Origin: Bacteroidota bacterium
Lineage (GTDB): Bacteria; Bacteroidota; Bacteroidia; UKL13-3
DNA length: 60,187 bases
NCBI GenBank assembly: GCA_947492885.1
Contig: CANLPK010000007.1
Location: 1-60,187 of the forward strand
Direction: 5' to 3'
Below are positions 1 to 60,187 of the stretch, piece by piece. The notes below the pieces were generated by a model, which had not been told where the DNA came from, did no database searches, and was given only the letters and a program-made list of their open reading frames with translations. A program made the translations under genes and the position numbers. Numbering within the stretch: the stretch's first letter is position 1; the number at the start of each line of letters is the position of its first letter.

Positions 1-114
1 TTAAATTAACCAATGCATCCATTCTTATCTATTCTAGTGCCATTTAGCCCATTCCATAAACTCTTGAATTCAATTTTCCTACACTTTAAAAATAAAAATT
101 ATTTTTGCTAAGTG

Positions 115-738
115 ATGCAGCCATATATCGTAGGAATTACTGGAGGGAGCGCCTCCGGAAAAACAAGTTTTTTAAATGCGTTGAAGGAAGGTTTTACGCC
201 AGAAGAGGTATGTTTAATATCCTTCGACAATTATTATAAACCTTTGGCCCAAGTGCCATTGGATAATAATGGTCGTCCTAACTTCGATGAACCAGAATCG
301 CTAGATATTGAAGCCTTTGTGAGCGATTTAGAGAAATTAAAAAATGGTGAACCCTACGAACGCCCCGAGTATAATTTTAATGTAGAAAACTGGATTCCGA
401 AAATTATCAATCATCGCTCAGCAAAAATTATCATTGTTGAAGGACTATTTATTTTTAGTGAACCCGATATTTTAAAGCATCTCAACCTGCGAATCTACGT
501 AGATGCCAACGACCTATTGCGCTGGCATCGAAGGGTAAACCGCGATCGCGACGAACGTAATGTAGATGATATTACTTCAAAATATCAATGGGACAATCAT
601 GTTGAGCCATCCGAAAAAAAATATTTGATTCCATATAAGGAAATTGCCGATATTATCATCCTAAATAACACCTCATTTAAGGTAGGTTTAGAAATTGTAA
701 AAAATCATTTTAAACAAATATTAGTATGCAATCCATGA
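115..738 (+). CDS. udk: Uridine kinase
   Basis: P-loop GITGGSASGKTSF, SFDNYYK, NFDEPESLD, IIVEGLFIF, RRVNRDRDERN. ATG at 115 preferred over the GTG at 112; a TATTTTTGC -7 box lies at 100-108. Confidence 0.9.
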   Translation: MQPYIVGITGGSASGKTSFLNALKEGFTPEEVCLISFDNYYKPLAQVPLDNNGRPNFDEPESLDIEAFVSDLEKLKNGEPYERPEYNFNVENWIPKIINHRSAKIIIVEGLFIFSEPDILKHLNLRIYVDANDLLRWHRRVNRDRDERNVDDITSKYQWDNHVEPSEKKYLIPYKEIADIIILNNTSFKVGLEIVKNHFKQILVCNP

Positions 739-1427
739 GATACAAATTTGCTGTCATCGGTTTAGGGCGCTTTGGTACCCGTATTGCCAAAACCCTCAGC
801 GACCGCGGTGCAGAGGTTATTGCTATCGATCGATCGATTGCAAAAGTAGATGCTCTGCGCGATGATGTTTCATTGCCAGTATGCATGGATAGCACCGACT
901 TGAAAAACTTAAAAGCGCAGAACATCAATGAAGTGGATGCAGTGGTGATTGCCATTGGGGAGGATTTTGAATCACTTTTACTTACTGTGGTCCATTTGAT
1001 GAGTTTAAAAATTAAACGAATCATTGCCAGGGCTTCTACCCCTCAACAACGCCTTATTTTAGAACGCTTGGGGGTCGACGAAATCTTATCGCCCGAAGAA
1101 GAAGTTGGAAGTATCGTCGCCGAACGACTCATCCACCCGAACGTAAAAACATTCCTACAACTAAGCGACCACTATGAAATTGCAGAAATTAAATCGCCTG
1201 CGAAAACATGGAATAAACCAGTAAGCGAAATTGGTTTTCGCGAAACGTATAAACTCAACCTCATTACCCTACGCCGTGAGATGAGTGAGATGGTGGGCGG
1301 AAAACCTACTGTAACCTCCACCATCATTGGGGTTCCTAAGTCGGATAATATCATTTATGATAACGATACCATCATCGTCTTTGGCAAAACCTCCGATATT
1401 GAGAAGTTTGTTGAGCTGAATTCCTAA
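726..1427 (+). CDS. Trk/Ktr-type potassium uptake regulatory subunit (RCK_N + RCK_C)
   Basis: N-terminal Rossmann motif FAVIGLGRFGTRIAKTLSDRGAEVIAID; C-terminal TrkA_C-like DNDTIIVFGKTSDIEKF. Confidence 0.88.
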   Translation: MQSMRYKFAVIGLGRFGTRIAKTLSDRGAEVIAIDRSIAKVDALRDDVSLPVCMDSTDLKNLKAQNINEVDAVVIAIGEDFESLLLTVVHLMSLKIKRIIARASTPQQRLILERLGVDEILSPEEEVGSIVAERLIHPNVKTFLQLSDHYEIAEIKSPAKTWNKPVSEIGFRETYKLNLITLRREMSEMVGGKPTVTSTIIGVPKSDNIIYDNDTIIVFGKTSDIEKFVELNS

Positions 1428-1522
1428 ACTCGTTTCCCTGTTTGGTAATACACTATTACTTTTTGCCACCTCAAAAATCCTATTCCAAATACTCCCTTTT
1501 CCCTATCTTCGCGCATCAAGTT

Positions 1523-2041
1523 ATGATGCTCATTCCTGGCTTTATTAAACACAATCGACGCCTACTTAAACTATTTCGTTTTTGTGTAGTAGGCGGGTCT
1601 GCTTTTGTGTTAAGTATTCTTGTTTTTAATATACTTAAAAATTTTGTTCCATACTTTCGTGTTCACTTTGTTCTTGCCTCAATCATTGGCGATTTAAGTG
1701 GATTGGTATATGGCTTCTACATAAATAAGCATTGGACCTATTCTTCACAAAAGAAAGAAGAAGAAAAGTACTTCGTTAAGTATATGCTCCTTTATACTTT
1801 TACCATTATCTTGAATAGCTTATTACTCAAATCCTTTATTTGGGTGCTTACTCACTATACCATCTTCGATGAAAGTATTACTCAAAACATCAAAGAAAAT
1901 ATTGCCAAAATTGCTGCTACCGTAATCACTACTGGGCTTAATTTTATTGGAACCAATTATGTCATCTTTGTGCATGAAGAGGGCGAAGATGAGGAGTATG
2001 AAGAGGAAGAAGAAATAAACGCATCAGAAAATAATCACTAG
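1523..2041 (+). CDS. GtrA-family membrane protein
   Basis: FCVVGGSAFVLSILVFNIL, SGLVYGFYINKHWTY, GLNFIGTNYVIF; acidic C-terminal tail. Start moved to ATG 1523 because a TATCTTCGC promoter box (1504-1512) lies inside the longer ORF. Confidence 0.8.
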   Translation: MMLIPGFIKHNRRLLKLFRFCVVGGSAFVLSILVFNILKNFVPYFRVHFVLASIIGDLSGLVYGFYINKHWTYSSQKKEEEKYFVKYMLLYTFTIILNSLLLKSFIWVLTHYTIFDESITQNIKENIAKIAATVITTGLNFIGTNYVIFVHEEGEDEEYEEEEEINASENNH

Positions 2042-2047
2042 AAAGCT

Positions 2048-3073
2048 ATGCAAAACATTTTAGTCACTGGAGGTTTGGGATATATTGGCTCTCATACCGT
2101 TGTGGCCTTGCACGAGGCAGGATTTAACCCGATAATCCTCGACAATAACAGTAATTCATCTCCCGAATTTCTTCAACGTATTGCAAAAATAATTGGACAA
2201 ACTCCTACTCATTATAATTTTGATGTATGCAATAAAAATGCATTAAACAATTTATTTGTTACGGAAAATATTTCGGGAGTCATTCACTTTGCGGCCTTCA
2301 AAGCAGTGGGCGATTCGGTAAATAACCCACTCTCCTACTATCGAAATAATGTTGACGGCCTCTTAAGCTTGCTCGAATGTATGGAGGAGAATAAAATTGA
2401 AAATATTGTGTTCTCTTCGAGTTGCAGTGTATATGGCGATGCAAAGGAGCAACCTGTCAATGAAAACACTCCTACCGAAAAAGCACAATCGCCTTATGCT
2501 CATACCAAGCAAATTGGTGAAGATATTTTAAATGCAGCAACAATAGCCAACAGTCAATTACAAGTTATCGCACTCAGATATTTTAATCCTACGGGTGCAC
2601 ATTCTTCGGCAATTATAGGTGAAGCACCACTGGGAGTGCCTTCCAACCTCATTCCTTTTTTAACACAAACGGCCGCTGGCATTCGTAAACAACTTACCAT
2701 TTACGGTAACGATTATGATACCCCCGATGGCACTTGTATTCGCGATTATATACATGTTACCGATTTGGCCAATGCGCATGTCATTGCCATCAAACGCATG
2801 TTGGAAGATAAAAATATACGCGCTTACGAATTGTTCAATTTAGGCACAGGCAAAGGAAGCAGCGTATTGGAATGTGTGAATACTTTTGAAGAAGTAACAG
2901 GCGTAAAAGTAAATTATACCATCGGCGAAAGAAGGGCTGGAGATGTGGTAAAGGTTTGGGCCGATACCCGTAAAGCCAATGAGGTGCTGGGCTGGAAGTC
3001 GGAATGCGACCTAAAGATGATGCTTAAAAGTGCGTGGGATTGGCAATGTGCGCTGCTTAATAATAAATCATAA
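2048..3073 (+). CDS. galE: UDP-glucose 4-epimerase
   Basis: GGLGYIGSHTVVALHEAGF, SSSCSVYG, SPYAHTK, LRYFNPTGAH, RDYIHVTDLANAH. Confidence 0.93.
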   Translation: MQNILVTGGLGYIGSHTVVALHEAGFNPIILDNNSNSSPEFLQRIAKIIGQTPTHYNFDVCNKNALNNLFVTENISGVIHFAAFKAVGDSVNNPLSYYRNNVDGLLSLLECMEENKIENIVFSSSCSVYGDAKEQPVNENTPTEKAQSPYAHTKQIGEDILNAATIANSQLQVIALRYFNPTGAHSSAIIGEAPLGVPSNLIPFLTQTAAGIRKQLTIYGNDYDTPDGTCIRDYIHVTDLANAHVIAIKRMLEDKNIRAYELFNLGTGKGSSVLECVNTFEEVTGVKVNYTIGERRAGDVVKVWADTRKANEVLGWKSECDLKMMLKSAWDWQCALLNNKS

Positions 3074-3109
3074 TTAAACTATTTTTTCAAGAACATAAAT
3101 CTATTTCAA

Positions 3110-4162
3110 ATGAAAATACTAATCACCGGCGGTGCCGGATTTATTGGAAGTCATGTGGTACGTTTATTTGTAAACCAGTACCCACAATACAAGATTGTAA
3201 ATTTAGATAAGCTCACCTATGCGGGCAATCTGAAAAACCTAACGGATATAGAGAATAAACCCAATTACAAATTTATTAAGGGGGATATCTGTGATGCCGA
3301 ATTCATTCATAATTTATTCGCCACCGAAAATTTCCAAGCTGTGATTCACTTGGCTGCCGAAAGCCATGTTGATCGCAGCATTTCCAACCCACTGGAGTTT
3401 GTGATGACCAATGTGATGGGTACTGTAAATCTCCTAAATGCGGCACGCTATCAGTTTCAAAAAGAAGGTACTACTTTCCAAAAGTTTTATCATGTAAGTA
3501 CCGATGAAGTTTATGGCTCCCTTGGAAAAGAAGGTATGTTCACCGAAACAACTGCCTACGACCCGCATAGCCCCTACTCGGCTTCGAAAGCATCGAGTGA
3601 TCATTTTGTAAGAGCGTATCACGACACCTATAAATTGCCTGTGGTAATTAGTAATTGCAGTAACAATTATGGCCCATATCATTTCCCCGAAAAATTAATT
3701 CCACTCGCCATTCATAATATCAAAAACAATAAACCAGTCCCTGTTTATGGTAAAGGGGAGAATATTCGCGATTGGCTTTTTGTTATCGACCATGCTCGCG
3801 CCATCGATACCATCTTTCATAATGCACAAATTGGAAGTACGTATAATATCGGCGGACATAACGAATGGAAAAATATTGATGTTATCGAATTACTTTGCGA
3901 TATCATGGACCAAAAACTGGGTCGCCCACAAGGAACTTCACGCGCCTTAATTACCTTTGTGAAAGACCGTGCAGGCCACGATTTGCGATATGCCATCGAT
4001 GCATCAAAACTACAGCGCGACCTTGGCTGGATGCCTTCCGTGCAATTTGCCGAAGGGCTTGAAAGTACAGTTAACTGGTACCTTAATAATGATGTTTGGT
4101 TACAAGAAGTGACCTCTGGCAACTATCAAAATTATTACGAACAGCAATATCACAAGCGCTAA
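3110..4162 (+). CDS. rfbB: dTDP-glucose 4,6-dehydratase
   Basis: ITGGAGFIGSHVVRLF, LAAESHVDRSI, VSTDEVYGSLG, PYSASKASSDH, NCSNNYGPYHFPEKLIP. Confidence 0.93.
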   Translation: MKILITGGAGFIGSHVVRLFVNQYPQYKIVNLDKLTYAGNLKNLTDIENKPNYKFIKGDICDAEFIHNLFATENFQAVIHLAAESHVDRSISNPLEFVMTNVMGTVNLLNAARYQFQKEGTTFQKFYHVSTDEVYGSLGKEGMFTETTAYDPHSPYSASKASSDHFVRAYHDTYKLPVVISNCSNNYGPYHFPEKLIPLAIHNIKNNKPVPVYGKGENIRDWLFVIDHARAIDTIFHNAQIGSTYNIGGHNEWKNIDVIELLCDIMDQKLGRPQGTSRALITFVKDRAGHDLRYAIDASKLQRDLGWMPSVQFAEGLESTVNWYLNNDVWLQEVTSGNYQNYYEQQYHKR

Positions 4163-4205
4163 ATAGTACTTGTAAATTCACACTTTAAATTATTTTATAT
4201 TATAA

Positions 4206-5642
4206 ATGACCGCTATAAAACTCACACCCAAAGTATCTAATACTATTTGCACCGCAGCCATCGCTGCTAAAAATTCAAAATTTGATACGCTGAATTTAAC
4301 TCCTGCAGAAATAAAATATGTAGCTCAAAAAATTAAGGATGATGAGAAATCTATCATCATTAATCAATTAACACGCCTGGTTTACATCAAAATAAAAGAT
4401 GATAAAAAAACAGGGTATGCCCTGGCCGAAAACCTTCGTGTAGAAGGCGCTACCCTGGGGGGATTATTAAATAAGCACAAGTACAAGGAAGTACAAATTA
4501 TTGACACTACTGGTGATGATGCCAATGCTTTATTCATGGCAGAAGGAATGGCATTGGCCAATTATCAATTTCTAAAATATCGCAAAGAAGCAAAGAAAGA
4601 AACCAATAGCCTAACAAGTATTTTAGTAGCCGTTGATAAAAAACATAGCCAGGCAATTACCGAACTTAATCATGTGATTGAAGGAACTTGTGCAGCACGT
4701 ACCCTTGTTAATGAACCACAATCTTTCCTTACTGCTGAGCAATTCAGTAAAGAAATGCAGACTTTGGGTAAGTCGGCTGGCTTTCGTGTAGAGGTGCTTA
4801 ATAAAGCGAAAATTAAAGCATTGAAGATGGGAGGGCTACTCGCCGTAAATATGGGCAGCCAATTGCCACCTACATTCAATGTGCTTGAATACAAACCCAA
4901 AAATGCGAAGAATAAAAATCCATATGTGCTGGTAGGCAAAGGTGTTGTGTATGATACCGGTGGTTTGAGTTTGAAGCCAACTGCCAACAGCATGGACTAT
5001 ATGAAATGTGATATGGGAGGTGGTGCTGCAGTAGTAGGAACTATGGTGGCGATTGCCAAAAGCAAATTACCAATTTATGTTGTAGGATTAATTCCAGCAA
5101 CCGATAACCGCCCAGGCGAAAATGCTTATTGTCCTGGTGATGTATTGAATATGATGGACGGACAAACGGTAGAAATGCTGAATGCTGATGCTGAAGGCCG
5201 ATTGATTTTGGCAGATGCTTTACATTATGCCAAACGCTACAAACCAGAATTGACCATTGACTTGGCAACACTAACAGGAGCAGCCGCTGCGGCAATTGGT
5301 GGATACGGTATTGTAGCCATGGGTAATGCCGATGAGAAAATAAAAAACAAATTAAAAGATAGTGGCAATCACGTTTACGAGCGCCTGGTAGAATTTCCGA
5401 TGTGGGATGAATATGGTGAATTATTGAAATCGGATATTGCGGATATGAAAAATATCGGAGGACCTGTTGCCGGGATGATTACTGCAGGAAAATTCTTAGA
5501 GAAATTCACCGATTACCCTTGGATGCATTTCGATATCGCAGGCCCTGCCTTCACACACAAAACCGATAAATATCGCGGTAATGGTGGCACTGGTGTTGGG
5601 GTGCGATTGCTTACCGATTTCTTAAAAGGATTGGCGAAATAA
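4206..5642 (+). CDS. pepA: Leucyl aminopeptidase family (M17)
   Basis: VGKGVVYDTGGLSLKP, MKCDMGGGAAVVGTM, NADAEGRLILADAL (M17 active-site NTDAEGRL-like), DLATLTGAA. Confidence 0.9.
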   Translation: MTAIKLTPKVSNTICTAAIAAKNSKFDTLNLTPAEIKYVAQKIKDDEKSIIINQLTRLVYIKIKDDKKTGYALAENLRVEGATLGGLLNKHKYKEVQIIDTTGDDANALFMAEGMALANYQFLKYRKEAKKETNSLTSILVAVDKKHSQAITELNHVIEGTCAARTLVNEPQSFLTAEQFSKEMQTLGKSAGFRVEVLNKAKIKALKMGGLLAVNMGSQLPPTFNVLEYKPKNAKNKNPYVLVGKGVVYDTGGLSLKPTANSMDYMKCDMGGGAAVVGTMVAIAKSKLPIYVVGLIPATDNRPGENAYCPGDVLNMMDGQTVEMLNADAEGRLILADALHYAKRYKPELTIDLATLTGAAAAAIGGYGIVAMGNADEKIKNKLKDSGNHVYERLVEFPMWDEYGELLKSDIADMKNIGGPVAGMITAGKFLEKFTDYPWMHFDIAGPAFTHKTDKYRGNGGTGVGVRLLTDFLKGLAK

Positions 5643-5660
5643 AATAGCAATATCAATGAA

Positions 5661-5692
5661 AAACCCGATGGAGATTCCATCGGGTTTTTTTG
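5661..5692 (+). terminator. Rho-independent terminator downstream of pepA
   Basis: AACCCGATGGA-gat-TCCATCGGGTT followed by T-run. Confidence 0.85.
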
Positions 5693-5762
5693 TTTTCACT
5701 TAATTTGATAATTAAAAAGCAGGTATTGTTAAATACTAACTTCGTTCACCTTTTCAAATTTC

Positions 5763-7304
5763 CTACTCCTTATTATCTCCACCATCCTCCTTCTTTGGGG
5801 GGCGTTGGTTTTGCGGAGGGCGGTTGTCCTTCGGCTTGCCAGTATTGGGGTTATTATTATTCTGCGGAGGGCGTTGATTTGGATTCGGGTTATTTGGATT
5901 TTGTGGCGGACGCTGATTTGGGTTATTATTGTTTTGCGGAGGGCGTTGATTCAGATTAGGCTTCTGCGCGTTCGGGTTATTATTATTTTGCGGTGGGCGT
6001 TGATTTGGATTCGGCTTCTGCGCGTTCGGATTATTATTATTTTGCGGTGGGCGTTGATTCGGATTCGGCTTCTGCGCGTTCGGATTATTATTATTCTGAG
6101 GAGGGCGTTGGTTACCTTGTGGTGCATTTGGATTGGGCTTGCGCTGCTCGTTGCCTCTGCGGTTATTCGTATTCGATTTCCCTTTCTTATTGAAACGATT
6201 TAAATCTCCATCTAATTCTATATTCTCTGTTTCTGCTGCTTCATCTACTGCTTTTTCAAGAACCACTTCCTTCGAGGCAAATCCATCAGGATCGGCTGGT
6301 TTGGTGCCTTGTGCATTTAATGCCATCACCTCTTTTACATTGCTTAAGGTAAATTTAAGCCATGCCGGACTCGCAATATCTTCCGAGTTCTTAGGCTCGG
6401 CCACAAACCACATGGTGCGTTTCAGGATATCCGTTTTCACCCATCTCAAGGTCACCGATTCAAAACGTAAACGAATGCGTTCGCTCGATGTCTCAGGGAA
6501 TTCGCTCAAAGCTTCGGAGTAGGTATCTAATTCATAATTCAAGCAACATTTCATCTTGCCACATTGTCCGGCAAGCTTCAATGGATTGATTGATAAGTTT
6601 TGATAACGGGCAGCATTCACACTTACCAGTTTAAAATCGGTAAGCCAGGTGCTACAGCACAATTCTCTGCCACAGCTACCAATACCACCTAGGCGAGCTG
6701 CCTCTTGGCGGTAACCTATCTGACGCATTTCGATACGAATACGAAACTCGTCGGCATAGGCCTTAATGAGTGCTCGAAAATCAACGCGATCTTCGGCAGT
6801 ATAAAAGAAAACGGCTTTGCTATTATCGCCCTGAAACTCGATATCGCTGAGTTTCATTTTGAGCCCTTGCTCCAAAGCAATGGTACGAGCACGTTGTAAA
6901 ACGAATACTTCGCGACCTTTGGCTTCTTCATATTTTTTCAGATCGCCCTCATTGGCCTTGCGATAAATTTTTTTAATCTCCTCGCTATCTTCCTTGATAA
7001 AATATTTCTTGAGTTGTAAACGTACCAAGTCGCCAGTAAGCGATATCATGCCTACATCATGACCTCCAGTACCCGTTTCTACCACCACATTGTCGCCAAT
7101 GATAAGTTCGATATTATTTACGTTGCGGTAAAAAAGCTTTCTACTTCCTTTAAAGCGCACTTCTACAATATTGAGCGGTTTATATCCCGGTGGCATTTCC
7201 ATATTGCCTAACCAGTCGTAAACGTTTAATTTATTGCATCCCGAGGTGCCGCAGGTACTACAACCTGTAAATTTATCTTTTTTCTTTTCTGTTACTACTT
7301 CCAT
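5763..7304 (-). CDS. ricT: PSP1-domain / RicT-like protein with a long Asn/Pro/Gln-rich repetitive C-terminus
   Basis: CSTCGTSGCNKLNVYDWL, IGYRQEAARLGGIGSCGRELCCSTWLTDFK, LAGQCGKMKCCLNYELDTY are PSP1 hallmarks. Start placed at MEVVTEKK. Confidence 0.85.
   Translation of the reverse strand: MEVVTEKKKDKFTGCSTCGTSGCNKLNVYDWLGNMEMPPGYKPLNIVEVRFKGSRKLFYRNVNNIELIIGDNVVVETGTGGHDVGMISLTGDLVRLQLKKYFIKEDSEEIKKIYRKANEGDLKKYEEAKGREVFVLQRARTIALEQGLKMKLSDIEFQGDNSKAVFFYTAEDRVDFRALIKAYADEFRIRIEMRQIGYRQEAARLGGIGSCGRELCCSTWLTDFKLVSVNAARYQNLSINPLKLAGQCGKMKCCLNYELDTYSEALSEFPETSSERIRLRFESVTLRWVKTDILKRTMWFVAEPKNSEDIASPAWLKFTLSNVKEVMALNAQGTKPADPDGFASKEVVLEKAVDEAAETENIELDGDLNRFNKKGKSNTNNRRGNEQRKPNPNAPQGNQRPPQNNNNPNAQKPNPNQRPPQNNNNPNAQKPNPNQRPPQNNNNPNAQKPNLNQRPPQNNNNPNQRPPQNPNNPNPNQRPPQNNNNPNTGKPKDNRPPQNQRPPKKEDGGDNKE
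5959..6115 (-). repeat. 54-bp tandem repeat (about 3 copies plus degenerate flanks) within the ricT-like gene
   Basis: ggcttctgcgcgttcgg recurs at 5959, 6013 and 6067 (54 bp period); encodes NPNQRPPQNNNNPNAQKP. Confidence 0.9.
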
Positions 7305-7413
7305 GATTTGAAAATACAAGATATCCTGCATTGGTTTTTTTTACCCCAATAACAAGCCCTTGCTATTTATTCGTTTTGTTTCGTTTTTTTCAGATAGGAA
7401 AACCTGATGAAGA

Positions 7414-8526
7414 TCAGGCCGCCGGTATCTTAAAAAGTTTCTCTACCTGCAAAGATAGGTTTAATAATGTAATCTTTGGATTGGCATTTCGCTCAATATG
7501 ATAGATGGCATCATTGAACTCAGAAGCAAAGCTGTACATGTTTTTGGGGTGAATAAATCGAGCAAACTTGCTGATGAATTCCTTGTCGGAGGTATTGGCT
7601 ATCAAACTTTCGTATACCCCGTTATTATAAAGCATACAGGCACGCATAACATACAATCCATAACTAAGCAGGTTCTTGAGTTGCGTTCTACCCATGCTAT
7701 TCATTTCTTCTATTTGTCCCATAACTACACCCATCTGGCTCTTAACACAAGCCAGCATCCAATCGCGAAACACCTCGTGAAAATTATTTTCTACTTCGCC
7801 CATTAGCGAAACCGCTGTATTAAAGTTACCATCAGCAATTTTAGCGATGGTGGCAGCCTGCACTTCGGGCAACTGGTATCGAGTAATGAGTCCTTCGGTA
7901 ATTTCTTCTTCACTAAGTATTCCAAGCTGCACTATTTGTGTACGACTTTGAATGGTACTTAAAATACGATCACGATTTTCGGTTACAAACAATAAGATCG
8001 TATCGTCGGTTGGTTCTTCAATGAGCTTTAGCAATACATTCCCATCTTTACCCAAATACTCGGGCAGCCACATGATAAGCACCTTATAGGGCCCTTCAAA
8101 CATTTTCAGAGAGAGCTTCCGAATGATCTCATGGGTTTCGGCTGCGGTGATATTCGCTTGTTTGTTTTCGGTGCCGATGCGTTGCACCCATTGTAATGCA
8201 TTGAGATAAGGATTCTCAAAAAACGCCGCACGCCAGTCTTCTATAAAAGCGGTACTTAATATTTGTGCTCCTATCGCTGGATATGAAAAGTGTAAATCGG
8301 GATGAATGAGCTTCTGATATTTATTACAACAATTGCAAGTACCACAACTATCTTGGTCGCCAGGATTCTCGCAATTTAGATATTGGGCATAGGCTACCGC
8401 AAGTGCAAGTCCTCCCGAACCTTCACCACCACAAAACAATTGTGCATGGCTCACGCGCTGGCTCTTGACTCCCTGTATTAAATTCTTCTTGATGATTTCT
8501 TGTCCAACAACCTCTTTAAACTGCAT
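7414..8526 (-). CDS. holB: DNA polymerase III delta' subunit
   Basis: VVGQEIIKKNLIQGVKSQRVSHAQLFCGGEGSGGLALA, CGTCNCC zinc motif, LIEEPTDDTILLFVTENRDRILSTIQSRTQ. Confidence 0.9.
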   Translation of the reverse strand: MQFKEVVGQEIIKKNLIQGVKSQRVSHAQLFCGGEGSGGLALAVAYAQYLNCENPGDQDSCGTCNCCNKYQKLIHPDLHFSYPAIGAQILSTAFIEDWRAAFFENPYLNALQWVQRIGTENKQANITAAETHEIIRKLSLKMFEGPYKVLIMWLPEYLGKDGNVLLKLIEEPTDDTILLFVTENRDRILSTIQSRTQIVQLGILSEEEITEGLITRYQLPEVQAATIAKIADGNFNTAVSLMGEVENNFHEVFRDWMLACVKSQMGVVMGQIEEMNSMGRTQLKNLLSYGLYVMRACMLYNNGVYESLIANTSDKEFISKFARFIHPKNMYSFASEFNDAIYHIERNANPKITLLNLSLQVEKLFKIPAA

Positions 8527-8592
8527 AAGAATGACTGAATAAATACTAATTTATTTTCCTTGTAAATTACGGGAGTTTATAACGTAAAAAAA

Positions 8593-8623
8593 AATAGCCT
8601 CAGAAGAATCTTCTGAGGCTATT
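8593..8623 (-). terminator. Rho-independent terminator of the HU gene
   Basis: AATAGCCTCAGAAGA / TCTTCTGAGGCTATT perfect 15-bp stem; minus-strand T-run follows (A-run on +). Confidence 0.85.
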
Positions 8624-8643
8624 CGATAAACAGGTAAAATGAA

Positions 8644-8919
8644 TTACTTGTTAACGGCTGTTGCCAAATCGGCGCCTGCTTTAAATTTAGCTACTTTTTT
8701 AGCTTTGATTTGAATGGCTTTTCCAGTTTGTGGGTTTCTGCCTTTACGAGCAGCACGTTTAGAAATTGAGAAAGTACCGAAACCTACTAAAGTGATTTTA
8801 TCACCTTTCTTTAAAGTTTTAGTAGCTACTTTGGTAAATGCATCTAATGCCTTACCAGAATCAGCTTTAGTCATTCCTGACTCAGCTGCGATTGCGTCGA
8901 TGAATTCTGACTTGTTCAT
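8644..8919 (-). CDS. HU-family DNA-binding protein
   Basis: MNKSEFIDAIAAESGMTKADSGKALDAF; GDKITLVGFGTFSISKRAARKGRNPQTGK. Confidence 0.95.
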   Translation of the reverse strand: MNKSEFIDAIAAESGMTKADSGKALDAFTKVATKTLKKGDKITLVGFGTFSISKRAARKGRNPQTGKAIQIKAKKVAKFKAGADLATAVNK

Positions 8920-9391
8920 TTGAAATAATAGAGTTTAAAAGAGTTGATTATAAATTATAATGCAATTCTACATTAAAAAATGTTACGTAGCAAGTGTTTT
9001 AGAGATTTTCTAAAAAATAAATCCCTTTTTTATTGGTTTACACCCCCTTTACAGGGGCTGAAAGCATGGATAGTAGCCTTTTTGGGGTAGTTCACTTACA
9101 CTTAACACATCGGGGCGCAACACGCTATAACCCTTTACAATTAAGCATTACAAAGGTTTTTATATAACGCAAAATAATTTTTCAATTTAAAAAATATGGT
9201 GCGTGCCAAAAAAATTGCTTCCCTGAAAAAAAAGTAAAAAAATTGCTTTTGAATGCATTTAGCCTAAAAATTGAATCAAAACTTATTCACCGGAACGCTC
9301 CATTTGTCAACACTTACAAGGGTTTTAGGAAAATATTTGCCATACTTTTTGCGTCAAAATCAAGAATATGTGATTTTCAATATCTCGATTT

Positions 9392-12085
9392 TTATTCCTT
9401 AATCCATTGCTTCACCTCATTTCCTATTTTTATAAAATAGATTCCTGCTGGTAATGAATGGATATCAATGAGGGTACTATTGCTATTTAATTCACCATGT
9501 AATACTTGCAGACCGAGTATATTATCAATTTCGTATTGTCTTTGATTTTGATAACCATTCACAGTAATCACATCCTTCGCCGGATTGGGATGAATGTTTA
9601 ATGTGCTGCTAATTTTATTCTGATTATCAATTCCAACATAGGTTACTGTGATAGTAATTTGTGCAGAGTCGGTGCATCCATTGATATTATTGCCAATTAC
9701 CTTATAAGTACTTGTGATTGTTGGATTCACTTCAATGGAGTCGCCCCAGTTTTGTTTGATGCTATTGCCACTCCAAACAAAACCACTGCCATTACCTGCT
9801 TTAATAACAGTGCTTTGGTTTTTATTAATCGTTAGATTTTTAGTGGTGAGCGTTATTGGGCTTTTGGGGAATACATGTATTGTAATCGTATCTCGATACA
9901 CCTCGGTACAGATTGCATTGGAAGTAATTTCTAAATAAACTTTTGTAGTAGTATCAAAAGTATAAACAGGGTTGGGTAAAGTGCTACAACTCTTGCCTAC
10001 AGGGCACCACGAATAATTATACGTATTGCCACCGGAAAGTATTGCTTTAAAAGTATAGGGTGAATTAGAGCAAATGGTGGTATCGCGTGTAGTTTGTACT
10101 TTTAGTGTTTTAGGTAGAAAATTTACATCAACAGTATCATAGACCGTATTATAACAAGCATCGGAAGAAACTGATTTCAAAATGTATCGGCTTGCTTTCG
10201 TTGGTATAATCATTAAAGTATCCTTGGTGCTAATCAAGTTATTGTTCTCATACCATGAATATTGCATCGGCAAAGTTCCTCTAAGCAAAATAGGAATGAT
10301 CTGAGTTATCGCCCCTTCACAAATAGCAGTATCATTTAGTGTTTTCATTACCAAACGAGAGGTATCAGCAATAATCATCACCGAATCATACGCTACACTA
10401 TGGCAACTATCACTCGAAATAACTCTCACTTGAAACTGCTGTGATGTAATCACGATTCGGGTAATACTCGAGGTAGTATCCAGGAGTACCCCATTTGCGT
10501 ACCATTGATAATGATAAGGCGATTTACCGTTGATTGCAATGGTACTAAGTGTAATATTCGTATTCCTGCATACGATAGTATCATTGGAAGATTTTATTAG
10601 AAGTGGGGATGGCAAGGAATAAAAAACTGTATCGTAATGTGTAAATAAGCACCCTGAATTGCTTACCATGTATTTGAAAATATACGTACCTGTTGAATCC
10701 ATCGTATATCGAATGGTATCCAGGTTATTATAAGTGCTCTTTAATTTACCTTGATAAAACACTTGCCATTGGGAAACTTGATTGTATACAGGTCGTGTTA
10801 GCATCCCTATGGCTTGATAGTCATAACAAGTTAACCTGCGAATGTTGGTAGTAATTTCTGGTGGCTCAGTAACTATTATATTGAACGTATAAATATTTGC
10901 TCCATACACCGGGCAATGATCATCGCGCAATTTCATATTGAATGTATAGGCTTGTGAGCGTATTAGCGCCGAATCTGTAGTCCAGCAAAATTCGCCCTTT
11001 TGAAACCTTGGAGTAGTACTGGTAATAATATTAAAGCTAGAATTCAGAATTTGCGAAGCGCTGTCAATGAGCAAAAACGTACTATCGTTGCTATTGGCAT
11101 CATTAGTACCAATCTGAAAACATATTTGTTTTCCAGCACATACCTCATAAGTTAAGGGAGTTGTAATGACTGGGCTAATATTACCATTCGGGTTAAATAC
11201 AGAGAAGGTGATATCGCGAAAAGTAACTCCTACTAATGTATATACACCGTTGATTTTTCTCCATTCTTTTACACCTATTTTTATTACCGTTACTTGAACT
11301 TGAATAGGACGGAAAATTATTTCTCCTGTAATTGCGTTTAGGTAAAATCCTGTAGGAGGGCTCGACAATGGATTCGGAAAGTTTCCACCATAACAGGTTA
11401 GTGGGTAGTTTGGACTCCAAGGAATGCTATAACTTCCATCATGGGGTTCAGCCATAAAATACGAAAGTGAATCTTGATCAGAATCTTTTGCACCGATATT
11501 ATAGAACACATCTTGACCAACAAATTTTAAAATTAAAGGGTCGCTATTAAATTTTGGTGAACTATTATTCGTGCATCTATTATACCATGCTTCAAGTACT
11601 AATGTTCCACTTGCATGGCCAGTTGTAATAATCGAACTCCGATACGCTTGATTCCAAGAAGCCTTGATCCAACAACAATTGGAAGAGATTCCTCCTTTAT
11701 AAAAATGATAAACATAGGTGTGTCTTTCTGCACCCATAGGAATCTGCGGGGTACTCACCCCATTTCCTCCCGACATCTGACAAGGCTTTTGTTGGGTGGC
11801 ACATACAGGAGTGATATCTTCAATCTTAAAAGAAATAAGATTGAAATATTTCAAGGTGTCGGTCGATCCACAGGAATCCAATGTAAGTGTTGGGGGGTAA
11901 ATTGTTATAGTTGAAACATTGTCGGTACACAATCTATACGCTGTGAAAACAACCTCTAACGAATCGTTGCTAATATTCTTAAAGCGTATTTCAGCTCCCA
12001 GTAAATGATTGGGCATGCCAATTTTAGGAAATAGTACTGCAAGAATGCAGCATACTATGAGTATCCAATGTTTTTTTCTATTCAT
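9392..12085 (-). CDS. Large secreted multidomain (Ig/PKD-like) protein with T9SS type A sorting domain
   Basis: N-terminal signal peptide; repeated ...CEGAITQIIPILLRG..YSWYENN modules; C-terminal LNIHPNPAKDVITVNGYQNQRQYEIDNILGLQVLHGELNSNSTLIDIHSLPAGIYFIKIGNEVKQWIKE. Confidence 0.85.
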   Translation of the reverse strand: MNRKKHWILIVCCILAVLFPKIGMPNHLLGAEIRFKNISNDSLEVVFTAYRLCTDNVSTITIYPPTLTLDSCGSTDTLKYFNLISFKIEDITPVCATQQKPCQMSGGNGVSTPQIPMGAERHTYVYHFYKGGISSNCCWIKASWNQAYRSSIITTGHASGTLVLEAWYNRCTNNSSPKFNSDPLILKFVGQDVFYNIGAKDSDQDSLSYFMAEPHDGSYSIPWSPNYPLTCYGGNFPNPLSSPPTGFYLNAITGEIIFRPIQVQVTVIKIGVKEWRKINGVYTLVGVTFRDITFSVFNPNGNISPVITTPLTYEVCAGKQICFQIGTNDANSNDSTFLLIDSASQILNSSFNIITSTTPRFQKGEFCWTTDSALIRSQAYTFNMKLRDDHCPVYGANIYTFNIIVTEPPEITTNIRRLTCYDYQAIGMLTRPVYNQVSQWQVFYQGKLKSTYNNLDTIRYTMDSTGTYIFKYMVSNSGCLFTHYDTVFYSLPSPLLIKSSNDTIVCRNTNITLSTIAINGKSPYHYQWYANGVLLDTTSSITRIVITSQQFQVRVISSDSCHSVAYDSVMIIADTSRLVMKTLNDTAICEGAITQIIPILLRGTLPMQYSWYENNNLISTKDTLMIIPTKASRYILKSVSSDACYNTVYDTVDVNFLPKTLKVQTTRDTTICSNSPYTFKAILSGGNTYNYSWCPVGKSCSTLPNPVYTFDTTTKVYLEITSNAICTEVYRDTITIHVFPKSPITLTTKNLTINKNQSTVIKAGNGSGFVWSGNSIKQNWGDSIEVNPTITSTYKVIGNNINGCTDSAQITITVTYVGIDNQNKISSTLNIHPNPAKDVITVNGYQNQRQYEIDNILGLQVLHGELNSNSTLIDIHSLPAGIYFIKIGNEVKQWIKE

Positions 12086-12096
12086 GATTGTTAATA

Positions 12097-12104
12097 CGAA
12101 AGTA
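12097..12104 (-). promoter_or_regulatory. -7 promoter box TACTTTCG for the 12085(-) gene
   Basis: CGAAAGTA on + = TACTTTCG on -, 12 bp before the ATG; matches Bacteroidota TAnnTTTG-type box. Confidence 0.6.
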
Positions 12105-12122
12105 CAAAAAGTTCTAAATAAT

Positions 12123-12161
12123 AAACACTGTAATCATGAAAAGACTCTGATTACAGTGTTT
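12123..12161. repeat. 14-bp perfect inverted repeat with 11-nt loop
   Basis: AAACACTGTAATCA-tgaaaagactc-TGATTACAGTGTTT. Confidence 0.85.
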
Positions 12162-12533
12162 CGCTCTCCTTCGATGGAAACCAAGGAAACTGAATGATAA
12201 AGTTGTTCCTTTTAGCTATGCGCTTCTATTGAATTTCATACAGCATGAAAAAAAGTCGAAAAAGAAAAATTAGTCGTGAAACTTATAAAACCTGGTAGGC
12301 TATTTATTGATTGAAATTCACCCTATTTTGTACAATAAAATGGAAAATATTCGTGCTTTTGTATTTTATTTTTTTGCTAAATAATTCAATGGTGGCGGCA
12401 ATTTCAGGAAATTGTATGATATATTGAACGACTAAAAAAATACTTCGATTATTTTTGGTATTTATTTGTTTCGTATTTGTTTTCATCCATATCTTCGCGT
12501 CTCTACCCACAGAAACGGGTAATCAAAACTATT

Positions 12534-13544
12534 ATGACAACTTTAACTTCAATGCATAAAAATATGGAGTTCGGCTCCAAATTGCATTCCAATCGAATCC
12601 TTTTCAAGAAGCAACATTCTATTTTCTCACCATTGGTGTCTGATGATGAACGCATCTTGTTTGAAGCCTCACACAAAGACCATTCATCAGTTTGGTTTTA
12701 CTTCCTAAAACTGTTTTTCTTTACCATTGTTGCTTTATCTACTATTTGGGCTTTAGGGCAATCACCTTTACCTACAGTTACCAAAACTACTTTTGTACCG
12801 AACATTTCAAAAAATGCGATTTCGGTTGAGTACGCTGCGAATTCGGCCACCATTGGTGTGGAACAACTCAATGATTTAAAACCTGGAGATCGCGTGCGCG
12901 TTTATAATGATGCAAAAGATTTCTACGATGCAACAGTTGTATGTATACGCGGAAATTATTTCACCATTGAAGGTTTATCTCAGGAAGTATTTGGAACATC
13001 CATTTTTGTTTATGGTAAAGAAGTGTACAATTTCAAAACTATAGATTACGATGCGGTAGGAATGATGAATTATAGCAATTTAAAGAAATTGTCGAAGCTG
13101 GAAGAAGCCCAACAACAACAAATTGCATCGTTGCAAAATGAAGTGGTTGATTTAAAGCTAACCATGAAAGAGATGCTATTGATTATGCAAGAGCAAAATA
13201 TTCAAATGACTGCAATACAAGCTACTCTTTCATCACAAGTAGCTTTCAATAATAATGCTGAAGCCGATGCAAGAGGTACCCGATTTATTCCAAATGTATA
13301 TCGCAAAGCGAGCGCAGTGACCTATGCTGCTAATAGTGCAACCATCACTATCGAAAAACTTGATGATATCAAACCTGGTGATATGATCAGAATCTACAAT
13401 AAGAACAATCAATCCTATGAAACTACGGTGGCGGCCGTAAATGGGAATTGCATTACCATCGAACAAGTTCCACAAGAATTGTTTGGTGAAAATGTATTCG
13501 TGTATGGAAAAGAAGTAAGCGACCTACGTAGTGTAGGCTTATAG
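12534..13544 (+). CDS. Hypothetical membrane-anchored protein with two copies of an ~83-aa module separated by a coiled coil
   Basis: Start moved to ATG 12534 (TATCTTCGC box at 12490-12498). One TM/signal segment, then VPNISKNAISVEYAANSATI...FVYGKEV and IPNVYRKASAVTYAANSATI...FVYGKEV. Confidence 0.75.
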   Translation: MTTLTSMHKNMEFGSKLHSNRILFKKQHSIFSPLVSDDERILFEASHKDHSSVWFYFLKLFFFTIVALSTIWALGQSPLPTVTKTTFVPNISKNAISVEYAANSATIGVEQLNDLKPGDRVRVYNDAKDFYDATVVCIRGNYFTIEGLSQEVFGTSIFVYGKEVYNFKTIDYDAVGMMNYSNLKKLSKLEEAQQQQIASLQNEVVDLKLTMKEMLLIMQEQNIQMTAIQATLSSQVAFNNNAEADARGTRFIPNVYRKASAVTYAANSATITIEKLDDIKPGDMIRIYNKNNQSYETTVAAVNGNCITIEQVPQELFGENVFVYGKEVSDLRSVGL

Positions 13545-13564
13545 TCCATCGGTGGATATATTTT

Positions 13565-13600
13565 AACGCGGCAGGATAATTATCCTGCCGCGTTTTTTTA
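13565..13600 (+). terminator. Rho-independent terminator (30-nt perfect palindrome)
   Basis: AACGCGGCAGGATAA/TTATCCTGCCGCGTT followed by TTTTTT. Confidence 0.9.
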
Positions 13601-13703
13601 TGCCCTTTATTCTCAATGCCATCAGCCTTTGAAAATAAGTCTGCACTTTTAATCCACAACCGCCTTTCATTCCAAGGGCTTTTCTTAAATTGCCTACGTT
13701 TTC

Positions 13704-15425
13704 ATGGAAAATCATTTCATTGTTTCTGCACGTAAGTACCGCCCTGCCATCTTTGATACGGTGGTTGGTCAAGAACATATCACCACTACTTTAAAAAATG
13801 CCATCACCAATAATCAATTGGCGCAAGCATTTTTATTTTGTGGACCGAGGGGTGTAGGTAAAACTACTTGTGCCAGAATCTTGGCCAAAACAATTAATTG
13901 CACCCAGCGCACCGCCGATTGTGAACCATGTAATGAATGTGAGAGTTGTACTTCATTTAATCAAAGTACCTCTTTCAATATTTACGAAATGGATGCTGCT
14001 AGTAATAGCGGAGTTGATGATATGCGCGCCCTCGTTGAGCAAGTGCGTGTACCTCCACAAGGAAGCAAATACAAGGTATACATTATTGATGAGGTTCACA
14101 TGCTCAGTCAATCGGCCTTCAATGCCTTCCTAAAAACGCTAGAGGAGCCACCTCCTTATGCCATTTTTATTTTAGCAACCACCGAGAAACATAAAATCAT
14201 TCCAACCATCCTTTCACGTTGTCAGATTTTTGATTTCAAACGTATTCGGGTAGTCGATATTTCTAACCATTTGAAATATATCGCTACAAAAGAGGGAATC
14301 AATTACGATGAACAAGGATTACACATTATCGCTCAAAAGGCGGATGGCGCTTTGCGTGATGCCCTCTCTATATTCGATCAAACATCTTCCTTCACCAATC
14401 AAAATATCACTTATCAAAATGTAATTGAGAACTTAAACGTACTCGACTATGATTACTTTTTTAAGATGATGGATGCCATAGGTTCATTCCAAGTTGCCAA
14501 TACATTATTAATATATAATGATGTGATGCGCAAAGGATTCGACGGACATCAGTTTGTGGTAGGGTTGAGCGAACATATTCGCAACCTGATGGTATGTAAG
14601 GACCCCAATACCATTCCATTATTGGAAGTGGTGGAGACGGTGGCCAACAAATACCGAAATCAAGCGGATGCCTTCCCTGGCATACAACTCCTAAGATATT
14701 TAGGCGTTCTCAACGATTGTGATACACACTATAAAGATGCACGCAATCAGCGACTGCATGTAGAACTCGCACTGATGCGATTGGCCTACCTTAGCGCTCC
14801 TAAAACAGAGGATGCGGATAAAAAAAAAATAGCTAACCCCACGGTTGTCGCTCCGATTGAAATAGTTAAAGACGAATTAAAACCTTCTGCAGCACCTTCA
14901 CTCAATGTAATTACTAAAACCGATTCGGTGCCAAAACCTAGTGCTGGCGGTGGATTGAAGCTAGGTTCGTTTAGTGGTATCAAGGATAGCATTGTACCTG
15001 AAACCAAAGAGCAAAAGGAAGAACTGCAAGAAGAGATCCTAGAAGCTGGACCAATTACAGAAACATTGGCGAAAGATACATTTCAAAATTTTCTTCAATC
15101 TTTAATAAATAACGGTAAGAACGCGGTTCATTTCATTTTAACCAGAAGCATCCAAAAATGGAATCCTGATAATAATGAACTGCAAATAATCATACCGATG
15201 GATTATTATCATGCCGATGAAATTATCAACTACAAAACAGATATTCAGTCATTTTTCAAGAAAACCATCAAACGTGGAGTGAACCTCATCATCGAACAAG
15301 GTGATAAAATTAACCTTGAAGAACGAAAGATATTTACTGGTAGAGACAAACTCGAGTTCATGCTTAACCAAAATCCAGATCTAAAAATATTAATGGAACG
15401 ATTGGGTTTAGACTTAATGTTTTAA
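13704..15425 (+). CDS. dnaX: DNA polymerase III gamma/tau subunit
   Basis: FIVSARKYRPAIFDTVVGQEHITTTLKNAI, FCGPRGVGKTTCARILAKTINC, YIIDEVHMLSQSAFNAFLKTLEEPP. Confidence 0.95.
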   Translation: MENHFIVSARKYRPAIFDTVVGQEHITTTLKNAITNNQLAQAFLFCGPRGVGKTTCARILAKTINCTQRTADCEPCNECESCTSFNQSTSFNIYEMDAASNSGVDDMRALVEQVRVPPQGSKYKVYIIDEVHMLSQSAFNAFLKTLEEPPPYAIFILATTEKHKIIPTILSRCQIFDFKRIRVVDISNHLKYIATKEGINYDEQGLHIIAQKADGALRDALSIFDQTSSFTNQNITYQNVIENLNVLDYDYFFKMMDAIGSFQVANTLLIYNDVMRKGFDGHQFVVGLSEHIRNLMVCKDPNTIPLLEVVETVANKYRNQADAFPGIQLLRYLGVLNDCDTHYKDARNQRLHVELALMRLAYLSAPKTEDADKKKIANPTVVAPIEIVKDELKPSAAPSLNVITKTDSVPKPSAGGGLKLGSFSGIKDSIVPETKEQKEELQEEILEAGPITETLAKDTFQNFLQSLINNGKNAVHFILTRSIQKWNPDNNELQIIIPMDYYHADEIINYKTDIQSFFKKTIKRGVNLIIEQGDKINLEERKIFTGRDKLEFMLNQNPDLKILMERLGLDLMF

Positions 15426-15442
15426 CGTATCTTTTCACCATC

Positions 15443-16210
15443 ATGTCGGCCAAGGTAAGTATCGTCACCGTAGTGTTTAATGGAGCAAAAGCAATGGAAG
15501 CCACGATTAAAAGTGTGCTCGATCAAAGCTATTCCCCCATCGAATATATTATTGTAGATGGAGGAAGCACCGATGGAACCCAGGCCATCATTGAAAAATA
15601 CTCCAATCATATTGCTAAATATATTTCAGAGAAAGATACTGGTATTTATGATGCCATGAACAAAGGGGTGAAGATGGCCACTGGTGAATGGGTAAACTTT
15701 ATGAATTGTGGAGATACCTTTCACGATAATAAAATCGTTCAAAATATATTCGAGAAAAACCGAGATGGATTCGATTTTATCTATGGAGATTATATTGCCG
15801 ATTATTCTCACAAAGGACAGCGACTCATTAAAGCTTCCTTGCCTCAGCCACCACACCAAATGGTGCTCTCCCATCAAAGTGTATTTGCCCGTACTGCAGC
15901 GCTTCTAAAATTTCCTTTCGATACCCAATACCGAATTAGTGCCGACTTAAAATTTTATGAACAATGCTGGCATCATGAACTTAAATTTCACTATTTCCCA
16001 CAAGTCATTTCTATTCGCTCCCACGCCGGATTAAGCGAGGTAAATCGAAGCCTGGCTTTCAAGGAAACAGAACAGGTATTATTCGAGTTTTATGATCACG
16101 ATAAAATAAAACGGCTGATGCAACGTATTAAGGTGATGCACCTTATAAAACATGGCGCTAAGAAAATATTGCCCGCTTTCTTACAACGAATTTATCGCCG
16201 TAATTTGTAA
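15443..16210 (+). CDS. Glycosyltransferase family 2
   Basis: VSIVTVVFNGAKAMEATIKSVLDQSYSPIEYIIVDGGSTDGTQAIIEKY. Confidence 0.88.
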   Translation: MSAKVSIVTVVFNGAKAMEATIKSVLDQSYSPIEYIIVDGGSTDGTQAIIEKYSNHIAKYISEKDTGIYDAMNKGVKMATGEWVNFMNCGDTFHDNKIVQNIFEKNRDGFDFIYGDYIADYSHKGQRLIKASLPQPPHQMVLSHQSVFARTAALLKFPFDTQYRISADLKFYEQCWHHELKFHYFPQVISIRSHAGLSEVNRSLAFKETEQVLFEFYDHDKIKRLMQRIKVMHLIKHGAKKILPAFLQRIYRRNL

Positions 16211-16223
16211 AAAATCAATTGCT

Positions 16224-16231
16224 TATTTTCG
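16224..16231 (+). promoter_or_regulatory. -7 promoter box TATTTTCG ahead of the 16250 glycosyltransferase
   Basis: TATTTTCGC 18 bp before the TTG start. Confidence 0.45.
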
Positions 16232-16249
16232 CACTCAAAAATTAATCAT

Positions 16250-17296
16250 TTGCGAATCGCGTTCCTTCTCCCCTCTTTGGCAAAAACTGCCCCTATTATT
16301 GTTGCAGCCAATATCATTAAGCATATCAAAGATGCTTGTGAGAAGGTGGAAGTATTTTATTTCAAAAACGAAATAGGCATAGACCCTGGTGTTCCTTGTC
16401 ATTTAATTAGCTTTGGAACTCCCCATTCTTTCGAAGAGTTTGACGTGCTTCATACACATATGTTTAAGCCCGATATGTATGTGCTACGCCATAGGAAGCA
16501 AATAAAATGTCGCACCGTGAGCACCATCCATAGCTTTATTCGCCATGATGTATTTAATAATTATAGTTTCCCAAAAAACTTATTAATTACACAAAGTTGG
16601 TATAATGCTTTACGTAAGCATGATGTATTGGTGTGCCTTACCGAAACCATGAAGGCCTACTACGCTGATCGCTATCCAAGCATGACAATTAAAGTGGTAA
16701 ATAATGGAATTAGCCCCGATACTTATCATGAATCACTTTCAACTAAAGAAAAACAAGAACTAATAACGATAAAGGAGAAATATAAAATTATAGGAACCTC
16801 GTCCTTGCTAACCAAACTCAAAGGGTTGGAAATTATTATTCCTTTCTTACAAAAACATTCTAACTATGTGTGGTATGCACCTGGGGCTGGTAATTTTGCA
16901 AAAGTGTTAAAACGATATGCTACTCGCGCTGGCGTTGCTGATCGTTGTTATTTCCCTGGTTATAAAAGCAATATTTCTGCGTTCTATACTTGGTTCGACA
17001 TATTTGCCTTTCCATCGCGCAATGAAGGATTCGGGCTTAGTTTGGCAGAGGCCGCCTACTATAAACGCCCCATCGTATGCAGTAATATTCCGGTTTTTAA
17101 GGAGCTCTTTAATTCAGAGGAGGTGGCTTTCTTTGATTTGGATGATACCAATTCTTTCTCGGAAGCCGTTCAGAAATTGGAAAAAAACCCCGAGTATTAC
17201 GGCAAGAACGCAGAGGCAAGAATGCAGAAAAATTATACTTCAACCAAAATGGCTGAAGGCTATTTAAAAATTTATCAAGAACTCATTAGCGAATGA
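16250..17296 (+). CDS. Glycosyltransferase family 1/4-like
   Basis: MRIAFLLPSLAKTAPIIVAANIIKHI; FAFPSRNEGFGLSLAEAAYYKRPIVCSNIPVFKEL. Confidence 0.85.
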   Translation: MRIAFLLPSLAKTAPIIVAANIIKHIKDACEKVEVFYFKNEIGIDPGVPCHLISFGTPHSFEEFDVLHTHMFKPDMYVLRHRKQIKCRTVSTIHSFIRHDVFNNYSFPKNLLITQSWYNALRKHDVLVCLTETMKAYYADRYPSMTIKVVNNGISPDTYHESLSTKEKQELITIKEKYKIIGTSSLLTKLKGLEIIIPFLQKHSNYVWYAPGAGNFAKVLKRYATRAGVADRCYFPGYKSNISAFYTWFDIFAFPSRNEGFGLSLAEAAYYKRPIVCSNIPVFKELFNSEEVAFFDLDDTNSFSEAVQKLEKNPEYYGKNAEARMQKNYTSTKMAEGYLKIYQELISE

Positions 17297-18054
17297 ATCC
17301 AGTAAGCATCCTTATTTCAATTGTTTCATACAATCATGAATCTTTTATTCTCGCTAATCTTCGCTCAAATGAAAATTTCATTCCCGAAAATATAAAAGTA
17401 ATAATTACCGATTTGGCAAAAAATGATTCATTTAAAAATGAATTGAAAGCCTTGAATTTACCCAACCTTATTTACCATACCAATAAAGAAACCTATGGTT
17501 ATGGAAAAAATAATAATATCGCATTCAGAACCTATGCCCATACCTCCGATATTTTTGTGGTATGCAATCCGGATGTAGTAGTGAACTTCAATGATTTCAA
17601 CACTTTCATCTCAAATACCAATTGGACGAATCATTTGATAACCTGCAAAACAGAAATCCCGGGAGGAATTAAAAACAATAATATTCGCCGATTCTTCAAT
17701 CCTATTTTTTGGGTAGGCTCGTTTTTAAAAGTAATCGACTTCAACTATTGGTACTATGGCGATCAGCTCGATAAAGTAGTGAGATTTGATTGGTGTAATG
17801 GGGCCTTCATGGTATTTGACAGTGAGGCTTATAAAAAATTAAATGGGTTCGATGAAGGGTATTTTATGTATATCGAAGACACCGATATTTGCTATCGTTG
17901 TGACAAATTAAAAATTGATAAATTGTTTTACCCTACTTTCGTGATTCAGCATTTTGCTCAACGTCGCAGTAGTGCTATTTTTAATAAGCATTTTATTTGG
18001 ATGCTGCGAAGTGTAATGCGCTATTATTGGAAATTATACACTGGCAAAATGTAA
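17293..18054 (+). CDS. Glycosyltransferase family 2 (rhamnosyltransferase-like)
   Basis: VSILISIVSYNH; DIFVVCNPDVVV; FDWCNGAFMVFDSEAYKKLNGFDEGYFMYIEDTDICYR. 4-nt overlap with upstream gene. Confidence 0.85.
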   Translation: MNPVSILISIVSYNHESFILANLRSNENFIPENIKVIITDLAKNDSFKNELKALNLPNLIYHTNKETYGYGKNNNIAFRTYAHTSDIFVVCNPDVVVNFNDFNTFISNTNWTNHLITCKTEIPGGIKNNNIRRFFNPIFWVGSFLKVIDFNYWYYGDQLDKVVRFDWCNGAFMVFDSEAYKKLNGFDEGYFMYIEDTDICYRCDKLKIDKLFYPTFVIQHFAQRRSSAIFNKHFIWMLRSVMRYYWKLYTGKM

Positions 18055-18106
18055 TGAGAGTCATCAAACTTATACCCATACTATTCGATAAAAAACAATC
18101 ACGAAA

Positions 18107-19741
18107 ATGCTAAAAAAATTCTGGCAGCTTCATAGCATCGATATTCTATGGTTGATTACCTTATTATTATGTGGCTTAAAATTTACACAACACCTTCCAG
18201 GTATTATCGACTATCCTATTAGTGATGAAGGTGCTTATTTGCAAGATGGATTGGATATCCCGCTGCATGGGGTAAAGCCTGTGTATTGGGGCAGTTTATA
18301 TAATATTTGGTATTATATAGGCTCTTTAATTATTCCAGATAAAATAATGCTATTCTATGCTCATGTGAAATTTATTACCATTGGTATTCCACTTCTCTTT
18401 TTTATATTATTACGCCAAATTGGATTATCGCCTTGGGTAAGTTTTATTACTTCATTTCTTTATCTCATTTCCTTTGGTAATTTATATATCTTTCATAAGG
18501 CCAATCATACCGCTTTATTTCTTATGTTAGTGGTATTGGTACTTGGATATAAATTACATCAATCAAAACATTTCTGGTTATTGGCATCTGTTAGTATTTT
18601 GGTAAGTGCATTTATTCGCCCCGAATTATTCATTGCATTTTGGTTTGCAATTGGGTATTATATTTTTCTTACGATTAAAAGCAATGGCACCCTGATAAAT
18701 AAATTAGCAACAGTAATTTCTTTGGTTCTAATTACAATTTATCTTTCTACACTCATGTTTGGACATGAAACACGCAGTTTCTATACATTTCAACAAAATT
18801 TCTCGGCCAATTGGGTACAGTGGAATCAAATTGATTTGGATCCCGATCAAAATAGTGTGCTCATTTTTAAAACAGCCTTCGGTGATGTGAATTCTATCTC
18901 AGAAGCTATTATGTCCAATCCCTCTTTATTTATTAAAAATTGCGGATGGAATATCTGGGGATTTGGAGAAAATTATCTCAAGTTGGGATTTACCCATTTC
19001 AATATTTTATTACCAGCCACAGAGCGAGCGTATACCCTTTGGGAAGCTTTACTTTTACTTCTGCCAATGATTGCTTTAGGTTGGATTTACCATCCAAAAA
19101 CTTCATCGTTAAAAAAAGTCATCAGCGAAAATTCGAGCTGGCTCCTTTTTTCTGCAATGCTTTTAATACCCTCATTAGCAATTAATATTTTATTTTTTCC
19201 TCGATTCAACTTTATCGTATTGCCAATATTTCTAACCTTTTTATTGACTCCGCTCCTGATTTTTAAAAATATAAAATGGTCACCACCTAAGTTAAGCGCT
19301 ATTGCAATCGCTATTCTCTTTTTTGTTTTTGTTCCGGTTCCAGGCAAAGGTGATAATTGGTATTTCGCACCACTTAAAAAGAACAATAACTTCGACAAAA
19401 CACCTATAAAGAATACTGTTGAAGCCATTCAACAATTACCATTAAAACATGCCGTAGTGAGCTTTTTAGCTGAGAAGGCCATTTATCAATACACCGATAA
19501 ATTAATCAATGGGGCTTATAGTTTTCATCAAGGCATACGAATTAATGAGTTCATTGATGAGAATAATATCGGCTTATTTGTAATTAGTGATGTGTTGCTT
19601 ACCAATAATATGGTGAATGAAATTACGGGCTTTAATGCCCTTTTGCAGGACCCTGAACAATTTCATTTCCGGAAAATTTCCATAGAGAATTCATCCAATT
19701 ATTTATTGGTTCGCACGGATGAATTAAATGAATCGAATTAA
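18107..19741 (+). CDS. Polytopic membrane protein, GT39/GT-C-like glycosyltransferase candidate
   Basis: Multiple hydrophobic helices; early acidic loop DYPISDEGAYLQDGLD; located after three glycosyltransferases. Confidence 0.6.
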   Translation: MLKKFWQLHSIDILWLITLLLCGLKFTQHLPGIIDYPISDEGAYLQDGLDIPLHGVKPVYWGSLYNIWYYIGSLIIPDKIMLFYAHVKFITIGIPLLFFILLRQIGLSPWVSFITSFLYLISFGNLYIFHKANHTALFLMLVVLVLGYKLHQSKHFWLLASVSILVSAFIRPELFIAFWFAIGYYIFLTIKSNGTLINKLATVISLVLITIYLSTLMFGHETRSFYTFQQNFSANWVQWNQIDLDPDQNSVLIFKTAFGDVNSISEAIMSNPSLFIKNCGWNIWGFGENYLKLGFTHFNILLPATERAYTLWEALLLLLPMIALGWIYHPKTSSLKKVISENSSWLLFSAMLLIPSLAINILFFPRFNFIVLPIFLTFLLTPLLIFKNIKWSPPKLSAIAIAILFFVFVPVPGKGDNWYFAPLKKNNNFDKTPIKNTVEAIQQLPLKHAVVSFLAEKAIYQYTDKLINGAYSFHQGIRINEFIDENNIGLFVISDVLLTNNMVNEITGFNALLQDPEQFHFRKISIENSSNYLLVRTDELNESN

Positions 19742-19744
19742 AAA

Positions 19745-20542
19745 TTAAATTCCGTTTACCACTTCGTTACTTACCCCAGTGAATGAAAATCCTCCATCGT
19801 GAAATAAATTCTGCATGGTTACCATTCGGGTATAATCGCTAAATAAACTAATGCAATATTTGGCGCAATCGTCTGCACTTGCATTGCCCAATGGACTCAT
19901 CTTTTCGGCATAATCAAAAAAACCATCAAATCCTTTTACACCACCACCGGCTCTGGTTCGTGTGGGCGATTGAGAAATAGAATTAACTCTCACCTTCTTA
20001 GCTTTCCCATAATGATAACCAAAGCTGCGAGTAATCGATTCGAGCAATGCTTTTGCATCGGCCATTTCATTATAATCAGGAAATACACGTTGTGCTGCGA
20101 TATAAGAGAGTGTAACTACGCTCCCCCATTCATTTATTGCATCTTGTTTTAAACATGTTTGTAATACACGATGAAACGACATGGCACTAATATCCATCGT
20201 CTTATGCATGTGCTCATAATCCAAATCAGTATAGCTTCTTTCTTTTCTGATATTTAAACTCATGCCCACGGAATGAAGTACGAAATCGAGTTTGCCTCCC
20301 AACACTTGCATGCTTTGTGCAATTAGATTCTCTATATCTTCCGTTTTAGTTACATCGGCAGCAATAATAGCAGCGCCAGTAGCAGTAGCAAGCTCATTTA
20401 TATTGCCCATTCTAATGGCAATTGGAGCGTTTGTCAATACAAATGAGGCACCTTCCACATGCGCTCTCTCGGCTACTTTCCAAGCAATCGATTGTTGGTC
20501 GAGTGCACCGAAAATAATTCCTCTTTTTCCGTTTAGAATCAT
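19745..20542 (-). CDS. fabI: Enoyl-[acyl-carrier-protein] reductase (FabI type)
   Basis: KRGIIFGALDQQSIAWKVA; LSYIAAQRVFPDYNEMADAKALLESITRSF (two active-site Tyr plus Y-x6-K). Confidence 0.85.
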   Translation of the reverse strand: MILNGKRGIIFGALDQQSIAWKVAERAHVEGASFVLTNAPIAIRMGNINELATATGAAIIAADVTKTEDIENLIAQSMQVLGGKLDFVLHSVGMSLNIRKERSYTDLDYEHMHKTMDISAMSFHRVLQTCLKQDAINEWGSVVTLSYIAAQRVFPDYNEMADAKALLESITRSFGYHYGKAKKVRVNSISQSPTRTRAGGGVKGFDGFFDYAEKMSPLGNASADDCAKYCISLFSDYTRMVTMQNLFHDGGFSFTGVSNEVVNGI

Positions 20543-20566
20543 CTGGAAATATATAAAATGGATTAT

Positions 20567-21316
20567 TTATAAAGTGGCCAATATCTTTTTTGACTCCGAC
20601 TGATAACCAGGATCATCGGGAGTTACAGCCTTCATGGTACCCACTTTGGTATAGGCTATTTTGGCATTGGCTTTATCGCCATTAAGCCTGTACATTCTTC
20701 CCAAATCAAATTGATATAGAATATAATTCGGCTCTAACTCATTGGCTTTTTTGCAGTATTGAATTGCTTTATCCTTTGATGCTTCTGGGAGTCCTCCAAA
20801 AAATTTATCTGCCACCTGACGTTCCATCCAATTGAGTTCACTCACCTCTAAATGCCAAACTGCCAATACATGATTCGAGGCTGCATGGTTCGGACTTAGT
20901 TCAACGGCACGTTCGGCAAATTTTTTAATATCCCGTACTGCTGCAATTTTCTCTTTGGTATCGCTTATGAGTGCTATTCTTCCCATAGCTACAGCCATTA
21001 CATAATTGCTTTGCACATCATTGGCATTGATTTTAAGTGCCTTCTCTGCATAGTTTTTAGCTATGATATAAAATTCCTTTTGCTTTGCTGGATCAGCTTC
21101 CCTGCGCCCAATTCTAGACGATAATAAACTACAATTCCATAAGGCTTCGTAATTATTCATGTCGAAAGCCAATACTTGCTTGTATTTAGCCAGTGCCTCT
21201 ATTTCTTTAAATTGAGCACCCAATGACCTTGCTTCCTTTAAGGTTTTATCGGCCATAGTTTGGGCAGAGGCAGTAGAGATAAGGAATAATGTGATTATGA
21301 ATAAAAATTGTTTCAT
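20567..21316 (-). CDS. Secreted TPR-repeat protein
   Basis: Signal peptide MKQFLFIITLFLISTASAQ; TPR-like helices. Start moved to 21316 (TATTTTTGC box on minus strand at 21337-21345). Confidence 0.75.
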   Translation of the reverse strand: MKQFLFIITLFLISTASAQTMADKTLKEARSLGAQFKEIEALAKYKQVLAFDMNNYEALWNCSLLSSRIGRREADPAKQKEFYIIAKNYAEKALKINANDVQSNYVMAVAMGRIALISDTKEKIAAVRDIKKFAERAVELSPNHAASNHVLAVWHLEVSELNWMERQVADKFFGGLPEASKDKAIQYCKKANELEPNYILYQFDLGRMYRLNGDKANAKIAYTKVGTMKAVTPDDPGYQSESKKILATL

Positions 21317-21477
21317 GATAATTATGTTGTTTGTACGCAAAAATAAAGGTTCAAGGTCAAATCCCAAGCGATTATTTACGTGTTGTGTTTTTAAGACTTA
21401 TATTAGAATTTCACTACGATACCTTTTGTGTAAAAATTTTGCTATTTCATAATCCAGCCTCCAAGTATCTTTGTAAT

Positions 21478-21903
21478 ATGTTAGATAAAGAACTCCACAC
21501 ACTCACCGATGCCGAGGGTCATCACCTGAGTCCGGTATTGAATGAAGAAGTGAAGAATTACCTCATTGATATTGATGGTACAGTATGTGATGATGTTCCC
21601 AACGAGGAGCCATGGCGCATGGAAACAGCCGAGGTGTATATAGATGCTTTGGACATTGTAAATAAATGGTACGATCAAGGGCATATCATCACCTTTTTCA
21701 CATCACGAACAAGCAACTTGGCCGAAATCACCGAAAAATGGTTACAAGAAAAAGGATTTAAATATCATGGGGTACTTTACAATAAACCTCGAGGAGGAAA
21801 TTATCATTGGATCGACAACCATATCGTTCGTGCTACTCGCTTCAAGGGTAAGTTCACCGATTTGGTAGTTAAAAATAAGAAGGTAGAAGTATTTAAGAGA
21901 TAG
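21478..21903 (+). CDS. HAD-like phosphatase
   Basis: NYLIDIDGTVCDDVP (DxDGT), ITFFTSRTSNLAEITEKWL. Start moved to ATG 21478 (TATCTTTGT box 21466-21474). Confidence 0.75.
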   Translation: MLDKELHTLTDAEGHHLSPVLNEEVKNYLIDIDGTVCDDVPNEEPWRMETAEVYIDALDIVNKWYDQGHIITFFTSRTSNLAEITEKWLQEKGFKYHGVLYNKPRGGNYHWIDNHIVRATRFKGKFTDLVVKNKKVEVFKR

Positions 21904-23416
21904 GTTTTATCTCGCTGTCGATAAAGTACATTTCAACCTCGCCCTTATTCTTGGCATAAAGCTTACCTCGATGTGTGCATCTGAAATGGCTCTTCACTAA
22001 ATTAAATGTGGCTTCGCTAATATTAACCTTACCTGGCTCGCTATTTTGTTCCATACGTGCCGCCGTGTTCACGGTATCTCCCCAAATATCGTAAGCAAAC
22101 TTTTTGCTACCTACAACACCCGCTACCAATGGACCTGTGTGAATACCAATTCGGATTTCAAAATATGGCTTATCGGTACCATCGCGTTCATTTTTAATTT
22201 TTTCCATGAACTGCTGTATTTCGAGTGCTGCACGAACTACCTTCAATGGGTCATGGGTATTGGCAATGGGAATACCGCCTGCACATAAATAGGCATCTCC
22301 AATCGTCTTAATTTTTTCAATATTGTATTTCCCTACGATATCATCGAAAGCCCTAAAACAATAATCAATTTCATCTACCAAATGCTTTGGTGATAAACGT
22401 TCAGATATTTTTGTGAAGTCCTTAAAATCGGTGAATAACACAGTTACTTGCTCGTAATTGCGGGCCTGAGCCGAACCGCTTGCCTTTAGTTCATTGGCCA
22501 ATTCAAGAGGTAAAATATTCAATAGTAGCTCCTCACTTCTTCTTCTTTCTTCTTCAATAATTTTATTTTTTGTAGAAAGCTGCATGGTGGTTCGGCGTTG
22601 AAACAAGAAGAACAATGCCATCAAAACCGCCAATACCAATCCCGAAATTGCAAAACCGGTGGTGATGATTTGTTGCTTTTTATGGTTCTCATTTTCGGCA
22701 TCCTTGAGCTGAATATCTTGTTCCTGAAGCTTTGTCAACATCTCCAAACGATCTTTCTCTTCCTGAGTTTGAACAATTACCTCGTCTTTTGTTTTGATTG
22801 TTTCCTTTTGTTCAACAATGGTTTTATTGGCACTTGAGAGTTGCTCTTGCTTTGCCTTAATCTCTTTCGATCGTTTTTCCGCCTCTTCTTTCGAAATTTT
22901 TCCTTCTGCGGCCAGACGTTCATTCTCTATTTGTTGACGTTTGGCTTCTTCCATCTGCCGCTCATTCTCCTCTTGTTGTCGTTTCAATTCATCTTCCTTA
23001 AGCTTTCGCTTCATCTCCTCCTCACGTGCTATCTTTTCACTGTCATCGGTAAGCTGGCTCTTTGTTTTTTGTGCGTTATACTCGTAAATTTTAGCTTGAA
23101 TTTTATTGCCATCCCTCTTGTAAATATTCGACATATTGGTGTATGCCTCTGCCAAACCACGTTTGTAGCCAATTTTTTCGGCTAGCAAAGACGCGTCTTT
23201 TGCATACTTCAATGGCTGATCCCAAAAATCTTCAGCCACTTCTTCCGTGGTGGTAAGAAATTCTTGCGCAATTTTATTCATTATGTCTACACGCGATTTA
23301 TCATCAGGTGCAGCATTGAGTTGCTGAATATATTGCGTTATAAGCTTGCGGTTTTGAGCCTGAACTTTCACTGCAAATACAGAAAGCATGGCAATCAAAA
23401 TCAATAATCTTTTCAT
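21893..23416 (-). CDS. Class III adenylate cyclase with extracytoplasmic helical/coiled-coil region and TM
   Basis: Cyclase core VTVLFTDFKDFTKISERL, IKTIGDAYLCAGGIP, FAYDIWGDTVNTAARMEQ; Lys/Asp specificity pair of adenylate cyclases. Confidence 0.85.
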   Translation of the reverse strand: MKRLLILIAMLSVFAVKVQAQNRKLITQYIQQLNAAPDDKSRVDIMNKIAQEFLTTTEEVAEDFWDQPLKYAKDASLLAEKIGYKRGLAEAYTNMSNIYKRDGNKIQAKIYEYNAQKTKSQLTDDSEKIAREEEMKRKLKEDELKRQQEENERQMEEAKRQQIENERLAAEGKISKEEAEKRSKEIKAKQEQLSSANKTIVEQKETIKTKDEVIVQTQEEKDRLEMLTKLQEQDIQLKDAENENHKKQQIITTGFAISGLVLAVLMALFFLFQRRTTMQLSTKNKIIEEERRRSEELLLNILPLELANELKASGSAQARNYEQVTVLFTDFKDFTKISERLSPKHLVDEIDYCFRAFDDIVGKYNIEKIKTIGDAYLCAGGIPIANTHDPLKVVRAALEIQQFMEKIKNERDGTDKPYFEIRIGIHTGPLVAGVVGSKKFAYDIWGDTVNTAARMEQNSEPGKVNISEATFNLVKSHFRCTHRGKLYAKNKGEVEMYFIDSEIKPIS

Positions 23417-23517
23417 TTTGGGCTAATGTTTCAAGAAATATATAAAGTTCCAAACCTACATCATTTTTTTTCAAAAAGCAAAGGTATTTTAAAATGTTTC
23501 TCTATTTTTGTCCGAAC

Positions 23518-25047
23518 ATGTTAAAACAAAATCTTCAACAAAAGTTACAGCAGAAACTGAGCCCTCAGCAAATTCAGTTTATTAAACTGCTGCAATTAAA
23601 TACCGTTGATTTTGAAGAACGTGTAGAGCAAGAGCTTATTGAAAACCCTGCCATTGAAGATGCAAAGACAGATGAGGACAATGAAGGAGAAATGCAGGAT
23701 TATAATAATACTCAAACCGCCGAAGATATTACCCCAGTAAACTCGGAAGAGAAAGAGTTTGACGGACCTACCGACGATCTTGCCGAATTTGAAACACCCT
23801 CCGAAGACCCCTTTGAAGACGACCTCTTCGATTTAAGCAGTTATACCGATATCGACGATAATGAAGGCTTTCATTTAGGTGAAGATTTGACTGGTGACGA
23901 AGATCCGCGAGAATTTTTTATTGCCACAACAAGTACCTTTCACGAAAATTTAAAAGAACAACTCACCGCATTCAAACTTACAGAAGCCGAACATCAATTA
24001 GCCGAATACATAATTGGTAGCATTGACGATGATGGTTATTTGAGAAGATCGTTACCGGCAATGGTTAACGATATTGCCTTCTCTTTGAATACAGAAACCA
24101 CACCTCATGCTTTGGAGCAATTGCTTAAAATCATCCAAACTATGGAACCCGCTGGTATTGGCGCCCGCGATCTGCAAGAATGCCTATTACTTCAGCTTAG
24201 ACGCAGAGATAAAAATGTAATTGCTGTTAAGCTTTCTATTAAAATCATCGAACATTATATGGATGAATTTAGTAAAAAGCATTACGACAAACTCATGAAA
24301 CGCCTCGAGATTAACAATGAGCAGCTGAAAGAGGCTATCGACTTAATTGCCCATTTAAATCCGAAACCTGGTGAAAGTGCTGCTGAGTTAAAATCACAAT
24401 ATATCATTCCCGACTTCATCCTTACCAATAATAATGGAAATTTAGAGGTAACGCTGAATTCGCGTAATGCCCCCGAACTAAATATCAGCAGAAGTTACAA
24501 GGAAGCTTTACAAGGTTATGAAAAATCGGCAAAGCCTACCCGCGAACAACGCGATGCAGTGCAATTCATCAAACAAAAGTTGGACGGAGCCAAATGGTTC
24601 ATCGACAGTGTAAAACAGCGCCAACATACCCTCCTAAATACCATGCGCGCTATCGTGCATCAGCAATACGATTACTTCCTCACAGGCGACGAAAAAAAGT
24701 TGAAACCTATGATTTTGAAGAATATTGCTGAAGAAGTAAAAATGGATATAAGTACCATTTCGCGTGTGGCAAATAGTAAATATGTTGAAACCGATTTTGG
24801 AGTCATCTCTCTAAAATTCTTCTTTAGCGAGGGCATTCAAACCGAAGATGGGGAAGAGGTTTCTAATCGCGAAGTGAAGAAAATCTTACAAGATGCCATT
24901 AGTGCTGAAGACAAGCAGAAACCAATTCCAGATGAAAAGCTAATGGAAATATTGAAAGAAAAAGGTTACTCTATTGCCCGCAGAACTGTGGCAAAATATC
25001 GCGAACAACTTAGCATTCCAGTTGCCCGAATGCGTAAAGAACTCTAA
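23518..25047 (+). CDS. rpoN: RNA polymerase sigma-54 factor
   Basis: MLKQNLQQKLQQKLSPQQIQFIKLLQLNTVDFEERVEQELIENPAIE; RPN-box variant IARRTVAKYREQL. Start at ATG 23518. Confidence 0.95.
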   Translation: MLKQNLQQKLQQKLSPQQIQFIKLLQLNTVDFEERVEQELIENPAIEDAKTDEDNEGEMQDYNNTQTAEDITPVNSEEKEFDGPTDDLAEFETPSEDPFEDDLFDLSSYTDIDDNEGFHLGEDLTGDEDPREFFIATTSTFHENLKEQLTAFKLTEAEHQLAEYIIGSIDDDGYLRRSLPAMVNDIAFSLNTETTPHALEQLLKIIQTMEPAGIGARDLQECLLLQLRRRDKNVIAVKLSIKIIEHYMDEFSKKHYDKLMKRLEINNEQLKEAIDLIAHLNPKPGESAAELKSQYIIPDFILTNNNGNLEVTLNSRNAPELNISRSYKEALQGYEKSAKPTREQRDAVQFIKQKLDGAKWFIDSVKQRQHTLLNTMRAIVHQQYDYFLTGDEKKLKPMILKNIAEEVKMDISTISRVANSKYVETDFGVISLKFFFSEGIQTEDGEEVSNREVKKILQDAISAEDKQKPIPDEKLMEILKEKGYSIARRTVAKYREQLSIPVARMRKEL

Positions 25048-25075
25048 TATATAAGCCAGCAGCTTCCACTTACTT

Positions 25076-25693
25076 GTGAATGATTTAACACCCGCACAAA
25101 AACGCGCCTATTATCTTTCTGCTATCACCCACCCTGTGTTTATGCCAGTAATTGGATTCATTGTTTTCAATCAATTCAATATCATGTCGTTTCATGGGCA
25201 GGCTTTCTTAATATTACTTGGGGTATACTCGCTTACAGTAGTGGCACTCCCTTTGTATTTTATCTTTTCATTAAAACGAAGTGGATATATAGAGAGTTAT
25301 GAAATGCATACCCTTAAAGAAAGAAGGTTACCATTATTGTTTACTTCATGTGCCATGCTCTTTAATTATTACCTCATGCAAAGAGCCAATATGCTGGGCA
25401 TCTATCAAATTTATTTCTTAAGCACCGCAGCGGCTGCCATTGTATCCTTGGCAATTAGCTCCTTTTATAAAATAAGTTTGCATACCATTGGAATTGGTTT
25501 CCTCTTTGGATTGGGATTGGTACTTTCAAGTTTAGGCCAATCCGATATGCGATGGTATTTGATATTGATTGCGATTACTGCAGGCATCGTTGGATATTGC
25601 CGCTTGATTTTGAATGCACATAATCATACCCAAGTTTATTTAGGCTTTATTGTAGGCGCAATTTGTGCGTCGGGTATGCTGTTCTTTATTTAA
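25076..25693 (+). CDS. PAP2-superfamily-like membrane protein
   Basis: Multi-TM; KISLHTIGIGFLFG and GYCRLILNAHNHTQVYLGFIVG resemble PAP2 motifs. GTG start. Confidence 0.6.
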   Translation: MNDLTPAQKRAYYLSAITHPVFMPVIGFIVFNQFNIMSFHGQAFLILLGVYSLTVVALPLYFIFSLKRSGYIESYEMHTLKERRLPLLFTSCAMLFNYYLMQRANMLGIYQIYFLSTAAAAIVSLAISSFYKISLHTIGIGFLFGLGLVLSSLGQSDMRWYLILIAITAGIVGYCRLILNAHNHTQVYLGFIVGAICASGMLFFI

Positions 25694-25732
25694 TACTAAA
25701 TGAATTTTCTGAAATAGATGTATTTCGAAAAG

Positions 25733-26974
25733 TTACTGAATACAAATCTTTTTATAATAGGGTCCATTATCTTCAACCGATAACTGAAGTATATAATAAC
25801 CTGAATTCAGTCCGGTTAAATCGAGTTCTGTATTGTTTGAATCAAATTTGCGTACCAGCTTACCACTAATATCAAGGAGGTTTATCATTTCTAAATCTTG
25901 TTTCTCAACACCATTAATAGTTGCAAACCTAGCCATGACTGGATTGGGCTGAATAGAAATTTCCAAAGAATTGTTTTGGCCATTGATACCTAAATTATTT
26001 GGAATATCCCATAACATAAGATCGCTCAATACATTTCCTGTAGCGATTAATTTCCCTGAAGGCGACCAGCTTACCGAATGATATTCTCCACTATCCTTAA
26101 CACCAAAAGTGGAAATGAGGTTTCCAGTTTTAAAATCCCAAATTTTGCATGTCGAATCGGAGGATGCTGATACCACCTTACTGCCATCTGGAGAAATATC
26201 AATTTGATTTATTTCTTGCTTATGTCCAATGAGGATACTAATAATATTAGTAGTAGCTGCATCCCAAATTTTGATTTTACGATCGCGTGATGCGGAAACT
26301 ATATATTTATTGTCGGGTGTAAACTTTACACTCGTTACATAGGATGCGTGCCCCGAATAGTTATTAATTAAGGTTCCAGAGTTAGTCCAGGTTCTCACTT
26401 TATTATCACTTCCACCAGTAACAATTTGCGACCCATCAGATGAAAATTTAACGCAGGTAACCCAAGAAGGATGGGCATTTATTTCCTTAATTAAAGCACC
26501 TGTTAGATAATTATAAAGTAGTAATTTCCCATCCGAACAGCCTACCGCCACAATATTTGATGTTGGCGAAAAGTCGATGGAAAAGCCATAGGATGCACCC
26601 GTATTAATGGTGTCGACGAGCACAGGGCTAGTGCCAGAATTATCGAAAATAAAAATATTCCCGAATTCCTCAATGGCAGCAAAATAGTTGTTGCTGCTAC
26701 TAAAGGAAACGCCCATAATACACATATAGTTCGTTCCAACAGTATAATCCCAAATTAAATCAGACGAACTGGTTTCGAAAATTCTAATTTTTGCTGGATG
26801 ACAATCCGTACCGGCTAACACCTTATTGCTATTATTTGAAAATGCTATTCCATTAATTGAAAGGAAAGATGGATTTACCTTTTTAGTCCAAAGTATACTC
26901 TGCCCCAATAAATTAAATTGAAGTATTATTAAAATGAAGGCAAAAACAAATCGGTTAATAAAATTGGTGTTCAT
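25733..26974 (-). CDS. WD40-repeat protein with T9SS type A sorting domain
   Basis: Repeats such as GHASYVTSVKFTPDNKYIVSASRDRKIKIWD; C-terminal ISIQPNPVMARFATING...LDLTGLNSGYYILQLSVEDN. Confidence 0.88.
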   Translation of the reverse strand: MNTNFINRFVFAFILIILQFNLLGQSILWTKKVNPSFLSINGIAFSNNSNKVLAGTDCHPAKIRIFETSSSDLIWDYTVGTNYMCIMGVSFSSSNNYFAAIEEFGNIFIFDNSGTSPVLVDTINTGASYGFSIDFSPTSNIVAVGCSDGKLLLYNYLTGALIKEINAHPSWVTCVKFSSDGSQIVTGGSDNKVRTWTNSGTLINNYSGHASYVTSVKFTPDNKYIVSASRDRKIKIWDAATTNIISILIGHKQEINQIDISPDGSKVVSASSDSTCKIWDFKTGNLISTFGVKDSGEYHSVSWSPSGKLIATGNVLSDLMLWDIPNNLGINGQNNSLEISIQPNPVMARFATINGVEKQDLEMINLLDISGKLVRKFDSNNTELDLTGLNSGYYILQLSVEDNGPYYKKICIQ

Positions 26975-27026
26975 TGTTAAGGTGTTTTCAATGTTATACG
27001 CAATAATACTCAATAGTTGCAAAATC

Positions 27027-27059
27027 ATTGTTTTCCTTCAATAATTGAAGGAAAACAAT
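27027..27059. repeat. 15-bp perfect inverted repeat (terminator/attenuator-like)
   Basis: ATTGTTTTCCTTCAA-taa-TTGAAGGAAAACAAT between the TonB receptor and WD40 genes (both minus strand). Confidence 0.7.
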
Positions 27060-27072
27060 AATGCAATAGTAT

Positions 27073-29289
27073 TTAGTATCTCCCTCTTAAAGTAATATAC
27101 ACATTGCGTCCTGGGGCATTAATTCCGGAAGCGAAGGTGCGATATTGTGTATCTAAAATATTCTCAATACCCGCTTGAATTGTTGCATGTTTTTTGAACT
27201 CGTATTGTGCGCGCAAATTCAAAGTAAACCATGCTGGTGTTCCATCCACTGTGGCATATTGTTGGTTGTCTTCACCCAACATATTATAGTTTCTAATTTT
27301 CTTCCAGCCATTATACAATACATAAAAATTACTGCTAAAACGGTTTTCAGTAAACTGTAAATTAACACTTCCAGTAATTGGTGAAACATGATCTAGCGGG
27401 TAATCAAATGAATCGGTTTTGATTCTGCCATACGTATAATTGAAGTTGGCTCGTACAGTGAAGTTCGCATCCATCTTGTAAATATAGTTACTGCTCAATC
27501 CGTAAACATAAGCTTTGCTCTTGTTTTGAGGTGCTACCACAACCGACATGGTATTGCTATACATTACCGAATCCTTTCCATTAAATGTGAAATTATCAGT
27601 GACAATAGCATCCGTAATTATGGTGTAGTACACCACATTTTCCCAACTAAGTTTCCTACCCATTTTACGTGTGATACTTAAATCGGTAGTCCATGTTTTT
27701 TCTGGTTTCAAATCGGAGTTTGGAACTATCAAGCGACCTGGAACTGATTCAAAAACTTTAGTGAGGTCGTCAACATTAGGAACCCTAAATCCAGTATTCG
27801 TAAATAAAGCGATACGCCATTGATTATTAGGGTTAGAAATAATGCCAATATTACCCGAATATACCGGAGTGTTTTGAACAATATCATTATAGGGAAGCTT
27901 ACGAAAAGTAGTATCTAAAATGGTTGAATGTAAATTACTAATACCGATTCGAACACCATCATTCAAAACAAGTTTTGAATTTATTTCATAGGTATGTGTT
28001 GCGTATAACGCTGCATTCATCATCGTATTTACTCCATCAGGATAACGCGTATCAAGCGGTAAGGTAGTTAAGGAAATAATTTTTTCTTGGGTTGCAGTCG
28101 ATTTCAAATTATTATTCTGAATATCTATACCAAAACGTAAATCATGTTTAGCCAGCTTATTATCTATATCAATGTTTAAACCAAGTACTGCTACATCTTC
28201 AACCCGATGATTCAAATTTTGGCTTCCAAAATTCCGATTGTGGCGGCTTTCTTGAATGGTTTGACTGCTCACATTGGCAACCACACTTCTAAGCCATGTT
28301 TTATCTTCATCCAGGTATTTAAAAGTGTAAATCCCCATTAACCTTAATTGCGGTCCATAATACCATTCCGCACTATTCAATCCATTTCCTTTCGGGTCGG
28401 TTAAGCGATCATAGCGTGGTACGTTGCCACTATTCGAATATTGAATATTCAAGAGATGAGAAATCTTTGTGTTTTGTTGAAACAATATCTTACCAAGTAA
28501 ATCCAATTGCTTAAAACCACTAAACTTTTGCAAATATTTGTTCGTGTTTTTAATCAACGAATCCTTTCCATTAATTCGTTCAACATAAAATGGGCGCGTA
28601 CCATATTCGTTGGTATAAAAAGGATTCATATTTTTCCCACTTTCCAAATCTCCAAAATCGCTATTCGTTGCTGAAATTAAAAAGGCAAATTTCTTAAACC
28701 CGAAATTCAAATCAACATGTTGTGCCATTTCATTGTTTACGGTACCATAACGTCCATATGCATTGACTTTCAACAACATTTTGTTGCCTGTTGACAAACT
28801 TGGATTCTTGGTAAAAAAATGGATAGCACCACCTAATGCATCGCTCCCATAAACGGTGGAAGCAGGCCCATATGCAATTTCCACGCGATCAAGCATGGCA
28901 TTGTCAATAGCTACCATGTTTTGTAAATGCCCAGCTCTATAGATAATATTATTCATGCGCACCCCGTCTACTACAAGCAATACGCGACTCGCCTCAAAGC
29001 CCCTTAAAATGGGGCTTCCTCCACCTTGCTGGCTTTTTTGAACGCCAATACCTTGCGCTGCTACCAAGTCCGCAGTCGATTGTGCATTCGTCTTGGCAAT
29101 ATCCTCACTTGTAATAACGGTTACTTGCTGTGCTACCTTGTTCTTGTCTTGCGTTTCTTTATTGGCTGAGATTACGACCTCCCTAATATTCACGGTATCG
29201 GCTGGGGTTTGAGCCCAAGCACCAAGGCTACCGATGATTGTGATGAAAAAACAACCATATTTAATTATTGTATTCTTGAATGAATTCAT
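27073..29289 (-). CDS. TonB-dependent outer-membrane receptor
   Basis: Plug: QQVTVITSEDIAKTNAQSTADLVAAQGIGVQKSQQGGGSPILRGFEASRVLLVVDGVRMNNIIYRAGHLQ; C-terminal IENILDTQYRTFASGINAPGRNVYITLRGRY. Confidence 0.93.
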   Translation of the reverse strand: MNSFKNTIIKYGCFFITIIGSLGAWAQTPADTVNIREVVISANKETQDKNKVAQQVTVITSEDIAKTNAQSTADLVAAQGIGVQKSQQGGGSPILRGFEASRVLLVVDGVRMNNIIYRAGHLQNMVAIDNAMLDRVEIAYGPASTVYGSDALGGAIHFFTKNPSLSTGNKMLLKVNAYGRYGTVNNEMAQHVDLNFGFKKFAFLISATNSDFGDLESGKNMNPFYTNEYGTRPFYVERINGKDSLIKNTNKYLQKFSGFKQLDLLGKILFQQNTKISHLLNIQYSNSGNVPRYDRLTDPKGNGLNSAEWYYGPQLRLMGIYTFKYLDEDKTWLRSVVANVSSQTIQESRHNRNFGSQNLNHRVEDVAVLGLNIDIDNKLAKHDLRFGIDIQNNNLKSTATQEKIISLTTLPLDTRYPDGVNTMMNAALYATHTYEINSKLVLNDGVRIGISNLHSTILDTTFRKLPYNDIVQNTPVYSGNIGIISNPNNQWRIALFTNTGFRVPNVDDLTKVFESVPGRLIVPNSDLKPEKTWTTDLSITRKMGRKLSWENVVYYTIITDAIVTDNFTFNGKDSVMYSNTMSVVVAPQNKSKAYVYGLSSNYIYKMDANFTVRANFNYTYGRIKTDSFDYPLDHVSPITGSVNLQFTENRFSSNFYVLYNGWKKIRNYNMLGEDNQQYATVDGTPAWFTLNLRAQYEFKKHATIQAGIENILDTQYRTFASGINAPGRNVYITLRGRY

Positions 29290-29434
29290 ATTAAAAATAT
29301 TATGATAAAAAATATTAGCATCAATTTAATCCTAAATGAATACCAATAATAGGTATACATCCTGGTATGCATGCTTTAAAAAATAGATTCTTTGCAAAGG
29401 AGAATTCCCTTTACAATAGGGTAATTATTTTAAT

Positions 29435-29941
29435 TCAGCCTTTAGGAGGTGGTGAATTTAACGAAGAAGAAGGTGCCTGGCAATAGCATGGATAACCATA
29501 GCTCAATTGTATTACCATACCATAATTATCAGAATAAAATGGTGTGTTGTTTTGAAAGTAGTTTAAAGAAAACAGAACCGATAGCGGTGGGACGCCACTT
29601 TTTGAATTCTCTTTTTTCTCAGAAAAATAAGATGCAATTTGATTTAATAAATCGCGTTCTTCATTGTCCTGTTTTACGGTGAGTACTAATTTATCCGAAT
29701 CATAGGAGATGTTCTTAACATCATACATTACTTCATTAATCCTAATTTCATGCTCATTAATTTTAAAACTCTGATATTCTTCATAAGTTAAACAAAGCGT
29801 TGATTCCTCACCATTTATAATGGGTTTCCAATTTTCGTGATGAAGTTGTCTTGTTTTTACTTCCCAAAATACTTGCATCACCACACTCTGTGTAAGAAGG
29901 AGCAACAGTAGCCCGAAACTGATTTGTTTTATGGAAAGCAT
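29435..29941 (-). CDS. Hypothetical exported protein upstream of the TonB receptor
   Basis: N-terminal hydrophobic segment; same orientation as the TonB receptor; no family recognised. Confidence 0.55.
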   Translation of the reverse strand: MLSIKQISFGLLLLLLTQSVVMQVFWEVKTRQLHHENWKPIINGEESTLCLTYEEYQSFKINEHEIRINEVMYDVKNISYDSDKLVLTVKQDNEERDLLNQIASYFSEKKENSKSGVPPLSVLFSLNYFQNNTPFYSDNYGMVIQLSYGYPCYCQAPSSSLNSPPPKG

Positions 29942-29988
29942 GAAGGCACAATTTTAATGATTTTTTATTTAATATACCTTTGCATCCC

Positions 29989-31008
29989 ATGCACGCTTCT
30001 TTTGAGAAACATCTTTTACAATTTAAAGTCCCAGCTAAAACTAGCCGTGGGAGCTATTCTGATAAAATTGTATATGTGCTAACCCTCACCCAGGAAGGCC
30101 GACAGGTACTTGCAGAAGCCTCTCCCCTCCCCGATTTGAGCATAGACGAAATGCCATATATGGAGGAAAAACTTAAAGCATGTTGCACCTATATTAACGA
30201 ACAAAAAGATCTGTTTGAAATTTATGATGCACTGGATTTAAAAAAATTTCCAAGTATTCAATTCGCATTTGAAAGTGCTTTTGAAGGCTTGAAATACAAA
30301 ACACCCGGGATCTTTTTCCCCTCTCTATTTACCAATAAAAAGGAAGGGATTCCTATCAATGGCCTCATTTGGATGTCGGATACCAACCAAATGCTGGAGC
30401 AAATTACTCACAAGGTTGCAGAAGGATATCAATGCATCAAACTAAAAATTGGTGCCCTCGATTTTGATGCAGAGTGCCGATTGCTCGAACAGGTAAGAAA
30501 AATGTATTCTGCTCATAAAATCACATTAAGGGTAGATGCTAATGGGGCTTTTAGTGCCGATGATGCTACCCGGGTACTGCGCGATTTAAAACGATTCGAA
30601 TTGCACAGTATTGAGCAACCTATCAAGGCAGGGCAGCCCGATGCTATGCAGAAACTCTGCTCTGAAACTCCGATTCCTATTGCATTAGATGAAGAACTTA
30701 TTGGAGTAGATGCCAATCTAAATGCTTCACTCATTGTAAAATATATTCGCCCTCAATACCTCATTTTGAAACCCACATTGCTTGGAGGCTATCGAAATTG
30801 CAATACCTGGATCAATGCAGCACATCAATTTCATATTGGTTGGTGGATTACCTCGGCATTGGAAAGCAACCTAGGGCTTAGTGCCATTGCGCAATATTGT
30901 GCAAGCTTGCAAGTAACACTTCCACAAGGCTTGGGAACAGGGGCTTTATATGAAAATAATTTTCCAGAAAATACGGAAATAAGAAAAGGTGTTTTATATT
31001 TTAAGTAA
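29989..31008 (+). CDS. menC: o-Succinylbenzoate synthase / enolase-superfamily enzyme
   Basis: CIKLKIGALDFDAE, LRVDANGAFS, IEQPIKAGQPDAMQ, PIALDEEL, WWITSALESNLGLSAIAQ. Start moved to ATG 29989 because the track's TTG (29980) lies in the TACCTTTGC box. Confidence 0.8.
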   Translation: MHASFEKHLLQFKVPAKTSRGSYSDKIVYVLTLTQEGRQVLAEASPLPDLSIDEMPYMEEKLKACCTYINEQKDLFEIYDALDLKKFPSIQFAFESAFEGLKYKTPGIFFPSLFTNKKEGIPINGLIWMSDTNQMLEQITHKVAEGYQCIKLKIGALDFDAECRLLEQVRKMYSAHKITLRVDANGAFSADDATRVLRDLKRFELHSIEQPIKAGQPDAMQKLCSETPIPIALDEELIGVDANLNASLIVKYIRPQYLILKPTLLGGYRNCNTWINAAHQFHIGWWITSALESNLGLSAIAQYCASLQVTLPQGLGTGALYENNFPENTEIRKGVLYFK

Positions 31009-31030
31009 CGAAAATTTCTCTTGAAAGTCG

Positions 31031-31810
31031 TTATTCCACAACAGGAAAAAGTTGATTGGTAATCCAGATAAAATCGGTTACGCTTAACTGTTCTGCTCTC
31101 TTACTGTAGATTTCGTTTCCTAGGGTAAGCTTATCATTTACCAATGATTGTAAGGCATTTCGTAGGGTTTTTCTACGTTGATTAAAACCTGTTTTTACAA
31201 CCAATTTAAATTTCACCTCATCGCAAGGTAGGCTTATAGTATTATTCCGAATCAGCCGAATAACACCACTTTTAACTTTAGGTGGGGGTATAAATTCATT
31301 TTCCCCAACAGTAAATAAATATTCTATGTCGTAGTAGGCTTGTAATAGCACGCTGAGTATTCCATATTCTTTACTACCAGGAGGCGACGCAATACGCATG
31401 GCCACCTCCTTTTGAAACATTCCAACTACCTCACATACCTTGTCTCTATTCTCAAGTGCCTTAAATAAGATTTGAGAAGAAATATTATACGGGAAGTTAC
31501 CTATGATTGCGAATGGAGTCTCTGAAAATTTCGATAAATCCATCCATAAAAAATCCTGTTCAAGTAGTCGGGCCGATAAACTTAAATAATTGGCCTGCAA
31601 ATAGGAGATACTTTCTGAATCTATTTCTACTACCCATGTTTCGAAACGGGCATCTTCGAGTAGGTATTTAGTGAGTACGCCCATGCCAGCGCCTATTTCC
31701 AAAACCTTTGTATAGGGTGTTTTGCGCAGCAGGCTTTGCGCAATATCTTGTGCGATACCCTCATTCTTTAAAAAATGTTGACCGAGATGCTTTTTGGGTT
31801 GTACTTTCAA
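31031..31810 (-). CDS. rsmA: 16S rRNA (adenine1518/1519-N6) dimethyltransferase
   Basis: KKHLGQHFLKNEGIAQDIA, VLEIGAGMGVLTKYLL, AIIGNFPYNISSQILF, FNQRRKTLRNAL. Confidence 0.93.
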   Translation of the reverse strand: MKVQPKKHLGQHFLKNEGIAQDIAQSLLRKTPYTKVLEIGAGMGVLTKYLLEDARFETWVVEIDSESISYLQANYLSLSARLLEQDFLWMDLSKFSETPFAIIGNFPYNISSQILFKALENRDKVCEVVGMFQKEVAMRIASPPGSKEYGILSVLLQAYYDIEYLFTVGENEFIPPPKVKSGVIRLIRNNTISLPCDEVKFKLVVKTGFNQRRKTLRNALQSLVNDKLTLGNEIYSKRAEQLSVTDFIWITNQLFPVVE

Positions 31811-32135
31811 TAGCGGTATAATTGGGTCGCTAAATTAGAAAAACATTCTGTACCCTGCACATATAGTTTCTAAAGTAGTTGACATTAATAGCATCGGAGC
31901 ATGTGAAACGGCTACGGAGCATGATCATGGCACTTCATTTTCTGGACTCATTTTAGCATCATTGGCTCATAAAATCTAATTTTTAGGCTTACAAATACGA
32001 GGCAACTTTTTATACAAATTTTATTAATGTGAAGGGCTTTAAAAAATTTGAATCCCTTACTGGGTAGTGATTAGAGGGCAATTGAATGCGTTTTTTGATG
32101 AAATCCAAATATTTCTTACAAATATATTTTTCTTG

Positions 32136-32147
32136 TGACTTTCATCA
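32136..32147. promoter_or_regulatory. Candidate CRP/FNR-type operator TGACTTTCATCA upstream of the histidine kinase operon
   Basis: TGA-N6-TCA centred 33 bp upstream of the -7 box TACCTTCG (32171-32178). Confidence 0.55.
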
Positions 32148-32170
32148 TAATTATTAAAAATAAAGGTTTT

Positions 32171-32178
32171 TACCTTCG
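32171..32178 (+). promoter_or_regulatory. -7 promoter box of the histidine kinase operon
   Basis: TACCTTCGC, Bacteroidota TAnnTTYG box. Confidence 0.6.
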
Positions 32179-32204
32179 CGTCAGCCAAAATACTTAGATT
32201 TGAC

Positions 32205-33410
32205 GTGAAAAATAATTTAGTATCAAAGATGGAAAGTAAAGAGGGTGTCGATGCCTTGTTCCTTTATGCAACAGAAGGAATTTTGGTTGTAAACGCTAAT
32301 GGCGAAATTATACGCACCAACCCGAGCGCCGAAAAATTATTCGGATATGGGGAGGGAGAGTTATTGAATCAAAAAATAGAAGTATTGGTACCGAAGAGTT
32401 TTTCTCATAAACATACTGCAGTAAGAGAAAACTATACGGAACATCCCAAGGCTCGTCACATGGGCGCAGGCTTGGAATTGATGGGATTGAAAAAAGATGG
32501 TACAGAGTTCCCGGTAGAAATAAGTTTAAGCCCTTATACCAGCCCACAGGGAAGGTTTGTTATTGCATTCATTGTGGATGGCACCTTGAGAAAACAATCA
32601 GAAGAAAAACAAAAAAATTACTCAACCGAACTCGAAAAGCAAGTTAAAAATAGAACGCTCATATTAGAAGAAGCTATTTCTGAATTAGAAAAAACAAAAC
32701 GCGATTTAAGAAAGGCACTCGAGAAAGAGAAGGAATTGAACGAATTGAAATCTCGATTTGTATCGATGGCTTCTCATGAATTCAGAACTCCTCTTACCAC
32801 CATCATGTCGTCGCTCTCATTAGTTACTAAGTATGGTGAGATCAATGATGCAGAAAATCAGAATAAGCATGTCAACAAAATAAAATCTTCTGTTATTAAT
32901 TTAACCGATATCCTTAACGATTTCTTATCGGTAAGTAAATTGGAAGAAGGTAAAATTGAGAACATGCCCGAAGACACTAATTTGATGGGATTTTTAGGTG
33001 AAATTATTTCTCAGATGGAATCAATGTGTAAGGATGGGCAGAAGATTCTACCATTTCATTCCGGAAACGAAATGGTAAATCTTGATAACAAACTGATGCG
33101 CAACGTGCTTTTAAATCTTATTTCTAATGCAATTAAATTCTCTCCTGAAGATAGTGTTATTGAAGTTCATGCTTTAGCGTTAAATTCGTCACTTAAAATT
33201 GCAGTTAAGGATAAGGGAATTGGCATTTCTAAGGAAGATCAGAAACATTTATTTGAACGATTCTTCCGCGGGCAAAATGCAACCCATATACAAGGTACCG
33301 GTTTAGGTCTTAATATCGTAACAAAATATGCCGAACTTATGAACGGCAGTATCGACTTCGAAAGTGAAGAAAATATAGGAACAACATTTACAATTATTAT
33401 ATCCCAGTAA
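32205..33410 (+). CDS. PAS-domain sensor histidine kinase
   Basis: PAS FLYATEGILVVNANGEIIRTNPSAEKLFGYGEGEL; HisKA MASHEFRTPLTTIMSSL; HATPase RNVLLNLISNAIKFSPE, DKGIGISKEDQKHLFERFFRG, GTGLGLNI. GTG start. Confidence 0.92.
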   Translation: MKNNLVSKMESKEGVDALFLYATEGILVVNANGEIIRTNPSAEKLFGYGEGELLNQKIEVLVPKSFSHKHTAVRENYTEHPKARHMGAGLELMGLKKDGTEFPVEISLSPYTSPQGRFVIAFIVDGTLRKQSEEKQKNYSTELEKQVKNRTLILEEAISELEKTKRDLRKALEKEKELNELKSRFVSMASHEFRTPLTTIMSSLSLVTKYGEINDAENQNKHVNKIKSSVINLTDILNDFLSVSKLEEGKIENMPEDTNLMGFLGEIISQMESMCKDGQKILPFHSGNEMVNLDNKLMRNVLLNLISNAIKFSPEDSVIEVHALALNSSLKIAVKDKGIGISKEDQKHLFERFFRGQNATHIQGTGLGLNIVTKYAELMNGSIDFESEENIGTTFTIIISQ

Positions 33411-33412
33411 GC

Positions 33413-34471
33413 ATGAAAAGAATCCTCTTAATTGAAGATAATAAAGACGTTAGAGAAAACACCGCAGAGATACTTAAATTATCGAAGTATCAGGTTATTA
33501 CCGCTAAAAATGGAAAGGAAGGCGTTGAACTCGCACAAACCGAGAAGCCTGACTTAATCATTTGCGATATTATGATGCCAATCCTCGATGGATATGGTGT
33601 TTTGCATATGTTATCAAAAAGCGAGGAAACAAGTGGTATCCCTTTCATATTCCTAACAGCGAAAGCAGAGCGTGGCGACTTCAGAAAAGGAATGGAAATG
33701 GGAGCTGATGATTACCTTACCAAACCTTTTGATGATGTAGAGTTACTTAATGCTATTGAAAGTCGTTTAAAGAAAAACGAAATTCTAAAAAAAGAATTTG
33801 CTAAAAATATCGATGGGATTAGTGATTTCATTAATGAGGCTAAAGGTATTGAATCTTTAAAAAAGTTATCGGAAGAAAGAGATGTTAGGCTATATAAAAA
33901 GAAAGATGATATTTTTAAAGAAGGTAGTAATCCGAAAGGAATCTATTTCATTGGAAAAGGGAAAGTAAAAACTTATCAAACCAACGAATTCGGAAAAGAT
34001 TTAATTACCGAATTATATAATGAAGGTGATTTCTTTGGCTACCTTTCGTTATTGCACGATGAAAATCATACCAGTTCGGCAACTGCATTAGAGGAATCAG
34101 AAATTTACATGATTCCAAAAGAAGATTTCTTTGCTTTGATGTATAAAAATGCAGGAGTATCTAAGAAATTTATTGAAATGCTTTCTGACAATTTATTGGA
34201 AAAAGAAAAGCAATTAATAAAGTTAGCTTACGATTCTGTACGCAAAAGAGTTGCAGAAGCATTGGTGAAACTCTCTGATAAATACAAGAAGGAAGATGAT
34301 CAAAAATTTAGTATGAATATTTCTAGGGAGGATTTGGCCAACTTAGTTGGTACCGCAACCGAAACCCTGATTCGTACTTTAAGCGACTTTAAAGATGAAA
34401 AATATATTGAAGTTTCTGGTGGAACCATTACCATCTTAAACTATACTCAGTTAGTGAAAATGAAAAATTAG
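33413..34471 (+). CDS. Response regulator fused to a cyclic-nucleotide-binding/HTH_Crp module
   Basis: REC: ILLIEDNKDVRENTAEIL, DLIICDIMMPILDGYG, FLTAKAERGD, DYLTKPF. Crp: GKGKVKTYQTNEFGKDLITELYNEGDFFGYLSLL, NISREDLANLVGTATETLIRTLSDFKDEKYIEV. Confidence 0.92.
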   Translation: MKRILLIEDNKDVRENTAEILKLSKYQVITAKNGKEGVELAQTEKPDLIICDIMMPILDGYGVLHMLSKSEETSGIPFIFLTAKAERGDFRKGMEMGADDYLTKPFDDVELLNAIESRLKKNEILKKEFAKNIDGISDFINEAKGIESLKKLSEERDVRLYKKKDDIFKEGSNPKGIYFIGKGKVKTYQTNEFGKDLITELYNEGDFFGYLSLLHDENHTSSATALEESEIYMIPKEDFFALMYKNAGVSKKFIEMLSDNLLEKEKQLIKLAYDSVRKRVAEALVKLSDKYKKEDDQKFSMNISREDLANLVGTATETLIRTLSDFKDEKYIEVSGGTITILNYTQLVKMKN

Positions 34472-34528
34472 CATTATTGTCAATCAAGTTTTGATAATTG
34501 GGATGCTGACTGAAATCATATTCTCCTC

Positions 34529-34540
34529 TGACCTAACTCA
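34529..34540. promoter_or_regulatory. Candidate CRP/FNR-type operator TGACCTAACTCA
   Basis: TGA-N6-TCA centred 33 bp upstream of -7 box TACTTTTG (34564-34571). Confidence 0.55.
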
Positions 34541-34563
34541 TTTCGAATAATTTAGGTTCTCTA

Positions 34564-34571
34564 TACTTTTG
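34564..34571 (+). promoter_or_regulatory. -7 promoter box TACTTTTG
   Basis: Exact TAnnTTTG match followed by T. Confidence 0.6.
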
Positions 34572-34575
34572 TATT

Positions 34576-34701
34576 GTGAATAATCAAACGACTTTGTATA
34601 ACAAGGTCATATGGTTACTTAATAAAAAACACAAAAGAAGGCCGCAACTAAAACTGATAAAAGCTCACTTCGCATTTAACGAAGCTACCTTAATCAACTA
34701 A
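34576..34701 (+). CDS. Possible small basic protein (41 aa), absent from ORF track
   Basis: GTG...TAA: MNNQTTLYNKVIWLLNKKHKRRPQLKLIKAHFAFNEATLIN; sits directly after a promoter box. Could instead be 5' leader. Confidence 0.3.
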   Translation: MNNQTTLYNKVIWLLNKKHKRRPQLKLIKAHFAFNEATLIN

Positions 34702-34756
34702 TTCTCGGCATACAAATTAAAGAGTCATTGATTGAATAGGTTATTTAGAACTTTCA

Positions 34757-35143
34757 ATGATTCACAAATTAAACATGGCAGCGAAAATCGCAATAAACGA
34801 ACAACGGAAAATATCCTCCATCCAGGAAGAATTTAATATGGTATTCCCATATTTGCGCATGGAGTTTTTTTCGAAGCCGATTAAGCCAGGAATTCCAGCA
34901 GTAAAAAAATTAATTAAGCAAACGAACAAAACTTTAGGAGAATTTAGTTCTGTTCACGATAAAGGTGATATCACCGTTACCCCAAGCATGACCGTTGCTG
35001 GATTGGAAGATAGCTTTAAGGAAATGTTTGGGTTGGGAGTTAAAATATTCAGGAAGTCGGGTAAAGCTTGGTTGGAAACAACCATTACAGATATTTGGAC
35101 CCTTGAAGAACAAAACCACCAAGGTGAAGATTTGAGTCGTTAA
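34757..35143 (+). CDS. Conserved hypothetical protein
   Basis: Coding-like ORF ...ISSIQEEFNMVFPYLRMEFFSKP...VTPSMTVAGLEDSFKEMFGLGVKIFRKSGKAWLETT; start may be 34757 or the ATG at 34775. Confidence 0.7.
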   Translation: MIHKLNMAAKIAINEQRKISSIQEEFNMVFPYLRMEFFSKPIKPGIPAVKKLIKQTNKTLGEFSSVHDKGDITVTPSMTVAGLEDSFKEMFGLGVKIFRKSGKAWLETTITDIWTLEEQNHQGEDLSR

Positions 35144-35197
35144 TTTTTAGCCTTTAAAAGGTACTCTGCCTTTCGAATTTCTATCTTCTTCTTAGCT

Positions 35198-36037
35198 TCA
35201 CTTAGATACTTTATTAAAAACAATGAGCGGCACTCTTGCTTGGTAAGAGAACCCAGCGGAATTGCTCGACAAAAATAGTCTTTCGAAAAAACTCTTCTTA
35301 TGTTGCGTGAACATAATAACCGCCGATGGTTTTGATTTCTTTACCGCTTTGATAATATTCGCTACCAAAGTATCGGCTAAATTTATTTTTTCCAAATGAA
35401 CATCTATTTCATTTTTTTGGAAATGTTTAAATGCTTTTTCAGTAACCTTTGAGCCTGTTTCGGTTTCTGATGGGTAACTAAAATGAAGCATCTCCACTTT
35501 TGCTTTTAATGGCTTGACAAACTTAGCAACCTCCTTTAATTCCATGTCGGCGTTGGCTAAATCGGAAGCATACATAATACGCTTGATTGCTTTTGGTTTA
35601 TAATCAAACGGCACTGCAATTACAGGTATCAATGAGGTATTGATGAGCTCGGAGGTATTTGTTCCTAGGAACTTTTTCATGCCTCCAGCACCTCTTGTGC
35701 TAATGCATATAAAATTAAATTGATGCTCCATAGCAAATAAACGAATGGCTTCATCTGTATTTAGAGAGCGCACACATACGTAGTTCACCAATTTAATATC
35801 TATACCCGACTTCTTCATTTCGTTCATCACAAAATGATCTAGTTGCGTATATAATTTCGCCACCTCTTCCTTTTCAAAATCATTAAATTTTTGTTGGGTC
35901 CAAATGGTGGGTTTCGCTGTATAATAACAATGAATAAAGGTAAGCTCCACTTTACATTGTGAAGCCAACTGTAGTGCAAATCGTATGCCTGCTTTCGAAT
36001 AGGCAGAGAAATCGGTGGTTACTAATATTTTGTTCAT
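35198..36037 (-). CDS. Universal stress protein (two tandem UspA-like domains)
   Basis: MNKILVTTDFSAYSKAGIRFALQLASQCKVELTFIH; FICISTRGAGGMKKFLGTNTSELI; second domain IKRIMYASDLANADMELKEVAKF. Confidence 0.88.
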   Translation of the reverse strand: MNKILVTTDFSAYSKAGIRFALQLASQCKVELTFIHCYYTAKPTIWTQQKFNDFEKEEVAKLYTQLDHFVMNEMKKSGIDIKLVNYVCVRSLNTDEAIRLFAMEHQFNFICISTRGAGGMKKFLGTNTSELINTSLIPVIAVPFDYKPKAIKRIMYASDLANADMELKEVAKFVKPLKAKVEMLHFSYPSETETGSKVTEKAFKHFQKNEIDVHLEKINLADTLVANIIKAVKKSKPSAVIMFTQHKKSFFERLFLSSNSAGFSYQARVPLIVFNKVSK

Positions 36038-36068
36038 GGTAGAAATATTTATGATAAATTTTCAGTTC

Positions 36069-36076
36069 CGAAAGTT
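36069..36076 (-). promoter_or_regulatory. -7-like box AACTTTCG for the usp gene (minus strand)
   Basis: CGAAAGTT on +; one mismatch (first T) to TAnnTTYG. Confidence 0.4.
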
Positions 36077-36100
36077 CGGCATTTATTATCTAAAATCGGC

Positions 36101-36112
36101 TGATTACTATCA
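36101..36112. promoter_or_regulatory. Candidate FNR-type operator TGATTACTATCA upstream of usp
   Basis: TGAT-N4-ATCA, centred 34 bp upstream of the minus-strand -7-like box. Confidence 0.5.
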
Positions 36113-36200
36113 TAAATCATCAATATTCTATGAACTATTTGCAGCCAGATTTCTAAGTCTGATCTAAATTACAGCCTAATTGCAAGTAGCATCATCGATA

Positions 36201-36214
36201 ATGAGATTCATCAT
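36201..36214. promoter_or_regulatory. Additional palindrome ATGAGATTCATCAT upstream of the CoA-transferase gene
   Basis: ATGA-N6-TCAT, but centred 49 bp upstream of TACCTTCG (36253-36260); spacing does not fit the others. Confidence 0.3.
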
Positions 36215-36291
36215 AATGCTTAATCCTACTTTGTACTCTTCCTTAATTGAAATACCTTCGCGCACCATAAGCTAATTCAATATTATTCAAT

Positions 36292-37560
36292 ATGCTAAGT
36301 TATAAAACCGCTGAAGAAGCGATAAAACTCATTCAAAGTAATGAGCGAGTGTTTATACATGGGGGTGCAGCAACTCCAACACCCCTAATTATGGCACTAA
36401 GTGCCCGTCATCATGATTTACGCAATGTAGAAATCATTCATTTACATACCGAAGGTGAAGTTCCCTATGCAAAACCTGAATTCAAAGATTCATTTTATGT
36501 AAACAGTTTCTTCATTGGCAACAACCTTCGTAAGTACGTTGGCAATTCCAATGTGCAATATATTCCTGTTTTTCTAAGTGAAATTCCAGCCCTTTTTCGC
36601 AAGGGAGTAATGCCCATTGATACGGCCTTAATTCAAGTATCTATGCCTGACGAACACGGGTTTTGCTCGTTGGGAGTTTCAGTTGATGTAGCAAAGGCTG
36701 CCACCGATATTGCTAAAAAAATTATTGCCTTGGTTAACCCCAATATGCCACGATCTCATGGCGACGGACAAATTCATAGCAGTCGTTTTGCAGCCACAGT
36801 TTATACCAACGACCCAATATTTGAGGTGCCAGAAATAAATGTTACCGAAATCGAGATTGCTATTGGTAAGAATGTAGCTTCCATTGTAGAAGATGGCGCC
36901 ACCCTACAAATGGGAATTGGGGGGATTCCAAATGCAGTTTTACAATTCCTTACCAATCATAAAGATTTAGGTATACATACTGAAATGTTTACCGATGGAA
37001 TATTGCCGCTGGTAGAGAAAGGGGTAATTAACGGTTCCAAAAAAAGAATTCATCCAGGCAAAATTGTTTCAGCTTTTGCCCGTGGCACTCGCAAACTATA
37101 TGATTTTATCGACGACAACCCCATGATTGCCATGCTCGATGTGGCCTATGTGAACGATACCTCAGTAATCCGACGTAATAACAAGGTTACTGCTATTAAT
37201 AGTGCTGTGGAGATCGATATCACTGGGCAGGTATGTGCCGACTCGGTTGGGGCTAATATAATAAGTGGGGTGGGTGGTCAAATGGACTTTATTCGGGGCG
37301 CATCATTAAGCGAAGGAGGAAAACCAATTATTGCCTTGCCTTCGGTTACTGCCAAAGGAATTTCCAAAATTGTTCCGATGTTAAAAGCTGGAGCTGGAGT
37401 AGTAACTACTAGGGCGCACATGCATTACGTGGTAACCGAATATGGCATTGCCGATTTATATGGTAAAAATATTGCGCAACGCACCAAAGCACTTATCGGC
37501 ATTTCCCATCCCGACCATCGAGAAGAGCTTGAAAGGATGTCTTTCGAACTACATAAATAA
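36292..37560 (+). CDS. Acetyl-CoA hydrolase/CoA-transferase family (4-hydroxybutyrate CoA-transferase-like)
   Basis: SNERVFIHGGAATPTPLI, IQVSMPDEHGFCSLGVSVD, LQMGIGGIPNAVLQFL, HTEMFTDG, GVGGQMDFIRGA, VVTEYGIADLYGK. Confidence 0.9.
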   Translation: MLSYKTAEEAIKLIQSNERVFIHGGAATPTPLIMALSARHHDLRNVEIIHLHTEGEVPYAKPEFKDSFYVNSFFIGNNLRKYVGNSNVQYIPVFLSEIPALFRKGVMPIDTALIQVSMPDEHGFCSLGVSVDVAKAATDIAKKIIALVNPNMPRSHGDGQIHSSRFAATVYTNDPIFEVPEINVTEIEIAIGKNVASIVEDGATLQMGIGGIPNAVLQFLTNHKDLGIHTEMFTDGILPLVEKGVINGSKKRIHPGKIVSAFARGTRKLYDFIDDNPMIAMLDVAYVNDTSVIRRNNKVTAINSAVEIDITGQVCADSVGANIISGVGGQMDFIRGASLSEGGKPIIALPSVTAKGISKIVPMLKAGAGVVTTRAHMHYVVTEYGIADLYGKNIAQRTKALIGISHPDHREELERMSFELHK

Positions 37561-37594
37561 TACTGCTTATTAAATTTAGGTAAAACAATAAATT

Positions 37595-37641
37595 AAACCC
37601 TGAACCCATCAGAATAATAATTTCGGGTTCGGGGTTTTTTA
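37595..37641 (+). terminator. Rho-independent terminator (imperfect stem)
   Basis: AAACCCTGAACCC ... GGGTTCGGGGTTTTTT. Confidence 0.7.
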
Positions 37642-37880
37642 TGCAACATAAAATTAGAATTCAAATAATTTCGGATAAAAAATATTTTATTGTCATAATA
37701 TTTCCTGTATTTGACAAGGATAACAAATAATCATAATGAAACTTAACCTAAGAACTCTTTCGTTTTATTGTCACTGTAAGTGCACGGTGAATTACAATGA
37801 CCTCCATCATCTGAATAATAACTTCTTAAAATATTCTTGCAATAATTCTCTTCTAACCTGACTTTAATCACTTTTAAAAC

Positions 37881-37892
37881 TGATGGGGCTCA
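37881..37892. promoter_or_regulatory. Candidate CRP/FNR-type operator TGATGGGGCTCA
   Basis: TGA-N6-TCA centred 33 bp upstream of -7 box TAACTTTG (37916-37923). Confidence 0.55.
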
Positions 37893-37915
37893 TTAATTGG
37901 TGCTCTAGGAGAAAA

Positions 37916-37923
37916 TAACTTTG
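37916..37923 (+). promoter_or_regulatory. -7 promoter box TAACTTTG for the EB_dh/cytochrome/barrel operon
   Basis: TAACTTTGT matches TAnnTTTG. Confidence 0.55.
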
Positions 37924-38058
37924 TGCCATCAATGATAACATTACAAAATACAACCAAATACGAAATCTAATTATGACAGAAGTTTTACAAAACAATTTAA
38001 TCATTAAATAAAATACAAAACACAAATTTCAAATTTTTCAACCAAATCTTTATATATT

Positions 38059-39390
38059 ATGAACATACTTAAAATAAAATTCGTCTGGGTGATCACCATC
38101 GCTGTATTAACATTAGGCTATTTAGCCAGTTGTACAAAAAACGATCAATACATTGGCCCTAAGGCTAAAGTTAGCGAAACTACCTTAATCTCTAAAAAGG
38201 TAACTACTGGTCCTACAGTTGATGGCACTGTTGATGCTGCATGGAATGATGCTGCTAAAATTACAGTAAGCCCACAAGTGCCTGATCCGGGTAATGCAAT
38301 GTTTACTGGTTATATTGGAGAAAATTATTCAACAACCATGCGTTCGATGTATGATAACCAATATATTTATTTTCTAGTAGAAGTTGTAGATAATACGAAG
38401 AGTTTCAAAGCTTCTCCATGGTATTTTAACGCTACAACTAAACGTTGGGCACAAGAATCAAATGCAAGAACATTTGATCCAAGTGGAGTCCTAATTAGAG
38501 AGGGATACGGTGAAGATAAATTGGCATTTTTATGGAATATTGACAATTCAACAGCCAAATTTACTTCTCAAACTTGTTATTCAAGTTGTCATATTTTCAC
38601 TCCTTACTTGAACTATGCAGTAACTCCGCCAGCCATGAAATCAAATTCAGGTAGTGGTAACCATTACACTAATGGAGCAAACGAAAAAATAGATATGTGG
38701 TGGGCGCATCCTGGAAGAGGATTGGTTTATAATATTATGGATGATAATTACCAAGATTGGGCAGGTGGTCCTAATGTAACTAGCCTAGTAGGTGGATCAG
38801 GAAATGGTCGCCATTTTGATGATTTAGTAGTTTCTGGTGCTTCTACAACTTGGCCAAATGCTCCAACCTACACTGCAGATGCAACTCAAGGTTCATTAAC
38901 TAACAGACAAAGTTTGAAATTAAATGATACAGGTGTTGTTATAACTGTGCCATTTTGGGTTGTTCCAAATGCAACCAATAGTGAGTACATTTTAGCATCT
39001 GATACCCTTGCAGGAGGCATTGCACGTAAAGTTACCAAAGTGGATTTGGATGGAGTTCTATATTATAATGGTGGAACCATTGATCCAAATGTAGGAACCG
39101 ATTATCAACGTCTTGGTACCACTGCTAAAAGTCCAATTGGTTCTAAATGTTTCCCAAGTTTAGTATTAGCTCCAGTATTAAGAGGACGTGCTGATATAAC
39201 ATGTTATACTACTTATACAGGTTCAGGATGGGTATATGAAATTAAACGTTTGTTGAAAACTGCTGATGTTTTAAAACAAGATGTTGACTTTTCTAGCCTA
39301 GAAGATCAACCTTTCGGGATTGCCTACTTTAATCAATCAAATTATCAACATGGTATTAAACCAAATTTAATGTTGAAATTCGAGAAATAG
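38059..39390 (+). CDS. Lipoprotein with ethylbenzene-dehydrogenase-related (EB_dh) heme domain and CXXCH motif
   Basis: Lipobox LASC; GPTVDGTVDAAWNDAAKITVSPQVP (EB_dh-like start); CYSSCH heme c motif. Confidence 0.75.
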   Translation: MNILKIKFVWVITIAVLTLGYLASCTKNDQYIGPKAKVSETTLISKKVTTGPTVDGTVDAAWNDAAKITVSPQVPDPGNAMFTGYIGENYSTTMRSMYDNQYIYFLVEVVDNTKSFKASPWYFNATTKRWAQESNARTFDPSGVLIREGYGEDKLAFLWNIDNSTAKFTSQTCYSSCHIFTPYLNYAVTPPAMKSNSGSGNHYTNGANEKIDMWWAHPGRGLVYNIMDDNYQDWAGGPNVTSLVGGSGNGRHFDDLVVSGASTTWPNAPTYTADATQGSLTNRQSLKLNDTGVVITVPFWVVPNATNSEYILASDTLAGGIARKVTKVDLDGVLYYNGGTIDPNVGTDYQRLGTTAKSPIGSKCFPSLVLAPVLRGRADITCYTTYTGSGWVYEIKRLLKTADVLKQDVDFSSLEDQPFGIAYFNQSNYQHGIKPNLMLKFEK

Positions 39391-39431
39391 CCTCTGGCAT
39401 CTTTTCCATTAATCATTTAAAAAAAAAGATC

Positions 39432-39830
39432 ATGTCAAAGAAAATAATAGCTATAACACTAATACTGGTTACACTAAGTTTGGTTCTGTTTACCAGCTGT
39501 TATAAAGTAACAACCTTGACCGTGGCGAATACTGCTGAAATTACCGAGGATGTTAGTTTTTCAAAAGATTTGGCACCTCTTTATGCAGCAAGTTGCTCTG
39601 TAAGTGGTTGCCATAGTAGTGGTGGGATAAAACCCGACCTCTCGCCTGAAAAACTTTACTCATCCTTGGTAGAAGGTAACTACGTGAATGTTGATGAACC
39701 GGAGAAAAGTTCAGTATATCTCTCCCTTACTGGAAATGGCAAAGTATCAATGCCTGTGGGTACTAATAACCCTTCCAACATTAATAATTTGATGTTGGCT
39801 TGGATCAAACAAGGCGCTAAAAACAATTAA
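39432..39830 (+). CDS. Small lipoprotein, c-type cytochrome-like with CX4CH motif
   Basis: Lipobox FTSC; LAPLYAASCSVSGCHSSGGIKPDLSPEKLYSSL; C-terminal VSMPVGTNN...LMLAWIKQGAKNN. Confidence 0.7.
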   Translation: MSKKIIAITLILVTLSLVLFTSCYKVTTLTVANTAEITEDVSFSKDLAPLYAASCSVSGCHSSGGIKPDLSPEKLYSSLVEGNYVNVDEPEKSSVYLSLTGNGKVSMPVGTNNPSNINNLMLAWIKQGAKNN

Positions 39831-39841
39831 AAAATATCATC

Positions 39842-40789
39842 ATGACAAAATTTAAAAAATATCTTCAATTTATGATGTTGCCTGCCAGCATATGCTTATT
39901 CCTCTTATTAAGCATAGGAACTATGGCACAGGACAGCACTGCGGTTCCAAGTAAGAAACCAGTTAAGAACACTTTTGAGAGCAATTGGGTGCTCGACAAT
40001 CAAAGTGTAATGGTACCTATAAAAGGCACTCTAGAAATGGACATGCAACACCGTTTTGGAACTGTTAGAAATGGTTTCAAAGACTTTTACGGAATTTATG
40101 CTCCTTCAAATATTCGTATCGGATTTAGCTATGTTCCTATGGAAAAACTACAATTTGGCTTTGGTTTTACTAAAGAAAGATTACAACTTGACTTAAATGC
40201 CAAGTATGCTATCCTGAAGCAAACCAAAGGAGGAATACCGGTAAGTATTACCTATTTTGTGAATACTGTAATTGAGACTACCCCTGATAAAGATAATTTA
40301 ATTTATGTAACTGGTGGTGATCGTATGTCGTATTTTCATCAATTAATTATTGCTTCAAAAATTACTGATAAAATATCATTACAAGTATCTCCAAGCATTT
40401 CACATTATAATAATGTAGAGGGTGTTTTAGATGCAGACGGTATCGTTCAACGTAATATGAAAAATGATCATGTGGCTATTGCATTCATGGGTCGTTACAA
40501 AGTATCAGATAAGATGAATGTGTTAATTAATTACGATCAACCAATTACCCAACATCCTGGATTGAAGAAAAACACAAATCCTAATCCGAATTTGAGCGTT
40601 GGAGTTGAATTTGTAACAAGTGCACATGCATTCCAATTGATTTTTGGTAACTACCAAGGAATTACTCCTCAAAGCAATAATTACTTTAACCATAATGCTC
40701 CTTTCAAATACACTACTGCCGATGGTACTGAAATGAAAGGTGGAATGTTCTTAATAGGCTTTAACATAACCAGACTTTGGAATTTATAA
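39842..40789 (+). CDS. DUF5777-like outer-membrane beta-barrel
   Basis: Signal peptide; VKNTFESNWVLDNQSVMVPIKGTLEMDMQHRFGTVRNGFKDFYGIYAPSNIRIGFSYVP; ends NITRLWNL. Paralog of 43282-44193. Confidence 0.75.
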   Translation: MTKFKKYLQFMMLPASICLFLLLSIGTMAQDSTAVPSKKPVKNTFESNWVLDNQSVMVPIKGTLEMDMQHRFGTVRNGFKDFYGIYAPSNIRIGFSYVPMEKLQFGFGFTKERLQLDLNAKYAILKQTKGGIPVSITYFVNTVIETTPDKDNLIYVTGGDRMSYFHQLIIASKITDKISLQVSPSISHYNNVEGVLDADGIVQRNMKNDHVAIAFMGRYKVSDKMNVLINYDQPITQHPGLKKNTNPNPNLSVGVEFVTSAHAFQLIFGNYQGITPQSNNYFNHNAPFKYTTADGTEMKGGMFLIGFNITRLWNL

Positions 40790-40869
40790 ATTGGAACGGT
40801 TTTGGCTATTAACATTTCAGAAATCTAATTTATTTATTTTAGCATACTTTAAAATTATTATCACTCAAA

Positions 40870-41283
40870 ATGAAAAGCAAATTATTCACCGCTGTATTCA
40901 TCCTATTTGCCTCAACTCTTATATTAGTGGCAACTTCAGGATTTAAACCTTCACAAGGAAAGCCTTGGCCAGTTCCCGACAAAAATGCAAAAATGGCTAA
41001 TCCCGTAAAATCTTCTGCAACTTCAATCGCTGAAGGTAAAGCATTGTGGGTTAAACATTGTCAATCATGTCATGGAAAAACAGGTAAAGGTGATGGAACT
41101 AAAGCAGCTTCATTGAAAACTGAACCTGGAAATTTCGTAACTCCTGCTTTCCAAAAGCAAAGCGATGGTACTTTGTTCTATAAGGTTTCTGAAGGAAGAG
41201 AAGACATGCCTAGCTTCAAGAAAAAAATTCCAGATACAGAAGAAATCTGGAGCTTGGTGGTTTACATGAGAACTCTTAAATAA
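40870..41283 (+). CDS. Monoheme cytochrome c
   Basis: AEGKALWVKHCQSCHGKTGKGDGTKAASLKTEPGNF ... DMPSFKKKIPDTEEIWSLVVYMRTLK. Confidence 0.9.
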   Translation: MKSKLFTAVFILFASTLILVATSGFKPSQGKPWPVPDKNAKMANPVKSSATSIAEGKALWVKHCQSCHGKTGKGDGTKAASLKTEPGNFVTPAFQKQSDGTLFYKVSEGREDMPSFKKKIPDTEEIWSLVVYMRTLK

Positions 41284-41304
41284 GAAGTATTTCAAGATTT
41301 TTCC

Positions 41305-41338
41305 AAACCCCACTCATAAATTGAGTGGGGTTTTTTAT
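41305..41338 (+). terminator. Rho-independent terminator
   Basis: AAACCCCACTCA-taaat-TGAGTGGGGTTT followed by TTT. Confidence 0.9.
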
Positions 41339-41442
41339 TTTATATTGCTACTATTAAACCTTTCCCATGTATCAATTCCACATCTATGATATTCATTGAA
41401 TTTTCTTAATTTCGAATCATTAGATATCAAACTCATTTAAAA

Positions 41443-41955
41443 ATGTCTCCAAAAACACTATTCACGATAATCATAAAAATTTTTGGCCTTTGGATGATTT
41501 TTTCAATTCTTGAAATTATCCCTCAGGTGCTAGCTACATTACCTATGTTTATTGCCAATGGAGGAATTAATATTAATTCATCTTTGATAATAATGATTCT
41601 AATTCCAGTCTTCTATATCTTAATTATTTGGTTTTTACTATTTAAGTCTGAATTAATCATACGTTATTTGTCGCTCGACAAACATTTTGAACACGAACAT
41701 CTCCAATTTCAATTTACTGCAGCTGAAATACTTCGGGTGGTCATATTAATTATTGGAGGATTATTAATTTTAGAGTCCATTCCTAAATTAATTGAACAAG
41801 GCATTACTTACGTTCAAAAAGATGCCTCCCAAAGCTATTTACCTTATTCGGGTTATTCAGAGCTAAGAATATTAATTTCAAAAATGTTTTTAGGGTTAAT
41901 ATTAATCTATTTTAATAGTTCACTGTGCCAATTGATTTCCAAGAAGCCTGAGTAA
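41443..41955 (+). CDS. Hypothetical membrane protein (about 4 TM)
   Basis: Hydrophobic segments IFGLWMIFSILEIIPQVLATL, SLIIMILIPVFYILIIWFLLF; TAATTTCG box at 41407-41414. Confidence 0.65.
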   Translation: MSPKTLFTIIIKIFGLWMIFSILEIIPQVLATLPMFIANGGININSSLIIMILIPVFYILIIWFLLFKSELIIRYLSLDKHFEHEHLQFQFTAAEILRVVILIIGGLLILESIPKLIEQGITYVQKDASQSYLPYSGYSELRILISKMFLGLILIYFNSSLCQLISKKPE

Positions 41956-42061
41956 TGATAGAATTGTTGAAGTTTCTATTGTAATTACGAGAATAGAATA
42001 TACAAAAAATGATTTAAGTTACGTAACATAAGTTACATGATGACGTTTATCATTTAAAATT

Positions 42062-42075
42062 ATGACGGGTGTCAT
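42062..42075. promoter_or_regulatory. Candidate CRP/FNR-type operator ATGACGGGTGTCAT
   Basis: ATGAC-N4-GTCAT perfect palindrome arms centred 34 bp upstream of -7 box TACCTTTG (42099-42106). Confidence 0.65.
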
Positions 42076-42098
42076 TGAACGGGTGTAATTCGTGACCT

Positions 42099-42106
42099 TA
42101 CCTTTG
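42099..42106 (+). promoter_or_regulatory. -7 promoter box TACCTTTG for the YceI/cytochrome/barrel operon
   Basis: TACCTTTG matches TAnnTTTG. Confidence 0.6.
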
Positions 42107-42145
42107 AGTCGTTAATATAATAATTAATTCTAATCTCAATACATC

Positions 42146-42835
42146 ATGAACTTCTCAATCAAATCTCGCATCTTGCCTTTGGCAATCTTTTTATTCGGTA
42201 CTTTAGCATATATGGCTAGTTGCCGTAAAACAGATGACCCAGCCGTTGTTACACCTCCAACCATTACTCGTGGCACTGAAAATGTAACACTTACTAACAC
42301 CAAAACTACCTTCGATAAATCACACGGTAACGTGAATTGGTCAACTTCATACTTGGGAGCACTATCTCAATTAACTGGTCGATTCAACTCTTTTGGAATG
42401 ACCACCTTCAATTTTGAAGAATCAAATCCAGCTGCAATTAATTTCGAATCGTGGGTATACATTAATACAGTTAATACTAGCGAGCCAGGACGTGATTATG
42501 GTTGCCTTCAAACTACTTTTGGTGTAGATACTACCATGAGAGAACAAGCAGCGAATAAGGCGATTATTAAATCAAAAAGTGTTACTTATAGTACCACTGA
42601 CAAAGGTTATATCGTTAAGTTTGATTTCACTTTCCATGGTGTAACTAAAGAATTAACTGGTAAATTGAATTACTCAGGACATACTACCACTGGTACTGGT
42701 GCTACTTTAAAAGATGTTTATGGATTTACCTTCGACTTCCAATTCTTGGCTAAAACTGATTTCTTAATTACCTCTACTAATATCGCCGACTTAATTGATA
42801 TTAAATGTGATGCAATCTTCAGAAAAGTTCAATAA
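42146..42835 (+). CDS. YceI-like lipoprotein
   Basis: Lipobox MASC; NTKTTFDKSHGNVNWSTSYLGALSQLTGRFNSFGMTTFNFEESNPAAINFESWVYINTVNTSEPGRD. Confidence 0.75.
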   Translation: MNFSIKSRILPLAIFLFGTLAYMASCRKTDDPAVVTPPTITRGTENVTLTNTKTTFDKSHGNVNWSTSYLGALSQLTGRFNSFGMTTFNFEESNPAAINFESWVYINTVNTSEPGRDYGCLQTTFGVDTTMREQAANKAIIKSKSVTYSTTDKGYIVKFDFTFHGVTKELTGKLNYSGHTTTGTGATLKDVYGFTFDFQFLAKTDFLITSTNIADLIDIKCDAIFRKVQ

Positions 42836-42878
42836 TTAAATTGATTTTTTATATAAGATTTTTCATACAATTATTATC

Positions 42879-43262
42879 ATGAAATTAAAGATATTCATAA
42901 TACTATTAGGTGCTCTTGTAACAATCGGGTTATCCGGTTGTTACAAAGACATCAATGATCCTGGAGATCCGCTAGCCCCACCGGCAGCGGTTAGCTTCAG
43001 CGGAGAACTCCTTCCTATGTTTACTGCTAATTGCGCTACCGCTGGTTGCCATGATGCAGTTCCTTCACACAAACCTTCACTTACTGCTGAAAACGCTTAC
43101 AAAGCATTGAAAAATGGCGGATTTATCGATCCGTTTGAACCCACCAATAGCATTATTTATAGTGTTGTTAAATCGGGTGAAATGCCTCCAAGTGGCCCTT
43201 TAAAAGCAACTAAAGTGAAAATGATTCTTGACTGGATTCGTAATGGTGCCCCAAACAACTAA
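42879..43262 (+). CDS. Small lipoprotein, c-type cytochrome-like with CX4CH motif
   Basis: Lipobox LSGC; LLPMFTANCATAGCHDAVPSHKPSLTAENAYKALKNGG; C-terminal MILDWIRNGAPNN. Paralog of 39432-39830. Confidence 0.72.
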   Translation: MKLKIFIILLGALVTIGLSGCYKDINDPGDPLAPPAAVSFSGELLPMFTANCATAGCHDAVPSHKPSLTAENAYKALKNGGFIDPFEPTNSIIYSVVKSGEMPPSGPLKATKVKMILDWIRNGAPNN

Positions 43263-43281
43263 TTTTTAATCTACACTTATT

Positions 43282-44193
43282 ATGAACCAGAAAATTAATA
43301 CCGTACAAACATGGATGCAAAAACTATCTCTTTTTGCTCTTACGTTTCTTTTGCTGAATATTCCTGCATTTAGTCAGGACTCTACTACTACTACCGAAGC
43401 GCCTGTTAAGGCTAAACCAGTAAAAAACACTTTCGAAAGCATTTGGATCATCGACAATCAAACCGTGATGGTGCCTATCAAAGGAACTTTTGAAATGGAT
43501 ATCCTACACCGTTTTGGAATTATAAAAAATGGATATTCAGATCTTGCCGGACTATTCGCACCTTCTAATATTAGATTGGGGTTCGAATATGTCCCAATCA
43601 ATAATTTGATGCTTGGATTCTCTATCACCAAAGCCAATATGACATGGGAAGGATATGCTAAATATGCCATTCTAAAACAAACAAAAGGAATATATCCTGT
43701 TAGTGTTACTTACTTTGGTGATGTCTCTGTTGACTCCCGGGATAAAGACAATTTTATTCATTCATCTGATCGATTGATGTATTTTAATCAATTAATTATT
43801 GCTCGTAAAATAACTGAAAACTTCTCGTTACAATTGGCTCCAAGTCATACTCATGTAAATGTAGTAGATGGAGATTATGATTCCGGTAAATTATTGGGCA
43901 GTATGAACCACAATCACTTTGCTTTGGGCGTTTCGGGTAGATATAGAATTAAATCGGCGATGGCAGTACTTGTAAATTATGATCAACCGCTTACGCAACA
44001 CCGCAAAAACAATCCTCAACCAAACCTTTCGTTGGGAATTGAATTCACTACCAGTTCTCATGCTTTCCAAATATTCTTAGGTAATTACAACTCAATTACA
44101 CCTCAAAGAAATAATTATTTCAATAAAAATGATTTCTCTGATTTTCAACAATATTTAATCGGGTTTAATATTACTCGCTTATTTAATTTTTAA
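43282..44193 (+). CDS. DUF5777-like outer-membrane beta-barrel
   Basis: VKNTFESIWIIDNQTVMVPIKGTFEMDILHRFGIIKNGYSDLAGLFAPSNIRLGFEYVP; ends NITRLFNF. Confidence 0.75.
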   Translation: MNQKINTVQTWMQKLSLFALTFLLLNIPAFSQDSTTTTEAPVKAKPVKNTFESIWIIDNQTVMVPIKGTFEMDILHRFGIIKNGYSDLAGLFAPSNIRLGFEYVPINNLMLGFSITKANMTWEGYAKYAILKQTKGIYPVSVTYFGDVSVDSRDKDNFIHSSDRLMYFNQLIIARKITENFSLQLAPSHTHVNVVDGDYDSGKLLGSMNHNHFALGVSGRYRIKSAMAVLVNYDQPLTQHRKNNPQPNLSLGIEFTTSSHAFQIFLGNYNSITPQRNNYFNKNDFSDFQQYLIGFNITRLFNF

Positions 44194-44256
44194 ATTACTA
44201 CTTTTGATTAAATACGTATAGATTGAATTTATTTACTACACTGTAAGATGTTCATA

Positions 44257-44287
44257 AAAACCCGGCCAGTGGATCGGCCGGGTTTTC
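44257..44287 (+). terminator. Rho-independent terminator
   Basis: AAAACCCGGCC-agtggatc-GGCCGGGTTTT. Confidence 0.85.
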
Positions 44288-44317
44288 TTATTTAATAAAA
44301 AAATTAGCCCAACAAAC

Positions 44318-44572
44318 ATGGATATGACCGACAAAATTCAAACCCGCAAAAAATTCATTGGCGCAGGCGTCACTGCGGCGGCAATGCTCACTGCACTACG
44401 TTTCTTTATTCCTGAAAAAAAGAAAGGAAATGAAACCGTAAAAATGCTCACTCAGGATGGCACACTTGTAGAAGTTGATGCCTCCAAGGTACAGGAAATT
44501 GAAAAACTTCTTTGTGTAAAGGGGAAGAAAATTAGTAACGAACAATTACAAAACTGGGTTTACCAAAAGTAA
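44318..44572 (+). CDS. Small exported or membrane-anchored protein related to the N-terminus of the downstream ferredoxin
   Basis: N-terminal TRKKFIGAGVTAAAMLTALRFF; VKMLTQDGTLVEVDASKV resembles VKLLSVNGEVIEIDKAF in 44604-45542. Confidence 0.65.
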   Translation: MDMTDKIQTRKKFIGAGVTAAAMLTALRFFIPEKKKGNETVKMLTQDGTLVEVDASKVQEIEKLLCVKGKKISNEQLQNWVYQK

Positions 44573-44603
44573 TTTAACCTCCCACTAAATTAATCATTCT
44601 AAA

Positions 44604-45542
44604 ATGGAAAATAAAGAAACCTCAAGAAGAAACTTCCTTGCCACTGCGCTCCTAGCTGGAGTTGCTGCCGGTTGTATTCCAAATAAAAATCCCTTTGAAG
44701 GATATGCTGAGGACGTTAAAGCTTCGGGTGAAAAAGTGAAGCTTTTATCAGTAAATGGCGAAGTCATTGAAATTGACAAAGCATTTTTAAAGCCAGTTCC
44801 CGATTTACCTCCTGTCTCAAATATTGAAGCAAGAAGAGGAATTGCTGGAAAGAAATTTGTAATGGTCATTGACCTCTCCCGCTGTAAAAATGTGAAAGCT
44901 TGCCAAACAGCTTGTAATCATATGCATTCAGTTCATCCAACTCAAAACTGGATTAAGGTGCTCGAAATGCAAGATGCTGATAAAACAGCTCCTTATTGGG
45001 AACCTACTACTTGTATGCATTGCGATGAACCTCCATGTGTGAAGGTTTGCCCTGTGGATGCGACCTTCAAACGTCAAGATGGTATTGTACTCATTGATAG
45101 TGATCGTTGTATTGGATGTCGCTTCTGTATGGCTGCATGCCCTTACTCTACTCGTGTTTTTAACTGGGAAGAGCCAGTGCTCACCAAAGAAGTGGCCGAA
45201 AAAGATTATTCATGCGAAACCAGTATGCCTCAAAAGAAAGGCACCGTAGGTAAATGTGATTTCTGTCCTGATATGACTCGCAGAGGTGAATTACCTCATT
45301 GCGTTTCTGCTTGCCCAAATGGGGTATTTATGTTTGGTGATATGATTCAAGATTCAGTTACCAATGGTGCTGAAACATTCCGTTTCAGCGAACTCATCAA
45401 GGATAAAGCGGGATATCGTTTAATGGAAGATTTAGGTACAAAACCTAGCGTTTATTACCTACCTCCAGTGAATCGTAATTTCCCTTTTGAATCTGGATTG
45501 GATAACGTAATTGAAGATGACAAAAAATTTAAATCAAACTAA
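44604..45542 (+). CDS. 4Fe-4S ferredoxin-type electron-transfer subunit (DMSO-reductase B-like), exported lipoprotein
   Basis: SRRNFLATALLAGVAAGC (Tat-like plus lipobox); CMHCDEPPCVKVCP, CIGCRFCMAACP, CDFCPDMTRRGELPHCVSACP. Confidence 0.88.
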   Translation: MENKETSRRNFLATALLAGVAAGCIPNKNPFEGYAEDVKASGEKVKLLSVNGEVIEIDKAFLKPVPDLPPVSNIEARRGIAGKKFVMVIDLSRCKNVKACQTACNHMHSVHPTQNWIKVLEMQDADKTAPYWEPTTCMHCDEPPCVKVCPVDATFKRQDGIVLIDSDRCIGCRFCMAACPYSTRVFNWEEPVLTKEVAEKDYSCETSMPQKKGTVGKCDFCPDMTRRGELPHCVSACPNGVFMFGDMIQDSVTNGAETFRFSELIKDKAGYRLMEDLGTKPSVYYLPPVNRNFPFESGLDNVIEDDKKFKSN

Positions 45543-45548
45543 AAGATC

Positions 45549-46868
45549 GTGAATAATTCAAACACACTTACAAGCGAACAAATTACCAGCGACTTGCTTC
45601 CTCAAAAATTTGGAAGCCGCGGAATGATTTGGACCGGTATATTGGTTCTCATTTGCGCCATTGGTGCATATGCCTATTACCGACAATTAAGATACGGATT
45701 GGTAGTTACCAATATGAGAGACTATGTTTCTTGGGGTATTTACATTTCCAATTTCGTATTCTTCGTAGCCATCAGTTTGGTGGGCTCACTCATTACAGCC
45801 ATTCTTCGTTTGGCCAATGTACATTGGGCAACTCCTTTAACTCGAATCGCAGAAATTATTGCTGTTTCTGCTATCGTTTTTGCTTCTCTCATCATTATCG
45901 TAGATATGGGTCGTCCAGAGCGTTTTTATAATTTGCTTTTACATGGCCGACTTCAATCACCGATTATTTGGGACGTTGTAGTAATTAGTACCTACTTCTT
46001 AATAAGCTTATTGTTATTATACTTCCCGTTGCTGCCCGACCTTAAAATTATGATAAATTTTAAAGAGAAAACCGGGAATGCTTTACATAAATTGTATCGC
46101 TTTCAGGGTTCTTTCTGGAAAGGTACTGCCGAACAATTTAAAATTAGTGAACGCTCTATTAATATACTTTGTATTATCATTATCCCAGTGGCGTTTTGTA
46201 TTCACACGGTGACTTCTTGGTTATTCGCAACAACCTACAGACCAGGATGGGATAGTACCAACTTTGGTGCTTATTTCATCTCAGGTGCATTCTTAGTGGG
46301 TTCGGGCGCTGTTGTAGTAGCGATGTATGTTTTTCGCAGATACTATCACCTCGAAAAATACATCACCGAAATGCATTTCGAAAAAATGGGTAAGGTGGTT
46401 GTGCTCTTAGCGTTATTGTATCTGTATTTTAATGTTAACGAATACTTAGTTCCTGCCTTCAAAATGAAAAAACCAGAAGAAGCACATCTAGATGAATTAT
46501 TTACTGGTGAATATGCTCCTCTCTTTTGGTTTGCAATTATGATTGGTATGATTATCCCAATCTTCATCCTCATCTTTAAGAAAGGCAGAAAACCATTACC
46601 AATGTTTATCGCAGGCATTATGGTTGTTGTGGGCGCATGGTTCAAACGTTACCTCATTGTAACTCCTACCTTATTGCATCCATTCCTTCCTATGAATGAT
46701 GTACCAGCAAGTTATCATCACTACTACCCAAGTTGGGAAGAGTGGGCCATCGCCATGGGTTCCTTAGCTGGAGCACTTTTGGTAATTACCTTTTTTGCAC
46801 GCATTTATCCAATTATTCCAATTCATGAAACCATTATTGAAAATGAAAAACCAGCACATCAGGAATAG
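45549..46868 (+). CDS. nrfD: NrfD/polysulfide-reductase-type membrane quinol dehydrogenase
   Basis: Many TM helices; DYVSWGIYISNFVFFVAISLVGSLITA, IVDMGRPERFYNLLLHGRLQSPIIWDVV, HTVTSWLFATTYRPGWDSTNFGAYF. Confidence 0.9.
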   Translation: MNNSNTLTSEQITSDLLPQKFGSRGMIWTGILVLICAIGAYAYYRQLRYGLVVTNMRDYVSWGIYISNFVFFVAISLVGSLITAILRLANVHWATPLTRIAEIIAVSAIVFASLIIIVDMGRPERFYNLLLHGRLQSPIIWDVVVISTYFLISLLLLYFPLLPDLKIMINFKEKTGNALHKLYRFQGSFWKGTAEQFKISERSINILCIIIIPVAFCIHTVTSWLFATTYRPGWDSTNFGAYFISGAFLVGSGAVVVAMYVFRRYYHLEKYITEMHFEKMGKVVVLLALLYLYFNVNEYLVPAFKMKKPEEAHLDELFTGEYAPLFWFAIMIGMIIPIFILIFKKGRKPLPMFIAGIMVVVGAWFKRYLIVTPTLLHPFLPMNDVPASYHHYYPSWEEWAIAMGSLAGALLVITFFARIYPIIPIHETIIENEKPAHQE

Positions 46869-47748
46869 TATCCTACTCGTAATATGCTTATTTATAAGCG
46901 GGTTGAGCCTTCGTGCTCAAGACACAGCAAAGGCTGAAGCTGGAGAGCCATCAGTAGCACTTCGTTATTTTATTAAAAATAATAGTGAGCATTACCTGAT
47001 TGTTCGAACTAATATAAAAGTGGGAAAGAAAACCCAACGCCTCCCAAATCAAGTGATCAAAGTATTTTTGGATAGTGCCGGACCAGAGAATTTGCTTCTA
47101 AAAACTACTACCGATGATCAAGGTGAAGCAAAAGTTTATGTTCCTGTTGAAAGAGCTGAAAAATGGAATGCAAGTGCTAAACATAATTTTATCGGCGTAT
47201 TAGAGGCCTCCTCTCTCGAAGATGAAAGAAGCGCTGAGCTAGAAATAACTCGTGCAAAAATTGAAATGGATACCATCACCGAAGATGGGGTACGTTCCAT
47301 CACCGTGAAAGTTTCCTACTTAGAAGGAGCTGATTGGATGCCTGCAGCAGATGTTGAAATGAGATTGGGTGTTTCTCGCTCTGGGGGAATCCTTTCTGCT
47401 GGAACAGAAGAGTCATATACTACCGATTCTACTGGAAGTGTTACCGTTGAATTTAAACGCGATAGCCTACCTGGCGATGATAAAGGAAACTTTGTATTAA
47501 TGGCCAAGGTGGAAGACAATGATACTTACGGTAACTTATTAGTTGAAACAGTGGTTCCTTGGGGTGTTCCAGTAGTATATAATACTACCTTTTTTGATCA
47601 ACGTACTTTATGGACTACTCGCTTTAAAACACCATTCTGGTTATTATTTATGGCTTATACCATTGTAATCATTGTATGGGGAACAGTAATTTATCTTATT
47701 ATTCAAATTGTAAAAATTGGTAAGTTGAGTAAATCGGAACCCAATTAA
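46843..47748 (+). CDS. Exported protein with Ig-like extracytoplasmic region and C-terminal TM anchor
   Basis: Signal peptide after MKNQHIRNSILLVICLFISGLSLRAQ; C-terminal TPFWLLFMAYTIVIIVWGTVIYLIIQIV. Overlaps the nrfD 3' end by 26 nt. Confidence 0.7.
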   Translation: MKNQHIRNSILLVICLFISGLSLRAQDTAKAEAGEPSVALRYFIKNNSEHYLIVRTNIKVGKKTQRLPNQVIKVFLDSAGPENLLLKTTTDDQGEAKVYVPVERAEKWNASAKHNFIGVLEASSLEDERSAELEITRAKIEMDTITEDGVRSITVKVSYLEGADWMPAADVEMRLGVSRSGGILSAGTEESYTTDSTGSVTVEFKRDSLPGDDKGNFVLMAKVEDNDTYGNLLVETVVPWGVPVVYNTTFFDQRTLWTTRFKTPFWLLFMAYTIVIIVWGTVIYLIIQIVKIGKLSKSEPN

Positions 47749-47793
47749 AAAATAGAATTTAAACTTTTTCATTTTATTTATTGATTAATTAAG

Positions 47794-47829
47794 AACACCT
47801 GGAGTTTCAACTCCGGGTGTTTTGTTTTT
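47794..47829 (+). terminator. Rho-independent terminator
   Basis: AACACCTGGAGTT-tc-AACTCCGGGTGTT followed by TTGTTTTT. Confidence 0.85.
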
Positions 47830-48035
47830 ATATTAAATTAAAAATATGATAGTGATATTTATAAGAACTTGAATATTTAATTAGCTGGCTTAACTGAATA
47901 TTCTACAAATTGGTTACTTGCCCTTATTATGAATTATAGCAAATAGCTCAATTACTTTAACTACAACCTTGGGCATAATATATATATATATACCGCATCA
48001 CAGTGTCTTAAAGGTGCATACAAATGTATTCTATA

Positions 48036-48494
48036 CTATTGCTTTATTCTTGAAACTTTATAGCTAAGTTCCTCAACAAAAGTAACACCTCCAGTAGTCG
48101 TTGTGTGAGATGATTTCCAAACTTGTCGGTTAACCTGATTCGAAATAATATCAAATACCATGGTATCGGTATAGTTAACAGCGACATCAACAATGGTCAA
48201 TTGATTCTCGGTATTGGTCCATTTATTAATCGCATGAGTTTCAATTGAACCTGAGTTAGTGAATATAATTGAACCTGTATTGGTTTCACCGCGCATTAAT
48301 GATATTTCGCCAGCATTCGATTTGCTTATTTTAGTAGAAGTATCTAACACTCCATTTGCTCGCACCCCAAAGTTTAGAGAATCAATATTCCATTTGCCTT
48401 CGAGGCGTCTTTCAAGTTTCGCCTGTTTAGAACAAGAGGCAAATAAGAGGATTGCAAGTACTGCAAAGACTGATAAAAATTTGATTGATTTCAT
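48036..48494 (-). CDS. Lipocalin-like lipoprotein
   Basis: Lipobox LFASC; LERRLEGKWNIDSLNF; GSIIFTNSGSIETHAINKWTNTENQLTI. Confidence 0.65.
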   Translation of the reverse strand: MKSIKFLSVFAVLAILLFASCSKQAKLERRLEGKWNIDSLNFGVRANGVLDTSTKISKSNAGEISLMRGETNTGSIIFTNSGSIETHAINKWTNTENQLTIVDVAVNYTDTMVFDIISNQVNRQVWKSSHTTTTGGVTFVEELSYKVSRIKQ

Positions 48495-48597
48495 AAAATT
48501 TAATATTAGATTTTAAGATAGGATTCAAAGATTAGAAAAAAATTTAATTCCACTTTACCCAGTCATATATTTTAATTGATGAAGTGTTAAAAAGGAC

Positions 48598-49041
48598 CTA
48601 GTCGTTTAGTTGTGGAGCTTCTGGTTCAATGGCTAAACGCGCACATAATATTGCTGTAATGAGTGTAAGCGGAGTGAAAATGAGCTTTTCTAAAATGGTT
48701 GCTGCAAAAATATTCCCAACAGTATTTAAAGAGAAAAGCACTACAAAAATCCAAAGTACGATATTGATTAGCTTCATTGGAACTCCAATGTTTAAATACC
48801 CTCCTTTAATCATGATTAAAATGGATAAGAAAATATTGATGAAGAGTGAAAAGGATTCTAATAATTGCATTGCTTCATCATTCTCTAAGCGGCCGCCCCA
48901 TACTATTGTATATGGTATATATCGAGTGATTACTGCCAAATGAAATAAAATAGTTGCGGAAAGCAAACCCAGCATCAGATTTACAGATAATTTAAAAGGT
49001 ATTTTTTTTAGCATGGGTGAGATATTGAATAGCCGATTCAA
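48598..49041 (-). CDS. Hypothetical membrane protein (about 4 TM)
   Basis: Hydrophobic helices; no family recognised. Confidence 0.55.
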   Translation of the reverse strand: MNRLFNISPMLKKIPFKLSVNLMLGLLSATILFHLAVITRYIPYTIVWGGRLENDEAMQLLESFSLFINIFLSILIMIKGGYLNIGVPMKLINIVLWIFVVLFSLNTVGNIFAATILEKLIFTPLTLITAILCARLAIEPEAPQLND

Positions 49042-49150
49042 AAATACATGCTTATAAGCAAATTCAAAGAATAAATTAACACCACCACTGCCCTAAAGAT
49101 AGCCTTCCCTATTCACGTTTAACTTGCTTATCTTCGCATACCATAACACA

Positions 49151-50377
49151 TTGAATTTCCAAGATTTTAATTTCGAAAGCGATATACAGGCCGGGCTTGA
49201 CGACATGGGGTTTAGCAGCCCCACTCCTATTCAGGAGCAAGCCATCCCTATCATCATGTCGGGCCGCGACCTCGTAGGTTGCGCTCAAACAGGCACCGGT
49301 AAAACGGCAGCCTTCTTATTGCCCATACTCAACAAGCTTGCTGCCGAGCCCAGCGACCATACCGACACATTAATTATTGTGCCAACCCGTGAACTGGCCT
49401 TGCAAATTTATCAGGCCATACAAGGGTTCTCCTACCATACTTCAATCAACTCACAAGTAATTTATGGAGGTGGCGATGGTGCTAATTTCGAACAAGAAAA
49501 AAAATCGCTGCAACACGGGGTCAATATTATTATTGCTACTCCAGGCCGACTCATCTCTCATTTGAATATGGGATATGTGAAGCTGCAAAACTTAAAGCAT
49601 CTTATTTTAGATGAAGCGGATAGAATGCTCGATATGGGCTTTGTAGATGATATCAATAAGATTATCACCTTTCTTCCTAAGGAGCGCCAAACGCTATTGT
49701 TCTCTGCCACCATGCCTCCTAAAATTCGTCAGCTGGCTGCCCGCTTGCTGGTGAACCCTGAGCAGATAAGCTTGGCTGTTTCAAAGCCTGCCGAAGGCGT
49801 GACACAAAATGCCTACTTGGTTTATGATGCACAGAAAAATTCATTGGTTGCACGTATCCTTAAAGAGAAAAAATTATCATCGGTAATAATTTTCTCGGGT
49901 ACCAAACAAAAAGTAAAAGAACTGGAACGCGATTTACGCAAGGTGGGAATAGAGGCCAGTGCCATTCATTCCGACCTATTGCAACAAGAGCGAGAAGAAG
50001 TGCTTCGCAATTTTAGAAGTAAAAAATTAGCCGTGCTCGTTGCCACCGATATCCTCTCCAGAGGTATTGATATTGAAGATATAGGTCTCGTATTAAATTA
50101 CGATGTTCCGGGCGATGCTGAAGACTATATTCACCGCATTGGCCGCACTGCACGTGCCGAAACTACGGGAGAAGCCATCACATTTATCAATGAACTGGAT
50201 CAATATAAATTCTCAAAAATTGAAGCATTTATTGGCAACGAAATAGCCAAACTTCCTTTGCCTGAGGGAATGCCAAAAGGACCTGATTACAATCCCTCGG
50301 TACGTGTTAAAAAGCCCACCCATCAAGGCAATAGAAGAAATTTTAAGGGGAGTAAATTTAGCGGCAAGAAATCCTAA
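49151..50377 (+). CDS. DEAD-box RNA helicase
   Basis: PTPIQEQAIP, AQTGTGKTAAF, PTRELALQI, DEADRMLDMGF, FSATMP, HRIGRTARA. Start moved to TTG 49151 because a TATCTTCGC box (49129-49137) lies in the longer ORF. Confidence 0.92.
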   Translation: MNFQDFNFESDIQAGLDDMGFSSPTPIQEQAIPIIMSGRDLVGCAQTGTGKTAAFLLPILNKLAAEPSDHTDTLIIVPTRELALQIYQAIQGFSYHTSINSQVIYGGGDGANFEQEKKSLQHGVNIIIATPGRLISHLNMGYVKLQNLKHLILDEADRMLDMGFVDDINKIITFLPKERQTLLFSATMPPKIRQLAARLLVNPEQISLAVSKPAEGVTQNAYLVYDAQKNSLVARILKEKKLSSVIIFSGTKQKVKELERDLRKVGIEASAIHSDLLQQEREEVLRNFRSKKLAVLVATDILSRGIDIEDIGLVLNYDVPGDAEDYIHRIGRTARAETTGEAITFINELDQYKFSKIEAFIGNEIAKLPLPEGMPKGPDYNPSVRVKKPTHQGNRRNFKGSKFSGKKS

Positions 50378-51627
50378 ACACGATTCATCTTCACAATATC
50401 AATTCGTGTTTTTTGCATACTCAAAATATGAAACTCAAAAGGTTCAATTTTGATTACCTCATTCACCGCAGGAATATCTTCGTGATGAGAAATAATAAAG
50501 CCACCTAAAGTATCGTATTCGCCTTCTGGCAAATCGAATTCATAATTATCATTCAAGTATTTTATTTCAAGGCGAGCAGAAAAAATAAATTCGTGCTCAT
50601 TTATTTGTTGTTCGCGTAAATCTTCGGTATCGTGTTCATCATCGATATCTCCGAAAATGTTTTCAATGATATCTTCCACAGTAACAATCCCTGCCGTACC
50701 ACCAAACTCATCCACTACCAATGCCACGCTCTTGCGCTGCTTGTTTAACTCGGTGAGGAGCTGCTGTGCACTCACGGTTTCATGGGTGATATGTATGGGA
50801 AGCAAAATAGATTGAATGCTCTTCGGACCATTAAACATCTCCACCTGATGCACATAGCCAATGATATTATCGATATTGTCGCGATAAATCAAAATTTTGG
50901 AATGGCGCGATTCCATAAAGAGCGTATGCAATTCTTCGATGGATGCATTGATTTCGATGGCCACCAATTCGGTACGAGGTACCAGGCAATTGCGAAGTTT
51001 TACGCTTCCAAAATCGAGGGCATTTTTAAAAATTTCTGTATCTACATCGGCATCTTCTTCCAAATCCATATTGGCACTTTGGCTTACATAATGATCCAAA
51101 TCGATTTTACTAAAGATAGGCACATTTTCACTCACCGTAGAATTGAAAAACACCCGTATCATCCATTTAGAAAGCCATACCACGAAATTCACAACCGGTG
51201 AAAATAAATAGTAGATAACCAGGAAAGGCACTGCAAAAATCTCCAGCATCAAATCGGGATTGATACGAAATAGTACTTTCGGAATGAACTCAGCAGTAAC
51301 CAAAACGATGATGGTTGAGATGAGTGATGAAATTAAAATCTCGGCAAACTCATGCTCCCCTTCGGGAATAACAGAATGGATATGGGGTTTGAGTATGATC
51401 TCCATGAAGATACCATACACAACCAGTGAGATGGCATTTCCTAAAAGCGTGGTACTAATAAAACGCGCAGGTTCTTTTACAAACCCTGATAAAATTTTAG
51501 CGGTAAAATGACCTTGTTTATTGCGTAATTCAATACGCAACTTATTGGCTGAAACGAACGCGATTTCAATACCCGAAAAAAATGCGGTACTTAATAAGGT
51601 GATTAGAATGACGACGGGCTCAGGCAC
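50374..51627 (-). CDS. CNNM/CBS-domain (DUF21, hemolysin/CorC-family) membrane protein
   Basis: ILITLLSTAFFSGIEIAFVSANKLRIE; LVVDEFGGTAGIVTVEDIIENIFGDIDDEHD; C-terminal CorC-like domain. GTG start. Confidence 0.88.
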   Translation of the reverse strand: MPEPVVILITLLSTAFFSGIEIAFVSANKLRIELRNKQGHFTAKILSGFVKEPARFISTTLLGNAISLVVYGIFMEIILKPHIHSVIPEGEHEFAEILISSLISTIIVLVTAEFIPKVLFRINPDLMLEIFAVPFLVIYYLFSPVVNFVVWLSKWMIRVFFNSTVSENVPIFSKIDLDHYVSQSANMDLEEDADVDTEIFKNALDFGSVKLRNCLVPRTELVAIEINASIEELHTLFMESRHSKILIYRDNIDNIIGYVHQVEMFNGPKSIQSILLPIHITHETVSAQQLLTELNKQRKSVALVVDEFGGTAGIVTVEDIIENIFGDIDDEHDTEDLREQQINEHEFIFSARLEIKYLNDNYEFDLPEGEYDTLGGFIISHHEDIPAVNEVIKIEPFEFHILSMQKTRIDIVKMNRV

Positions 51628-51660
51628 GGAGTAAAGATATGATTTTGTTGGTTTCTGCTT

Positions 51661-51825
51661 CTATTTTTTAAAATTCTTGTAACAAAAGTACAATCCCAAA
51701 GCCAATGTAACAAGAAACGGCCAAACTTTACCCTCTATAAAACCTTCCATCAGGCTGATATAGATGATATTTGCGGCACTCAAGAGGGTGATTATTACCC
51801 AGCTCCATTTCTTAAATTTTTGCAT
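51661..51825 (-). CDS. Small 54-aa two-TM membrane protein (not in ORF track)
   Basis: MQKFKKWSWVIITLLSAANIIYISLMEGFIEGKVWPFLVTLALGLYFCYKNFKK; ATG overlaps the lptC TGA stop (TGATG). Confidence 0.75.
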   Translation of the reverse strand: MQKFKKWSWVIITLLSAANIIYISLMEGFIEGKVWPFLVTLALGLYFCYKNFKK

Positions 51826-52364
51826 CAAGGATTCTTTTTAAGGTTGATATTCCCTTTCACATTCGTGATTCGATATTCGGTAAAATTCTGATTACTTACC
51901 AGTCCATCTCCATAAATCAATTGATCGGGGGTGGTAATTTTCACAAATTTATCGGTATAGATTTTTTCCTTCACCTCATCCCAAACTAAATATTCGGTAC
52001 TCAGGGTATCGCCTTTCACATTGATGAGGCGAACATTTTGTTTCATCACCAAATATTTTTCCTTCTCATAATAAATTCCAATATCGGCATAAGCGAAGCT
52101 GGCGGCATTTTTATTGGCATCATAAAATGTGCCTTCTACCCCTTTAGGCATAAGGGTATAGGGCTTGGCCGACATACTGAAATGTTGCATTAAAGGCGAT
52201 TTGAGTTTCGCTTTCACCTGTCCCGAATCGGTATAGGTAAGCGTGATTCCTTCCCCAGTTTCGGTGGCAAAGGAGGGCTTCTGAACTATTTTCTTCGCTT
52301 CTTCATCGTCGTTACAAGAGACTAAAAAAGCAAAGCAAAATAAACAAACCCAGAGCTTATTCAT
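51825..52364 (-). CDS. lptC: LPS export lipoprotein LptC
   Basis: Lipobox LVSC; EGITLTYTDSGQVKAKLKSPLMQHF, YDANKNAASFAYADIGIYYEKEKYLVMKQNVRLINVKGDTLSTEYLVWDEVKEKIYTDKFVKITTPDQLIYGDGL. Confidence 0.85.
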   Translation of the reverse strand: MNKLWVCLFCFAFLVSCNDDEEAKKIVQKPSFATETGEGITLTYTDSGQVKAKLKSPLMQHFSMSAKPYTLMPKGVEGTFYDANKNAASFAYADIGIYYEKEKYLVMKQNVRLINVKGDTLSTEYLVWDEVKEKIYTDKFVKITTPDQLIYGDGLVSNQNFTEYRITNVKGNINLKKNP

Positions 52365-53781
52365 ATTTGAAATGACGGAACCATTCATTTGAAATTAAGT
52401 TCATTCCAAGTGAAAGTCGATAATAGGTATCGGTTGTTAAGTTGTTTTCGAGGGTGCCCATTTTTCCTGCTTCAAAGCCCAGATTCAATACACCCGAGGT
52501 TCTTTGTTTCACTTTTAATGGGAATCCAAATCCAATGGATACGCCATATTCGTTTACCTGAGTACCACGCACCACAATAGGTGTTTGTGTATAATGCACG
52601 CCTGCACGGTATTCTACCTCATTGAAATAATCGGTGCGATAGCTTTTCAGTGGTTTATAATACCCGCCTAACTTGATAGAATAACTTTGATGTAAGGAAT
52701 CGGAATTGCCAAAATTTCGGTAAGCGGTCCAGTTGCTATAATTGAAATCGGCCCCTATTAAGAAATTATTACGTTTATCCGATTTGTGTTCGTTAGAGAT
52801 GGCAAATCCAATTCCGAGGCTTCCCGGAACAAATACTTTGCCCGATTCGCCAATGGTATAACGCACGGTATCTTTTACAATGATATTGCCTTGTTTGAAT
52901 GGTAAATAATAATCTTTAAAAGTAGCACCAAACACATCTCGCGAAGCATTGTAATTGGAAGCGGTAGAATAAGTTACGCCCCAGCTAAAAATGATATTTA
53001 CAGTATCGTGCTCGGAGCGGCGTCCATAGCGCTTGATATGCACTAATGAATCCTTTCCCGACTTACCCTTTTTGATATTCACGTACACCGAATCATCGAG
53101 GCGATATTTTGCCGAATCCTTAATCATTTGGTGATAGTGCTTGTATTGCACACCCAAATCGAAATTCAATCCGCGCAGAATGCTTTTGTTTTCGAGGAAA
53201 TAATTATTGATAGAAGCAGTATCAAATGAAACCACTTGAATGCTGTTTAAATCGCCAAACATATAATTTACATTGGCTCCCAGCGATAAGTTTTTATTGA
53301 AACTATAGGCACCGCCTAAGAATAATTTGTTCACGCCACCATTGCCAATATTATAATCGGTGTGCGGGGCGGGGCTGGTAAACTTACGATTGATATCATA
53401 TCCTGCGGTGGTATAAGGCATTAGGCCAAAGCATCCACCCGCATTTTGTTTTTTGCCAAGAGGGAAAGCCAGGGCCATGCGACCAAAGTTGAAGGTTTTG
53501 AAATCGTAGTATCCGAGCGAATCGTGAAGGGTATTGATTTTACCGTAGAGGTTGAATTCGAAATTCACTTTTTGGTTAAAGGCATACGATGCTGGATTGG
53601 CGGTATTCACATAGTTAGCGTTGGCCAGCCCTTGACCAATGCCGCCCATGGTTTGGCTGAACACCCCATTTTGAGGTTCGTGAGAGCCAATGCCATAGAA
53701 TGAATAGGGCGAAAATGTATTGGTTTGAGCAGTTAAACCAAAAGTGAGTATTAAAAGTAACGAGGAAAAGTAATTACGCAT
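52357..53781 (-). CDS. Outer-membrane barrel-like protein
   Basis: Signal peptide; FSPYSFYGIGSHEPQNGVFSQTMGGIGQGLANANYVNTANPASYAFN; position between coaX and lptC. Confidence 0.75.
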   Translation of the reverse strand: MRNYFSSLLLILTFGLTAQTNTFSPYSFYGIGSHEPQNGVFSQTMGGIGQGLANANYVNTANPASYAFNQKVNFEFNLYGKINTLHDSLGYYDFKTFNFGRMALAFPLGKKQNAGGCFGLMPYTTAGYDINRKFTSPAPHTDYNIGNGGVNKLFLGGAYSFNKNLSLGANVNYMFGDLNSIQVVSFDTASINNYFLENKSILRGLNFDLGVQYKHYHQMIKDSAKYRLDDSVYVNIKKGKSGKDSLVHIKRYGRRSEHDTVNIIFSWGVTYSTASNYNASRDVFGATFKDYYLPFKQGNIIVKDTVRYTIGESGKVFVPGSLGIGFAISNEHKSDKRNNFLIGADFNYSNWTAYRNFGNSDSLHQSYSIKLGGYYKPLKSYRTDYFNEVEYRAGVHYTQTPIVVRGTQVNEYGVSIGFGFPLKVKQRTSGVLNLGFEAGKMGTLENNLTTDTYYRLSLGMNLISNEWFRHFKYE

Positions 53782-54493
53782 TATGAAGCAAAATTTCATT
53801 TAGTCCGGTTAAAACTAAATCGGGGGCCGCAAAGATGCTATTTTTCAAGCGCTTCGCCAAAAAAGAACTGTCGCCACCGGTAAGCAAAACATGTAATTTT
53901 TTGTAATGGGTCGAATAAAATTGAATGGCACCCGCTATTTCAAAACATACATGGTTCAAAACCCCTGCATTCAGGCTTTCGCTGGTGCTTTTGCCGGTAA
54001 TACGAACGGGAGCTCGTTTGGTTACATAAGGTAGTTTGGCGGTGAAATGATTCATGGCCTGGTATCGCATTTCAATACCTGGAGCAATGGCCCCACCTTT
54101 GTAAACACCTTTTTCGTTGATGATATCGAAGGTAATGCAGGTTCCTGCATTGATGATTAATGTGTTTTGCTTGGGGTATTTGCTAAACCCAGCCACGGCC
54201 ACGGCAATACGATCTCTGCCGAGAGTTTCGGGCGTTTTGTAATCGAGTTGAATGGGCAAGGGTGTTTTATGGGTAAGCAAGAGCACTGGGAGTGCTTGTT
54301 TCAAGGCTTTTAGCCATGTTTTATTGATGGGGCGCACACTGGAAACAATGGCCGTTGTAGGTTTATATTTTGCTATCAGCGATTGAATGAGTGGCAAATC
54401 AAAATCATTAGACACAGACTTATGTACTAATTTGCGTTGTTTAAACAGCGCATATTTAATCAGGGTATTGCCAGCATCAATGCAGAGTTGCAT
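53774..54493 (-). CDS. coaX: Type III pantothenate kinase
   Basis: LCIDAGNTLIKYALFKQRKLV; TLGRDRIAVAVAGF; LIINAGTCITFDII; GGAIAPGIEMRYQAMNHFTAKLP; LLTGGDSSFLAKRL. Confidence 0.93.
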   Translation of the reverse strand: MQLCIDAGNTLIKYALFKQRKLVHKSVSNDFDLPLIQSLIAKYKPTTAIVSSVRPINKTWLKALKQALPVLLLTHKTPLPIQLDYKTPETLGRDRIAVAVAGFSKYPKQNTLIINAGTCITFDIINEKGVYKGGAIAPGIEMRYQAMNHFTAKLPYVTKRAPVRITGKSTSESLNAGVLNHVCFEIAGAIQFYSTHYKKLHVLLTGGDSSFLAKRLKNSIFAAPDLVLTGLNEILLHNA

Positions 54494-54497
54494 AGCA

Positions 54498-54506
54498 GCG
54501 AAGATA
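54498..54506 (-). promoter_or_regulatory. -7 promoter box TATCTTCGC of coaX
   Basis: GCGAAGATA on +; only 4 nt between box and ATG. Confidence 0.6.
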
Positions 54507-54558
54507 AAAATAAAATGAATGGGGTAATGCTATTTTTGGGAAGGGCATCGAAGACTCG

Positions 54559-54623
54559 AACTTTTCCAAAGTTTGATAACATGAACTATCTGCGATAATT
54601 CGAAACTGAACTTTGGAAAAGTT
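54559..54623. repeat. Hairpin repeat, copy 1 (15-bp perfect arms)
   Basis: AACTTTTCCAAAGTT ... AACTTTGGAAAAGTT; 53/64 positions match copy 2 at 59561-59624 (hand alignment). Confidence 0.85.
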
Positions 54624-54823
54624 TTAATTTTAGTTGTATTCGGTATTGATATGGCAATATCGATATAGGGTGCTAGTTCACGTTCAATAAAAGATGCGAA
54701 ACTTTGAGAACGAATTATTTGGTTTTACGAAATAAATTATACAAGTTTGTAATAAGTTAGAAGAAAAAAGTGGGAGAAGAGAATTTTAATTTTTGATTGC
54801 AAAAAAACTAATTTTAATATATC

Positions 54824-56692
54824 ATGAAAATTTCTACAATTTCTAATTCGCAAATTTTTCGATTAAATGTAACCTTTGACAAATTAAATGAACGCTTATT
54901 CACTATTTTACATTTTTTATTGTTCTTTTTAACTGCCTTTATTTCTAATTCTATTTATGCACAATGTTCTTGTGGTGTAGCTACCGCGGGAATCAGAAGC
55001 CTTGTATCTGAAATGACAACTACAACTTGGAGCGGAGGAGGGCCATATTGTCTAAACTTAAGAGAGAATTTTCATGTTTTCAATAACGAACATGTGACTT
55101 GGACTAATTGTACCGTCAAAATTGATTCTGGAGTTAAAATAACAATAAATGTTGGGGGAAGTTTAACAATATCCAATAATTGTACGGTGACACGAAATGG
55201 AAGTAGTTGTAGCAATTGGCAGGGATTTGTAGTTGCTGGTACAGGCAATTCAACAGACCAGTCACCAACAACTAATCAAGGTTATCTTGTTATAGATGGC
55301 AGTACTATCGAATATGCTAACCTAGCAGTGGATGTGCAGTCTGGCGGAATCTTAAAGGTATCAAATAGTGGATTTATATATAATACTCAAGATATTAATA
55401 TTGATCCTTATTCACAACCTGGAAATATACATGAGAACGAATGTGAATTTATTGAAACATCATTCTCTACACTAGATTTGGATGGATCTACACGAGTTAT
55501 TATGACCGATATAGAAGGTGTTAATTTTTATGCGTGTACATTTCAGAATAATGCGGATTGGAATAATGCTACATTAACTACAGATATGGGCACAGGAATA
55601 CTCGCCTCAGATTGCCGATTCCAAGTTACGGGTTCTGATTATTCAACGGATGAATTTGGTTGCTTTGAAAGTCATACTAACGGTAGTTATTTTACTAATT
55701 TTAGTTCAGCAATAGTTACAAGCACAAGTGGAGGAAGTATTCAGGATTTACCCGTCATTATTCAAGATGCAACTTTTTTTAAAAATTTTTATGGAATTAA
55801 TTGTACTAATGGCGAAGATTTAACTATTACCAATTGTACCTTTAATACAAATCAAGGTGGCACACCACCACCTATTTGGCAGAATGGGTTTATTAATATT
55901 ATTCTTAATTATAACAAATCATCAACATTTCAATATATAAATTTCAACTCTTTTAATTCAGATATAGATTATAATGCTCTGAATAATAGTGTTTTTTGTT
56001 TTGTTAGAACTTATGGTACACTTCAATTTATTAAAAACAGTTGCTCCTCTGTTGATTATGCTGTAGTGCCGGCGGCAAGTAGCAAAATCATTGGCCTTTA
56101 TCTTGAGGATGCGGCTAATCTCATTTTTGTATGTAATTCCTTTGCAAATTTACATCACGATCTTTATAATATTTCCTCTATTTCTCAAATTGGTAACACT
56201 TCCTATGAGCATACCAATACATTTAGTACAGGTACCTATAGTATTAGTAATATTGCATCCCTATATAATTTTGACTATTTTAAATTAACTGGAACAACTT
56301 CACCAAATATACCTATTCCTAATGGTGGTGGAACTAATATTACACTACAGGTAGCAAATATTAACAATACGGATTGCAGTGGTTGCCCAATTTTAATAGG
56401 AGAAGAAAGCAGACCAGGGTTTTCCTCAGAAAAGCTAGATCAAAAAGTAAAGATTTCAAGAATTACGAAAAATTTAATGGAATTAAGTTATGAAAATATG
56501 GATTATTCAGGAATTTCAAGTATCGACATTTATGATATTTTGGGAAGTAAAAAGGAAACTATAACAGATATAGACAAGAATATTATTAACTTTAAATCTG
56601 AAAAAAATGGTTTACTAATAATATTAATTCACTTAAATAACGGGACTATGCAAAAGTATAAAGTGTATGTAAATTATATAGATAAAGAATGA
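54824..56692 (+). CDS. Secreted right-handed beta-helix-like protein with degenerate T9SS type A-like C-terminus
   Basis: Repeated NCTVTRNGSSC.., DGSTIEYANLAVDVQSGGILKVSNSGF; C-terminal IDIYDILGSKKETITDIDKNIINFKSEKNGLLIILIHLNNGTMQKYKVYV. Confidence 0.75.
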   Translation: MKISTISNSQIFRLNVTFDKLNERLFTILHFLLFFLTAFISNSIYAQCSCGVATAGIRSLVSEMTTTTWSGGGPYCLNLRENFHVFNNEHVTWTNCTVKIDSGVKITINVGGSLTISNNCTVTRNGSSCSNWQGFVVAGTGNSTDQSPTTNQGYLVIDGSTIEYANLAVDVQSGGILKVSNSGFIYNTQDINIDPYSQPGNIHENECEFIETSFSTLDLDGSTRVIMTDIEGVNFYACTFQNNADWNNATLTTDMGTGILASDCRFQVTGSDYSTDEFGCFESHTNGSYFTNFSSAIVTSTSGGSIQDLPVIIQDATFFKNFYGINCTNGEDLTITNCTFNTNQGGTPPPIWQNGFINIILNYNKSSTFQYINFNSFNSDIDYNALNNSVFCFVRTYGTLQFIKNSCSSVDYAVVPAASSKIIGLYLEDAANLIFVCNSFANLHHDLYNISSISQIGNTSYEHTNTFSTGTYSISNIASLYNFDYFKLTGTTSPNIPIPNGGGTNITLQVANINNTDCSGCPILIGEESRPGFSSEKLDQKVKISRITKNLMELSYENMDYSGISSIDIYDILGSKKETITDIDKNIINFKSEKNGLLIILIHLNNGTMQKYKVYVNYIDKE

Positions 56693-59505
56693 ACGTTCTT
56701 AATAAAATACTCTGCATCTTATGCTATTTATCAGTAACTAGTGCCTCTTCGCAACACAATGCAAACTGGGTATTTCCCTATGGCTTTCGTTTTGATTTTT
56801 CTAAAGGTAGTCTTAACATAGATACCAATTTCAATAATTTAGTGGTTAATAATTTTAATAAAAATAATGTATTTCCCAACTACGCCTATTCAACCAAAAA
56901 AGGAGAATTGTTATTTTATTCGAATAATATTGACACTATTTATGATTCAAATAATAATGTCATTTGTATTACGGATTCTTTACCCATATCATCCTCACAT
57001 CAGAATAGCAGGAGCTATATTATTCCTGAAAAAAATGACACTGATTTTAAATTGATTTTATCAACGACGGCAGAGGTAAATGGGCACACCGAAATAATAA
57101 TTTCTTTAAATCAATATAATTTCAAATGGATTAATAATAAGTATGTGTGTTTGAATGAAAAAAATCCCACCATTTTATTTCAAAATAAATATCCATCTAA
57201 TATAAGCTATAAGCCCTTTGTGGAATTTTCTCATTTTGCGATAAGTCCAGATAGTATCGTATTTATCTCAAATAACAGTGAGGCCCTTTATTTATTTCTT
57301 TATACAAATAACACGTTTCAGGTAATGGATTCAATCCCTTTTGGGATTAATGAAACCTTTAAACTATCTTGGTATTATCAAACAATTTCTAATGAGGGTG
57401 GTAAATATATTCTGTTTTTAAAAAACAATACAACTCAAAATACATTTTTATTGGAAGGCACTATCAATAATTTAAAGTTCGGCAATTTAAAAATTCGATT
57501 TAAGAATTTAATTTTCCCGCCAACTAATCTAAAAATGGACTATCCGTATGCAATATATTTCAATTATAATGATTCATTTTATTATCTGGTCCCATTTGAA
57601 TATAAATACATAAGCCCTAGTAGTTACAGGTACATTTATAAGGTAAGATTCAATGATACAATCACATTATTAAATCATTCTATTCCTTATCCGGTTAATT
57701 TTAGGGATGAATTCTATGGATTATCCTATGATAATAAACATTATATTTTTTCTCATGATCCTCAAAGAACTGTCAAAATTCTAACATTATCGGATACTGT
57801 TCTAACAGAAATTTTTGAAAGAACTTATGATTCCTTATTGATGCAAAGTTCAAATTTCAGCCCTCTATTTCCACAAATTAACTTTATTACTGAACCATAT
57901 TTATTGTTGGATTACAGAATTACAAAGGAATGTAGAATAGTTAATTTTTATAATGAAAGTAATATTCGTTTCCGTGATCACAAGTTATATATTGAAGCCT
58001 TGAATGATACCTTTGATTTCAAAGATTCAATTTCTATTTATATCCCCAAGACATTTAATAAAACATATTATAAAGTTACTAGCGTATCAACCACCGGAGT
58101 TACTAAGTGGATGGAAGACACTTTACGATTTGACAAACTACTTGCCGGGTTTAGCACTAACACCGATACTATTTGCCGGTCCCAGAAAGTTATATTTAAT
58201 GATCATAGTATAGCAGATAAAGTTAGCAATTTAGGTTATTCATATTACTGGGTATATGGCGATGGAACTATGGATACCTTAAAAAACTTAAAGAATCCGA
58301 TTAATACAATTGAGCATGTCTATATTAAAACTGGAAACTTTACACCTCGTTTAATTTTTAGTAATGGGATCTGTACTGACACATTTGTTTATCCTAATAA
58401 AATAGTTGTAAAATGGGCAACAACGCCCGGATATGAATTGAGTACTCATAAGGGTTGTATTCCGTTAACAGTAACTTTAATTGATACTTTGAATAACAAT
58501 ATTTTACTTAAAGAATATGATTTTGGTAATGGCTTTGTGACATTAAATTCATCAAAAGTATTAGATACTACAATACAAATATCAGTTCCAGGAATTTATA
58601 TAATTAAGCAACGTTTAACTAGTACAAGTGGTTGTATTTCAAATTTCATTGATTCATTAGTTGTACTGAATTCTATTTCAAAAAACGACACCATTAAAGT
58701 TTTCTATACTACAGTATTAGATAGTTTTTCAACACAAACCATTTGGAAATCTATCCCTAATGCAACCACTTATATCATTAATAATAAGAATATTAGAGAT
58801 ACTTTCTTTATTGATAATGCCTCCTTTCCAAATAAACAAAGTGTAGAATATTTAATCCAAGCCAAGGATACATGTGGTAATTTAAGTACTGCATCATTTG
58901 TATCAAAAACAATTTGGTTGAAAGCACAAAACCAGAATTTTAATGAATATGCACTGCTAGAATATACTCCATATGAAACTTGGATTGAAGGCGTGCTAAA
59001 TTATGAAATTGAATATTTCAATCGAATTAGCCAAAAATGGGAAAATATTAGCACCCTCTCAGGTAATGTTCTTAAATACAAGTCATTGGTTTTGCCCGAT
59101 TCTTCGAATACAAATATTTCAACAGCTCAAATTTGCTATCGGGTAAAGGCAATGGAGCGAAATAGTAATAAACAACAAAGCATTAGTAATGTAGTTTGCA
59201 TTCCAATTTATCCCACGGTTTTTTTGCCCAATGCATTCAGTCCAAATGGAGATGGGATAAATGATTATTATAAGCCTGTATGTAGCGGATTAAATGCATA
59301 TGTTCTTGAAATATACGACCGTTGGGGGCAGTTGGTTTATGTCGACACGCCTGAGAGTAAAGGATGGGATGGAACTTTCAGAGGAGAGAAAGCTGATATT
59401 GGTACTTATGTATTTAGATTATCTGCCGCTGGGTATTTGCTTAGTCCATTTACCAATGATGCCAGAAGAGTAGAACGAAAGGGAACCTTATTTTTGGTAA
59501 GATAA
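56689..59505 (+). CDS. Secreted PKD-domain protein with gliding-motility-associated (CHU_C, T9SS type B) C-terminal domain
   Basis: VFLPNAFSPNGDGINDYYKPVCSGLNAYVLEIYDRWGQLVYVDTPESKGWDGTFRGEKADIGTYVFRLSAAGY. ATGA overlap with upstream gene. Confidence 0.88.
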   Translation: MNVLNKILCILCYLSVTSASSQHNANWVFPYGFRFDFSKGSLNIDTNFNNLVVNNFNKNNVFPNYAYSTKKGELLFYSNNIDTIYDSNNNVICITDSLPISSSHQNSRSYIIPEKNDTDFKLILSTTAEVNGHTEIIISLNQYNFKWINNKYVCLNEKNPTILFQNKYPSNISYKPFVEFSHFAISPDSIVFISNNSEALYLFLYTNNTFQVMDSIPFGINETFKLSWYYQTISNEGGKYILFLKNNTTQNTFLLEGTINNLKFGNLKIRFKNLIFPPTNLKMDYPYAIYFNYNDSFYYLVPFEYKYISPSSYRYIYKVRFNDTITLLNHSIPYPVNFRDEFYGLSYDNKHYIFSHDPQRTVKILTLSDTVLTEIFERTYDSLLMQSSNFSPLFPQINFITEPYLLLDYRITKECRIVNFYNESNIRFRDHKLYIEALNDTFDFKDSISIYIPKTFNKTYYKVTSVSTTGVTKWMEDTLRFDKLLAGFSTNTDTICRSQKVIFNDHSIADKVSNLGYSYYWVYGDGTMDTLKNLKNPINTIEHVYIKTGNFTPRLIFSNGICTDTFVYPNKIVVKWATTPGYELSTHKGCIPLTVTLIDTLNNNILLKEYDFGNGFVTLNSSKVLDTTIQISVPGIYIIKQRLTSTSGCISNFIDSLVVLNSISKNDTIKVFYTTVLDSFSTQTIWKSIPNATTYIINNKNIRDTFFIDNASFPNKQSVEYLIQAKDTCGNLSTASFVSKTIWLKAQNQNFNEYALLEYTPYETWIEGVLNYEIEYFNRISQKWENISTLSGNVLKYKSLVLPDSSNTNISTAQICYRVKAMERNSNKQQSISNVVCIPIYPTVFLPNAFSPNGDGINDYYKPVCSGLNAYVLEIYDRWGQLVYVDTPESKGWDGTFRGEKADIGTYVFRLSAAGYLLSPFTNDARRVERKGTLFLVR

Positions 59506-59560
59506 AATTTTTATCTAATGTGTTTTGGGGAAGGGGTTGATGTAAGTTTCGAGCTCCCTC

Positions 59561-59624
59561 ACTTTTCCAATGTTTGATAACACGAAACTCTTGCGATAAT
59601 TCGAAAATGAATATGGGAAAAGTT
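59561..59624. repeat. Hairpin repeat, copy 2
   Basis: acttttccaatgtttgataacacgaaactcttgcgataattcgaaaatgaatatgggaaaagtt; see copy 1. Confidence 0.8.
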
Positions 59625-59651
59625 TCCACCCCACCATCATCCAAACAAAAA

Positions 59652-59689
59652 ACCCAGAACCATACTATTTCAGCATGATTCCGGGTTCT
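59652..59689. terminator. Bidirectional terminator-like hairpin between convergent genes
   Basis: AACCCaGAAcCAT ... ATGaTTCcGGGTT with flanking A/T tracts. Confidence 0.55.
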
Positions 59690-59755
59690 CCCGTCTTATG
59701 TCTTATGTCTTCTATCTTAAGTCATAAGTCCTAATTCCTTTGTCTTCCCAAAAGA

Positions 59756-60187
59756 CTAGTATCTGTACATATCATTTTTGAATGGACCGGTTTTCTTCAC
59801 TCCGATATAATCGGCTTGTTCGGTATCCATCATTTCTAATTTAGCACCTACATGCGCTAAGTGTAAGAATGCCACTTTCTCATCTAATATTTTTGGCAAT
59901 ACATATACTTCGTTTTTGTAGTTGGCCGAATTTTGCCATAACTCCAATTGAGCCAAGGTTTGGTTGGTGAATGAGTTACTCATCACAAATGATGGATGCC
60001 CCATAGCACAACCTAAATTCACCAAACGACCTTCAGCTAAGATGATGATGTCCTTACCATCAATGGTGTACATATCAACTTGTGGCTTGATGGTATTCAT
60101 GGTGCTGCCATAGTTTTTGTTCAACCATGCCATATCAATTTCATTATCAAAATGACCGATATTACATACGATTGACTTATCGCGCAT
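59756..60187 (-). CDS. ahcY: Adenosylhomocysteinase, C-terminal part (gene continues beyond the window)
   Basis: [58 protein letters not shown]-terminus. Confidence 0.93.

Follow-up and report, generated by a model that had tools for sequence, protein, structure and literature searches.

Two DUF5777 barrel-cytochrome cassettes in a Bacteroidota operon: a possible menaquinol-linked redox module of the outer membrane

The window analysed here, a 60,187-nucleotide stretch of Bacteroidota DNA, carries two parallel three-gene cassettes, in each of which a lipoprotein gene is followed by genes for a small monoheme cytochrome lipoprotein and an outer-membrane barrel of the DUF5777 family. The surrounding operon, a recurring one, also encodes a class I cytochrome c and a small complex of Fe-S and NrfD subunits with kinship to alternative complex III. 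The gene set is widespread in Bacteroidota and without description in the literature searched, where the name DUF5777 was not found and nothing was found on YceI with barrels and cytochromes or on Bacteroidota outer-membrane cytochromes with barrels. At low oxygen the cassettes probably serve these bacteria as an outlet for respiratory electrons, with a recipient located at the outer membrane or beyond it. We give an even chance to the reading that the window encodes a doubled outer-membrane redox module which is linked to menaquinol and serves respiration at low oxygen; for it we infer the electron flow, its direction and the acceptor. The features concerned are as follows.

32205..33410, forward: PAS histidine kinase (Pfam PAS/HisKA/HATPase_c), likely the sensor of a local regulon, with a TGAYN4RTCA site at 32136
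33413..34471, forward: fusion regulator with receiver, cNMP-binding and HTH_Crp domains (Pfam), candidate TGA-N6-TCA binder
37798..37892, no strand: three TGA-N6-TCA sites 5' of cassette 1 (starts 37798, 37859, 37881)
38059..39390, forward: cassette 1 first gene, lipoprotein of EB_dh/NXR-C-like fold (PF09459; model matches) with a CX3CH c-type heme motif
38575..38592, forward: heme motif CYSSCH in that gene (sequence), invariant in homologues
39432..39830, forward: cassette 1 monoheme cytochrome lipoprotein (CSVSGCH at 39594-39614), whose profile reaches FoxE and cytochrome c6
39842..40789, forward: cassette 1 DUF5777 outer-membrane barrel (PF19089, E=3e-73)
40870..41283, forward: class I cytochrome c (CQSCH; PF13442, E=4e-12), likely a periplasmic shuttle, recurring beside cassettes
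41443..41955, forward: hydrophobic, apparent membrane protein without a Pfam match (family F14, close relatives only)
42041..42074, no strand: two TGA-N6-TCA sites 5' of cassette 2 (starts 42041, 42063)
42146..42835, forward: cassette 2 first gene, YceI-domain lipoprotein (PF04264, E=2e-10)
42879..43262, forward: cassette 2 monoheme cytochrome lipoprotein (CATAGCH at 43032-43052)
43282..44193, forward: cassette 2 DUF5777 barrel (PF19089, E=4e-75), modelled with 12 strands (pLDDT 89.6)
44318..44572, forward: 84-aa protein resembling the N-terminal part of an Fe-S subunit, without cluster motifs; clusters with Fer4 genes
44604..45542, forward: Fe-S subunit of DsrO/QrcC/PsrB type with several [4Fe-4S] motifs (Pfam Fer4_11; 2vpw NrfC; NCBIfam DsrO at 184 bits, cut-off 200)
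45549..46868, forward: NrfD membrane subunit (PF03916), closest to ActC of alternative complex III (6f0k_C, E=3e-47)
46825..47748, forward: Ig-like membrane-anchored protein accompanying NrfD (weak Big_1 match; cluster F6, 59 members beside NrfD)

All six cassette ORFs (38059-40789 and 42146-44193), proposed in an earlier note on this DNA, were confirmed by Pfam and sequence, and the paralogy claimed there for the second and third genes is borne out by identities between cassettes of 53% for the barrels and 33% for the small cytochromes. The three genes stand as described but do not mark the end of the unit, which goes on into the cytochrome c gene at 40870 and the Fe-S, NrfD and Ig-like genes at 44604-47748; Fer4 and NrfD genes occurred together in 31 of 35 full 20-kb loci.

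DUF5777 was found in 40 of 41 relatives and in 40 of 90 genomes sampled across Bacteroidota. Ferruginibacter paludis and Ginsengibacter hankyongi, both culturable, carry the two cassettes as well. The window barrels match PF19089 over its full length (246 and 253 bits; cut-off 23.1), and the nearest PDB matches of the modelled barrel are NanC, the COG4313 channel and FapF. Two invariant histidines, H76 and H260, were considered as heme ligands within the barrel and judged unlikely, since side-chain alternation in the sequence would have both facing the lipid, and they are not obviously close. A 12-stranded barrel cannot house a cytochrome, and one heme at its periplasmic mouth cannot alone carry electrons through the membrane, both of which count against the reading preferred here.

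The pairing of barrel and carrier is strongly supported by comparative evidence. Of 148 barrels, 143 have a heme-motif gene no more than three co-directional genes away, as opposed to 11 of 63 control genes, so that barrels are not mostly without cytochromes elsewhere, a finding that favours a paired unit. Two of the five barrels without a co-directional CX2-4CH neighbour have a CX5CH cytochrome instead. In the phylum-wide sample, 33 of 40 barrels adjoin a heme-motif gene on either strand, two of the seven misses being at contig ends. Small cytochrome and barrel co-diverge (Mantel rho 0.78 overall; 0.55 and 0.70 within the two cassette types). Because seven proteins of 408-440 aa from deep Bacteroidota lineages fuse an N-terminal CX4CH cytochrome to a C-terminal DUF5777 barrel in one frame, with both profiles matching, the two components very probably interact. 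Adjacency, fusions, co-divergence, the conserved CX4CH and a mostly conserved distal Met together uphold a small-cytochrome/barrel unit at the outer membrane.

The C-C-H of the heme site is invariant in the aligned small cytochromes, which at the sequence level favours the earlier idea that these lipoproteins carry heme. CX4CH was found in 52 of 52 EB_dh-type and 44 of 45 YceI-type cytochromes, and a CX2CH variant aligns at the same site. The distal Met is present in over 90% of the aligned proteins; 27 of 45 YceI-associated cytochromes carry Ile in its place, a change that both window cytochromes lack. The best solved relative of their profile is FoxE, and identity with the NCBIfam LIC11213 lipoprotein was rejected at a score far below the cut-off. 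At three loci (L062, L161, L174) the cytochrome is missing and a Rieske protein lies beside the YceI-barrel pair, and at one (L173) a cupredoxin takes this place, so that the slot is one for a one-electron carrier. Two further Rieske candidates from regular-expression matches (L029, L031) were discarded as diheme cytochromes. A hexaheme lipoprotein with collagen-like N-terminal repeats adjoins the barrel in L121 and L134.

On this comparison the exchanged component is the electron carrier (cytochrome, Rieske or cupredoxin) and not the first gene. The first genes of the two cassettes belong to unrelated families, but a recent exchange between them is contradicted by the barrel tree, which points to an old divergence. 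The tree of 97 barrels needs just two changes of the EB_dh/YceI label where about 34 would be expected, a count from a quick search with weak deep branches that does not fix the exact number of label origins. The two cassette types are two old lineages; frequent swapping is rejected, and the idea of interchangeable first partners finds no support. The proposed modular outer-membrane unit thus survives in its cytochrome and barrel, and not in its interchangeable partners or as a multiheme conduit.

The first gene of cassette 1 matches PF09459 at 57.8 bits (E=2e-15; cut-off 33.3), and the best PDB matches of its model are NXR-C (7b04) and EbdC (2ivf). Its residues C173, C177, H178 and H431 are invariant in 45 homologues, and in the profile alignment the NXR-C lysine region lies beside an invariant His, four profile positions apart, the Met not being placed. 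YceI-fold proteins bind polyisoprenoids, and YceI lies within three genes of the barrel in 30 of 40 cases in the phylum-wide sample and remains where the carrier is a Rieske protein or a cupredoxin. These observations would fit an outer-membrane chemistry centred on YceI. An isoprenoid or quinone bound by YceI would be transported or let in by the barrel and oxidised or reduced by the small carrier, so that the substrate would be a membrane-soluble redox compound rather than an external acceptor. We consider this unlikely, although it fares best among the alternatives, as in cassette 1 and many relatives the EB_dh-like heme protein stands without any YceI, the fused cytochrome-barrel genes are not always beside YceI, and a respiratory role is indicated by the class I cytochrome and the NrfD complex.

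Surface-export signals in the cassette lipoproteins are only suggestive. The LES motif of surface lipoproteins is C-X-K-(D/E)2 after the lipidated Cys (PMC5080379); the window lipoproteins have CTKND and CRKTDD, and an exact match occurs in 14% of EB_dh lipoproteins. Lipoproteins with at least two acidic residues at +3 to +6 make up 26% of the EB_dh set, 51% of the YceI set and 11% of the small cytochromes. The lack of a clear export signal in the small cytochromes, together with the narrow 12-stranded model, would suit a purely periplasmic respiratory branch with the lipoproteins on the inner face of the outer membrane, periplasmic partners, and the barrel as an anchor or ordinary porin. This seems less probable still, since fusion and co-divergence tie the carrier to the barrel itself, and the hexaheme lipoproteins with collagen-like repeats and, in another variant, a T9SS-tagged Fe-S subunit beside the barrel suggest outside partners. 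The latter variant (L050) has an ArrB-like Fe-S protein with a T9SS sorting domain beside an ArrA-like enzyme and a cytochrome-barrel, a hint of a surface location.

Each cassette has its own TGA-N6-TCA promoter, as had been claimed, with three sites before cassette 1 and two before cassette 2. Among related loci the motif is enriched beyond chance, in 68 of 82 first-gene upstream regions versus 63 of 290 background regions (Fisher 4e-24), and a spacing of 6 accounts for 124 sites, compared with 4-15 for spacings of 2-5 and 7-10. Seven of the eight TGAYN4RTCA sites in the window fall between 32.1 and 42.1 kb. Sites of CRP/FNR type also adjoin a CoA-transferase and a universal stress gene in the window. 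To judge from this putative regulon, a CRP/FNR-type regulator would switch on both cassettes together, probably under oxygen limitation. The reverse direction proposed for Cyc2, with an external donor oxidised at the barrel and electrons passing inward to cytochrome c and an oxidase or to menaquinone, shares the layout of Cyc2 (PMC8406198) and could draw on FoxE as the best solved relative, but is the least probable alternative, as the sites beside the CoA-transferase and stress gene suggest acceptor shortage and L050 pairs the barrel with an arsenate-reductase-like enzyme.

In the menaquinol-linked module that we prefer, the 12-stranded DUF5777 barrel would form the core together with a small carrier of single electrons. 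In the window this carrier would be the CX4CH cytochrome lipoprotein, class I-like and presumably held at the periplasmic mouth of the barrel. The Fe-S/NrfD complex (44604-46868) would oxidise menaquinol and pass electrons via the class I cytochrome c (40870) to the CX4CH cytochrome, which could hand them on either to a small redox-active compound that enters the narrow pore or to an accessory lipoprotein, namely the heme-bearing EB_dh/NXR-C-like protein of cassette 1 or the YceI-fold protein of cassette 2. The two cassettes, old and co-inherited, would serve different partners. Counting against this reading are, besides the narrowness of the barrel, the five barrels without a co-directional CX2-4CH neighbour, the loss of the distal Met in many YceI-associated cytochromes and the only suggestive export signals. 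In addition, many hosts are soil or freshwater heterotrophs not known for extracellular respiration.

A broader proposal, which we hold tentatively, is that DUF5777 represents a phylum-wide Bacteroidota family of minimal outer-membrane electron-transfer modules, in which an exchangeable one-electron carrier (heme, Rieske, blue copper) acts as the gate or plug of a 12-stranded pore. In one branch, a reduced version of alternative complex III would supply the electrons and an NXR-C-like heme lipoprotein would lengthen the path to the outside. The known ways of moving electrons at the outer membrane depend on large multiheme wires or on Cyc2, and for most Bacteroidota the literature searched describes no such route. 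If true, the module would be a route unrelated to Mtr or Cyc2, and a family of small pores with swappable carriers would point to a handling of external redox compounds at low oxygen by bacteria that abound in soil, lakes and groundwater. With the fused forms, a single gene would suffice for a direct test of the idea.

MtrCAB has a 26-stranded barrel with a decaheme cytochrome inside. The cassettes resemble MtrCAB and Pcc in combining an outer-membrane barrel gene with heme lipoproteins in one operon, but differ in their 12 strands and single hemes. No MtrB/PioB (PF11854) protein was present in the 41 relatives searched, and no periplasmic multiheme cytochrome in the window, which has only single-heme motifs; the hexaheme protein occurs only in L121 and L134. 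Membership of this group is rejected on barrel size and the absence of PF11854, and a multiheme conduit finds no support. With its 12 strands the modelled barrel is too narrow for an MtrCAB-type wire, and its layout is closer to the fused cytochrome-porin Cyc2.

The cassette 1 lipoprotein shares the fold of NXR-C and EbdC (EB_dh family), which hold a b-type heme by Met and Lys inside molybdoenzymes (PMC8387239). What sets it apart is its lipoprotein nature, a covalent CX3CH motif, an invariant His near the NXR-C lysine position and the lack of a neighbouring molybdoenzyme in the window. Outward supply of electrons by a quinol module, of NrfD or another kind, is familiar from porin-cytochrome conduits. 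The Fe-S and NrfD pair at 44604-46868 is like those of alternative complex III (ActBC), Qrc and DsrOP. Unlike alternative complex III, the window complex consists only of the Fe-S subunit, one NrfD and the small Ig-like protein; no ActA, ActE, ActF or molybdopterin-like region of ActB was found among the genes beside 44604-47748, nor, for the Qrc/DsrOP comparison, a molybdopterin-like subunit beside the pair.

Cyc2 is a fused cytochrome-porin with a CXXCH motif and 16 strands (PMC8406198) in a phosphate-porin-like barrel. The DUF5777 module, which resembles Cyc2 in layout and not in any shown link to iron, shares with it a single heme in a small c-type cytochrome N-terminal to an outer-membrane barrel, on one polypeptide in the seven fused cases. 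Unlike Cyc2, these fused relatives match DUF5777 and no phosphate-porin family, the motif is CX4CH, the modelled strands number 12 rather than 16, and the genes are usually separate, as in the window; the layout of Cyc2 would recur here with another, smaller barrel and a cytochrome usually encoded on its own.

The six genes that the earlier note assigned to two parallel cassettes were all present, and the three-gene sets are real, but the unit extends beyond the bounds drawn there:

38059-40789, cassette 1: EB_dh/CBM9-fold lipoprotein with a CX3CH motif, CX4CH lipoprotein, DUF5777 barrel
40870, after cassette 1: class I cytochrome c
42146-44193, cassette 2: YceI lipoprotein, CX4CH lipoprotein, DUF5777 barrel
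After cassette 2: 84-aa protein, multi-[4Fe-4S] subunit, NrfD subunit, Ig-like membrane protein

The two barrels are 53% identical and the two small cytochromes 33%. The nearest relative of NrfD is ActC of alternative complex III (6f0k, E=3e-47), and those of the Fe-S subunit are DsrO/QrcC/PsrB.

A tabulation of DUF5777 neighbors, as proposed earlier, showed that 143 of 148 barrels, compared with 11 of 63 control genes, have a heme-motif gene no more than three co-directional genes away. In a separate phylum-wide sample, 33 of 40 barrels had one within three genes on either strand. Distances among cytochromes follow those among barrels (Mantel rho 0.78 overall and, taking each cassette type separately, 0.55 and 0.70), and no shuffle reached the observed values. 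Seven proteins of 408-440 aa from deep Bacteroidota lineages match both profiles, with an N-terminal CX4CH cytochrome and a C-terminal DUF5777 (L189 and L205 are one and the same gene). On sequence grounds, barrel and cytochrome belong together. Where the cytochrome was missing, a Rieske protein (three loci) or a cupredoxin (one locus) adjoined the YceI-barrel pair, and we therefore read the position as a putative slot for a one-electron carrier:

L189:5072-6307, L201, L202, L203, L204, L207, L209: single-frame CX4CH cytochrome-DUF5777 fusions
L062:128-544, L161:4515-4961, L174:4242-4721: Rieske proteins in the carrier position
L173:4121-4540: plastocyanin-type cupredoxin lipoprotein in the carrier position

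An alignment of 33 small lipoproteins shows no variation at the Cys pair and His of the heme motif or at the lipidated Cys, and conservation above 90% at a Met-Pro downstream. A CX2CH-bearing member aligns at the CX4CH site, and both CX2CH and CX3CH occur in small cytochromes of other associations. A profile search of the PDB extends to FoxE and cytochrome c6, a result that, together with the conserved heme site and Met-Pro, strongly indicates heme binding. Ile replaces the distal Met in 27 of 45 YceI-type cytochromes (e.g., L093:16670-17050 and L097:9596-9976), which would alter the heme ligand or leave the heme five-coordinate; both window cytochromes retain Met. A cytochrome homologue with CX5CH (CASANGCH; L035:8935-9288) adjoins the third DUF5777 copy of the genome that the window comes from, on contig 14, and the L036 homologue has the same spacing.

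The cassette 1 lipoprotein shares its fold with the heme subunits NXR-C and EbdC. CX3CH and a C-terminal His (H431) are invariant in 45 homologues, making a covalent His/His heme plausible. H431 aligns by profile near the lysine of NXR-C; in NXR, Met and Lys are the residues that hold the b-type heme of this subunit (PMC8387239). Export signals of the first-gene lipoproteins are suggestive only. First partners, previously thought interchangeable, are not freely so, because the EB_dh/YceI label needs 2 changes on a 97-barrel tree versus about 34 when shuffled, and they mark two old lineages. The two cassette types occur together at 16 of 73 loci (8 of the 35 full ones).

DUF5777, of which the literature searched held no mention, was found in 40 of 41 relatives and in 40 of 90 genomes sampled across the phylum. 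The window gene families reappear beside barrels at 76 loci in named genomes, with hosts including Ferruginibacter, Flavihumibacter, Mucilaginibacter, Chryseolinea, Emticicia, Pontibacter, and Ginsengibacter; NrfD is present in 31 of 35 full 20-kb loci.

The TGA-N6-TCA promoter ascribed to each cassette recurs: 68 of 82 first genes have it upstream, versus 63 of 290 other genes at the same loci (Fisher 4e-24). Enrichment is confined to spacing 6, which yields 124 sites, whereas spacings 2-5 and 7-10 yield 4-15 and shuffled sequence yields 6.5. Seven of the eight TGAYN4RTCA sites in the window lie between 32.1 and 42.1 kb and precede a sensor kinase, a small gene, a divergent universal-stress/CoA-transferase pair, and both cassettes. 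The obvious candidate regulator is the fusion at 33413, and the signal may be low oxygen:

32205-34471: PAS histidine kinase, then receiver-cNMP-binding-HTH_Crp fusion; TGA-N6-TCA site upstream at 32136

Sequence shows the gene content and its linkage, the fusions, the exchange of carriers in the slot, co-inheritance, and common promoter sites. The path proposed for the electrons would lead from menaquinol to Fe-S/NrfD, on to the class I cytochrome c and then the cytochrome bound to the barrel, and finally either to the accessory lipoprotein or to a small acceptor inside the pore. We give this path as a whole about an even chance. YceI lies near 30 of the 40 barrels in the phylum-wide sample; quinone or lipid chemistry centered on YceI is nevertheless an unlikely account. 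A branch confined to the periplasm seems less likely still, and variants of the module would point outward:

L050: ArrA-like molybdoenzyme (scoring 876 bits where the cut-off is 1600 bits), adjoining small cytochrome and barrel
L050:4620-5711: ArrB-like Fe-S subunit with C-terminal T9SS sorting domain, adjoining the same pair
L121:16504-17556, L134:1576-2640: hexaheme lipoproteins with collagen-like N-terminal GPxGP repeats, adjoining the barrel

The L050 molybdoenzyme is possibly exported to the surface; a NarJ-like chaperone is also encoded there. At L121:3757-6417, an 886-aa protein carries eight CVS[DE][VI]CH repeats, whose even spacing is more suggestive of a structural repeat than of hemes. 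Electron flow in the reverse direction along the proposed path is the least probable reading.

The model of barrel 43282 has 12 strands (mean pLDDT 89.6, pTM 0.80), and its top PDB matches are the small channels NanC, the COG4313 channel, and FapF, at modest TM-scores and about 10% identity. Of the conduit proposed earlier, what stands is that the module would work like a porin-cytochrome module, although it lacks those features of Cyc2 and Mtr that were tested. In Mtr a decaheme cytochrome sits inside the barrel, and an Mtr-type wire is unlikely here because the modeled barrel is too small to hold one; MtrB/PioB was absent from the 41 relatives. In Cyc2, the pore, open to small ions, is believed to be plugged at its periplasmic mouth by a single-heme domain (PMC8406198); Cyc2 is the better analogy for the DUF5777 module.
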